From Hyphomicrobiales bacterium (GTDB lineage: Bacteria; Pseudomonadota; Alphaproteobacteria; Rhizobiales; Hyphomicrobiaceae), in NCBI GenBank assembly GCA_003963125.1, contig RXJK01000096.1:1-44329 (forward strand): a DNA stretch of 44,329 nt, read 5' to 3'. Made by a program: the position numbers and the translations under genes. This document shows positions 1 to 44,329 of this stretch, piece by piece (the stretch's first letter is position 1; every line of letters starts with the position of its first letter). The notes beneath the pieces were generated by a model. The model was not told where the DNA came from and ran no database searches. It worked only from the letters and a program-made list of their open reading frames with translations.

Positions 1-2230
1 CGCCCATCGAAATCCCGACCGTCGCATTGGCCATCGCTGGAGCGTCGTTCACGCCGTCGCCCACCATCGCCACCTTCGCTTCCGACCGCAATTTGCGGAT
101 GGCCTCGACCTTGTCCTCCGGCATCAGGTCGCCCCAGGCCTCATCGAGGCCAACATCTTTCGCAATCGACTCCGCAACACGAGCGTGATCGCCGGAAATC
201 ATGATCATCCGCTTGATGCCGAGCGCACGGAGCGCCTCAAGGGCTTCCCGGGCTCCTGCGCGCGGCGTGTCCATCAGACCGATGGCGCCCAGATCCTGAT
301 TGCCACGGCGAACCACCATCGTCGTGCGCCCCGCCTGGCGGAGTTTCTCGATAGCCGATGCTGCTTCCGTGCCGAGAGCAGCGATGCCCTCCGTTCCGAA
401 CATCTCCGCCTTGCCGATCCAGATCGTCTCCGCGCCAAGTTTGGCCGTCACCCCGCGACCCGTAAGGCTCTTCAGATCGCTCGCGGGCGCGATCTCGCGA
501 CCTTGCAGCCGTTGGCGCCCATCACGCGCAATCGCCGCGGCCAGTGGATGATCGCTCAACGCCTCCACCGCTACCGCAACGGCAAGCAGTTCGTCCTCCG
601 GAACTCCTGCGAACGTGACGATGTCGGTGATGCGTGGCCGGCCTTCGGTGAGTGTACCTGTCTTGTCGAAGGCAATCGCATTGAGCGAGCCAAGGTTCTC
701 AAGCGGTGCGCCGCCCTTCACCAGCACACCGCCGCGCGCCGCCCGCGCTACTCCGGAAAGCACGGCACTCGGTGTGGCAATGGCGAGTGCGCATGGACTT
801 GCGGCGACCAACACGGCCATAGCCCGGTAGAAGCTGTCGCGAAAGGGTTCATCAATTACGACCCACGCAAACAAAAGAACCACGGCAAGAGCAAGGACCG
901 CAGGCACGAAAACGCGCTCGAACTTGTCGGTAAATCTCTGCGTCGGTGACTTCTGCGCCTCGGCCTCGCTCACCATCTGTACGACCCTGGCAAGGGCCGA
1001 GTCCGCCGCAAGACGTGTTACTTCCACCTCGATGGCTCCCCCACCGTTGATGGTTCCGGCGAACACCCGTGACGCGGCATCAACGGACTGTGGCCGGCCG
1101 CGCGCAGCCGCGGCATCGTCAATAGGATGCTTGTCGACGGGAATGCTTTCGCCCGTGACCGGCGCCTGATTGATGCTGGAGGTACCCTTCACCACGAACC
1201 CGTCGGCAGGCAGGCGCTCATTTGGGCGCACAAGCACCACGTCGCCGACCACAAGCTCCTCAATACGCACCTCGCGTGTGCTGCCGTCGCGCCACACCGT
1301 CGCCGTCTGCGGCGCCAACTTCGCTAATGCTTCTATGGCCTGCCTCGCGCGACCCATGGCGTAGTGCTCGAGCGCGTGCCCAAGGCTGAACAGGAAGAGC
1401 AACAGCGCGCCCTCTGCCCACGCACCAAGCACCGCCGCTCCTGCAGCCGCCACCAGCATCAGGGTATCAATCTCGAACTTGCGGAGCTTCAGATTGTCGA
1501 TCGCCTCACGCAAGGTGAAGAAGCCACCAAGGACGTAGGCGAGGATGTAAAGGTTGAGGGGCAGCCAGGATGGGACGCCGCTGACGAGCTTCGTGAGAGC
1601 ATAGCCAAGCCCCAGCGCCGCGCCGCACCCAAGGGCGAAGATCAACTCCGTATTCGGCCCGAGAAAACCGCCATGAGCATGCCCATGATCGTGCCCTGTT
1701 TCTCCATGCTCCCCGTGGCTGTGCCCGTGATGGTCGTGCTCGCCATGGTGTTCGTGTTCATTCGGCGCTTCGCGCCCGAGCGTCTTTGCGATGCGGATAC
1801 CCCTGCCGGCGAGGGCCTCGCGAACGACCTGCTCCGAGGTTGCACCCCGATCGAACTCGACACGCACCACGCCGCCCGCGTTTGCCTCGACATCCAGAAC
1901 GCCCGGCACGCGACGCACGAACTCCGCAACCGTGCGCGCCCGGCGTTGATACCCGATGCCCTCGACCTGCCACAACGCGTGCCCGAAACGCTCCGTAATT
2001 CCCGCACCGGCACTCACGATCAGTTCGCGGATCTGGCGCAACGAGAGAACATCAGCATCAAAATGCACGCAAAGCTGCGCCGGACCGCCGTCTTGCAATC
2101 CCGTAACGTGGACCTGCTCGATGCCGTCCCGGCCATTGAACTCATCCATCAAGCGCGCCACGCAAGCGTCCGCTGCATGCGATACGTCAGGAAGGACAAG
2201 GGGAATATCGAGGCGCAACTTTTCGGTCAT
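1..2230 (-). CDS. P1B-type heavy-metal-translocating ATPase, C-terminus cut by window edge
   Basis: Inner-membrane ATPase that exports metal ions from the cytoplasm. It is absent from the ORF track because it runs off the left edge; I translated it from the minus strand, starting at ATG 2228-2230. About 743 codons are present. Visible landmarks are two ferredoxin-like HMA-type domains (about residues 1-150) without any CxxC, a His/Glu-rich linker (about 152-185), the TGES loop, the membrane motif ASPCALA (about 477), DKTGT (about 521) and MVGDGVNDAPA near the cut end. The SPC in place of CPC is typical of the P1B-4 (Co/Zn-type) group and of plant HMA1, which also has a His-rich N-terminus. 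Metal specificity is therefore inferred. It diverges from the czc operon across a 326 bp gap holding a GTTAC repeat. Confidence 0.93.
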   Translation of the reverse strand, partial: MTEKLRLDIPLVLPDVSHAADACVARLMDEFNGRDGIEQVHVTGLQDGGPAQLCVHFDADVLSLRQIRELIVSAGAGITERFGHALWQVEGIGYQRRARTVAEFVRRVPGVLDVEANAGGVVRVEFDRGATSEQVVREALAGRGIRIAKTLGREAPNEHEHHGEHDHHGHSHGEHGETGHDHGHAHGGFLGPNTELIFALGCGAALGLGYALTKLVSGVPSWLPLNLYILAYVLGGFFTLREAIDNLKLRKFEIDTLMLVAAAGAAVLGAWAEGALLLFLFSLGHALEHYAMGRARQAIEALAKLAPQTATVWRDGSTREVRIEELVVGDVVLVRPNERLPADGFVVKGTSSINQAPVTGESIPVDKHPIDDAAAARGRPQSVDAASRVFAGTINGGGAIEVEVTRLAADSALARVVQMVSEAEAQKSPTQRFTDKFERVFVPAVLALAVVLLFAWVVIDEPFRDSFYRAMAVLVAASPCALAIATPSAVLSGVARAARGGVLVKGGAPLENLGSLNAIAFDKTGTLTEGRPRITDIVTFAGVPEDELLAVAVAVEALSDHPLAAAIARDGRQRLQGREIAPASDLKSLTGRGVTAKLGAETIWIGKAEMFGTEGIAALGTEAASAIEKLRQAGRTTMVVRRGNQDLGAIGLMDTPRAGAREALEALRALGIKRMIMISGDHARVAESIAKDVGLDEAWGDLMPEDKVEAIRKLRSEAKVAMVGDGVNDAPAMANATVGISMG

Positions 2231-2384
2231 GGCTTTTGCGGGATCCACATCTGGCAGGGCGGCATGCGTCGGCCTTCAAGTGGGAAGGCCCGTATGCCCT
2301 GATGTGTTTTCAGCGCATGCCGCGCAAAGTCAACGCCGACTCGGAAAGTGCCGAGGCGCAGGCAAGCGATAGCTCTACAGGGGA

Positions 2385-2403
2385 GGTTACATAACGTTAC
2401 AAT
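2385..2403 (+). promoter_or_regulatory. GTTAC-N5-GTTAC direct repeat, site 1
   Basis: GTTAC at 2386-2390 and 2396-2400, exactly 10 bp apart, followed by AAT. It lies about 155 bp from both divergent starts (ATPase at 2230 and CzcI-like gene at 2557). The geometry fits an OmpR-family response regulator dimer. Confidence 0.6.
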
Positions 2404-2455
2404 TTGGCGGTCAATTCGTTGATTGAGTTATCATTCGCCGTTCAGTGGGATTTGA

Positions 2456-2467
2456 ACGTTATAACGT
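2456..2467. promoter_or_regulatory. 12-bp perfect palindrome in czc promoter region
   Basis: ACGTTATAACGT is a perfect palindrome about 90 bp upstream of the CzcI-like gene. It may be a second operator in the divergent promoter region. No regulator can be assigned from sequence. Confidence 0.3.
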
Positions 2468-2556
2468 CTGAAATAGGTGTGGCTGCGACCTTACGGTTGA
2501 GCAGTTTTCGGCTTTGCGCACCTTGACGGCAAAAGGTCACGCGATAATTGTGATCC

Positions 2557-2928
2557 ATGCTCAAAGCCGTGATTCACGCGCTGGCCTTCGTTCTCGTCGG
2601 GATCGTCCTGGTCTCGGCTAGCGCGCGTGCGACAACAGGGGATCGGCATAGCATTCACGTCACGGTGGGTGATGTGGAACTCACAGCTGTGCATACCACC
2701 GATGCCGCTCATCAAGAACCTGACGACCACGGTGGAGCGCCGTGTTCGCACGGGGCGTGCAAAGCCTGCTGCGGTGCCTGCGCGCCAGCCCTGCCGCTGG
2801 TTGCTGTTCAGGCTCATGTGCTTGACGCGCAGGACAATGGGCGGTGCGGGAGCCCGCACGCTCCGGACCAGTTGGTCACGCCGGGCCTCAGCCTCCTGCC
2901 ATTTCGGCCTCCCTGCGCGATCGCGTGA
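2557..2928 (+). CDS. CzcI-like small exported Cys/His protein
   Basis: A 123-residue protein with a signal peptide (hydrophobic stretch at about 5-25) and a Cys/His cluster in the middle (CSHGACKACCGAC). Its C-terminus ends in a proline-rich FRPPCAIA, a tail seen in CzcI-type leader proteins. CzcI proteins are periplasmic and precede czcC in several metal-resistance operons; a sensing or modulating role is inferred. It is the first gene of the efflux operon and is followed after about 60 bp by the TolC-type gene. Overall similarity to CzcI is by composition and position, so the family call is tentative. Confidence 0.65.
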   Translation: MLKAVIHALAFVLVGIVLVSASARATTGDRHSIHVTVGDVELTAVHTTDAAHQEPDDHGGAPCSHGACKACCGACAPALPLVAVQAHVLDAQDNGRCGSPHAPDQLVTPGLSLLPFRPPCAIA

Positions 2929-2989
2929 AGTTTCGCGCAGCCCTGTGCTGCGTGTGAATTCATGAAGCGATCCATGGGGTATCCAGAGC

Positions 2990-4330
2990 ATGCCATTTCT
3001 GTTGGGCCGGGCACCGGTCAGCCGCACCTTTATAGGTGTGTCCCTGCGCGCCCGGCGTTGGTTGCCCGGTTGCCGAACGCAACGTGGCGCCATCGCGGCG
3101 GCTCTCGTCGTCGGGCTCATCCTGCCGGGCATTGCCTTGGCGCAATCCGCGCGCCCCTTGCGCATGTCCGAAGCCCTCCGCCAGGCCGCAACCGGCAATC
3201 CACGCCTTGCAGCCGCCCGCATCGAAATCGATATGGCGTATGGCCGGCGCGTGCAGGCGGGAGCCATTCCCAACCCTGAACTCTCCTTCGAACTCGACAA
3301 CGCCCTTGGCTCCGGCGCTTACCGTGACCTCAAATCGGCGGAAACCACTCTTCTTCTGAGCCAGGTTATTGAGTTTCGCGGTAAGCGCGGCGCCCGCATC
3401 GCGGCGGGCTCGGCCGAGGTCGATCAGTTCGGATGGCAGCTTGAGGCCCTGCGCCTCGAGATCCTGACCGATGTCGCCGCCACCTACATCAACGTCGCAG
3501 CCGCCCAGCGACGTCTCCAGGTCTATGACGCGCACCTCGGTGCCCTCGACCGCCTTTTGCCGCTGCTCCGGCGCCGTGTTGAAGCCGGTGCATCCTCCCC
3601 CGCCGATACCGCCCGCGCGGAAGTCGCAGGCGACCTGCTGCGCGCCGATCGCGAGCGCGCCAGCGCCGCGCTTGCCGTCGCGCGTCTTGAGCTCGCATCC
3701 CTCATGGGGCTGCCGAAGCCGAATTTCGGGCGTGTAGTGGGCGACCTGTCTCGGACCTCTCGACCACCATCCCTTGCCGCGGTACTGGCCATGGTAGACG
3801 GCCTGCCGCAACTCGTGAGATGGACAGCCCTGCGCGCGCAGCGTGATGCAGAACTCATACTTGCCCGCCTGAAGCCGTATCCCGACATGCGGGTCAGCGC
3901 CGGCTGGCGGCATTACAACGACACCGGCGACGATGCCGTGCGCCTTGGCCTTTCCTTCTCATTGCCAGTGTTCGATCGCAATACAGGCGGCATCATCGAG
4001 GCGGAAGCCGCGCGCACCAAGGTCGAAGCCGACCGCGCCGCCGGCAAGGCGGCCCTCGTCCTTACCCTCGGCCGCGCCTACGAAACGCTCGTCGGCTCCT
4101 TGCGCGAACTCGACATCCTGCGTCGATCCGCTCTTCCCAATGCGCGCCGCGCCCAGGAGGCCATCGAGCAGGGCTACGAGCAGGGCCGTTTCACCCTGCT
4201 CGAATATCTCGATGTCCAGAACACGGTCACGCAGGCCTCGCTGCGCGAGCTTGAGGCGCTGCTCAACTATCACATCGCCGTCGCCACCATCGAAGGCCTG
4301 ACGGGTGCTGCCCTGGGAACAAGCAAATGA
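2990..4330 (+). CDS. czcC: TolC-family outer-membrane efflux protein (CzcC type)
   Basis: Outer-membrane channel of a tripartite RND metal exporter. The 446-residue product has an N-terminal signal region ending near ALAQ. It then shows two OEP repeats rich in Ala, Arg and Glu helices, including GNPRLAAARIE early and YEQGRFTLLEYLDVQ late. Length fits CzcC/CusC. The ATG at 2990 gives a long, Arg-rich n-region before the hydrophobic core, so a later GTG near 3038 is possible. The stop overlaps the start of the adaptor gene (ATGA), which indicates translational coupling. Confidence 0.92.
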   Translation: MPFLLGRAPVSRTFIGVSLRARRWLPGCRTQRGAIAAALVVGLILPGIALAQSARPLRMSEALRQAATGNPRLAAARIEIDMAYGRRVQAGAIPNPELSFELDNALGSGAYRDLKSAETTLLLSQVIEFRGKRGARIAAGSAEVDQFGWQLEALRLEILTDVAATYINVAAAQRRLQVYDAHLGALDRLLPLLRRRVEAGASSPADTARAEVAGDLLRADRERASAALAVARLELASLMGLPKPNFGRVVGDLSRTSRPPSLAAVLAMVDGLPQLVRWTALRAQRDAELILARLKPYPDMRVSAGWRHYNDTGDDAVRLGLSFSLPVFDRNTGGIIEAEAARTKVEADRAAGKAALVLTLGRAYETLVGSLRELDILRRSALPNARRAQEAIEQGYEQGRFTLLEYLDVQNTVTQASLRELEALLNYHIAVATIEGLTGAALGTSK

Positions 4331-5286
4331 ACAGGTACATGCGTATCGCCAGTATCGTCCTCGTCGCTATCTTCGCTGTTGGCGGCGCCGCCTTCTATCT
4401 CGGGGCCAAACCCGACGCCGGCAAGTCGGCACCCGCCGCCGGCAAAAAGGAGGAACATCACGGCGAGGAAGGCGCGGTGACCCTCAGTGATGCCAAAATC
4501 GCCGCAGCCAATATCGAGCTCGTCAAAGCAGGCGGCGCCACCTTGCGCGACGGCCTTGCCCTCAACGGCATCATCCAGCCCAACCAGGAAGCGCTGGTGC
4601 AGGTGACGCCTCGCTTTCCAGGCGTCGTGCGCGATATTCGCCGTCGCATCGGTGACGTAGTCGCCAAGGGTGATCTTCTTGCGAGCGTGGAAAGCAACCA
4701 GAGCCTGACAGCCTATGAGTTGCGCGCGCCCATCGCCGGTACGGTCATCGATCGCCAGGTCTCGCTAGGAGAATATGTCTCCGAGCAGAAACCGGCCTTC
4801 GTGCTCGCGGATCTTTCCGCCGTGTGGGTTGACTTTTCCGTTTATCGCCGCGACATCCAGCGGGTGAAGGTCGGCGACAAGGTCGCGATCGAACCCGAAG
4901 ATGGTGGTCAACCCATCGAGACCACGATCAGCTATGTCTCGCCTGTGGGTAGCAGCGAGACCCAGAGCGCGCTTGCGCGCGCCGTCGTCAACAATGCCGA
5001 CGGCCGCTTGCGACCCGGTCTCTTCGTGCGTGCCCGCGTTATTTTGACGGCCAAGTCCGTTCCGCTCGCCGTCAAGCTCTCTGCTCTGCAGACCATAGAA
5101 AATCGCACGGTCGTCTTTGTACGCAGCGGAGACAAGTTCGAACCGCGCGACGTCATGGTCGGGGGACGCGATCAGGAATGGGCCGAGATCAGTTTTGGCC
5201 TGGAATCGGGCGATACCTACGCCGCGCGCAACAGCTTCGTCATCAAGGCGGAACTCGCCAAGGGAACGGCATCCCACGCGCACTAA
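4327..5286 (+). CDS. czcB: RND efflux periplasmic adaptor subunit (CzcB type)
   Basis: Membrane-fusion protein linking the inner-membrane pump to the outer-membrane channel. The 319-residue protein starts with a membrane anchor (about residues 5-25) and a short basic/His segment (KKEEHHGEEG). A barrel-sandwich/lipoyl region follows (TPRFPGVVRDI, ELRAPIAGTVIDRQVSLGEYV), then a beta-barrel domain. It is short for CzcB and lacks a long alpha-hairpin and the N-terminal HMBD found in the cus adaptor of this window. The ATG overlaps the czcC stop. A 39 bp gap separates it from czcA. Confidence 0.9.
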   Translation: MNRYMRIASIVLVAIFAVGGAAFYLGAKPDAGKSAPAAGKKEEHHGEEGAVTLSDAKIAAANIELVKAGGATLRDGLALNGIIQPNQEALVQVTPRFPGVVRDIRRRIGDVVAKGDLLASVESNQSLTAYELRAPIAGTVIDRQVSLGEYVSEQKPAFVLADLSAVWVDFSVYRRDIQRVKVGDKVAIEPEDGGQPIETTISYVSPVGSSETQSALARAVVNNADGRLRPGLFVRARVILTAKSVPLAVKLSALQTIENRTVVFVRSGDKFEPRDVMVGGRDQEWAEISFGLESGDTYAARNSFVIKAELAKGTASHAH

Positions 5287-5316
5287 GTGAATGCCGCTCT
5301 GATCCTTCGTCCCTGA

Positions 5317-8905
<3,589 letters not shown>

Positions 8906-8906
<1 letters not shown>

Positions 8907-8941
8907 CGAATGGCAGGTTCCGGGGGAGCCTGCCGTTTCGC
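8906..8941 (+). terminator. Hairpin just after czc operon
   Basis: GCGAA-GGCAGG pairs with CCTGCC-TTTCGC around a GC-rich loop directly after the accessory gene. It ends in a short T run, which resembles an intrinsic terminator. Confidence 0.5.
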
Positions 8942-8945
8942 TGCC

Positions 8946-8995
8946 CCTCCGGCGTCGGGTGCAACCCACCCCGCACCTGGACCCGACGCCGGAGG
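8946..8995. terminator. 15-bp perfect inverted repeat after czc operon
   Basis: CCTCCGGCGTCGGGT (8946-8960) pairs perfectly with 8981-8995 around a 20 nt loop. No T run follows, so it may be a bidirectional stop or mRNA-stabilising hairpin. Confidence 0.45.
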
Positions 8996-9031
8996 TTGCC
9001 AATCTCTGATGACTGACACCAAGAGCTTTCA

Positions 9032-9262
9032 ATGATGCGATGGGAATATTTGTCGGTGGATCTCGGCTCGACGCCGACCAAAGAGGACGACGTTTACTAC
9101 CTCAACCTGGCCGGGGCTCGAGGTTGGGAACTGGTTGGCATCCTTCCACCTCAGCGCGCAATTTTCAAAAGACCCCTTGCCGGCAGCAAGTCACAGAAGA
9201 TCGCCGTGTCCGCACCATCGGGGCCTGAGGCCAAAAGCAAGCCGGGAAATACCGGGAGGTAG
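9032..9262 (+). CDS. DUF4177-like small protein
   Basis: A 76-residue soluble protein that opens with MRWEYLSVDL and contains LNLAGARGWELVGILP. This WEY...LN..G..GWELV pattern is that of DUF4177-type proteins, whose function is unknown. The C-terminal 25 residues are Lys/Ser/Pro-rich and probably disordered. ATG codons at 9032 and 9035 are both possible. It sits between the czc operon and the MerR gene and may be co-transcribed with the regulator. Confidence 0.65.
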   Translation: MMRWEYLSVDLGSTPTKEDDVYYLNLAGARGWELVGILPPQRAIFKRPLAGSKSQKIAVSAPSGPEAKSKPGNTGR

Positions 9263-9326
9263 CGGATACAGAACCTGGCCCGGGCACCGCACCGACGAAA
9301 GCAATCCTGCAAGGGGAGGCAACGGC

Positions 9327-9725
9327 TTGAATATCGGCGACGTGGTCGCGATGACCGGATTTTCTGCGAAGATGATCCGCCATTACGAGATAAACGGGCT
9401 TATGCGCACGCCCGGTCGAACCAAGCGCGGGTACCGCACTTACTCGCATGATGATGTTCACCGCCTCCAGTTCATCCAGTGCGCCCGCGAGCTCGGTCTC
9501 ACCTGCCAGGAGGTGCGCGACCTGCTCCTGCTGTGGGACGACCGCAAGCGCAGCAGTGCAAAACTGAAGAGCATTGCGCGCGACTACGTCGCCCGGTTCG
9601 AGGAAAAATATACGCATCTGGCCGATATGATCGCCACGCTAAACAACTATGTGGACGCCAGAGCACCGCGATCGGATACGCCCGTACTCATCAAACGCCA
9701 CGGCGGCACTACATCGTGTTCCTAG
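9327..9725 (+). CDS. MerR-family regulator lacking canonical metal-binding cysteines
   Basis: A 132-residue MerR/CueR-type DNA-binding protein. The wHTH is clear: NIGDVVAMTGFSAKMIRHYE, then RTKRGYRTY. A dimerisation helix follows. I chose TTG 9327 because AAGGGGAGG lies 8 bp upstream and translation then begins at the conserved domain start; the ORF-track start at 9135 adds an unrelated 64-residue leader. In CueR the metal loop has Cys112 and Cys120. Here the matching region reads DARAPRSDTPVL, with neither cysteine, and the only C-terminal Cys is in the tail TTSCS. The serine of the +1-metal class (SSAKLK) is kept. Its sensing mode is therefore unclear. Confidence 0.88.
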   Translation: MNIGDVVAMTGFSAKMIRHYEINGLMRTPGRTKRGYRTYSHDDVHRLQFIQCARELGLTCQEVRDLLLLWDDRKRSSAKLKSIARDYVARFEEKYTHLADMIATLNNYVDARAPRSDTPVLIKRHGGTTSCS

Positions 9726-9732
9726 TTGGTCA

Positions 9733-9867
9733 CTATTGCGCTTTGCGCGCCGCAACCCAGGCCCGCACCTGCTCGATCTCTCGTTCCTGATCACGAATGA
9801 TGTCCATCGCCAGGCGCCTGGTCTGTTCGTCCTTCCCGTGCTCCAGCACTATCTTGGCCATGTCCAT
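9733..9867 (-). pseudogene. 3' remnant of a DUF305 gene
   Basis: Minus-strand translation gives MDMAKIVLEHG, followed by LAMDIIRDQEREIEQVRAW and a stop. This is the C-terminal half of a DUF305 domain (the region after the HH metal motif). Upstream the frame becomes FWWVFEAE, unrelated to the family, so the N-terminal half including the His pair is lost. The piece is only 44 codons. It is related to the intact DUF305 genes at 35.3 and 36.7 kb. Confidence 0.6.
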
Positions 9868-10089
9868 CTCTGCTTCAAAAACCCACCAAAAAGCAGTGTA
9901 ACAAGGACGCAGCCGGCAAGGGCAGCGTCATCAAGCGCATTGTCCAGACAGCGCGAAGCATCTCGTTGGAACGAGTTGCCAATAGAAGGCATTTAGCAAA
10001 GATCAACTTTGCCAAATAGAGCTCTGTTCTTATTGTCGCTCTTTTCTTACAACGGTGCCTCTCGATCAACGCGCACCGTGGAGCACGTA

Positions 10090-10407
10090 ATGGCCCGCAT
10101 CAACAATTTAGATAAGTTTTCGTTTGCTGAGCTCACCCGGCTCCGCGCCGACGTCGACGCGATTTTGACAAGAAAGCAAGGCGAAGAAAAAGTAGCTCTT
10201 AAACAAAAGCTTGTCGACATGGCCAAAGCTCAGGGCTTTGATCTCGACGACGTGCTGGGCCGGAAGAGCCGGCGAGGGGTTGTCGCCGTTAAGTATCGCG
10301 ATCCCGAGAACGCCGAGAACACCTGGACCGGGCGTGGTCGCATGCCGCGCTGGATGGTGGCCGCCACCAAAAAGCGCGGTGTGAATAAAGAAGACTTCCT
10401 GGTCTGA
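10090..10407 (+). CDS. H-NS family histone-like nucleoid protein
   Basis: A 105-residue DNA-binding protein. An N-terminal helical oligomerisation region (about 1-50) is followed by the C-terminal motif NTWTGRGRMPRWM. That motif matches the TWTGRGRxPxW AT-hook-like loop of H-NS/HvrA proteins, which silence AT-rich acquired DNA. ATG 10090 is preferred over the ORF-track start at 10009 because GTGGAG lies just upstream and the extra 27 residues are not conserved-looking. It stands alone between the MerR/DUF305-remnant region and the peptide-binding protein. Confidence 0.9.
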   Translation: MARINNLDKFSFAELTRLRADVDAILTRKQGEEKVALKQKLVDMAKAQGFDLDDVLGRKSRRGVVAVKYRDPENAENTWTGRGRMPRWMVAATKKRGVNKEDFLV

Positions 10408-10646
10408 GTGCCGGCACGACGACGCAGGCGCCGGACTTTTGGTAGGGTCGGTGCACTCCGCGGACCCGACGTCTCAGGTTGGCGACAAGCCAACGGCAAG
10501 GCGAGAAGCACGGCCACGGCAGAAGATAGAGCAGCGGGACGACATCCGCCGGTCTTCCTCGATGTTGCCAGCCATTCCGTGCTGCCTCGACCTGCAAAGT
10601 ATGCTAAACGTCGCGCATTGCTCTTCCTCGGTTCGGCGGAGGATTT

Positions 10647-12143
10647 ATGCGTCGGCGGGATTTCCTTAAGGGGTGCACGTGCGGACCCATTGTCGGCGCC
10701 TGGCCCTACCAGGCCGCAGCCCAGGGCCCGCCCCTGCGCATGGCCAGCTTCTCATCCCTGACAAGCTTTGATCCGGCATTCTACCGCGCGGACAGCTTCA
10801 TTATGCGGGCGGTCTTTCCACCGCTGACACGCGTAACGCGCCAGGCCACCGATCCCCTGATCGGGTGGGAAGCGTATGCCGCCACGCCTTCGCCGTTCAA
10901 GGAAGAGGGTTCGCGACAGTTCGTCGAGCTCACTGCTGAACCCGATCGCAAATGGTCAAACGGTAATCCGAACACCATCGCTGACATCGTGCGCGGTCTG
11001 GAGCGGGCCAGAAAGACCCTTTTGAAAGGCGTGTCGACGATCGAGGTGCGAGACAATCGGTCATGCCGACTTTACTTCGATCGCCGCGACCTTAGCCTCT
11101 ATAAAGAAGCCTTCGCACGCCCACCGACGACACCCCTGACGGACGCCGCCGAAAGCGCGCTCGGACGCCACGCCAGATACGAGCATGCGCTCGGACCCTA
11201 TCGTTTCGTCGACCCCTTCCAGCCAGGCGACGTGGTGACACTCGCCGCCAATCCGCATTGGGCTAGCCCACGTCCTGCCGTGACCATGATCACCGTGCGC
11301 CGATACGACGACGTCAATTCGGCGCTAGCGCATTTTCAAGCCGGTCAACTTGACCTCGTCGTCCTGCCAGGCGGGCGCATCAGGGGACGCGATATTTTCA
11401 GGGAGCTGGGTATCGATACCGCTGAGGTCCGATCGACCCCGCTCAGTTCGGTTACCTACATCGGCATGAATGTCAACGACGGGCCGACGAGCGATCAACG
11501 CGTGCGGGAAGCCATCCGTGCTGCCATCAGCACGACCGCCGTGACCTCCGCGCTGTTCGGAGAACGCGGAGCGAGGGCAACCAGCGAGATGCTGCCCGCA
11601 GCCCTTCTGCCGGAACCAGTCTCGCCAGACCGATGGCATGCTCCGACGCGCGTGCGCAACCTGCTTGCTGAAGCCGGCTTCAGGGGGAGCCTTCTGACCA
11701 TCCTGGTTGCAGCACAAAATCTCGACCAGGACGGCCCGCTTGCCGAAGCCGTCAAGGGCCAGCTCGAGCAGGTAAATCTTCGCGCGGAAATCGAAGTCGT
11801 CGATGTAACCGCTTCCGTACGACCTCGACGCGACCAAGCGACGCTTTTTGTCGGTCGAACGCCTCTCAGCCTGACTCCCACAACCGCGCTTGCCACCTTT
11901 ACAAGCAACGCGCCAGCAAACCTGCCTCGCTTTTCTCACCCGGAGTACGACCTTACAGTCGCGAGGCTTGCCGAAGGCGGATCCCCCGAACTGCTTGGAG
12001 CAGCACGCGGCATACTGAATCGGTCGAGCATCGGCGTGCCGATCTACCAGGAAACCATGCAGGTGCTGACCAGGCGCGGCTTGCGTACGCGCTTCGCGGC
12101 CGACGGCACGCTGGGTGACCTCGTGGATTTCAGCTGGGGGTAA
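10647..12143 (+). CDS. ABC transporter substrate-binding protein, family 5 (peptide/nickel type)
   Basis: Periplasmic binding protein of 498 residues with a Tat-like leader (MRRRDFLKGC). The mature part shows the SBP_bac_5 layout: LRMASFSSLTSFDPAFY, an ITVRRYDDVNSALAHFQAGQLDLV segment and YIGMNVNDGPTSDQRVREAI. GGAGG lies 6 bp before the ATG. No permease or ATPase genes are next to it, so it is an orphan in this window. The ligand cannot be told; relatives bind peptides, nickel or other small compounds. The pentapeptide gene starts 7 bp after its stop and is probably co-transcribed. Confidence 0.85.
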   Translation: MRRRDFLKGCTCGPIVGAWPYQAAAQGPPLRMASFSSLTSFDPAFYRADSFIMRAVFPPLTRVTRQATDPLIGWEAYAATPSPFKEEGSRQFVELTAEPDRKWSNGNPNTIADIVRGLERARKTLLKGVSTIEVRDNRSCRLYFDRRDLSLYKEAFARPPTTPLTDAAESALGRHARYEHALGPYRFVDPFQPGDVVTLAANPHWASPRPAVTMITVRRYDDVNSALAHFQAGQLDLVVLPGGRIRGRDIFRELGIDTAEVRSTPLSSVTYIGMNVNDGPTSDQRVREAIRAAISTTAVTSALFGERGARATSEMLPAALLPEPVSPDRWHAPTRVRNLLAEAGFRGSLLTILVAAQNLDQDGPLAEAVKGQLEQVNLRAEIEVVDVTASVRPRRDQATLFVGRTPLSLTPTTALATFTSNAPANLPRFSHPEYDLTVARLAEGGSPELLGAARGILNRSSIGVPIYQETMQVLTRRGLRTRFAADGTLGDLVDFSWG

Positions 12144-12150
12144 TTCGCCC

Positions 12151-13542
12151 GTGCGCCATGTACGACTGCGCTTCGCGGATCTGTTCGCTCGCGCCGGGCA
12201 ATGCCTGCGCGCGGCCTGCCAATCCGCTTTGAAGCGAGACTGGCGCCCGATCGGGCGGGGGATCGCCGTGGCCGCATCCCTGGCTGTCTTCATCTTCCTT
12301 ACGTTATCCTTGGTCGCGCCGCGCTCCTTTCCTTCGGCGAAGGAAATCAAGGCGGCTTCCACGCTCGGCAGCGCGCAGAAGTTCTGTGATGATCAGCGCG
12401 CTCAGTTGGGCAATCTTCCTCCCCTGCCTGCCGAAGAAGCCCTGCGCCGCATCAAGGCCGGTTCCAAGCAATCGGCCACGCAGGTCCTGGATCTGCGTTT
12501 CGCGCGGCTGGAGAAGCAGGACCTCACCAAAATGGTGCTGGAAAATGCCGACCTCCGCTTTGCGAGGCTCAATGGCACCACGCTTGAGGCGACCAATCTC
12601 GCCGGTGCCGATCTTACCTGCGCAGATCTGACCTTTGCGCGCGGCAAGGCCTCCTTCCGAGGCGCCAACGTGAAGGGCGCTATTCTCGTCGAGGCGGACC
12701 TGCAATCGAGTTCCTTCGCGGATACGGACCTCACGCTCGCCGATCTCACACGCGCGCTGCTCAAGGAAGCGAATTTTACGTCGGCGACCCTTACCGGCAC
12801 CCTTCTGGTCGGAACCGATTTCGACAAAGCCAACATGACCAAGACGGATTTCAAGTTCGCGGACTATCGCGCGGCGGGAGCGCCACGATTGATCGGTGCG
12901 CGCAATCTGGCCTGGCTCCAACCCGGAGAGAAGGATTTCGCAGGGCTCTCCGCATTGCGTAAAAGCCTGCTCGAAAGCGGCGATGATACGCAAGCTCGCA
13001 CGGTGACGTACGTCATCGAGACCTGGCGCGACGCCTTTGATGCGCAATCGGCATGGCATCCAATGGTTTGGCTGCGTGGGTTCGCTTTCGATCACACGGT
13101 CGCCTACGGTCGCAAACCGGCGCGAGCTGGGATCCTTTTGTTGTGGCTCTGGCTTGCGTTTGCATTGGGGTATTTCTTTCTGCTGTGCACTAGCGCGAAC
13201 CAGGGTGCCCAGGGTCTGTTCGAGGTGATCCCAAAAGGGTCTGTTGTAAACGCCGCGGCGGGCCTCACGGAAGCCAGCGAAACCCAGATTGCTCGCGTGC
13301 AGGGTACGCCGTCGACCAAGTGGCTGATCGCGCTCTGGTTCAGCGCGCTTTCCGCCACGCGTTTCGGCTACGGCTCATTCACGCTCTCATCGTGGCTCGC
13401 CGGCATGCAGCCGGGACAGAAGGAATACCGCGCCGTCGGTCCCGTACGAACGCTCTCCGGTATCCACGCACTTGCAAGCCTGTTCCTGCTTGTTCTCTTC
13501 GCCATCACCTTGTTTGGAGATCCGTTCTCGCTGTGGCCGTAG
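12151..13542 (+). CDS. Membrane-anchored pentapeptide-repeat protein
   Basis: About 463 residues. One membrane helix lies at about 35-55 and at least two near the C-terminus (ILLLWLWLAFALGYFFLL; FLLVLFAITLF). Between them, about residues 110-240 form a run of A(D/N)LxxA pentapeptide repeats (ADLRFARL, GADLTCADL, EADLQSSSF). Such repeats fold as a right-handed beta-helix; the role here is unknown. The ORF-track start at 12115 overlaps the previous gene and has no ribosome site. GTG 12151 follows a GGGGG stretch by 10 bp and is preferred. It is tandem with the binding-protein gene and convergent with the DUF2235 gene. Confidence 0.82.
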   Translation: MRHVRLRFADLFARAGQCLRAACQSALKRDWRPIGRGIAVAASLAVFIFLTLSLVAPRSFPSAKEIKAASTLGSAQKFCDDQRAQLGNLPPLPAEEALRRIKAGSKQSATQVLDLRFARLEKQDLTKMVLENADLRFARLNGTTLEATNLAGADLTCADLTFARGKASFRGANVKGAILVEADLQSSSFADTDLTLADLTRALLKEANFTSATLTGTLLVGTDFDKANMTKTDFKFADYRAAGAPRLIGARNLAWLQPGEKDFAGLSALRKSLLESGDDTQARTVTYVIETWRDAFDAQSAWHPMVWLRGFAFDHTVAYGRKPARAGILLLWLWLAFALGYFFLLCTSANQGAQGLFEVIPKGSVVNAAAGLTEASETQIARVQGTPSTKWLIALWFSALSATRFGYGSFTLSSWLAGMQPGQKEYRAVGPVRTLSGIHALASLFLLVLFAITLFGDPFSLWP

Positions 13543-13560
13543 ACGCTGATTGGCGTAACC

Positions 13561-15120
13561 TCAGCTATTCAGCCGAAAACTAGCCCAGATCCTCGCCAAG
13601 CCGGTTCTCAACCTGGGGCGCGGAATGTTGGCGTAGAGGGTTGTCAACGGAGGATGGTCTCGCAACGCCTCTGGGCGGTAAGGGTTGAATCGATCGTACT
13701 GCAAAACGCTTGCGAGTTTGGCCCGATCAATGACGGTCTGATGCAGCGGCGCACCGACCTTGATCGATCGAGACCTTCCAGGCCACGTAATGCCGAACCA
13801 GCGTGTCAGGATCGGAAACCCGACCCGACGCTGACAATGCTGCATCCCATCGCAGGAGGGATAAAGACGCAGCACGGATGGGTCGATCTTGATGCCGTCC
13901 TTCACCGTCGTGGCGGCTTCGATCATCCACTTCAGCGCAATGTCGGAAAGCCTCGATTCACTCTCAGCGTAGCTGCCGCCGATGTCTGAATGATTGCCGG
14001 CAAACCACATCTGCTGAAAGGCAATGAACCCATTCGCATCGCTTGCTGGACGCGTGGACTTCGGGTCGCCCCATCCAACTTGCTTGAACGACGCGCGGTC
14101 CTCATCGATCGAAATAGCATGGCGCGCATAGGGCACATTGTCGTTGAGGGTCTTGTCCTCAAAGCTCATTCGGCCCCAGTTGAACGTGAAAGTGCGCCAC
14201 TTTTTATTGCCTACCGCCTTCGGCGCAAAGCGGTGCGCCTGAATCACATAACAGATGCCGGCGGCCAGTGTGGCCGCACCCGCCACCCCTGAAAGCCAAT
14301 GCCAGCCATTGGACGGGTCGCCGCCTAAGAGGGCAAAGAGGCTACTGATGCGGTTGAACGGAAAGTATTGCAGCAGCGGCGCATAGTACGATTGCGTCGC
14401 CCAAAGTGCGGCCGCGAGGCCGCTCACGAGCGCCAAGGTCGCCAGGAAAAGGACCATCTGTGCACCCCGGCTTGCAATCGATGCCACCGTGTCAAATACG
14501 CCAATGAAGTAGGGGTAGTGAGATTTCTCGGCGACAAGATCCACGCCATGCTTCTCGCGAAACTGCCGCGCCAGTTCGACGCGCTGATCGAGCAACTCTT
14601 CCTGCCGCTTGCTCGCTCCGTTGCGTTGGCGCGAGGGCGTATGCTGGTACACGCGCTTGACGGCGAACTTCGCAAGCTTGCGCAGCGTGCCTGGATCATA
14701 GGTGAGGGGCTGATCGGGGCCCAATCGTGTGGGCACACCACAATTTGCCAGGACGCCTGCCACACACCGCACCGTGTAAGCACCGCGGCTGAAGCCAAAT
14801 AGGAAGATGCGATCCCCCGGACGCCAGTAGCGAATGATCATCTGGTAGCAGTCGATGATATTGGCGGTAAGCCCGAGGCCGGTTGCCTGGCTTACGAAAT
14901 TGCTGAGCCTCCTGTAGGCAGAACCGAAGCTGCCCGCTCCAGGTGGACGCGAGCCGAGGCCCGCATCGTAGTAGGCGATCTGTTCGTTTGGGTCGATGCA
15001 CGAGTCCGGCGCGACCCGAGTCGCCCGGTACATCTTGTAGATGTTGCTCCGATCCTCATCGAAGGCGATCCCGCCCACCTGTCCTGTGCCATCGGAATAA
15101 ATCAGTATGTTGCGCGCCAT
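13561..15120 (-). CDS. DUF2235/Tle1-like alpha/beta hydrolase with membrane segments
   Basis: A 519-residue predicted phospholipase-type hydrolase. It opens with NILIYSDGTGQ, then carries the nucleophile motif FGFSRGAYT (GxSRG) near residue 110 and the acid motif FAGNHSDIGGSY further on. These are hallmarks of DUF2235, which includes type VI secretion effectors of the Tle1 family. Two hydrophobic stretches (about 215-245 and 265-290) interrupt the fold, so membrane association is likely. I chose ATG 15120, just before the conserved domain and after AAAGAGA; the ORF track starts at 15147. No T6SS or immunity gene is evident, unless the adjacent membrane protein serves. Confidence 0.83.
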   Translation of the reverse strand: MARNILIYSDGTGQVGGIAFDEDRSNIYKMYRATRVAPDSCIDPNEQIAYYDAGLGSRPPGAGSFGSAYRRLSNFVSQATGLGLTANIIDCYQMIIRYWRPGDRIFLFGFSRGAYTVRCVAGVLANCGVPTRLGPDQPLTYDPGTLRKLAKFAVKRVYQHTPSRQRNGASKRQEELLDQRVELARQFREKHGVDLVAEKSHYPYFIGVFDTVASIASRGAQMVLFLATLALVSGLAAALWATQSYYAPLLQYFPFNRISSLFALLGGDPSNGWHWLSGVAGAATLAAGICYVIQAHRFAPKAVGNKKWRTFTFNWGRMSFEDKTLNDNVPYARHAISIDEDRASFKQVGWGDPKSTRPASDANGFIAFQQMWFAGNHSDIGGSYAESESRLSDIALKWMIEAATTVKDGIKIDPSVLRLYPSCDGMQHCQRRVGFPILTRWFGITWPGRSRSIKVGAPLHQTVIDRAKLASVLQYDRFNPYRPEALRDHPPLTTLYANIPRPRLRTGLARIWASFRLNS

Positions 15121-15366
15121 CTGGAAATCTCTTTGAACAATGACCATGCGAACGTACTCCGTCGCCGGTCGCCATCAATACTGACAACGCATCGTAGGAC
15201 ATGTGCGCGCACAGCGAAACCCGCTTTCCTCTTCGGGCGCGCTCCATAGACCGGTTTGCTCGCATCCACCTTCGACAAAATTTGTTTGAACCAAGGTGGT
15301 CCGTTGTCGGATCGGTTGTCGCCGCGCATTCTCTGAACCTGTGCAACAACAAAAAGGAGAAAGCAC

Positions 15367-15474
15367 ATGCAACAAACGATCCTTGTCGGCAAACGGCTCA
15401 TCCCCGCTGCCCAAATTGTTCTGGTCGAACCTCTCGACCCCGCCGCGCCCGACCGGTTAGAAAGTCAGCCTTGA
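15367..15474 (+). CDS. Short ORF, possible truncated gene start
   Basis: A 35-codon ORF beginning MQQTILVGKRLIP and ending shortly after LVEPLDPAAPDR. It is too short for the ORF track. It has a strong ribosome site (AAAAAGGAGA, 6 bp before ATG), so translation is credible. The abrupt stop and the lack of conservation-like sequence afterwards suggest the intact N-terminus of a longer, decayed gene. No function can be given. Confidence 0.4.
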   Translation: MQQTILVGKRLIPAAQIVLVEPLDPAAPDRLESQP

Positions 15475-15760
15475 TCTTGGGCCTCCCAAAGGCCAGGTGA
15501 TCCCTGAAATTGGACACCCCCCTTCATCGCAAAACCACTGAACGCGCACGCGCGTTTCTCCAGGCGGCCGACGCTGCTCGAACCGCTGGAACACTTGATA
15601 TTGGCATATTCTTCGACATCGGTAGCCTACTGCGCTTGCTGTTGGTTTCGCTCTAGACGGCCAGTCTCACCTAGAAACCTGAGAAGAGTAACCAAGAGGT
15701 CGTGCACCTTCGGGGGTCGGAAGACATAGCGGTGTCCTGCAGAGATCTGCCGGGCAAACT
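15475..15760. other. Intergenic DNA without recognised gene
   Basis: The stretch between the short ORF and flgB shows no coherent ORF on either strand and no clear terminator. It may be decayed coding sequence continuing from the short ORF at 15367. Confidence 0.4.
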
Positions 15761-16156
15761 TCACCCCTTTGGACCATACCCTTTGAGTGCCAGGTCCATC
15801 AATCGACCGAAGGCCTTGTCGAGATTCACGTTGAGGCGGTACGCGCGCGTTGTTTCGCCGGCCTTGAGCAGTTCCTGTTCCAGGGAAACGCTGTTGCCCG
15901 AATGTGTTATTTCCCATGATGCCTGAGGTTGCTTTGCGAAGGCCACCGCGTCCTCTGGACCACCCGTCATATGGCGCGGATTGGTCATAGCCTGTTTTTC
16001 GCTGGTCGCGGCTAACACGGCGTCAAAAGGCTGAACGTCTTGTGCCTTGAACGCCGGGGTGTTTGCGTTCGCCACGTTTGAGGCGATCGCAGTCTGACGC
16101 GCGGTGAGCCATTGGTTCTGCAGTGTGAGCAGCTTTGAGAAATAGACAGGGTCCAT
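15761..16156 (-). CDS. flgB: Orphan flagellar basal-body rod protein FlgB
   Basis: A 131-residue proximal rod protein, full length for FlgB. It shows the N-terminal rod-family motif (ARQTAIASNVANANTPAFKA) and the C-terminal helix (LNVNLDKAFGRLMDLALKGY). ATG 16156 follows AGGTGG by 5 bp; the ORF-track start at 16222 adds an unrelated leader. No other flagellar gene is present in the window, although flgB is normally first in a flgBC-fliE operon. It may be a displaced or duplicated copy. The reading frame is intact. Confidence 0.9.
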   Translation of the reverse strand: MDPVYFSKLLTLQNQWLTARQTAIASNVANANTPAFKAQDVQPFDAVLAATSEKQAMTNPRHMTGGPEDAVAFAKQPQASWEITHSGNSVSLEQELLKAGETTRAYRLNVNLDKAFGRLMDLALKGYGPKG

Positions 16157-16459
16157 GCGTGCCACCTGGTGAGTGTCGATTGCTGCAGGCCATAAACGCC
16201 GTGGTTGACGCAAGCGCCACACGGTGGAGCGGCAGGCGCGCTTCCACAGGCGGCGCGGCCCTTGAGATCGGACCGACGGTTCTTGGATGCGATGATTGGG
16301 GAAGTGACGTGTGGCGAGTTTGCCGGCTTGGTGGCGGCCTATATCCGAAGAACGGCTATCTGCCGCTCGCGGACGCGTGGATCAATCAATGACGTGAAAT
16401 GTGAAAACGCGCGCGCTGGCATCCCGGTCGCAGGCGCAATAAGAATGGCCTTTGCAACA
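16157..16459. other. Gap without recognised gene
   Basis: About 300 bp between flgB and the CzcI-like gene. ORFs listed here look like shadows with poor composition. No repeat or GTTAC site was seen. Confidence 0.35.
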
Positions 16460-16765
16460 TCAACCGCGGCATTCGGAGGCAGCTCGATCGGCTGCCCACT
16501 CCGGGGCGACGTCCAAAATGCTGGAATCGCTGCAACGCACCTCGTGCGCCGCTTCGATAGTGTGCCCACATTCGTCGCCGCCGGAAGCGGTTGCGGTGTA
16601 GTTGTGATGGCTTGCGTGCTCTGACGCATGCGTACCACCAACAAGCAACTCGAGCGCGTGATGGTCTGCCGACTTGCAATAGCGCAGTGGCGAAGCAGCC
16701 AGCATGGTTACCGGCAGAAATGCCAGGAGGAACAGGGTCGCAAGGACGCGTCTGAGGCGTTGCAT
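16460..16765 (-). CDS. Orphan CzcI-like small exported protein
   Basis: About 101 residues from ATG 16765. A signal peptide (LATLFLLAFLPVTMLAAS) is followed by a His/Cys-containing region (CKSADHHALE, HASEHASHH, CGHTIEAAHEVRC). This resembles the leader proteins found before czc/cus operons, but here there is no efflux operon next to it. The ORF-track start at 16837 (GTG) would place 24 extra residues before the signal peptide. The family is guessed from composition. Confidence 0.5.
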   Translation of the reverse strand: MQRLRRVLATLFLLAFLPVTMLAASPLRYCKSADHHALELLVGGTHASEHASHHNYTATASGGDECGHTIEAAHEVRCSDSSILDVAPEWAADRAASECRG

Positions 16766-16883
16766 TCCGTCAAAGACCCCGGTGGCGGATGCCGGCCGCT
16801 TTTTGGGCGACGATTCGGTTGCGTCGAACGATGACACACAGTGCGCGGGGCGTCCATACGATCAGACATTATCTGGGTGCGGA

Positions 16884-17986
16884 TTATCGGTTGGGTGATA
16901 ATGCCTGACTACCCCGGCTTGTGTTGCGGATCCGAAGCGCAGGGACCATGTGTCGTTTCATCTTGAGCGCCGGCCTTTCGATCAGCAGCCAGGAAGCGAT
17001 GCCGAACATCGCGCTGACCAGGACGGTTGTAACCTGATGCCCAATCGCCGTGACTGAGGGCACCAGGTACAGCACCGTCTGCCCGATCGGCCATCCGTAA
17101 ATGTAGATGCCGTACGAGGCGTCGAAGCGGTCAGTGAGTGTGGATGCGTGGCCCCAGAGGCGGGTGCCGAAGGTCAAACTCAGTACTGCCGTTGCAAGCA
17201 GAAGGGCTGGCACGCCGAGGCGTGTCGGAAACAGCGCCAGGGCCAGACCCGCTACGAGTGCGCAAAGGACGGCGGAGTAGCGCACATGGGCGCGCAGTTC
17301 ATAAGCTGCCGCGCCCAGGCAAAAGCACAAGAGGAAACGCCTTAGGTTGTCGACGGTCGTCTTGGGAGAGGTGACCGCGCTCACAAAGGTAAGCGTGAGC
17401 ACAGCTATGGCGATTGCCAACACCTGTCCCGCATGCGTCTTCAATCCAAAGCCGGTTAGTATCGCAAGGAGCGCGTGACACAGGACTTCATACTTCAACG
17501 TCCAAAGCGAAAGATTGCTCTCACCCGCAACCGGCAACGTGTCAAACACGCCGGGCAAGGTGGCTTTCGCTGTCACAAGCGTGATCGTCTTCCCGATGTA
17601 GCCGATGACTTGTGCATCAGCGAGGTACGCTGGAAGCGGCAAGGTGGTCGTCACGGTCCCAATGCCAACACTGTCAAAGCCACGCACACGAATAGTGCCG
17701 GCATGATCCGCAGGAACCGGGCCCAGACGTATTGCCCGAATGAACGGCTGCGGGCGAGGCTCATGGCGATCAGGACGCCACTTAGGCAAAAAAACACATG
17801 CACCGCATGCTGACCGAGCGTGAAGCCAGTCCAGGCCTCCAGCGGATCGGTGATTTCTCCGCTGAAGATGCCGTAGTTGTGTTAGACCACCACCGCCATC
17901 GCCGCGAGTGCGCGCACGAGTGAAAAGCTATTGCTTCCAGCCCCTTCGTGATCACAAAGAAGCCGTCCTCGCATCATCACTGTCAT
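16884..17986 (-). pseudogene. Acyltransferase-3 (OafA-like) pseudogene with stop and frameshift
   Basis: Membrane O-acyltransferase remnant. The start NSFSLVRALAAMAVVV is followed by an in-frame TAA near 17883, where the family usually continues with Ser-His. Reading on gives HNYGIF and HVFFCLSGVLIAMSLARSRSF, which is normal for the family. A second lesion, a frameshift near 17650, moves the rest into the frame of ORF 16884-17789 (FDASYGIYIYGWPIGQ and WLLIERPALKMKR). Such proteins have 10-11 membrane helices and modify surface sugars. The exact start is uncertain (ATG 17974, 17977 or 17986). Confidence 0.8.
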
Positions 17987-18068
17987 CCAGGTCCCGTCGC
18001 ATGGCGCGCAAATCGCGTCTCGACCAGGAAACTCACATTCCTTTAGAGAGGGATACTGCAGCTGCAAC

Positions 18069-18087
18069 GGTTACGCGCGGTTACAAA
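18069..18087 (+). promoter_or_regulatory. GTTAC-N5-GTTAC direct repeat, site 2
   Basis: GTTAC at 18070-18074 and 18080-18084, 10 bp apart, followed by AAA. It is about 240 bp upstream of the response-regulator gene and 85 bp upstream of the acyltransferase pseudogene. It suggests autoregulation of the two-component system. Confidence 0.6.
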
Positions 18088-18322
18088 TCAGTCCTGCGAG
18101 GGCCCAGCATCCGCGGGTACGATGGGCCCGGCGAGGTCGCGCGATCACGCTCGCCACACCAATGGTATTCCACACTTCGTTGCTGAAGTCTGGCATCCTA
18201 GTTGTTTGCGTAGCGAAGCCCCGTGGCGCTTCCCCGGCGGCCGGCGCCAGCTTTGTCGCATCGAATGCAAAGCATCCCGTGTGCCACAAGACGGCCCACC
18301 TATCCTGGCCCCTGAATTAAGC

Positions 18323-19045
18323 ATGACCCAGCAGGCGCATATTCTGATCGTCGATGACGATCGCGACATCCGAACGCTTCTCTCCCGCTTTCTGCAAAGC
18401 CATGGCTTTGTTGCCTCTGTCGCCGCGAGCGGCAAGGAAATGCGGGCGTTCCTTGCCAACCAGCATGTGGACCTCATTGTTCTTGATCGCGTCATGCCAG
18501 GCGAGGACGGGCTCGAACTCTGTCACGAACTCCAGCAAACCACACGCGTACCCGTCATCCTTCTTTCGCTTCTCGGTTCTGAGAACGATCGCATCGAGGG
18601 CTTTGAAGCGGGCGCCGACGACTACGTGCTGAAGCCCTTCAGCCCTGCAGAGCTGCTCGGTCGGATTCGGGCAGTTCTGCGCCGCGCAAATGACCTGCCG
18701 CGCGGCAACACAGCCAGCGGGTCAACCGTTGAGTTTCTGGGCTGGGTGCTGGATCGGAGTAAGCGGCAACTCTTCGCGCCCGATGGCAGCCTCGTCACCC
18801 TCACCGATGGCGATTACGAACTGCTCGAGGTGTTTGTCGACTATCCGCAGATGGTATTGACCCGTGACCAACTTCTCGGTCGCACCCGGGGTAAACATAC
18901 CGGGCCCTTCCACCGTAGCATGGACATGCGTATCGCGAGGCTGCGCCGCAAGATCGAGACAGGCGCCGACCAACCCGCCATCATCAGGACGCTACGCAAC
19001 AAGGGCTACGTCTTCATGCCCGACGTCAAGGTTCGCGAGGAATAG
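18323..19045 (+). CDS. OmpR-family response regulator
   Basis: DNA-binding response regulator of 240 residues. The receiver domain (1-120) has the acidic pair in IVDDDRD, the phospho-acceptor Asp in LIVLDRVMPGEDG, the switch serine in VILLSLLG and the lysine in YVLKPFSP. The C-terminal winged helix (about 145-235) ends with RTLRNKGYVF. ATG 18323 begins the conserved domain; the ORF-track start at 18122 is an unsupported extension. The kinase gene follows after 2 bp. The intergenic GTTAC repeats across this window are good candidate targets for this family, which binds tandem half-sites one helical turn apart. Confidence 0.93.
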   Translation: MTQQAHILIVDDDRDIRTLLSRFLQSHGFVASVAASGKEMRAFLANQHVDLIVLDRVMPGEDGLELCHELQQTTRVPVILLSLLGSENDRIEGFEAGADDYVLKPFSPAELLGRIRAVLRRANDLPRGNTASGSTVEFLGWVLDRSKRQLFAPDGSLVTLTDGDYELLEVFVDYPQMVLTRDQLLGRTRGKHTGPFHRSMDMRIARLRRKIETGADQPAIIRTLRNKGYVFMPDVKVREE

Positions 19046-19047
19046 CC

Positions 19048-20451
19048 GTGCTACTCAACAGCCTTAAGTCGAGGATGCTCCTCGTACTCATGCTGGGGCT
19101 GCTGCTTTCCCATTTCCTGGGTCTGTGGCTTTACGCCAGAAAGCACGATGAGGCCGCATCGCTCCTCCAAGATACCCTGCTGGCCGAACGCATCGCCCTC
19201 GTCACGCATCTTCTTGAAACCACCCCGCAGGGCGAACAGGAGCAACTGGTCAAGAAGCTTTCCAGCGTTCTGGTCAAAGTACAGCCCGGAGGCACCGTTG
19301 GAGGAGGGGAGTGGCACATCTTTGAATCCCGCCCACACCTCTTTGAGCACTTACTGGGGCTTTTTCTCAACCGGCCGAGTCACGAGGGCATTACCAGCGA
19401 ACATCAGCCTGCGAACCGGTCGGACCGCCGGAGCCTCCTCTCCATGCTCAGCGCGGAACTTAATCCCGCCCATCGTCAACTTCCTGAGCGAACCCTGGAG
19501 GACATCGTCAAGATCGGTCAGATGAAAACGGAAGTGCAGCTCACAACAGGTAGCAGCATCACCGTCACCAATCAATGGCTGGGGGTCAGCCCATTCTCCA
19601 TCGCGCAGATCTGGGCGCCTCTCGGGGCAGTGTTGATAGCAGTGTTTCTTTGCGGCTCCTGGGTCATTGCACGCGCGACCCAGCCCCTGACCGACCTTGC
19701 CAACGCTGCAGCGCGCCTGGGCGGCGATATCCGTGCTGCGCCTTTGGCGATCTCTGGGGCAACGGAAGTGCAATCAGCCTCCCGCGCATTCAACGCCATG
19801 CAGGAACGCATTCAACGGCTGGTGGAAGACCGTACGGCGTTCGCAACAGCGCTTGCTCACGATATCGGAACGCCCATCACCCGGCTGCTGCTCAGGCTCG
19901 AGGAACTTCCGCCATCAGACGTCAAGAAAGACATCGAGCGCGATATCACCCATATGCAACGCATGGTGCGGGCGACACTCGATTTCGCGCGCAGCGATTT
20001 TAATGCCGAGCGGACGGAGATTGTGGATGTCGCCGATCTCATTGGCGATATCGCCGCGGCCATGTCCCTCGCGCATCGCCGCCTTTCGGTGCGCGTGCCG
20101 CCCGGATTGACCATCCAGACCAGGCCGACCCGGCTTCACCGCGCCATCAGCAATATCGCCGAGAATGCCCTCAAGTATGGAGGCGAAGCGACCATCGCCG
20201 CGCGCATCTTCGAGAATCCCTCGCGCCTTGAGGTCCGCGTCGAGGATCGCGGTCCTGGTATCCCCAAGCATCTTCACGAGGAAGCCTTCCGGCCGTTTCG
20301 CAGGTTGGTCGAACGATCGGATGCCTCTCCCTCCGGGACCGGCCTCGGACTTTCCATCGCCCGAAGCATCGCACGCAGCCTCGGAGGTGATGTTACGCTG
20401 CAGAACCGGCAGGAGGGAGGCCTGCGCGCGACGCTTTCGATCCCCCTTTAG
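19048..20451 (+). CDS. Membrane sensor histidine kinase
   Basis: Partner kinase of 467 residues, starting with GTG 2 bp after the regulator stop. A membrane helix lies at about 8-28 and a second at about 190-210, enclosing a 160-residue periplasmic sensor region. HAMP follows (ATQPLTDLANAAARLG), then HisKA with the phospho-acceptor in ALAHDIGTPITRL. The ATPase domain has NIAENALKYG, VEDRGPGIP and GTGLGLSIARSIA. The periplasmic part has a few His residues (HIFESRPHLFEH) but no Cys motif. The signal is unknown; metal or envelope stress is inferred from the surroundings. Confidence 0.93.
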   Translation: MLLNSLKSRMLLVLMLGLLLSHFLGLWLYARKHDEAASLLQDTLLAERIALVTHLLETTPQGEQEQLVKKLSSVLVKVQPGGTVGGGEWHIFESRPHLFEHLLGLFLNRPSHEGITSEHQPANRSDRRSLLSMLSAELNPAHRQLPERTLEDIVKIGQMKTEVQLTTGSSITVTNQWLGVSPFSIAQIWAPLGAVLIAVFLCGSWVIARATQPLTDLANAAARLGGDIRAAPLAISGATEVQSASRAFNAMQERIQRLVEDRTAFATALAHDIGTPITRLLLRLEELPPSDVKKDIERDITHMQRMVRATLDFARSDFNAERTEIVDVADLIGDIAAAMSLAHRRLSVRVPPGLTIQTRPTRLHRAISNIAENALKYGGEATIAARIFENPSRLEVRVEDRGPGIPKHLHEEAFRPFRRLVERSDASPSGTGLGLSIARSIARSLGGDVTLQNRQEGGLRATLSIPL

Positions 20452-20808
20452 CGCTTGGATCCGAGGGTAAATTACGCAACAAGCGGGCGCGCTCCTGAGC
20501 CTCGATCGGTTCCAGATCAGCACGGCTTCATCTCCCTCCGCATTAACAAACAACGCCGCGTGAAGCGGCTGCGCCAGCAACGGCGCGTCGAGCACCACGG
20601 ATAGATAGGGCGTCCCCCGCTCACTTGTGCGCTTCCATGCGGAGCCGATCTCGACACTTCCGCAGGTCGTCTGCGCAGTGATGAGGTACTCAGGTTGACG
20701 ATCCGACGGCGTCTCGCCAGCTACAACCTGCATCTGGAAGTTCAGACAGACCAGGCCACCCTGGAAGCGATCAGATCTTCCGTCATACTTGAAACGTCCA
20801 ATGATCAT
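19915..20808 (-). CDS. DUF736 family protein with antisense readthrough tail
   Basis: From ATG 20808 (GGAG 7 bp upstream) the first 103 residues are a DUF736 protein: MIIGRFKYDG, then EIGSAWKRTSERGTPYLSVVLDAP and EAVLIWNR. DUF736 proteins of unknown function are common on plasmids and conjugative elements of alphaproteobacteria. The family normally ends just after IW(S/N)R, near 20500. Here no stop occurs there, and the frame runs about 190 codons further, antisense through the histidine kinase 3' end. The natural stop was probably lost when this DNA was joined to the kinase gene. The tail has no recognisable domain. Confidence 0.7.
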   Translation of the reverse strand: MIIGRFKYDGRSDRFQGGLVCLNFQMQVVAGETPSDRQPEYLITAQTTCGSVEIGSAWKRTSERGTPYLSVVLDAPLLAQPLHAALFVNAEGDEAVLIWNRSRLRSAPACCVIYPRIQALKGDRKRRAQASLLPVLQRNITSEAACDASGDGKSEAGPGGRGIRSFDQPAKRPEGFLVKMLGDTRTAILDADLKARGILEDARGDGRFASILEGILGDIADGAVKPGRPGLDGQSGRHAHRKAAMREGHGRGDIANEIGDIHNLRPLGIKIAAREIECRPHHALHMGDIALDVFLDV

Positions 20809-21004
20809 GCGGGTCTCCATCCACTTGATGTGTGTAAGACCCATACATCCTCGGTCCCGAATCAGCGCGCGGAATGATTGGTACAGCGTGACACTCCGGG
20901 AGAGAGGATCCGCGCGCTTCGTGGCGATAGTGCATGCGCCCGCTAGTGTCTCTGACGTGACGTGGGTATTGTGGCGTCCCGCGGCGTCACCCAATATATC
21001 GTCT

Positions 21005-21020
21005 GGTTACATGCCGTTAC
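21005..21020 (+). promoter_or_regulatory. GTTAC-N5-GTTAC direct repeat, site 3a
   Basis: GTTAC at 21006-21010 and 21016-21020. It is the first of two tandem pairs between the DUF736 gene and the small exported protein at 21175. Confidence 0.6.
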
Positions 21021-21032
21021 ACGAATTCCATC

Positions 21033-21048
21033 CGTTACTGGCGGTTAC
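21033..21048 (+). promoter_or_regulatory. GTTAC-N5-GTTAC direct repeat, site 3b
   Basis: GTTAC at 21034-21038 and 21044-21048, 28 bp after the first pair. It lies about 125 bp upstream of the ATG at 21175. Doubled sites suggest cooperative binding. Confidence 0.6.
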
Positions 21049-21174
21049 GTAATAGTTTGCATTTAGGAGCGCAAAATAATTTCATTCACATCGCATTCAG
21101 CGCGTCGGTGCCAATCTTGGTCCCATCAACTCGCCGCAACCGATTGGCGAGCCCTGTCGAAGAAAGGACAACCG

Positions 21175-21393
21175 ATGTCTCGTACCGTTGCTTCCGCTGG
21201 TCTATTCGCATCTGCCCTCCTCGGACTGGGTCTTATGTCCGCACAAGCGGCGCCCGCAACTTCCTCGCTCGCCGGCCTTAGCAATGCTGGCACTAGCCTC
21301 AGTGAGCAGGCAAATTGGCGACGCCAGCGCATGCACTATCGCCCCTACCATCATGGCCCGCGCCGTCACTGGTATCAGCGTCGCTGGTGGTAA
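21175..21393 (+). CDS. Small exported Arg/His/aromatic-rich protein
   Basis: A 72-residue protein. A clear signal peptide (ASALLGLGLMSAQAAPA) precedes a short mature part that ends in a Trp/Tyr/His/Arg-rich tail (HYRPYHHGPRRHWYQRRWW). GAAGAAAGGA precedes the ATG. It has two GTTAC pairs upstream and an intrinsic terminator downstream, so it forms a single-gene unit. Comparable exported proteins at 25.1 and 43.1 kb also sit beside GTTAC sites. Metal binding or envelope interaction is inferred from composition only. Confidence 0.7.
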   Translation: MSRTVASAGLFASALLGLGLMSAQAAPATSSLAGLSNAGTSLSEQANWRRQRMHYRPYHHGPRRHWYQRRWW

Positions 21394-21479
21394 AATGCGG
21401 TGAGGGCGGTGAGCAGGTTGTTCATTCAGCCAAATCTGCCACCATAGGATCTGCGCGAGATTCCTGGCCCTTGCCCCAG

Positions 21480-21512
21480 AGTCCGGCGTCGCCCATCGGC
21501 GCCGGACTTTTT
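21480..21512 (+). terminator. Intrinsic terminator after small exported protein
   Basis: AGTCCGGCG (21480-21488) pairs with CGCCGGACT (21500-21508), followed by a T run. It is a classic rho-independent hairpin. Confidence 0.75.
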
Positions 21513-21651
21513 GCTCAACGACTGCGGTGGCCACCACCAAAGGTCGTGTCGTTGAACCGTATTTTTGACGTCCCAGTTGGTTCATTCGGTTAGTGTCCCC
21601 TGAGATGCCGCGTCATTCACGAGTCGCCAATCCGCAGCCTTGGAGGGCTAC

Positions 21652-21924
21652 GTGAGCGAGAATCGAAAGAAGCCTGCATTGGACGTTATGGAAATGCTGG
21701 TCGGCATGGTGATTGCGCTCGATGCCTTGCAGGATGTGTTAGCCAAACAGGGGGTGCTCGACACCAAGGCTTTGGCCCAGTCTATTTCATCGCGCGCCGA
21801 AAAGATGGGAGAGAATATCCCTGCAGCCCGGGCAATGCTTGAAATGCTGGCAAGCCGTTTGACCGATCCATCGGGGAAGGCCTTAAAGGACTTGTTGGAC
21901 ATGGACGTAAAGGGCTCCGCCTGA
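21652..21924 (+). CDS. Hypothetical 90-residue helical protein
   Basis: Soluble, mostly helical protein (LDVMEMLVGMVIALDALQDVLAKQ). GTG 21652 follows GGAGGG by a few bases and is preferred over the ORF-track TTG at 21640. No family is recognised. The sequence is convergent with the ferritin-like gene. Coding potential looks real because composition is balanced and a ribosome site is present. Confidence 0.6.
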   Translation: MSENRKKPALDVMEMLVGMVIALDALQDVLAKQGVLDTKALAQSISSRAEKMGENIPAARAMLEMLASRLTDPSGKALKDLLDMDVKGSA

Positions 21925-21961
21925 CGTAGGTTTGCGCAGATCCCCGGCAGACCATGCGACC

Positions 21962-22432
21962 CTAACGCGTTGTGTCCGGCACTTCGATCCCGAGCGCGGT
22001 AGCGAGGTCGATCTGGTGATCCTGTTCATCGACCAGGATTTGCCGGATCTGCTCTGCCATGGCGAATTCTCCCAGCGCCTCGCATTGGCGAACACGATCG
22101 CGGTACGCGCGGATAGTCTCGGTCTCATTGTTGAGGTCGAACTGAAGCATTTCACGCGGGTTGCTGGACGTCTTGACAGGCTTGGGTGCCACCGTCGGCA
22201 TCTCGCCAAGGTAGTCTATCTGTCTTGAAATAGTGAGGGCGTGCTTTAGCTCCTCAGCTGCATGGGTTTGAAGTTGAGCGGCTATCGCCATGTACTCCGC
22301 ACCTTTCAGAACCTGCGAATAGACGACATACGCGATGACCGCCTGGTACTCCCTCGCCAAATCCTCGTTGAGCCGCCTTGCGAGTTCCTTGCGCGAGATC
22401 ATGGCAGCTTTGTCGTTCGCTCCGTCGGCCAT
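21962..22432 (-). CDS. Ferritin-like domain protein (bacterioferritin-type fold)
   Basis: A 156-residue four-helix protein. Likely di-iron ligands are the Glu in LNEDLAREYQAVIAY, the EELKHA motif of helix 2, a Glu in NNETETIRAYRD and the DEQDHQIDL motif of helix 4. This spacing is typical of ferritin-like/bacterioferritin-related proteins that oxidise or store iron. ATG 22432 follows GGAG by 7 bp; the ORF-track start at 22465 adds an Arg-rich stretch. It is probably cytoplasmic, with no signal peptide. It fits the metal-handling context. Confidence 0.82.
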   Translation of the reverse strand: MADGANDKAAMISRKELARRLNEDLAREYQAVIAYVVYSQVLKGAEYMAIAAQLQTHAAEELKHALTISRQIDYLGEMPTVAPKPVKTSSNPREMLQFDLNNETETIRAYRDRVRQCEALGEFAMAEQIRQILVDEQDHQIDLATALGIEVPDTTR

Positions 22433-22613
22433 GGGGCGTCTCCTGCGTGGCGCGTGCATTATCACACGTGAACGCTTTCACCCACATGTCGGTTGCTGCG
22501 AAGAGCGCACCGAACCCCGTAGCTTCAGGTCGGCTGTACCCAATGAGCAGCCACGCTTGTGTGGGTCGGGCTTGGAACTTCAGCCGGGCAGGCAAGCAGA
22601 CCGGTGACAGCTG

Positions 22614-22937
22614 CTAAGGCAAACTAGCCAACTCGTTAATTACGTCGTCTTCACCCTGAAGCTCATCCGGACGCTCGAGCAGAAGGCAAGGGCACCCACG
22701 GTTCTTCAACTCCTGGACGATCTCGGCGCCCAGTTGTCCGAGATCGACGCTTACAATAGCAGCCACAGCCAGGTTCCTTTCGAGGCCGCTAACTGCCAGC
22801 GGCACGCTATTCGCCGGGCCGATCGTCTCATACCCCGCCTTCTCCAGGGCGGCGCACAAGCGCATGAACAATTCAGGCGTGGTCGTTGCAACGAGTACCG
22901 CTTGACCTCTGGCTCGCCCCATGACCGGGCCTCGCAA
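22614..22937 (-). CDS. Degenerate response-regulator receiver domain protein
   Basis: About 107 residues resembling the stand-alone receiver proteins common in alphaproteobacteria: AVLVATTTPELF, then LEKAGYETIGPANSV and ELKNRGCPCLLLERP. The acidic pocket is missing after strand 1 (ATTT in place of an acidic pair). The phospho-acceptor position reads VSVDLG where the family has LDVNLG, so the Asp is Ser. It therefore cannot be phosphorylated in the normal way and may bind a partner constitutively. Starts at 22937 or 22922 are possible. A GTTAC pair lies 114 bp upstream. Confidence 0.6.
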   Translation of the reverse strand: MRGPVMGRARGQAVLVATTTPELFMRLCAALEKAGYETIGPANSVPLAVSGLERNLAVAAIVSVDLGQLGAEIVQELKNRGCPCLLLERPDELQGEDDVINELASLP

Positions 22938-23027
22938 TCTGCGCGTTCGTTCAAAGGCAAAGCGAATGCGTCGAATAGAGCAGCGCTTCGAGCCTCGGAC
23001 GATAAACCTCTGCTGCCATGTTCGGGG

Positions 23028-23210
23028 CTAATGCGCACCCGAATTGTTTTGTAACCCGATGTAACCGCGCCAGGGACGGCAGGGAGCCGGCCTCGCCGAG
23101 AAAAAGGGGGATCGACGAAGCCGGCCCAGGGCGCGAGCTGTCAGTCCCGCGCCCATGATGCCTATCAGGAAGATCATCAGGTTGGCAGCGAGGTGCCGCT
23201 TCATTAACAT
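23028..23210 (-). CDS. Possible small membrane protein
   Basis: A 60-residue ORF with a hydrophobic helix (LMIFLIGIMGAGL) after a basic start and an Arg/Pro-rich tail. A weaker GTTAC-type repeat lies about 40 bp upstream of its start. The overlapping ORF 22951-23241 in another frame looks like a shadow. No family is recognised. Confidence 0.35.
   Translation of the reverse strand: MLMKRHLAANLMIFLIGIMGAGLTARALGRLRRSPFFSARPAPCRPWRGYIGLQNNSGAH
23048..23066 (-). promoter_or_regulatory. GTTAC-N5-GTTAC direct repeat, site 4
   Basis: On the minus strand GTTAC-N5-GTTACAAAA (plus-strand GTAAC at 23051-23055 and 23061-23065). It is 114 bp upstream of the degenerate receiver gene. Confidence 0.6.
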
Positions 23211-23249
23211 CTATTTCTGAAGCGGTCTGATTGATTTCCATTATTTGTT

Positions 23250-23264
23250 GTCACCGCTCGTAAC
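23250..23264 (-). promoter_or_regulatory. Degenerate GTTAC/GTGAC repeat, site 5
   Basis: Plus-strand GTCAC at 23250 and GTAAC at 23260 keep the 10 bp spacing but have one mismatch. It lies 40 bp upstream of the small membrane ORF. Confidence 0.35.
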
Positions 23265-23291
23265 CGTGCGTCGTTTGCTACAGCCGATGGG

Positions 23292-24128
23292 CTAAGGCGA
23301 TGATCCGGTGAGCATGAGGCCGTGCCTCGCGCGGCTATGCGTTGGATCGAGTCGAAGTGTTTCCCGGAAATCGATGGCAGCCTCACCATGCTGCCCGAGC
23401 ATAAGGTGCACAGCTCCACGGTTGTAGCGTGCGGAAACATCCGACGGATCCAACGTAACTGCTTTGGAGAGATCATCTAGCGCGGCGCGCAAATTTCCGG
23501 TTCGCAGATGTGCGTTGCCCCGGTTGTAGTAGGCACCCGCGAAGCGATCGTTAAGACGAACGGCTTCCGAATAATCCTTGGTTGCCGCTTCGTAGGCGCC
23601 GAGCGTGAAGTGAGCCGTCCCGCGATTGTTAAGCACCTCGGCTTCATCTGGCCGAAGCCGCACTGCAGCGTGCAAATCGACCAGAGCGGCCGTCGCATTT
23701 CCTGCCCTCAGAAGCGCCACACCCCGTCCATTGTAGGCATGGCCGTCAAGCGGCTCGAGCGCCAGGGCGCGCGTGAAGTCCTCAATGGCCGGACCGTACT
23801 TGCCGGTATCAAGGAGAAGACTGCCACGATTGACATACGCTGTCGCATTGCCGGGATATAGTCGGAGAGCCTCATCGAAGTCATTCAACGCCTTGGCCAG
23901 CTCTTTGCGCCTGGCGTAGGCCACGCCGCGATTGTCTAAGGCGCGCGATCGCGCATCCACGTTGGCGCGGCTGTCATCGATAATGATCGAGCACGCTGTG
24001 ATGCGCCTTTCAGGTTCGCCGTCTGCGCACGCCGAGGGGGATGGGGTCTGCGCCAGCGCGGAAGCGCCTATGATCGACGCTGCAAATGCGCCGATGAGAC
24101 CTTCCGACAATGCGCGTGCCGTATTCAT
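23292..24128 (-). CDS. Exported TPR-repeat protein
   Basis: A 278-residue protein with a signal peptide ending near ALAQ. From about residue 60 it has roughly six tetratricopeptide repeats, visible as A..NRG.A....G....A..D...A..L.P (for example AYVNRGSLLLDTGKYGPAIEDF). TPR arrays bind partner proteins; this one would act in the periplasm. Two cysteines near the mature N-terminus (SACADG, ITAC) could form a disulfide. It is a single gene with a GTTAC pair 95 bp upstream, so it is a candidate member of the putative regulon. Confidence 0.88.
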   Translation of the reverse strand: MNTARALSEGLIGAFAASIIGASALAQTPSPSACADGEPERRITACSIIIDDSRANVDARSRALDNRGVAYARRKELAKALNDFDEALRLYPGNATAYVNRGSLLLDTGKYGPAIEDFTRALALEPLDGHAYNGRGVALLRAGNATAALVDLHAAVRLRPDEAEVLNNRGTAHFTLGAYEAATKDYSEAVRLNDRFAGAYYNRGNAHLRTGNLRAALDDLSKAVTLDPSDVSARYNRGAVHLMLGQHGEAAIDFRETLRLDPTHSRARHGLMLTGSSP

Positions 24129-24587
24129 GTCATTTGTGGCGCATGCGCTGAATCAAATTGCGTTCGAGCCGAACATTACCATTCGCTTCGCCTGAGCCGT
24201 GAGGGGATGAGGCCCGAAATTTGTAACCTGGTGTAACGAAAGAGCAGGAAGTTGGACGCGGATCATTAACTGGGGTCTTTTCAACCGATCTGAGGGATGC
24301 GCAATGGTCGTCCGCGAAGGCAGCGCGACCCCACACGCCATTTGTGCTCGTGAGAGCGGGGCAGGCCGCGCAACGGATCCGACCGCGCCATGCGCCCCAC
24401 CACCACCCCCCACCCCAGTCATTTATGGCATCAGACATCTTCCTCACCCGGTTATTGGTTTTTCCCACGCCAGCTGGCTGGCAGGGCCTGACTGAGGTTT
24501 TCTGTTGGTTGCCCTTATTCGGGCTATCTCTTGGCCGGGGCGTGCATCACCATCAGGGCCTGCTGTGTGCAATGGGAAAGGCCCGTC
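24129..24587. other. Intergenic region with one GTTAC site
   Basis: Apart from the site at 24220 no convincing gene is seen. ORFs here are Pro- or Gly-rich shadows of each other. Confidence 0.4.
24220..24237 (-). promoter_or_regulatory. GTTAC-N5-GTTAC direct repeat, site 6
   Basis: On the minus strand GTTAC-N5-GTTACAAAT (plus-strand GTAAC at 24223-24227 and 24233-24237). It is 95 bp upstream of the TPR gene. Confidence 0.6.
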
Positions 24588-24914
24588 ATGCCCGCCCTGC
24601 AATGGCTGCGAGAAAAGGTTCACTTTCATCTGCCGGAACAGGATGTGAAGGCCATCCGCGACTTTGCGCTTCTATACTCGTTCTTTGAGGCGAAGGCGCT
24701 AAACGAAGATCAGGCCCGCCTAGGCTTGTTGCCGCGATCGACGCCTGGCAGGTGCAAGGCACGCTGGACCCTGCATGCTTCGAAATACCCATTGCTTAAT
24801 TCAAGCATCGATATTTCCGCCACGGCCAGGAAGGGCCGCCTTTCACGAGCTGCATGTCGCCGACGCGTGGCGCTCGAGGTCTATGGAAACCGGTACGGAT
24901 CATCCGTCGGATGA
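24588..24914 (+). pseudogene. 5' fragment of an unrecognised gene
   Basis: From ATG 24588 the first 45 or so residues look like real protein (WLREKVHFHLPEQDVKAIRDFALLYSFFEAKALN). After that the sequence turns Arg/Ser-rich and loses structure, which suggests a truncated gene. The ORF continues by chance to 24914. The function is unknown. Confidence 0.35.
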
Positions 24915-24987
24915 TGCCGCTGGTATCCATGACTGTAGATGCCGTAGGACACGTCAATGCTCGCCGTGTCAGCGGTGATCCGAGAAT

Positions 24988-25005
24988 TTTGTAACCTTGC
25001 GTAAC
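24988..25005 (-). promoter_or_regulatory. GTTAC-N5-GTTAC direct repeat, site 7
   Basis: Plus-strand GTAAC at 24991-24995 and 25001-25005, with AAAA next to it on the minus-strand reading. It is 136 bp upstream of the His-rich gene at 25141. Confidence 0.6.
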
Positions 25006-25140
25006 AGTTCGGCGATTGAGATCGCTGCATCCATTCCAAGCTCGATTGAGGTCACAATTGTGCCGCAGGATGGACCGGTGCGACGAAAGCATGCGCACAA
25101 ATTCTTCCTGTACCCTGATCAAAGACGAAGGAGGGCAAAC

Positions 25141-25473
25141 ATGCCAAAGCTATTTTTCTCCGGCCTCGCGCTTTGTGCGGGGATTGTCCTGCATGTTCAA
25201 TCGTCACTTGCCGCCCCGCCAGTGATGCGGGGAATGTCAACCGCCCTACCGGCTGCGGCGGAGACAATCCAGCATCGGCACCACGGGCATCATAACCGCC
25301 GATATCACCACCATCAGCTCCGCAGGCATCGCGGCTACCAACCTCCGTACGGCTATTACCAGCCACCGGCGTATGGCAACTACTATGGTCCTGCATCGGT
25401 CCTTCCCTACGCATACATCCCAAGACATCATCACCAGCACCAGCACCACCACCACCACCATGGCCACCACTAG
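25141..25473 (+). CDS. Exported His-rich protein
   Basis: A 110-residue protein. The signal peptide (LFFSGLALCAGIVLHVQSSLAA) is followed by a His/Tyr/Pro-rich mature chain with RHHHQHQHHHHHHGHH at the end. Such tails bind Ni, Zn or Cu; a periplasmic metal-sponge role is inferred. ATG 25141 has a strong ribosome site (GAAGGAGGG); the ORF-track start at 24997 is upstream of the real gene and overlaps the GTTAC site. Confidence 0.78.
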   Translation: MPKLFFSGLALCAGIVLHVQSSLAAPPVMRGMSTALPAAAETIQHRHHGHHNRRYHHHQLRRHRGYQPPYGYYQPPAYGNYYGPASVLPYAYIPRHHHQHQHHHHHHGHH

Positions 25474-25910
25474 GCTGGACGAACCTCTACCCAATTTCCC
25501 CCCGCCACTTTTGCGCAGCGGAGGGTGGGGCCCGCGAGCAAATTACAGGTGTAGACAAATTCCTGAATTCCGCCGCCCGCCGGACTCCATTTGGTCAGCA
25601 AACAAGGTCCGGCGCCGTGAGCGGCGCGTGACCAGGCAAGGGGCAAGAATTGTCACGCAGAGTGGTTGACTGACTGAATCCCCTCTCGTCACTGCTGCAC
25701 TATCGCACCACCACCGCCGCTGAAGGTGACGGCTCGGGGGGCGGCGGAGGGGGCGATAGTGCAGGCGCTGGCGCCGCCAGTTTGCCAGTACCTTACGTCG
25801 ATCAAGCGCACTTCAATCCAGCCGGTTGCTCCAAGGGTCGGAACCAGGCCTCGGAACTAGCTTTGGCCTTGCCGCGTTTGCCCAGAAACGGACAAGCCAG
25901 TTTGACGCCG
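25474..25910. other. Intergenic region with long imperfect hairpin
   Basis: No gene recognised. The notable feature is the inverted repeat at 25695-25764. Confidence 0.4.
25695..25764. repeat. Long inverted repeat with GC-rich stem
   Basis: CTGCACTATCGC (25695-25706) pairs perfectly with GCGATAGTGCAG (25753-25764). The stem continues inward imperfectly through CCACCACCGCCGC and GCGGCGGAGGG. It may be a transcription stop or an element end. No T run follows. Confidence 0.55.
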
Positions 25911-26096
25911 ATGCAAAGCACTATCCTTAATTCCGTTGGCCTTCTCCTGGTCGCTGCGCTTGCCGGCACGATCCTCTCCTTACTTCTTCAGGATCACTTT
26001 GGCCGATCGATCCTCACCATAGCTGTGGGTCCGGCTATATGCGCCGCTGGTGCAGGACTTGTGGCCCTCTGGATGAGAAAGCAGGGTGCCAAATGA
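25911..26096 (+). CDS. Small two-helix membrane protein coupled to NRAMP-like gene
   Basis: A 61-residue protein with two membrane helices (ILNSVGLLLVAALAGTILSLLL; TIAVGPAICAAGAGLVALWM). ATG 25911 is chosen because the ORF-track start at 25782 adds a non-hydrophobic leader and lies close to the hairpin. Its stop overlaps the start of the transporter gene (ATGA), so the two are likely made together. It may be an accessory subunit of the transporter. Confidence 0.6.
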   Translation: MQSTILNSVGLLLVAALAGTILSLLLQDHFGRSILTIAVGPAICAAGAGLVALWMRKQGAK

Positions 26097-27373
26097 GCGT
26101 GTCCACAAGGGCTGTTGAGCCGCACCGGCCCAGAGCACTGCTCAAGCGGCTCGGAGCCGGTCTGATCACCGGCGCTTCGGATGATGATCCTTCGGGCATC
26201 GGGACGTACAGCCAGGCGGGCGCCCAACTGGGATACAGCATCGGCTGGACGATGCTGCTTTCTTTCCCCCTCATGGTCGCCATCCAGGAAATCAGCGCTC
26301 GCATCGGGCGCACCACCGGCCACGGCATCGCTGGTATCCTTTGCAGGCATTACCCATCCTGGGTCCTCTACAGCAGCGTCTCCCTCCTGTTCCTGGCCAA
26401 CACCATCAACATCGGTGCCGATCTCAGCGCTATGGCTGAAGCAGTGCGCCTTCTTATCGGCGGACCAGGATTCCTTTACGTGATCGTCTTTGGCGCGTTT
26501 AGCGTCGTGACCATGATCTTCATGACCTATGCACGGTACATCAACCTGTTGAAGTGGCTTACCCTCAGTCTATTCGCGTATGTCGCTGCCGTGTTCGCTG
26601 TAAAGATTCCCTGGTCGGCAGCATTGATGGGGCTCTTTGTACCTAACGTCTCCTGGAACTCGGATTATTTCACGACGCTCGTTGCTATCCTTGGCACCAC
26701 GATCTCACCCTATCTCTTCTTCTGGCAGGCTTCTCAGGAGGCCGAAGACCAGCGTGTCAATCCGAAGGAGCGCCCGCTTCTGCGCGCACCGGACCAGGCG
26801 CCGGATGCCTTCAGTCGCATTCGCCTCGACACGATGATTGGCATGGCATTCTCCAACATCATCGCGATCGCCATCATCTTCACGACCGCTGCGACGTTGC
26901 ATGCAAATGGTACCACAAACATCGAGTCATCCACGCAGGCTGCGGAAGCCTTGCGACCAATCGCAGGGCCCTTCGCTTTCTTCATTTTTGCACTTGGCAT
27001 CGTGGGCACCGGTCTGTTGGCAATCCCCGTGCTGGCGGGTTCGGCGGCCTATGCCGTGGGCGAGGCCTGCCGGTGGCCGGTCGGCCTCGGACGTAGGCCC
27101 AGTCGCGCCGAAGCCTTCTACGGAACGCTCGCCCTATCCGTCCTGGCCGGTGTCGCGATGACCTTTACGTCCATCGATCCGATTAAGGCGCTTTACTGGA
27201 GCGCCGTGATCAACGGCATCATCGCGGCGCCCATCATGATCATCATGATGCTGATGACGGCGCGTCGAAGCATCATGGGAGATTTTGTGATCGGAGGTTG
27301 GCTCCGCATCTTGGGATGGGCTGCCACGGCCGTCATGGTGTGTTGCATCTTCGGTATGATGGTCGGTCGTTGA
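26093..27373 (+). CDS. NRAMP-like divalent-metal transporter, divergent subfamily
   Basis: Inner-membrane transporter of 426 residues with about 11 helices. The TM1 motif is DDDPSGIGTYSQAGAQLGY in place of the DPGN of MntH/NRAMP. The TM6 motif is ISPYLFFWQASQE, so the metal-binding Met of the MPH motif is absent. Both changes define a divergent bacterial branch whose substrate is uncertain. Direction is normally uptake. ATG 26093 overlaps the stop of the upstream small membrane protein. The ORF-track start at 26039 lies inside that gene. Confidence 0.9.
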   Translation: MSVSTRAVEPHRPRALLKRLGAGLITGASDDDPSGIGTYSQAGAQLGYSIGWTMLLSFPLMVAIQEISARIGRTTGHGIAGILCRHYPSWVLYSSVSLLFLANTINIGADLSAMAEAVRLLIGGPGFLYVIVFGAFSVVTMIFMTYARYINLLKWLTLSLFAYVAAVFAVKIPWSAALMGLFVPNVSWNSDYFTTLVAILGTTISPYLFFWQASQEAEDQRVNPKERPLLRAPDQAPDAFSRIRLDTMIGMAFSNIIAIAIIFTTAATLHANGTTNIESSTQAAEALRPIAGPFAFFIFALGIVGTGLLAIPVLAGSAAYAVGEACRWPVGLGRRPSRAEAFYGTLALSVLAGVAMTFTSIDPIKALYWSAVINGIIAAPIMIIMMLMTARRSIMGDFVIGGWLRILGWAATAVMVCCIFGMMVGR

Positions 27374-27471
27374 ATGCTATCCCGGTTCATCCCTGCCTGT
27401 CCTGTAAGGCCCGCCGAAATGATGGTTACCCTCTACGCTCGGCAGCGGCAGTCGCACGCAAGGAATTTTGG

Positions 27472-27585
27472 ATGATGTCGAACATGAACACATGGGAGGT
27501 ACTCTCACATGTGATGAGCCTGGCGATCGCCTACGCGTTGGCGCTTCCCATCGGATGGAACCGCGAGCAAGAAGAACGAAGCGGC
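27472..27585 (+). pseudogene. MgtC/SapB family N-terminal fragment
   Basis: From ATG 27472 the sequence reads VLSHVMSLAIAYALALPIGWNREQEERSGG, the first helices of an MgtC/SapB-type membrane protein. The family would continue with LRTFPL or similar, but here the frame turns into unrelated DNA that is antisense to the next gene. The gene is therefore cut at a rearrangement point near 27580. Confidence 0.55.
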
Positions 27586-27927
27586 GGCGACGCTTACCGA
27601 GACGCTCATCGTCTGCGCCTCAAGACTGGCCTCCAGCGATACTTCCTGCGGGCGCCGTCTCCGTCGCCGGCGCCGGTCGCGACACAGGTTCAGCGTTAGT
27701 AGGGCGATGAGAAGTCCCGCCATGGCAGCCATGCTCATCGAGGTCAGCCGATACTGCGGCAGCAACCACTCCGCAAGATGAGCCTCCAGGCGGCGCGGCC
27801 AGGTCTCGCGCTGTTCGGCAATGGCAAACCAAACCCGCGCCTCCAGGCTGTGCAAGGGCATGGCCGGGGCACGCTGCTGCGCCACGTGCTGGCACAAGCT
27901 TTGCAGGGAAGACTTATCGAAAGACAT
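27505..27927 (-). CDS. Small membrane protein, anti-sigma-like, C-terminus likely replaced
   Basis: From ATG 27927 the protein has a soluble N-terminal part with LEARVWFAIAEQRE and one membrane helix (AAMAGLLIALLTLNL). This layout resembles short anti-sigma or metal-sensor anchors, but the match is weak. After the helix comes a run of arginines and low-complexity sequence antisense to the MgtC fragment, so the true C-terminus was probably lost at the same junction. AAGGAG lies about 11 bp upstream. No ECF sigma gene is adjacent. Confidence 0.45.
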   Translation of the reverse strand: MSFDKSSLQSLCQHVAQQRAPAMPLHSLEARVWFAIAEQRETWPRRLEAHLAEWLLPQYRLTSMSMAAMAGLLIALLTLNLCRDRRRRRRRRPQEVSLEASLEAQTMSVSVSVAAASFFLLAVPSDGKRQRVGDRQAHHM

Positions 27928-28007
27928 GATTGAGTATACTCCTTTTCTCACATGATACGAAAAACAAGGTCACGCCCCTCATATTGGAAACCTATGACAT
28001 TATTAGA

Positions 28008-28022
28008 GACATTATATATGTC
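28008..28022. promoter_or_regulatory. Interrupted palindrome GACAT-N5-ATGTC
   Basis: GACATTATATATGTC sits in AT-rich DNA between the divergent genes at 27927 and 28116, with another GACAT 12 bp upstream. It is a candidate operator. Confidence 0.35.
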
Positions 28023-28115
28023 CGCCTCCGGTCGCGCGAGGGATGTGAGGCTGCGGGACGTAGTAGGAGACAACCCGGCCCCCTGCGGCTGGACATTCCT
28101 ACCAGAGAGGCGAAC

Positions 28116-28415
28116 ATGACCAAGACAACAACTTTTCGCGTGCTGTTGGGCCTAACCGGCCTAATGCTGCTGGCTCTCCCTTCCACGTCACACGCCGCAC
28201 GCGCGGTGTCCGCTCACAGCCCGCCGGAGGTCTATGACACGACCGCACCGCGTCCGGCGGAGCGCACGGGTGCGCAACGTTGTTACGAAGAGCCAAAGGG
28301 CTTTCGCAACAACATCCATTTCAACCCTCCCTGCGCAACGGCACCGCGCGATGCTCATCCGCCCATGCCTGGCGCGCGGAATGAGGAGACGGGAGGCAAT
28401 CACAACCACTCCTGA
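28116..28415 (+). CDS. Small exported protein
   Basis: A 99-residue protein from ATG 28116 (AGAGAGG upstream; the ORF-track start at 27930 is too far upstream). The signal peptide (LLGLTGLMLLALPSTSHAA) is followed by a Pro/Arg/His-rich mature part with two Cys (QRCYEEPKG, NPPCATAP) and a C-terminal NHNHS. No known family. Position before the cus operon suggests a periplasmic metal role. Confidence 0.65.
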   Translation: MTKTTTFRVLLGLTGLMLLALPSTSHAARAVSAHSPPEVYDTTAPRPAERTGAQRCYEEPKGFRNNIHFNPPCATAPRDAHPPMPGARNEETGGNHNHS

Positions 28416-28435
28416 CCGTTGCCAACAAGGGCGAA

Positions 28436-28460
28436 GGGGCCGCCTCGCCGGGCGGTCCCC
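28436..28460 (+). terminator. GC-rich hairpin before cus operon
   Basis: GGGGCCGCC pairs with GGCGGTCCCC around a short loop, 20 bp after the previous gene. No long T run, so termination strength is uncertain. Confidence 0.45.
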
Positions 28461-28495
28461 TATGAATATGCACAGATTATATTTTAATTATTTGG

Positions 28496-28514
28496 TAATG
28501 CAATTATTGCATTA
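28496..28514. promoter_or_regulatory. 19-bp perfect palindrome at cus operon promoter
   Basis: TAATGCAATTATTGCATTA is a perfect palindrome in a strongly AT-rich stretch, 23 bp before the ATG at 28538. It is a likely operator for a dimeric metal-responsive repressor. The regulator is not identified. Confidence 0.55.
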
Positions 28515-28537
28515 TCACGCCTTACAGTTTTTTTAAT

Positions 28538-28909
28538 ATGCGCACCTCTAAACCGATCACACGTTTTCTGGCCTTGGTCATTGCCCTCGCGCTCATCGCC
28601 GCGGGCACGCCCGCCGTCGCACTGACGCCGCCGCCCTGTCCCATGCTGCAGGGAGCCAACGCATCACCTGACTGCGCCGAGATGCAGGCCAAGCCGTGCA
28701 ACCATTGTCCGGCCGCCGACGCTTCCAAGTCCGAACAACCGTGCCCCGACGCCTGCAAGGCACAATGCGCGGTCTCTCCCAGCGTAGCGCTACCCCCAGC
28801 GGCGCACAGCGTGCGCCCCGTACGTCTGGGCCTTGCCGCGCCCGCGCGCGCCGCGCCACCGACACTGTCGCATCCGACTTCCTCCCTCGACCGACCTCCC
28901 AAAGCCTAG
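28538..28909 (+). CDS. CzcI-like exported Cys-rich leader protein of cus operon
   Basis: A 123-residue exported protein. Its signal peptide (FLALVIALALIAAGTPAVA) is followed by a Cys cluster (PCPMLQ, CAEMQAKPCNHCPA, CPDACKAQC). The C-terminus ends LDRPPKA, recalling the RPP tail of the czc leader protein at 2557. It is first in the copper-type efflux operon. No ribosome site is visible and the palindromic operator is only 23 bp upstream, so a very short leader or leaderless mRNA is possible. Confidence 0.68.
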   Translation: MRTSKPITRFLALVIALALIAAGTPAVALTPPPCPMLQGANASPDCAEMQAKPCNHCPAADASKSEQPCPDACKAQCAVSPSVALPPAAHSVRPVRLGLAAPARAAPPTLSHPTSSLDRPPKA

Positions 28910-29021
28910 CTGCGCAAGCCAAAGCTTCGTCGCGCCAGGTCCGATCCGGCGCTGAAGTTTTGCTCCACGTTTCAGCGCGCCCGCAAGCCTGCGCGGCGTC
29001 GGCAACCCTGTGAGGTCTATC

Positions 29022-30245
29022 ATGTTGTGGCGAAGTTTATTCATTCTTGTGCTTGCGCTTCTCGCGGCGTTCAGTGCTCCCGCGCGCGCGGCAACCGAGA
29101 CGGCGTTCGACGCGCGCGCCTTCGAGGGCGCGCTCGCACGTCTCAAGGCGCATCCCGAAGTTGCCGCCAGCAATGCCCGCGCCGAGGCCCTGTCGCACGC
29201 CGCCGACGGTGCACTGGGCCTGCCCGATCCCATGCTGTTCATTGCCGAGCAGGATCTGCCGCTGGGCGCCAGCACGTCGCAGGATTTTGAGCAGAAGATG
29301 CTGGGCGTGCGCCAGCAAGTACCAGCCTTCGGCACGCGCAGCGCAAAGGCAGCCCGCGCCACGCTCGAAAGCCGCAAGACGCGCCTTGCCGCGCGCTACG
29401 CGTTCGCGCGCCTCAAAGCCCGGTTGATCACCACGCTTGCCGGCCTGCACAGCTTAAAGCAGCAGGAGCGCCTCCTGGCCGCGCAGCTGGCGCTCACGGC
29501 AACCGAGCGCCAAAGCCTGACCGGTCGCATCGCAGCCGACCGTGGTCGCGTGAGCGAACTCGCCGCCATTGACGCCGAAACCGCGCGCATTGATCTGGCG
29601 CGGGCCGAACTGGACGAGCGTCGCCACGAGCTGCAGGAAGTCTTGCGCAGTCTGTTGGGCGATGCACCCGAACTCGTGCCGCCGCCGCTCGCAACCCTGG
29701 CTGGCCCGCCCGATCCCGAGCGCACGTATCCTGTGCTTCTCGCTGCCGACGAAATGGCGATGGCGGCGGCCGATGTCGATCTGCGTGCCGCCGAATTCGC
29801 TCCCGCCTTCGAGCTGCAGGCCAGCGCCGGGCGCATGCGCAACGGTGACAATAGTGCCAGTTTCATGGTCGGCGTGAGCATCCCTCTCTGGGCAGCTGAC
29901 AGCCAGGCCCCTAACCTGCGCGCCGCCGAAGGGCTGCGCAACGCGGCCGCGCTGGAGCGCGACCTGCAGCGCCGTGAGGTCAGGACCACGCTGGCGCACC
30001 TTCGCCTGCAGATCACGACCTCGGAGAAGAAATCCCAGCTCTGGTCCACGAAAATCACCTCACTCACAGGCGGCCGCGACGCTTTGCGCCGCGACTATGC
30101 CGCCGGCAAGGCAGAGCTGACCGACACGCTGAAAGCCGCACGCGACATCCTGGACGCGCGCATGGCGCTCTTTGAGGAGGAGGCGCGGCATACGGCGCTG
30201 ATCGCCGACTACAACCGCTATTTCGTCACGGGAGAGGGATCATGA
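29022..30245 (+). CDS. cusC: TolC-family outer-membrane protein of cus-type system
   Basis: A 407-residue outer-membrane channel. Signal peptide (LFILVLALLAAFSAPARA), then OEP helices with GLPDPMLFIAEQDLPLG and long Ala/Arg/Glu-rich coiled segments. ATG 29022 follows TGAGG by 6 bp; the ORF-track GTG at 29010 lies in that ribosome site. The stop overlaps the adaptor start (ATGA). It is shorter and distinct from the czc copy, so the two operons are not recent duplicates. Confidence 0.88.
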   Translation: MLWRSLFILVLALLAAFSAPARAATETAFDARAFEGALARLKAHPEVAASNARAEALSHAADGALGLPDPMLFIAEQDLPLGASTSQDFEQKMLGVRQQVPAFGTRSAKAARATLESRKTRLAARYAFARLKARLITTLAGLHSLKQQERLLAAQLALTATERQSLTGRIAADRGRVSELAAIDAETARIDLARAELDERRHELQEVLRSLLGDAPELVPPPLATLAGPPDPERTYPVLLAADEMAMAAADVDLRAAEFAPAFELQASAGRMRNGDNSASFMVGVSIPLWAADSQAPNLRAAEGLRNAAALERDLQRREVRTTLAHLRLQITTSEKKSQLWSTKITSLTGGRDALRRDYAAGKAELTDTLKAARDILDARMALFEEEARHTALIADYNRYFVTGEGS

Positions 30246-31666
30246 AACACGTCAGTGCGCTGCTGCTGGGCATCGTTCTCGGCAGTCAGGTTTTTCTACC
30301 GCTTCCCTTTGTCAGCAATCAAAACGGCACAGGCATCAGCGCTCCATGGTCCCTGCTGGCGATCGCGCACGCGCAAGAAGCACCCAAATCCAACTACACA
30401 TGCCCCATGCATCCCCAGATCCATCGGGACGGACCGGGCCAATGTCCCATCTGCGGCATGGAGCTCGTAGCCGTGACGGCTGGCCCTGCGCAGACCCACG
30501 ATCCATCCATGCCCGATGCCACGGCTGGCGCAGCCCCGCACGCGTCGCGCAAGGTTCTCTACTGGTACGACCCGATGGTGCCCGACAAGCGCTTCGACAA
30601 GCCCGGCAAATCGCCTTTCATGGATATGGAACTGCAACCGAAATATGCCGATGACATCGCGACACCGCCGCCGGTCGATGCCAAGCCCGTTCTGCACATC
30701 GATGCTGGCACCGTGCAGAAGCTGGGCGTGCGCACCGAGACGGTCGTGCGCCGGGACTTAGGTCAACCGCTGCGCGGCGCCGGCCTGGTGGTGGCCAACG
30801 AACGCACCCGCCGCATGCTCTCCACGCAGGTAGAGGGTCGCATCAAGGCGTTGCAGGCGAGCACCGAAGGTGATCGCATCACCAAGGGTGATCTTCTGTA
30901 CACCTTGCTCAGCCCGGACCTTGCAGCACTCCAGAGCGACTATCTGGCTGCCCGCAGCGCCGGGCTCACCCAGCTGGCCGACGCCGCCGCCAACCGGCTG
31001 AGTCTGCTGGGCGTCGATAGCCGCGTGCTGGCTAGCCTCAAAGCCACGCAACGAGCCATCGCACCCGTACCCTTCTATGCGCCTGCCAGCGGCGTGGTCG
31101 GCAAATTGTTCGTGCGCCACGGCACTACTCTCAAATCCGGCGATCCCATCCTCGAGATTGACGATCTCGACGCGATCTGGATCGAGGCCGCGGTGGCCGA
31201 GAGCGACCTGGCGCACCTTGCGCGCGGCGATCACGCCACGGTCACCGTGGCCGGCGCTGATCTGCCGGCCACCATCGACGGCATCTATCCCACCATCACC
31301 GACGCCACTCGCACCGGCCGTGTCCGTCTCATCCTCGACAACACGGGCGCACGTCTTAAGCCCGGCGGCTACGCCACCGTCGTGTTTGACGTCGCGCCAG
31401 AGCCCGCCCTTGCGGTGTCATCGGCCGCGATCCTGCGCAGCAGCACCGGCAGCCATGTTATTCTCAGTCTCGGCAATGGTCAGTTTCAGGCCCGTGCCGT
31501 CGAAACCGGCGTGGTCGGCGCAGGCATTACGCAGATCCGCTCGGGTTTGCGCGAAGGCGAGGCGGTCGTAACCAGCGCCCAGTTCCTGCTCGACTCAGAA
31601 TCGGCACTGCAGGAGACGCTGCAGAAACTCTCCCCGTCAATCACAGAGCCGTCCCGTGCGCCCTGA
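30242..31666 (+). CDS. cusB: RND efflux adaptor CusB-type with heavy-metal-binding domain
   Basis: A 474-residue periplasmic adaptor. A signal peptide precedes an HMBD motif (YTCPMHPQIHRDGPGQCPICGMEL), with Cys and Met ligands suited to Cu(I)/Ag(I). A second YHS-like stretch follows (YDPMVPDKRFDKPGKSPFMDMEL), then lipoyl/barrel domains (SPDLAALQSDYL; FYAPASGVVGKL). This arrangement is typical of CusB proteins. It overlaps the cusC stop by ATGA and the cusA start by 11 bp. Confidence 0.92.
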   Translation: MKHVSALLLGIVLGSQVFLPLPFVSNQNGTGISAPWSLLAIAHAQEAPKSNYTCPMHPQIHRDGPGQCPICGMELVAVTAGPAQTHDPSMPDATAGAAPHASRKVLYWYDPMVPDKRFDKPGKSPFMDMELQPKYADDIATPPPVDAKPVLHIDAGTVQKLGVRTETVVRRDLGQPLRGAGLVVANERTRRMLSTQVEGRIKALQASTEGDRITKGDLLYTLLSPDLAALQSDYLAARSAGLTQLADAAANRLSLLGVDSRVLASLKATQRAIAPVPFYAPASGVVGKLFVRHGTTLKSGDPILEIDDLDAIWIEAAVAESDLAHLARGDHATVTVAGADLPATIDGIYPTITDATRTGRVRLILDNTGARLKPGGYATVVFDVAPEPALAVSSAAILRSSTGSHVILSLGNGQFQARAVETGVVGAGITQIRSGLREGEAVVTSAQFLLDSESALQETLQKLSPSITEPSRAP

Positions 31667-34600
31667 TCTGCCGCACGATCCCAGCCAAACCGGCATCGCC
31701 CGCATCATCGATTGGTCGGTGCGCCATCCGCTGCCCGTGATAGTGCTCACCCTGGCCATCCTGGTGGCGGGCCTGTTCGCCCTGCGCCACACGCCGCTCG
31801 ATGCCATTCCCGATCTGTCCGACACGCAAGTGATCATCCGCACCGATTTCGAGGGCCAGGCGCCGCAGATTGTCGAAAACCTGGTCACCTATCCGCTATC
31901 AACCGCGATGCTGGGGCTGCCGAAAGCCAAAGTGGTGCGCGGCTTTTCCATGTTTGGCGCCTCGTTTGTCTACGTCATCTTCAAGGACGGCACCGATCTC
32001 TACTGGGCCCGCTCCCGCGTGCTGGAGGCGCTCTCCAAGGTTGCCTCCAACCTGCCGGCGACCGCCAAAGCCCAGATCGGCCCCGATGCCACCGGGGTGG
32101 GATGGGTGTTTCAATACGCGCTCGTCGATCGCACCGGCAGCCATGATCTGGCCCAGCTGCGCAGCCTGCAGGACTGGTTCCTGCGCCTGGAGCTCGCCAC
32201 GGTCCCGGGCGTGGCCGAAGTCGCCAGCGTCGGCGGCTTCGTCAAGGAGTTCCAGGTCCTCGTTGATCCCTTGCGCCTGCGCGCCTACGACCTGCCGCTC
32301 TCGCGCGTCGCCGATGTCGTCAAGGGATCGAGCCAGGAGACCGGCGGTCGCGTCATCGAGCAGGCGGAAACCGAATTCGTGGTCCGCGCCAAAGGCTATG
32401 TCAGCAAGAGCGATGATTTGTCCTCCCTCGTGCTCAAGGTGCACGCGGGTACGCCGGTCACGCTTGCCGATGTCGCGCGGGTTAGCGAAGGCCCCGCCAT
32501 GCGACGGGGTGTCACCGAACTCAACGGCGAAGGAGAGGTGGTCAGTGGCATCGTGATCATGCGCCCCGGCGGCAATGCGCTCACCGTCATCAAGTCCATT
32601 AAGGGCAAGCTCGCCGCGCTCAAGGCCGGCTTGCCCGACGGCGTCGAAATCGTCCCGGTCTATGATCGCGCTCCGCTGATCGAAGGCTCCGTCACTTATC
32701 TCGAGCATAAGCTGATCGAAGAAGCCGTGGTCGTTGCGCTCGTCTGCCTGCTCTTCCTGTTGCATGCGCGCTCGGCCTTCGTCGCGATCGTGACGCTGCC
32801 GCTCGGCGTGCTAGCCGCCTTCATCCTCATGTCCTGGCAGGGCATCACCGCCAACATCATGTCGCTGGGCGGGATCGCCATCGCCATCGGTGCCATGGTC
32901 GATGCCTCCATCGTCATGGTGGAGAACGCGCACCGCAAGCTCTCCGAGCTGGATCCGAACGCCGCGGCCGAGGCCAAGCGCACCGCGCTGCTGGACGCTG
33001 CCAAGGAGGTCGGGCCGGGGCTGTTCTTTTCTCTGCTCATCATCACGGTCTCGTTTCTGCCGGTGTTCGCGCTTACCGGCCAGTCCGAACGGCTGTTCAC
33101 ACCACTGGCCTTCACCAAAACTTATTCCATGGCGGCCGCCTCGATCCTGTCCATCACGGTCGTCCCGCTGTTCATGCTCTGGCTGATCCGCGGGCGCATC
33201 CGGCCTGAAACCGCCAACCCGCTCAACCGCTTCTTTATTGCGCTCTATCGACCCCTGCTGGCTCTTGCCTTGCGCCACCGCTGGCTCACCTTGCTGCTCG
33301 CCGCCGTGGCGCTGCTCAGCATCGCCATTCCGCTTGCGCGTACGGGCAGCGAGTTCATGCCCGCGCTCTACGAGGGCGACCTGCTTTATATGCCCACCAC
33401 CTTGCCCGGCGTTTCCATCACCAAGGCCCGCGAGATCCTGCAGACCACCAATCGCGCCATCAAGCGAACGCCTGAAGTGGAGCTGGTGTTCGGCAAGGCT
33501 GGGCAAGCCGAAACCGCCACCGATCCCGCACCCATCTCCATGATCGAAACCTGGGTCAAGCTGCGCCCGCGCGAAAGCTGGCGTCCGGGCATGACGGTGG
33601 AAAAGCTGATCAAGGAGATGGACAGCGCCACCCGCATGCCGGGCCTGGTCAATTCCTGGGGTAACCCGATCAAGATCCGTCTCGATATGGTCACCACCGG
33701 CATTCGCACGCCGGTCGGCATCAAAATCTCAGGCGCTGATCTCAACATCATCGGCGAAATCGCCGTGCGGGTCGAGGATGCCGTCAAGCAGGTGTCGGGC
33801 ACGCGCTCGGCGTTTGCCGATCGCGTGGTTGGCGCCAAATACCTCGAGATCGAACCCGATCGCGCACGCCTGGCCCGCTACGGCATCGACCTTGCAACCG
33901 TACAAGAGGTGATCGCGACCGCCGTCGGCGGCATGCGCCTGGCCGAAGCGGTGCAGGGACGCGAACACTACGGCATTCTGCTGCGCTACGATCGCCCGTT
34001 CCGCGAGACCATGGAAGACGTGTCACGCATTCTGGTCGCCGCGCCCAATGGCGCGCAAATTCCGCTTGGTGATCTCGCCAGCATCAAGATCGCCGCCGGA
34101 CCGCAGATGATCGTCTCCGAGAACGCACGCCTCAACGGCTGGGTGTTCGTCGATATTGCCGGCCGGGACATCGGTAGCTACGTCCGCGAAGCGCAAAAGG
34201 CCGTTGCCGCCGCCGTCCGCCTGCCGCCCGGCTACGCCATCGCCTGGTCTGGCCAGTTCGAGCAGATGCTGGAGGCCGAAGCGCGCCTGCATATTGCCGT
34301 GCCCGCCACCATCGCCATCATCTTTGTCCTGCTCCTGCTGCATTTTGGCCGCCTCGACCGCACCCTCATGATCATGCTGGCCCTCCCATTCGGCCTCATC
34401 GGCGGCGTGTGGACTTTGTATCTTGCCGGCTATCACGTCTCGGTCGCCGTTGCCGTCGGCTTTATCGCGCTGGCCGGTATCGCTGTGGAAACGGCCGTCG
34501 TCATGCTGATCTATCTTGATCAACAGGTGCGCCGGCAGCCCCCGCACAGCGCAGCGGATCTGCACGCCGCCGTCATGCACGGCGCGGTCTTGCGTGTGCG

Positions 34601-34790
34601 CCCCAAGCTGATGACCGTCTCGGTCATCATCGCCGGGCTCCTGCCGATCTTCTTTACGGAAGGCTTCGGCTCCGATGTCATGCGCCGGATCGCCTTGCCC
34701 ATGGTCGGCGGCATGCTCTCGACGACCGCGCTCACACTGATCGTCATTCCCGTCCTTTATGACCTGTATGAGGGGCGGCGCTTCAAGTGA
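31656..34790 (+). CDS. cusA: CusA-type copper/silver RND efflux pump
   Basis: A 1044-residue inner-membrane RND pump. The TM4 signature near residue 406 is AIGAMVDASIVMVENAH, the HME4 (Cu/Ag) pattern, in contrast to the DFG motif of the czc pump. The three methionines of the CusA metal relay appear kept, in LLYMPTTLPG (about 576), PISMIETW (about 627) and IRLDMVTTG (about 675). GTG 31656 starts inside the end of cusB. The 12-helix RND layout is complete. Confidence 0.95.
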   Translation: MRPDLPHDPSQTGIARIIDWSVRHPLPVIVLTLAILVAGLFALRHTPLDAIPDLSDTQVIIRTDFEGQAPQIVENLVTYPLSTAMLGLPKAKVVRGFSMFGASFVYVIFKDGTDLYWARSRVLEALSKVASNLPATAKAQIGPDATGVGWVFQYALVDRTGSHDLAQLRSLQDWFLRLELATVPGVAEVASVGGFVKEFQVLVDPLRLRAYDLPLSRVADVVKGSSQETGGRVIEQAETEFVVRAKGYVSKSDDLSSLVLKVHAGTPVTLADVARVSEGPAMRRGVTELNGEGEVVSGIVIMRPGGNALTVIKSIKGKLAALKAGLPDGVEIVPVYDRAPLIEGSVTYLEHKLIEEAVVVALVCLLFLLHARSAFVAIVTLPLGVLAAFILMSWQGITANIMSLGGIAIAIGAMVDASIVMVENAHRKLSELDPNAAAEAKRTALLDAAKEVGPGLFFSLLIITVSFLPVFALTGQSERLFTPLAFTKTYSMAAASILSITVVPLFMLWLIRGRIRPETANPLNRFFIALYRPLLALALRHRWLTLLLAAVALLSIAIPLARTGSEFMPALYEGDLLYMPTTLPGVSITKAREILQTTNRAIKRTPEVELVFGKAGQAETATDPAPISMIETWVKLRPRESWRPGMTVEKLIKEMDSATRMPGLVNSWGNPIKIRLDMVTTGIRTPVGIKISGADLNIIGEIAVRVEDAVKQVSGTRSAFADRVVGAKYLEIEPDRARLARYGIDLATVQEVIATAVGGMRLAEAVQGREHYGILLRYDRPFRETMEDVSRILVAAPNGAQIPLGDLASIKIAAGPQMIVSENARLNGWVFVDIAGRDIGSYVREAQKAVAAAVRLPPGYAIAWSGQFEQMLEAEARLHIAVPATIAIIFVLLLLHFGRLDRTLMIMLALPFGLIGGVWTLYLAGYHVSVAVAVGFIALAGIAVETAVVMLIYLDQQVRRQPPHSAADLHAAVMHGAVLRVRPKLMTVSVIIAGLLPIFFTEGFGSDVMRRIALPMVGGMLSTTALTLIVIPVLYDLYEGRRFK

Positions 34791-34819
34791 ACAGGCAACC
34801 TCAACCAAGGAGACGACCC

Positions 34820-35212
34820 ATGTCAAAACCACTCAACCCATTTGCAGCAGCGCTGCTCGCGGTCTCGCTGATGCCGGCCACGGCATCCGCCGCCACGGCC
34901 ACCTACCACATGCAGATCCTCGAGCCGACACTCAAAGTCGGCACGGCCGTCCCGGTTACCGTGCGCATCATCGACGATGCCTCTGGAAAGCCTGTGACCA
35001 CGGCTTCGATCACGCAGCAGAAGTTACAGATGCTGATGGGCACCATGGTCATGCCCGGCACCATCACGGCGCTGCCGCACACGGACAGCGAAGATTATCG
35101 CTTCACCGCTGATCTCAGCATGCCCGGCGAATGGCAACTCGACCTGGTCGCCCGCATCCCCGACCAGGCAAACGAAACCACGGCCAGCCTGCGCTTTCAG
35201 GCTGTCCGCTAG
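34820..35212 (+). CDS. Exported FixH/YtkA-like accessory protein
   Basis: A 130-residue exported protein with signal peptide (FAAALLAVSLMPATASAA) and an immunoglobulin-like beta domain (TYHMQILEPTLKVGTAVPVTVRI). It has a Met-rich loop (QMLMGTMVMPG), which would suit Cu(I). YtkA/FixH-like domains often follow copper efflux genes. ATG 34820 follows AAGGAG by 7 bp; the ORF-track start at 34787 overlaps cusA and adds a basic leader. It is the last gene of the cus operon. Confidence 0.8.
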   Translation: MSKPLNPFAAALLAVSLMPATASAATATYHMQILEPTLKVGTAVPVTVRIIDDASGKPVTTASITQQKLQMLMGTMVMPGTITALPHTDSEDYRFTADLSMPGEWQLDLVARIPDQANETTASLRFQAVR

Positions 35213-35271
35213 TCGCGTGCAGCGTCCAGTCGGCCTAGACGCGATCGCTTTTGTGCCGCGTCGCGGGCGGC

Positions 35272-35733
35272 CTATTTGTCCAGCAGGCGGCGCATCTGCG
35301 CGATCTCTTCGGCCTGGCTCTTGATGATGTTCTGGCACAGCGTGGTCAGTTCGCTGCCTTCGAGCTTGGCCCGCGAACACATCAAGATGGCGCCCGAGTG
35401 ATGCGGGATCATCGAGCGTAGGAATTGCGTGTTGCCGACAAAGGCCTGCGTGCGGATCGCCACGAAGAACAGGATCAGCGCCAGGACGCTCACGCCTGCC
35501 ACGATCGCGTTGAGCCGTTGATCGGGATACATGTCGCGCATCAAAGCCAACTCGATCAACACCATCGGCGCCGTCATCAACCCGGCCATGTACACCTGGT
35601 TGATACTGTTGAGCACATTGGGAAACGCGTTCACCATGGCGTACATCAGGATGTACATGGAAACAAAGGAGAGGGCGGTCATCCCCAACAGGCGCATGTA
35701 GGGCTTGTGGTGGTCGTCATGCGACTTCATCAT
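35272..35733 (-). CDS. Membrane DUF305 protein
   Basis: A 153-residue protein with an N-terminal His stretch (SHDDHHKPY), three membrane helices (about 20-45, 48-68, 75-100) and a C-terminal half DUF305 domain that has FLRSMIPHHSGAILMC and QNIIKSQAEEIAQMRRLL. The HH pair is the DUF305 metal-site motif. ATG 35733 follows AAGGAG. It is convergent with the cus operon. Related proteins are tied to copper handling. Confidence 0.85.
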   Translation of the reverse strand: MMKSHDDHHKPYMRLLGMTALSFVSMYILMYAMVNAFPNVLNSINQVYMAGLMTAPMVLIELALMRDMYPDQRLNAIVAGVSVLALILFFVAIRTQAFVGNTQFLRSMIPHHSGAILMCSRAKLEGSELTTLCQNIIKSQAEEIAQMRRLLDK

Positions 35734-36255
35734 TCCACTCTCCTTAATGTCATGGGACACAAGCATGTTGGTTACGCCCGGCTTACGCAGCAGCCGCCGA
35801 GCAGCTTAGATTTCCGGCACATAAAAATTCGATCTGAATGTGGATGCGCCGTCGCTGCGTCGCGCCCGCGCATCCGAATCCGTCTGGCTGTAAGGAGCCG
35901 TGATCGCTGGAACCGGCGCCATCGCCGCTCGGTGTCATAAGGCATGCAGGGGCTCCGCTCATTGCAAGGGCAGCTGAACACATGACGTGTGCAGGGATGA
36001 CCAAGTCAAACGGCGAAGCCCTCTACAGTAGCGCTCCCGCGCGCAGTATTTTTTGTAACACCTTGTAACTTATGCGAGCGCTGCCCCTCTGCGGAAGGCC
36101 GTATCCCGTCACGCCACCCGGTTTCACATGGCATTTTTATGCCCAGCGCTTGCAGATTAACTGTCTTCCGCGCGCTTTCGTACCGACGCTTGCTCTCTGG
36201 AACGCGCCGATCGTTACAGGCGTTGCGATCACACCCAACTCCAGGAGAATTCCAA
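35734..36255. other. Intergenic region between DUF305 and Csp-like genes
   Basis: No convincing gene. Two overlapping minus-strand ORFs (35772-35981 and 35783-36004) have no ribosome site or family. One GTTAC pair lies at 36052-36069. Confidence 0.4.
36052..36069 (-). promoter_or_regulatory. GTTAC-N5-GTTAC direct repeat, site 8
   Basis: Plus-strand GTAAC at 36055-36059 and 36065-36069, with an A run on the minus reading. It is about 187 bp upstream of the Csp-like gene. Confidence 0.6.
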
Positions 36256-36588
36256 ATGCATCATCTCGACAAAGCCATGCAGGACTGCATTGCCGCCTGC
36301 CTCAAATGCTACGCGACCTGTCATGGCACGGCCATGGGCCACTGCCTTGAAGCCGGCGGCGACCACACCAAGCCCAAGCACTTTCGTCTCATGGTGGCAT
36401 GCGCCGAGGTCTGTCGCAGCGCCGCCCATGTCATGCTGACCGGCAGCGAACAGCACAAGAAAGTATGCGCTGCGTGCGCCGAAATCTGCGATGCGTGCGC
36501 CAAGGACTGCGAGCGCATCGGCGACATGCAAGCGTGCGTCGAGGCGTGTCGGCATTGCGCGGAGCACTGCCGCAAGATGGCGGCTTAA
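36256..36588 (+). CDS. Four-helix-bundle copper-binding protein (Csp/DUF326-like)
   Basis: A 110-residue Cys-rich protein with 13 cysteines in CxxxC-type spacing: CIAACLKCYATC, CAEVCRSA, CAACAEICDACAKDC and CVEACRHCAEHC. This is the pattern of Csp copper-storage proteins, which line the bundle core with thiols to hold many Cu(I) ions. No signal peptide is visible, so a cytosolic Csp3-like form is likely. ATG 36256 follows AGGAG; the ORF-track start at 36139 is an extension through the promoter. Confidence 0.9.
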   Translation: MHHLDKAMQDCIAACLKCYATCHGTAMGHCLEAGGDHTKPKHFRLMVACAEVCRSAAHVMLTGSEQHKKVCAACAEICDACAKDCERIGDMQACVEACRHCAEHCRKMAA

Positions 36589-36709
36589 TCGCGGTCTGAC
36601 GGCGTCTAGGTTTCACATCGTTTTTTGATGTTCATCCCAGCATGCTGACAGCCGATCGAACACGCGCGTCGCTCAGCCGGCGCTGACAACTCCAGAAAGA
36701 GAGACGTCC

Positions 36710-37042
36710 ATGCTTCGCACCCGTCTATGCCTCATTGCTACCGCCGCCTTGCTCTCTGTGCCCCTCCTGGCGTACGCCCAGCAACCGTCACCGGCTGATC
36801 CGCAGTTCAAGGCTGCCATGGACAAAATGCATCAGAGCATGGAAATGGCCACTAATGCTGACCCCGCCGTGTCCTATGCCAAGAAAATGATCGTGCATCA
36901 CCAGGGCGCGCTCGAGATGTCGGAGGCGGTGCTCCAGCACACGCAAGATCCGACCATTCGCGAGATCGCCCAGAAGACGATGCAGGAACAGAAAAAGGAT
37001 ATCCAGGACCTGCAAAAGTTCGTGAACAAGAAGGGCAAATAA
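36710..37042 (+). CDS. Exported DUF305 protein (CopM-like)
   Basis: A 110-residue periplasmic protein with signal peptide (LIATAALLSVPLLAYAQ) and one DUF305 domain (FKAAMDKMHQSMEM, YAKKMIVHHQGALEMSEAVL). The Met-rich first helix and HH motif are typical of copper-binding DUF305/CopM proteins. GAAAGAGAG precedes the ATG. It is probably transcribed after the Csp-like gene, and a strong hairpin follows. Confidence 0.88.
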   Translation: MLRTRLCLIATAALLSVPLLAYAQQPSPADPQFKAAMDKMHQSMEMATNADPAVSYAKKMIVHHQGALEMSEAVLQHTQDPTIREIAQKTMQEQKKDIQDLQKFVNKKGK

Positions 37043-37072
37043 GCGGGCCGCACGTGTTCAAAAAGGGCCCTT

Positions 37073-37094
37073 GCGCCGGCCTTGCAGCCGGCGC
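37073..37094 (+). terminator. Hairpin after DUF305 gene
   Basis: GCGCCGGC (37073-37080) pairs perfectly with GCCGGCGC (37087-37094) around a 6 nt loop. No T run. Confidence 0.5.
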
Positions 37095-37185
37095 CTTGCG
37101 GGCAGCTCGAGCTGAAATGCCGATCAAGCTGCGTGCGATCGCAAGAACGCGGCGCGCCTTATCGACATAGTAAACCCACGGTGCA

Positions 37186-37475
37186 TTATAACTCGACGCC
37201 GTCGCGCCTGATCTCGATCATGAGAGGCGAGCGGTCCTCGTAACGGGATTCGAGAAACGGCATGGCCTGAATGAACGCCCCCGCTCGTACAGCAGGCTCG
37301 TCCATTCCGGGTTGAGACGACCAAATTCAGTCCAGCGGTCACGCATATCGCGCAGAAACACAGCCACGTCATAGTCCGAGTCAGATTGCGCATCACCACG
37401 CGCGCGTCAGCCGTAAAGCACGACGCGCGTCAGCCGATCGCCGTAGAGGCGCTCAAGGCGGGAGCGGATCTCACG
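37186..37475 (-). pseudogene. MNT-type nucleotidyltransferase pseudogene with HEPN remnant
   Basis: Minus-strand reading gives LERLYGDRLTRVVLYG, then an in-frame TGA where the catalytic Ser of the GSRARG motif should be, then RARGDAQSDSDYDVAVFL. A later frameshift moves the end to AMPFLESRYEDRS before a TAA at 37186. Just downstream, YYVDKARRVLAIARSLIGIS resembles the first helix of a HEPN partner. This is a decayed MNT/HEPN toxin-antitoxin module. Confidence 0.7.
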
Positions 37476-37607
37476 AAGAATGGGTCAACAGCAACCAAGA
37501 GTACTCCCCGCTACAAGCAATCGCAGCTCGATGACATGCGTCTCAAGTTCCAGCAGCTCAGCGTTGGACTTTTCCGTGGTGGCGAATAGGTCTCAGATGC
37601 TCAGGCA

Positions 37608-37837
37608 TCATTCGTCGCGGAGTTCTAGACGCTTCTCAATGCGGTCAAGGCGGCTTTCCAGTTCCGCAACCTTGCTGCTGGTGAAATTTTCCTGATGCAC
37701 AAGGCCTGCGATGTGCGGATGCGCATCTGCGTAAGCACCTCGGCCAATGTCGAATCAATCCGGTCGAAACGCGCGCTCTGGTCGGCGCGGAGCCGGCGCA
37801 GCAGTTCAATGGTGTGGTTTTCGGCATCCTGTGTCAT
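37608..37837 (-). pseudogene. Frameshifted small coiled-coil gene
   Basis: It starts MTQDAENHTIELLRRLRADQ and in the first frame runs to 37625. The second half makes better sense one frame over (HIAGLVHQENFTSSKVAELESRLDRIEKRLELRDE, stop at 37608). A single frameshift near 37720 explains this. Its promoter region matches that of the ParDE pair at 39.9 kb. Confidence 0.6.
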
Positions 37838-37848
37838 GGTTCCAAATA

Positions 37849-37975
37849 TAGCAAATAAACATTAATATTCGAGATGTGAAATAAATACCGCAGAATCAAC
37901 GGATTATCTCTAATTACTCAATTAATATCCTGTTTAAGCCGCTAAGGCATACTGATCCATATTTTCTGCGTAAGC
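37849..37975. repeat. AT-rich promoter-type repeat, copy A
   Basis: Contains ATATAGCAAATA, ATTAATATTCGAG, then TGAAAT, and later TTAAGCC and CCATATTTT, in the same order as copy B at 39948. The region separates a minus-strand small gene and a plus-strand large gene in both places. Confidence 0.6.
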
Positions 37976-37993
37976 GCGACGGGTACTTTTGTT

Positions 37994-39364
37994 ATGCATT
38001 CTTTGGACCTTCATTCTCAACCTGTGAGCATAGCCACGTCACCGCCTCTTGCCACACGCGCGGCAATCAGCGCGGCGGCTCAGAATATGGCCACGTGGAA
38101 GAACGTGCCGCTCACACCAGAAGAGCTTCCGAGGTTTATCGACATTCTGATCGCGGAGATGGGTCTCGCCCACATCATGTTTGCATGCATGGACCCCGAA
38201 GTTGTCGCCGCGCGCAGCCGGGTCGTCAACCAGCAACTTGATGTCCTAGCGGTCGCGCGCGTGATGGAGCTGGTCGCTGGCGTGGAGGGCAAGGAAAGCC
38301 TGCATGATCCCATCGTCCAGTCGGTCGTAAGCGAGATCATGGGAAGCTTCGAGAAATACACGGACATGACCAACATCTGCTGGCCGCCGACCTTCGAGAT
38401 GGTGGAAGGCCACTATGCCGGCAAGCTGCGCGGCCCGACCGTGGCCTTGCGCGAGGACGGTACGGTCGTGACACGCTGGTGGAAGGGATTGGAGATGCAC
38501 CGTGATCCCTCTGTTGGACCCGCCAGCATCGAAGTGCGGGGCAGCTATCGCCGCGATGAGTATTGGGTCGACGGCCAGCGCCACCGACCCTGGTCGGAAG
38601 GGCCTGCCATCGTGATCACGGACGACATCGAGGGAAAGCAGCGCCGCGAGGTGGCTTATTGGTTTGGGGGACAGCGACATCGCCCGCACACAGAGGGCCC
38701 GGCGCTGGTCACCTCTCACTACGGCGACAATTTCAATCTGTCGGGCGAGGAGTATTTCGAGCATGGCAAATTGCATCGGCCCTCCCATCTTGGTCCCGCT
38801 GTCACGCATTGGGACAGCAGTGGGCGGAAATCGCTTGAAGAATTCCTCGAAGAAGGCGAGCTGCACCGCGACCCGAAAGAAGGTCCGGCTTCGTTCATGA
38901 TCCGCGACCCCGTCACCTTCAAGGAAGCCTGCGACGACGTAACGATCATCCGCTATTGCGTACGCGGACAGAGCCATCGTGACGAGGAAGACGGCCCAGC
39001 GTTCCTGCTGAGAGACAACGGAACCGGCGTGCTGCTGCGGGAACTTTACGACCGCCAGGATCGAGGATACCGCATAGGCGGTCCTGCGGTTGTCGAGCGC
39101 AATACGGAAGGGAAGGTAGTATTTGAAGCGTGGTGCGATGGAAGCGGTTGGTTCAGCCGCGATCCCAGGGAGGGACCTGCGGTCGTCACGCATGACACCG
39201 AAACCGGTGTGACAACCGAAGAATTCATGCAGGCGGGCGAGAAGCCAGGATCCGATTCCATGCCAGCTGTCATCAAGCGCGACCAGAGCGGCAAGGCGAT
39301 CGAGGCGCTTTGTTGGAACGGAAGTGAGTTGGTGCCGTTCGGCGGCCGTAATGCGCACGTCTAG
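37994..39364 (+). CDS. GxxHRxxxxGPA-repeat (MORN-like) protein
   Basis: A 456-residue soluble protein. Residues 1-140 are helical and unrecognised. From about 155 to the end there are nine repeats of 28-35 residues around a core G(K/Q/E)xHRxxxxGPA followed by a beta-hairpin with an aromatic (for example DGQRHRPWSEGPA, HGKLHRPSHLGPA, EGELHRDPKEGPA). Later copies are degenerate. Such MORN-like repeats also occur in giant viruses and intracellular bacteria. The role is unknown. The stop overlaps the stop of the toxin gene. No ribosome site is evident before the ATG. Confidence 0.75.
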   Translation: MHSLDLHSQPVSIATSPPLATRAAISAAAQNMATWKNVPLTPEELPRFIDILIAEMGLAHIMFACMDPEVVAARSRVVNQQLDVLAVARVMELVAGVEGKESLHDPIVQSVVSEIMGSFEKYTDMTNICWPPTFEMVEGHYAGKLRGPTVALREDGTVVTRWWKGLEMHRDPSVGPASIEVRGSYRRDEYWVDGQRHRPWSEGPAIVITDDIEGKQRREVAYWFGGQRHRPHTEGPALVTSHYGDNFNLSGEEYFEHGKLHRPSHLGPAVTHWDSSGRKSLEEFLEEGELHRDPKEGPASFMIRDPVTFKEACDDVTIIRYCVRGQSHRDEEDGPAFLLRDNGTGVLLRELYDRQDRGYRIGGPAVVERNTEGKVVFEAWCDGSGWFSRDPREGPAVVTHDTETGVTTEEFMQAGEKPGSDSMPAVIKRDQSGKAIEALCWNGSELVPFGGRNAHV

Positions 39365-39666
39365 CCTGCCGCACCTTCTAACTCATCCGGGCTTACGTTG
39401 CGAGCACCGTGAATAACACGGAGAAGGCGAAGCGCTTCGTTCGTCTGTTCGAAGAACAGCTTATAGGGCCCGTGCATGACCAGACGAAGGCCGGGGCGCA
39501 GAGTATCCTGATTGGTTCCAGGAGCGCCGGAATTGGCCAGGCGCGAGAGGTGGTGGCCAAGGGAACGGACAAAGCGTCGTGCCACATCAACCCCTGCAGC
39601 GCGCGCAACGTAATCGTGAAGGCAGTCAAGGTCGCGCCGCGCACTGGCCGTTATTTCCAGGCTCAA
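39361..39666 (-). CDS. ParE/RelE-type toxin
   Basis: A 101-residue toxin of the ParE/RelE superfamily: ITASARRDLDCLHDYVA at the start, ARRFVRSLGHHLSRLA in the middle, YKLFFEQTNEALRLLRVIHGARN at the end. Basic and compact. Its start overlaps the antitoxin stop by ATGA, the usual antitoxin-first layout. ParE toxins target gyrase and RelE toxins cleave mRNA; the exact class is not resolved here. Confidence 0.85.
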   Translation of the reverse strand: MSLEITASARRDLDCLHDYVARAAGVDVARRFVRSLGHHLSRLANSGAPGTNQDTLRPGLRLVMHGPYKLFFEQTNEALRLLRVIHGARNVSPDELEGAAG

Positions 39667-39926
39667 CCGCTTGATCGGGCGTCTCCGGCTGCAAGAATGT
39701 CGGCCACTAGCTCGTCGGCATTCGCGTAGCGCGTGACGCGCCCGGCGGCGACATCCGCATCGGCTTCCGCAATCAGGCGGCGGAGTTGTTCAGCATCGGT
39801 CTGCATGACGGCCAGCGCATCCAGCGCCGCGTTCATGACCGCCTCCGGGCTCTTGAATCCTCCCGCCACCATCTGGCGGCTGATCTTGGCGGCAATGTCA
39901 TCGCCCAAGTTGAAAGTCGTGGTCAT
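39663..39926 (-). CDS. ParD-like antitoxin
   Basis: An 87-residue antitoxin. A ribbon-helix-helix start (TTFNLGDDIAAKISRQMVAGGFKSPEAVMNAAL) is followed by an acidic C-terminal tail that would wrap the toxin. ATG 39926 follows AGAGGTG; the ORF-track start at 39947 adds seven residues. The AT-rich copy B upstream is the likely autoregulated operator. Confidence 0.85.
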   Translation of the reverse strand: MTTTFNLGDDIAAKISRQMVAGGFKSPEAVMNAALDALAVMQTDAEQLRRLIAEADADVAAGRVTRYANADELVADILAAGDARSSG

Positions 39927-39947
39927 AGACACCTCTTTTGAATGCAT

Positions 39948-40075
39948 AATATAGCAAATACATATTAATATTCGAGCGCTGAAATTATCTCATATAAATC
40001 AAGCATTTGAGTAGGCTCGTTGAATTAAGCCTTATTAATAAAGTGCCCGGTACAATAGCCCATATTTTGAAGGGT
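39948..40075. repeat. AT-rich promoter-type repeat, copy B
   Basis: Homologous to copy A at 37849: ATATAGCAAATA, ATTAATATTCGAG, TGAAAT, TTAAGCC and CCATATTTT in order. It lies between the antitoxin (minus) and the coiled-coil gene (plus). Confidence 0.6.
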
Positions 40076-40133
40076 ATTGCAGACCCATGATTGCTTTTGA
40101 ACGCCATGCTTCTTTCCATTGCGGAGCCGTGCC

Positions 40134-41339
40134 ATGAGCGCGCGGCAAGAACTATTCTCGCCCTCGAAGGGCGCAGCGCCTGCGCTGCATTCCGAGCCGT
40201 CGCCAGCGGAACGCGCGCAAATCGAACATGCCGTGAGAACAGCGGCTACCGCTGCAGCGCAGATGGAAGGCGGGTCTTTGCCGCGTGCTGTCCTCGACTA
40301 CATCGTCGCGACCAGCGATTTCCGGCAGAACCGGCAGGCCCTGGAAGCGCGCGCCGCCAGCATCGCCAACCACGTCGTCCATGATGTAAAGGCCCCCAAC
40401 TGGTCCGGCGCGCACCCGACTGAAGTCGCGGCTTACCTCGCCTCACTCGGCAAGCACTTTGGCGACTATCGCCGGCACGCGGGCCTGCAAGGCGCGGGCG
40501 AGGCAAACGGTGTTGACGGAGATCGCGTCAGGGCAGCGGGCACAAACAAGGGCGCGTCCTATAGCGATCTGCCCTGGAGCGAAGAGAAGCTTGGTGCGTA
40601 CGCGCGCGAGAAGGGCGTGCCCTGGTTGGCCAATCATCCTGACCTGCGACGCCTTACGCCAGCCGCGATCGAGACGTTCGCGAAAATGAAGTTCGACAAG
40701 GAAAGCTATCACGCGTTGACACGCGATGCTGGACTGTCGCCGGAGAAGGCACACGGACTCGTAAAGGCGATGGAAGCGGCGAAAGTTACGCCGGATGAGG
40801 CGAAGGAACTAGCAAAGCGGATGGGCGCGACCAGCAAGGGGCTCTCGCCGGAGGAACAGCAGCGGCGCCACGAACTGATGCTGGACTGGTTGAAGGCGTT
40901 GAAGGACGATCCTGCGAAGGCTGCTGCGAAGCTGGAGGAAATGCGCAAGGAGCGTGAAGAACTTGTCAAACGTCGTCCCGACAAAGCTAAGGCGGTATCC
41001 GACGAAGAGAAGGCCCAACAGGAAATCCAGCGGCGAATAGAACTGGAGCGGAAGGCCGAGGCGATCCGCAAGCACGAAGAGCGAAACACCCACGTGAGTG
41101 AAAAAAAGGCTGAGTTGGTAGAGAAAAAGGCCGAGGTCATTGCCGGTCACGTCGAGGCCAACAATGCCAAGCTTGCCGCGCTATTAGGTCCTGCGCCGGG
41201 TCTAACATCCCCGCCTGATGCGTCGAAGCCGACACCCGCAAGCCCCACTACGCCGCCCGCAGCTGCAAATCCGGCTGCGCCACCTGCACAACCTGCTGTG
41301 CCCGCCGCTTCTCCGCTGCCACCGCCCGGCCCCAAGTAG
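40134..41339 (+). CDS. Coiled-coil protein with Pro/Ala-rich tail
   Basis: A 401-residue cytoplasmic protein of unknown function. Residues 1-110 are helical. About 180-340 form charged helices with a long coiled coil (EEMRKEREELVKRR; EIQRRIELERKAEAIRKHEER). The last 50 residues are Pro/Ala-rich and disordered. ATG 40134 follows GGAG by 8 bp; the ORF-track start at 40119 is slightly upstream. It shares promoter copy B with the toxin-antitoxin pair. Similar layouts occur in plasmid-borne accessory proteins, but no family is recognised. Confidence 0.7.
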   Translation: MSARQELFSPSKGAAPALHSEPSPAERAQIEHAVRTAATAAAQMEGGSLPRAVLDYIVATSDFRQNRQALEARAASIANHVVHDVKAPNWSGAHPTEVAAYLASLGKHFGDYRRHAGLQGAGEANGVDGDRVRAAGTNKGASYSDLPWSEEKLGAYAREKGVPWLANHPDLRRLTPAAIETFAKMKFDKESYHALTRDAGLSPEKAHGLVKAMEAAKVTPDEAKELAKRMGATSKGLSPEEQQRRHELMLDWLKALKDDPAKAAAKLEEMRKEREELVKRRPDKAKAVSDEEKAQQEIQRRIELERKAEAIRKHEERNTHVSEKKAELVEKKAEVIAGHVEANNAKLAALLGPAPGLTSPPDASKPTPASPTTPPAAANPAAPPAQPAVPAASPLPPPGPK

Positions 41340-41344
41340 GCAGT

Positions 41345-41809
41345 CTAACCTTTGGAAAGTTTGTCGAGAACGCTGCACGCGCTGATGCTGCCCGGCGGGC
41401 GCTCGCCGTATACGGCTTTGACCTTGTCAATCTTGATGCGGCCCTTCTCGATGCCACCTATGAGGATTTCCTGACAGCCGATTTCCCGGCTCGCTGCCGC
41501 TGCGCGCTTCTCACCATCCACGCTTCGCCTTTCGGCTTCAGTACCCCGTAGTCTAGCTTCCTCAGCTCGTCTTTCATGCTCTTTGGTGCGTCGGTCAATC
41601 TCACGTAATTCGCAAGCGACATAGGCCTCGATCCCTTTGGGGCTCGGATCGATTGTGAGATGGGCGCATGCTTCCGCGCGGGCAACGCTAGCAGCAGCAA
41701 GTGTCTGCGCGCTGGCTTGGTTCGAGATCATGCCAAGGGAAGCAAGACTTCCCAGCCCATAGAGTGCGAGGCCCGCATTGCGGAACGGGCGATTGGATAA
41801 GGCGAACAT
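41345..41809 (-). CDS. Exported hypothetical protein with charged helix
   Basis: A 154-residue protein with a signal-like N-terminus (LALYGLGSLASLGMISNQASAQ), an N-terminal Cys-containing domain (EACAHLTIDPSPKGIEAYVACEL), a charged helix (REIDRRTKEHERRAEEARLRG) and a C-terminal domain with two Cys. ATG 41809 follows GGAGG. It is convergent with the coiled-coil gene. No family is recognised. Confidence 0.65.
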   Translation of the reverse strand: MFALSNRPFRNAGLALYGLGSLASLGMISNQASAQTLAAASVARAEACAHLTIDPSPKGIEAYVACELREIDRRTKEHERRAEEARLRGTEAERRSVDGEKRAAAASREIGCQEILIGGIEKGRIKIDKVKAVYGERPPGSISACSVLDKLSKG

Positions 41810-42115
41810 CACGGCCTCCGAGAAGAAATGACTGAATAAAACTGGCGATCATCTTGTCGAGGATCGTGTCAAAACGCCATATTTATAACATTATGGGCGG
41901 CGTTTTAACACTTTCATCTTCATAGAAACTGAAACCGAATTGCTCATATTGTTGCAACGGGCCGGAAAATGCCGTAAAAGGCTCTCAGGAAGGCATGAAA
42001 GTATTTGCAGGGAGCTTAACCGCGCACGCGCAAATGGCTGGAATAGCTGGCAAAATCTCTGCTGAAACAGAATGAGCAAGACGGTTGCCGCCATGCCGAA
42101 CACATGGAGGCAGCT
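41810..42115. other. AT-rich gap upstream of recombinase
   Basis: About 300 bp with low GC content and no gene. It could hold the recombinase promoter or a recombination site, but no repeat was found. Confidence 0.35.
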
Positions 42116-42718
42116 ATGTCACGGATCACGCAGGATAATTTCAGTCTCTACAGCCCCCAGGGCGACCGCAAATACATCAACCAGCATGAGCGACAACGGG
42201 TGCTGAAGCTGATGGAGGAGCGGCTGGAGCGCGAACGCGCGCTGTTCGCTTTGCTGCTGGCCTGGACCGGCGGGCGCATCTCGGAAATCCTTGATGTCAG
42301 GCCTTCTTCCTTTCAGTTGGATCGCAGCATCGTGGCGCTGCGCACGCTGAAAAGGCGGCGACCGCATGTGCGTGAGATTCCGATCAGCCCGGAACTGATG
42401 CGCGCGCTCGATCAACAATTTGATCTGCGAGCTTTGCAGTCCAATCCCGAAACCGCCAACGAGCGCCTGTGGCGCTGGTCGCGCATCACGGCCTGGCGGT
42501 TCGTGAAAGGCGTGATGATGGATGCAGGCATCATCGGTCGCGCCGCATGTCCCCGTGGCCTGCGGCATGGCTTTGGTGTGGGCACGCTGCAAGCGAACGT
42601 GCCCCTCAATCTCGTGCAGCGCTGGATGGGCCATGCGCGGCTGACCACTACGGCCATCTATGCAGATGTAAGCGGGGACGAGGAGGTGAACTTCGCGGCG
42701 ATGTTCTGGCGCACTCTC
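42116..42718 (+). CDS. Short tyrosine recombinase/integrase
   Basis: About 200 residues, containing mainly the catalytic domain and no usual N-terminal core-binding domain. Catalytic Arg lies in WTGGRISEILD, a basic beta-hairpin in LKRRRPHVREIP, the second Arg in RGLRHGFG, His in MGHARLTT and the Tyr nucleophile in AIYADVSG. The first His of the HxxR box appears to be Arg. ATG 42116 follows GGAGG; the ORF-track start is 42104 and the ORF, including stop, ends at 42724. It marks the region as mobile. Confidence 0.85.
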
Positions 42719-42750
42719 CGATAGCCAACGAGTGCTTTAGAGGCGGCATG

Positions 42751-42918
42751 TCAGAACGAGCGCCGGCGCTCGGGCAAACGGATCCGGCGGCGCGGGATGC
42801 TTTCAGCTTTATTCGACCTTCGGAGCCGCACCTTGAGGATCAGCGCAATGACGCCGTAAACAACTCCAGCTACGAGGAGGGCACCCGCGAGCGCAACGCC
42901 TGTAAGCCAGTCCATCAT
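42751..42918 (-). CDS. Possible 55-residue membrane protein
   Basis: Too short for the ORF track. Minus-strand ATG 42918 gives MMDWLTGVALAGALLVAGVV, one membrane helix, then a strongly basic tail (KVRLRRS, RRRIRLPERRRS). No clear ribosome site. No family. Confidence 0.4.
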   Translation of the reverse strand: MMDWLTGVALAGALLVAGVVYGVIALILKVRLRRSNKAESIPRRRIRLPERRRSF

Positions 42919-43014
42919 CGCAGCCCATTGCGTACATCAGGGGGCCGATTGCATTTTATGGCGGTGAGGGGATGCTGTCGGAGCCTGGATTTCGCATCAG
43001 TCTCCGACAGCAGA

Positions 43015-43039
43015 TCCCGGCAGCGAGCTGCTGCCGGGA
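43015..43039 (-). terminator. Hairpin downstream of His-rich gene
   Basis: TCCCGGCAGC pairs perfectly with GCTGCCGGGA around a 5 nt loop. Another stem (CTGTCGGAG/CTCCGACAG at 42975-43010) adjoins it. Both lie after the minus-strand gene at 43059. Confidence 0.6.
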
Positions 43040-43058
43040 CCACGTCACTGCGACAGGG

Positions 43059-43274
43059 CTAGTGATGATGATCCGGGCATACCCACCTGCAGCGGTGATG
43101 ACCGTGATGATCATGCCAGCAGTGACGATGACAACGATGATTGACGGGCGAGACAACCTTGCTTTGGAACCCCTTGAAGGCGGTGACGCCCCCGTTCGCG
43201 GAGAGGGCGGCTGAAGTAGCGAGACCTAGGGCCCCGAAGCTGAAGATGGCGGACAAAACTACGCGGCGGATCAT
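43059..43274 (-). CDS. Exported His/Cys-rich protein
   Basis: A 71-residue protein. Signal peptide (VLSAIFSFGALGLATSAALSA), then a metal-binding tail with HRCHRHCWHDHHGHHRCRWVCPDHHH. The three Cys and many His could bind Zn, Ni or Cu. GAGGTAA precedes the ATG. A GTTAC pair lies about 100 bp upstream, between it and the divergent receiver gene. Confidence 0.75.
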   Translation of the reverse strand: MIRRVVLSAIFSFGALGLATSAALSANGGVTAFKGFQSKVVSPVNHRCHRHCWHDHHGHHRCRWVCPDHHH

Positions 43275-43374
43275 CGGACTTACCTCGACATCGTTGAGGA
43301 ACGTAACGGTCCTATGTCCTGCCTAAGCGCGTGAACGCGTTGTGAATGGCGACGCTGAAGCGCCGCACAAAGTG

Positions 43375-43389
43375 GTAACAACGTGTAAC
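43375..43389 (-). promoter_or_regulatory. GTTAC-N5-GTTAC direct repeat, site 9
   Basis: Plus-strand GTAAC at 43375-43379 and 43385-43389. It lies between the divergent His-rich gene (43274) and the single-domain response regulator (43586). Confidence 0.6.
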
Positions 43390-43585
43390 GGTGACACCTC
43401 TAACTGCGCGATTGCGGGGGGTAGTCGATCAACGTCAAATCGCTATTGTGCGTTTCCGGACAGGGAATTGTGTGGAAAAGCTCAAGACGCGCGTTAGCTT
43501 CCCCCTGGGTAATTCTTTCAAAGCCCGCACGGTCCCCTCAAGGCATCGAGCGGTCTTGAAAGCGCTGTTCTACGGTGAGGGAACT

Positions 43586-43945
43586 ATGGGCCTGCAGCTC
43601 GAAGGCGCCAATATTTTGATTGTCGAGGATGAACCGTTGATCGCACTCGATATCGCCACAGCCTTGAAGATTGCCGGAGCCACCGTCACGACCACCAATA
43701 GTCTCAAGAACGCGAAGGTGCTCGTCGAACACGATGGCCTAAGCGCGGCGATCCTGGATCACGTTTTGCACGATGGGGACAGCGGCTATTTGTGTCAGCG
43801 CCTTACCGACCGCAAAATCCCCTTTTTGATCTACAGCGGCCTTAGCGATATCGAAGGCCCTTGTCGTGACGCACCGCACATCGCCAAACCTGACAACATG
43901 AACTGCCTCGTTGCCATGACAGCGCAGTTGCTTCAACAAGGCTGA
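43586..43945 (+). CDS. Single-domain response regulator
   Basis: A 119-residue receiver with no output domain. The acidic pair lies in ILIVEDEPLIALD, the phospho-acceptor Asp in AAILDHVLHDGDS, Ser in FLIYSG and the Lys in HIAKPD, so the site looks functional. ATG 43586 follows GAGGG; the ORF-track start at 43391 adds an unrelated leader. It resembles the degenerate receiver at 22.6 kb but keeps the catalytic residues. Confidence 0.85.
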   Translation: MGLQLEGANILIVEDEPLIALDIATALKIAGATVTTTNSLKNAKVLVEHDGLSAAILDHVLHDGDSGYLCQRLTDRKIPFLIYSGLSDIEGPCRDAPHIAKPDNMNCLVAMTAQLLQQG

Positions 43946-44125
43946 GGTCAAAGGATGTGAGCGCCGGGTCGGGCTTTAACCAAAGCTGCAGCTCGTGATC
44001 GCCGGGTGGCCGCCCATGATAAAACCGTTTTAGATGGTGTGCGTGGCGTCTTGCTCTCACCGTATTCGGGCGCCATATAGTAAGCTTGACCACGAAGGAA
44101 ATGACGCGGGACGTTCCTCCGCCAG

Positions 44126-44329
44126 ATGATGAAGCGCCTAAGGCAGATATTCAGCAGGGCCCGCCGCTTTGTGTGGGTGATGGCGCTCGTCTTCGCTTTT
44201 GCACCCGGCATCAGCTTTGCAAACGGTTCGGCCATCGGTGCGTTTTCTTCAGCGCTGGTGCACTCTCATGCCGATGGTGAACATGGCCATTCACATCATG
44301 GCCATCACCACCATCATGAGAAGGCGGAA
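44126..44329 (+). CDS. Exported His-rich protein, cut by window edge
   Basis: Open at the right edge, so not in the ORF track. From ATG 44126: MMKRLRQIFSRARRF, then a signal-peptide core (ALVFAFAPGISFA) and a His-rich stretch (HSHADGEHGHSHHGHHHHHEK). No clear ribosome site. It may begin another metal-handling operon to the right. Confidence 0.6.
   Translation, partial: MMKRLRQIFSRARRFVWVMALVFAFAPGISFANGSAIGAFSSALVHSHADGEHGHSHHGHHHHHEKAE

Follow-up and report, generated by a model that had tools for sequence, protein, structure and literature searches.

The regulator–kinase pair and its sensor domain

The 44,329-nucleotide stretch of DNA analysed here (the window) carries a two-gene pair on the forward strand at 18.3–20.4 kb, made up of a response regulator of the OmpR class (18323–19045, 240 residues) and a sensor histidine kinase of the EnvZ class (19048–20451, 467 residues). 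The regulator begins at ATG 18323 and combines a receiver (Response_reg, PF00072; residues 7–115), with phospho-acceptor D55, and a winged-helix DNA-binding domain (Trans_reg_C, PF00486; residues 158–231). The kinase begins at GTG 19048, two bases past the regulator stop codon, and contains HAMP (PF00672), HisKA (PF00512) and HATPase_c (PF02518) domains, with H271 in the H-box. The receiver Asp and Lys and the winged helix of the regulator, together with the HAMP, HisKA His and HATPase_c of the kinase, place the pair among two-component systems with an OmpR-class regulator. Both frames are open and retain D55 and H271, as well as the N and G boxes; most of the recognition helix is likewise kept. 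Just 5′ of the pair (16884–17900) lie fragmented acyltransferase-like frames that, by eye, have the appearance of a decayed gene.

The kinase has two likely membrane helices, as judged from its sequence, and the loop that joins them (approximately residues 29–186; 19132–19605, forward strand) is predicted to form a periplasmic sensor domain. This is close to the size of about 160 residues given in the original prediction, and the accompanying statement that the domain is not of a recognised metal-binding type was borne out by searches of Pfam, NCBIfam and the PDB, which returned no sequence match. A structure model of the domain was of low confidence (mean pLDDT 65) and gave no fold match, the best PDB hit being at E = 0.16. 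Alignment of the orthologues revealed an HxxxH motif (H97 and H101, within RxHxFEHL) that is kept in near orthologues and is absent from the kinases of genomes G063, G065 and G072, although the boxes described below persist in those genomes. A role for HxxxH as a metal site is only a suggestion.

Boxes in the window and in the genome

An exact direct repeat of the form GTTAC-N5-GTTAC, reading GTTACGCGCGGTTAC, was observed on the forward strand at 18070–18084, 5′ of the regulator, and is proposed as an autoregulatory operator. It ends 238 nt before the regulator ATG, clearly more distant than in the orthologues. The window contains nine exact boxes, spanning 2386–43389, every one of which has the 5-base spacer and lies outside the main genes, which occupy 68% of the window. 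By chance, 0.14 would be expected for a looser spacing of 0–12 bases, and the maximum in 100 shuffles was 2. The pair is central among these sites and has a repeat of its own upstream, both as claimed at the outset.

The first box (2386–2400, +) lies between a Zn/Cd-type P1B-ATPase gene (2–2248, −) and a Cys-rich small protein gene followed by the czcCBA operon (2557–8906, +). Two boxes 28 bp apart (21006–21020 and 21034–21048, both +) are found 5′ of the gene for a 72-residue secreted His/Arg-rich protein (21175–21393). On the reverse strand, one box (23051–23065) is 5′ of a gene for a 102-residue protein (22614–22922, −), another (24223–24237) sits 94 nt 5′ of a secreted TPR protein gene (23292–24128, −), and a third (24991–25005) precedes, in reverse orientation, the gene for a secreted His-rich protein (25141–25473, +). 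The remaining two, also on the reverse strand, are located between a Csp1-like copper-storage protein gene (36256–36588, +) and a DUF305 gene (35272–35766, −), at 36055–36069, and 100 nt 5′ of the gene for a 71-residue secreted His-rich protein (43059–43274, −), at 43375–43389. The Csp1-like assignment is a weak match, with the Csp1 model scoring far under its cut-off. A CusB with HMBD domains is also encoded in the window.

Other window genes include 13561–15147, which encodes a 528-residue protein matching the catalytic domain of T6SS Tle1-like phospholipases (PF09994), an odd placement in a metal island, and a phage-type integrase gene (PF00589; 42104–42724) near the contig end, which fits mobility of the island.

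The whole 6.2-Mb assembly has 16 boxes, with nine in the window contig (C128), five in C89, a second metal-resistance contig, and one each in C13 and C168. The two contigs that hold 14 of the 16 amount to 108 kb together, where 0.28 would be expected. C89 carries a paralogous pair, with a regulator and kinase 59 and 62% identical, respectively, to those of the window, and its regulator, which shares about 72% identity with the conserved member of the family in genome G025, has its own box beginning 122 nt before the start. The neighbours of this pair are genes for a CopA-type ATPase, multicopper oxidase, cupredoxin, CusF, pump subunits and an outer-membrane factor, and C89 boxes lie ahead of the regions that hold cusF, the cupredoxin gene and the outer-membrane-factor gene. 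Both pairs probably recognise one and the same box, and the two islands are therefore probably co-regulated; the C89 pair may share or even dominate control of the regulon.

Conservation of the box across orthologues

The conserved member G025 served as the query to gather orthologues from 103 genomes belonging to the same family; a first profile search of the named genome contigs with the kinase alignment gave no matches. An exact box oriented towards the gene was found upstream of 12 of the 14 orthologous regulators, which come from several genera and form a clade with support of 100/100. The two clade members without an exact box at the regulator are those of the sister genomes G119 and G120, and both lie in copper clusters. 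The clustering of box labels on the regulator tree was equalled in none of 500 shuffles. In the window's own genome, OmpR-family regulators that fall in other clades have no exact box upstream, and other-clade regulators in the collected set are mostly without one. With start codons chosen by script, the box begins about 83–98 nt before the regulator start in ten clade members, compared with 122 nt in C89 and 253 nt in the window, whose regulator is the most divergent member of the clade (branch 0.89).

A second, inverted box was detected further upstream of 15 of 27 box-bearing regulators (score of at least 8/10; 1.8% expected), at exactly 28 bp in 10 of those 15, and is absent at the window and C89 regulators. 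The window boxes at 21006 and 21034 are likewise 28 bp apart, in the same orientation. Several Rhodospirillales regulators outside the clade and not in recognisable copper loci also carry this box, in most cases near −60, so the box seems to be older than the copper role. On two Rhodospirillales contigs (L149 and L153), a perfect inverted box pair 28 bp apart is present 5′ of a regulator that is not in a recognisable copper locus. At the sister regulators G070b, G072b, G114, G116 and G124, GTTTC-N5-GTTTC at about −80 replaces GTTAC-N5-GTTAC, which may reflect co-evolution of regulator and operator. Among plasmid homologues (kinase identity 35–39%), that of a Sulfitobacter copper plasmid has a degenerate box 61 nt before the regulator, and the Sinorhizobium and Magnetospirillum loci have no box before it.

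Genomes of the family hold 0–6 boxes each, except the window genome (G000) and G077, a member of another genus, which have 16 each. Dense box clusters are confined to these two, which are the genomes with two copies of the pair in copper islands; those of G077 (on C10 and C29) each contain a pair and boxes. Many proteins of C10:130–213 kb and C29:20–55 kb (L132–L138) are 83–95% identical, marking a duplication that takes in the two-component pair as well, and in the C10 copy the kinase is split into two frames. Boxes are located ahead of copA (both islands of G077, G119 and G120), a MerR/CueR-like regulator gene (G077, G119 and G120) and cusF (C89 and G077), and small secreted His- or Cys-rich protein genes are also box-flanked, in G077 and elsewhere; no porin gene was seen among the box-flanked genes. 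The pairs of C89, G077, G025, G070, G119, G120 and G065 sit among genes for a Cus-type pump, CopA, multicopper oxidase, CusF or cupredoxin, and the orthologous pair of G072 flanks a czcCBA of the window's type, with CzcA 67.9% identical.

Alignment of 38 boxes revealed an A-rich 3′ flank, which was not part of the search and gives the extended form GTTACANNCNGTTACAAAWT; the second base after the box is A in 31 of the 38. Flank-bearing boxes in G119, G120, G063 and G065 adjoin copA or secreted His-rich genes; in G004, one (on C174) lies ahead of another kind of gene that, judged by eye, probably encodes a Crp-like regulator. Single boxes without the flank in G119 (C2 and C4), G001 (C53) and G063 (C123) have no recognisable metal gene adjoining.

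A proposed metal-responsive circuit and its relation to known systems

We consider it probable that this OmpR/EnvZ-class pair senses metal and activates both itself and the box-flanked genes through GTTAC-N5-GTTAC. The kinase would sense periplasmic metal overload, most likely of copper (Cu+/Ag+), via its domain of roughly 160 residues and, by analogy with related systems, phosphorylate the regulator at D55. The phosphorylated regulator would then be expected to bind the two half-sites head-to-tail as a dimer, and, once bound, would recruit polymerase and raise its own operon, again by analogy. Activation would extend to the small secreted His/Cys-rich proteins, the Csp1-like protein and the czcCBA/P1B-ATPase pair. 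The original prediction that the pair's own genes and the box regulon are under its control, which was drawn from position alone, gains independent support, at the level of sequence comparison, from the box at most orthologous regulators, the lack of it at other OmpR-family regulators and the restriction of box clusters to G000 and G077. Among the stresses it had named (Cu, Zn and Cd, and that of the envelope), copper becomes the first candidate. The metal is most likely copper but may also be Zn/Cd, given czcCBA and the Zn/Cd-type ATPase: the 2386 box serves Zn/Cd-type genes and the G072 pair adjoins czcCBA.

The long branch and displaced single box of the window regulator, and the closer relationship of the C89 regulator to the conserved orthologues, would fit a different arrangement, in which the C89 pair is the main box reader and the window pair a copy that is diverging, either in decay or already turned to another input. 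We regard this as a serious but doubtful alternative, since the window pair keeps its open frames, conserved residues and motifs and most of its recognition helix, and the box of its regulator is retained exactly. It is unlikely that the window pair answers chiefly to Zn/Cd (czc-type), with the family varying the metal and keeping the box: the position of the 2386 box between the Zn/Cd-type P1B-ATPase and czcCBA and the similar czcCBA beside the G072 orthologue favour this, but the C89 pair and those of six other genomes lie amid copper genes, and the window itself has the box-adjoining Csp1-like gene and the CusB with HMBD domains.

The pair could also sense metal-caused envelope stress, in the manner of EnvZ/CpxA-type kinases, or act through a regulator that represses instead of activating. 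EnvZ and CpxA are the top-scoring kinase models, the sensor is without a known metal site, and UzcRS of Caulobacter responds to U/Zn/Cu and has links with envelope stress (PMC8963506, PMC12864828, PMC8224329). However, the content of the regulon is metal-specific across genera and the position of the boxes 5′ of the starts fits activation, making either variant improbable. That the boxes are not regulatory for the pair at all, being due to chance, another regulator or repeat DNA travelling with the islands, appears very improbable. GTTAC-N5-GTTAC does turn up roughly once per genome with no evident meaning, but its conservation upstream of the orthologous regulator, copA, merR and cusF genes, its lack at other regulators and the conservation of the flank amid otherwise unlike surroundings argue against such an origin, and chance in particular is ruled out by the orthologues.

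Beyond the preferred reading of a metal-sensing pair that activates the box regulon, we tentatively entertain an undescribed, probably alphaproteobacterial copper circuit, in which a pair of the OmpR/EnvZ type, equipped with a periplasmic copper-sensing domain of a new kind (RxHxFEHL, HxxxH), would govern a single GTTAC-N5-GTTAC regulon, tying two metal islands together via paralogous cross-reading pairs. No account of this system was found in the literature searched on GTTAC with copper or alphaproteobacterial regulators, which included few subscription journals. Well studied periplasmic copper control in Proteobacteria involves CusR/CopR-type regulators and palindromic boxes. In the bacteria considered here, which are probably Alphaproteobacteria, this task appears to have passed to another branch of the OmpR family. 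The alphaproteobacterial placement comes from the regulator tree; the assembly contains no 16S gene. The box is precise enough for the regulon to be read from sequence. Many small secreted His/Cys-rich proteins with no other known role thereby acquire a function that can be tested, and the arrangement would provide a natural case of one operator common to two paralogous systems.

The window regulator is 41.5% identical to OmpR of Escherichia coli, compared with 31% to CusR. The best NCBIfam models, OmpR for the regulator (222 bits, cut-off 331) and EnvZ for the kinase (177.7 bits, cut-off 415), fall below the equivalog level in both cases. The catalytic half of the kinase best matches EnvZ. 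In sequence, the box corresponds to GTTACA-type half-sites set in tandem at a 10-bp spacing, and the half-sites bound by OmpR are likewise 10-bp units in tandem (as cited in PMC7380067). Unlike OmpR/EnvZ, the window pair has another sensor domain and a putative metal-resistance regulon. RisA of Bordetella, also of the OmpR family, binds the same GTTACA motif by ChIP-seq (PMC11019879), but differs in its broad virulence-phase regulon, in a motif distance that varies from 5 to 180 bp and in that no autoregulation was found. UzcRS of Caulobacter crescentus is likewise a metal-responsive two-component system, with a regulon rich in secreted proteins, and is not required for metal tolerance (PMC8224329); its motif, CATTAC-N6-TTAA (PMC8963506), differs from the window box and its regulon is a broad one of U/Zn/Cu and envelope genes. 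Assignment to the heavy-metal CusRS/CopRS subfamily (TIGR01386/TIGR01387) was rejected, as regulator and kinase both score far under the cut-offs, at 119.3 against 279.2 bits and 110.7 against 292.55 bits. The window pair nevertheless resembles CusRS, CopRS, PcoRS and AgrRS as a regulator–kinase pair in copper islands that would control efflux pumps and periplasmic copper proteins, and one box common to several systems has a precedent among copper–silver systems (PMC11195947). The regulators of these systems bind palindromes, ATTCATnnATGTAAT and ATKACANNNNTGTMAT (PMC11195947, PMC7380067), whereas the window operator is a direct repeat. Set against palindrome-binding copper regulators, the OmpR-like models and tandem half-sites thus point to an OmpR-type regulator doing a CopR-type job.
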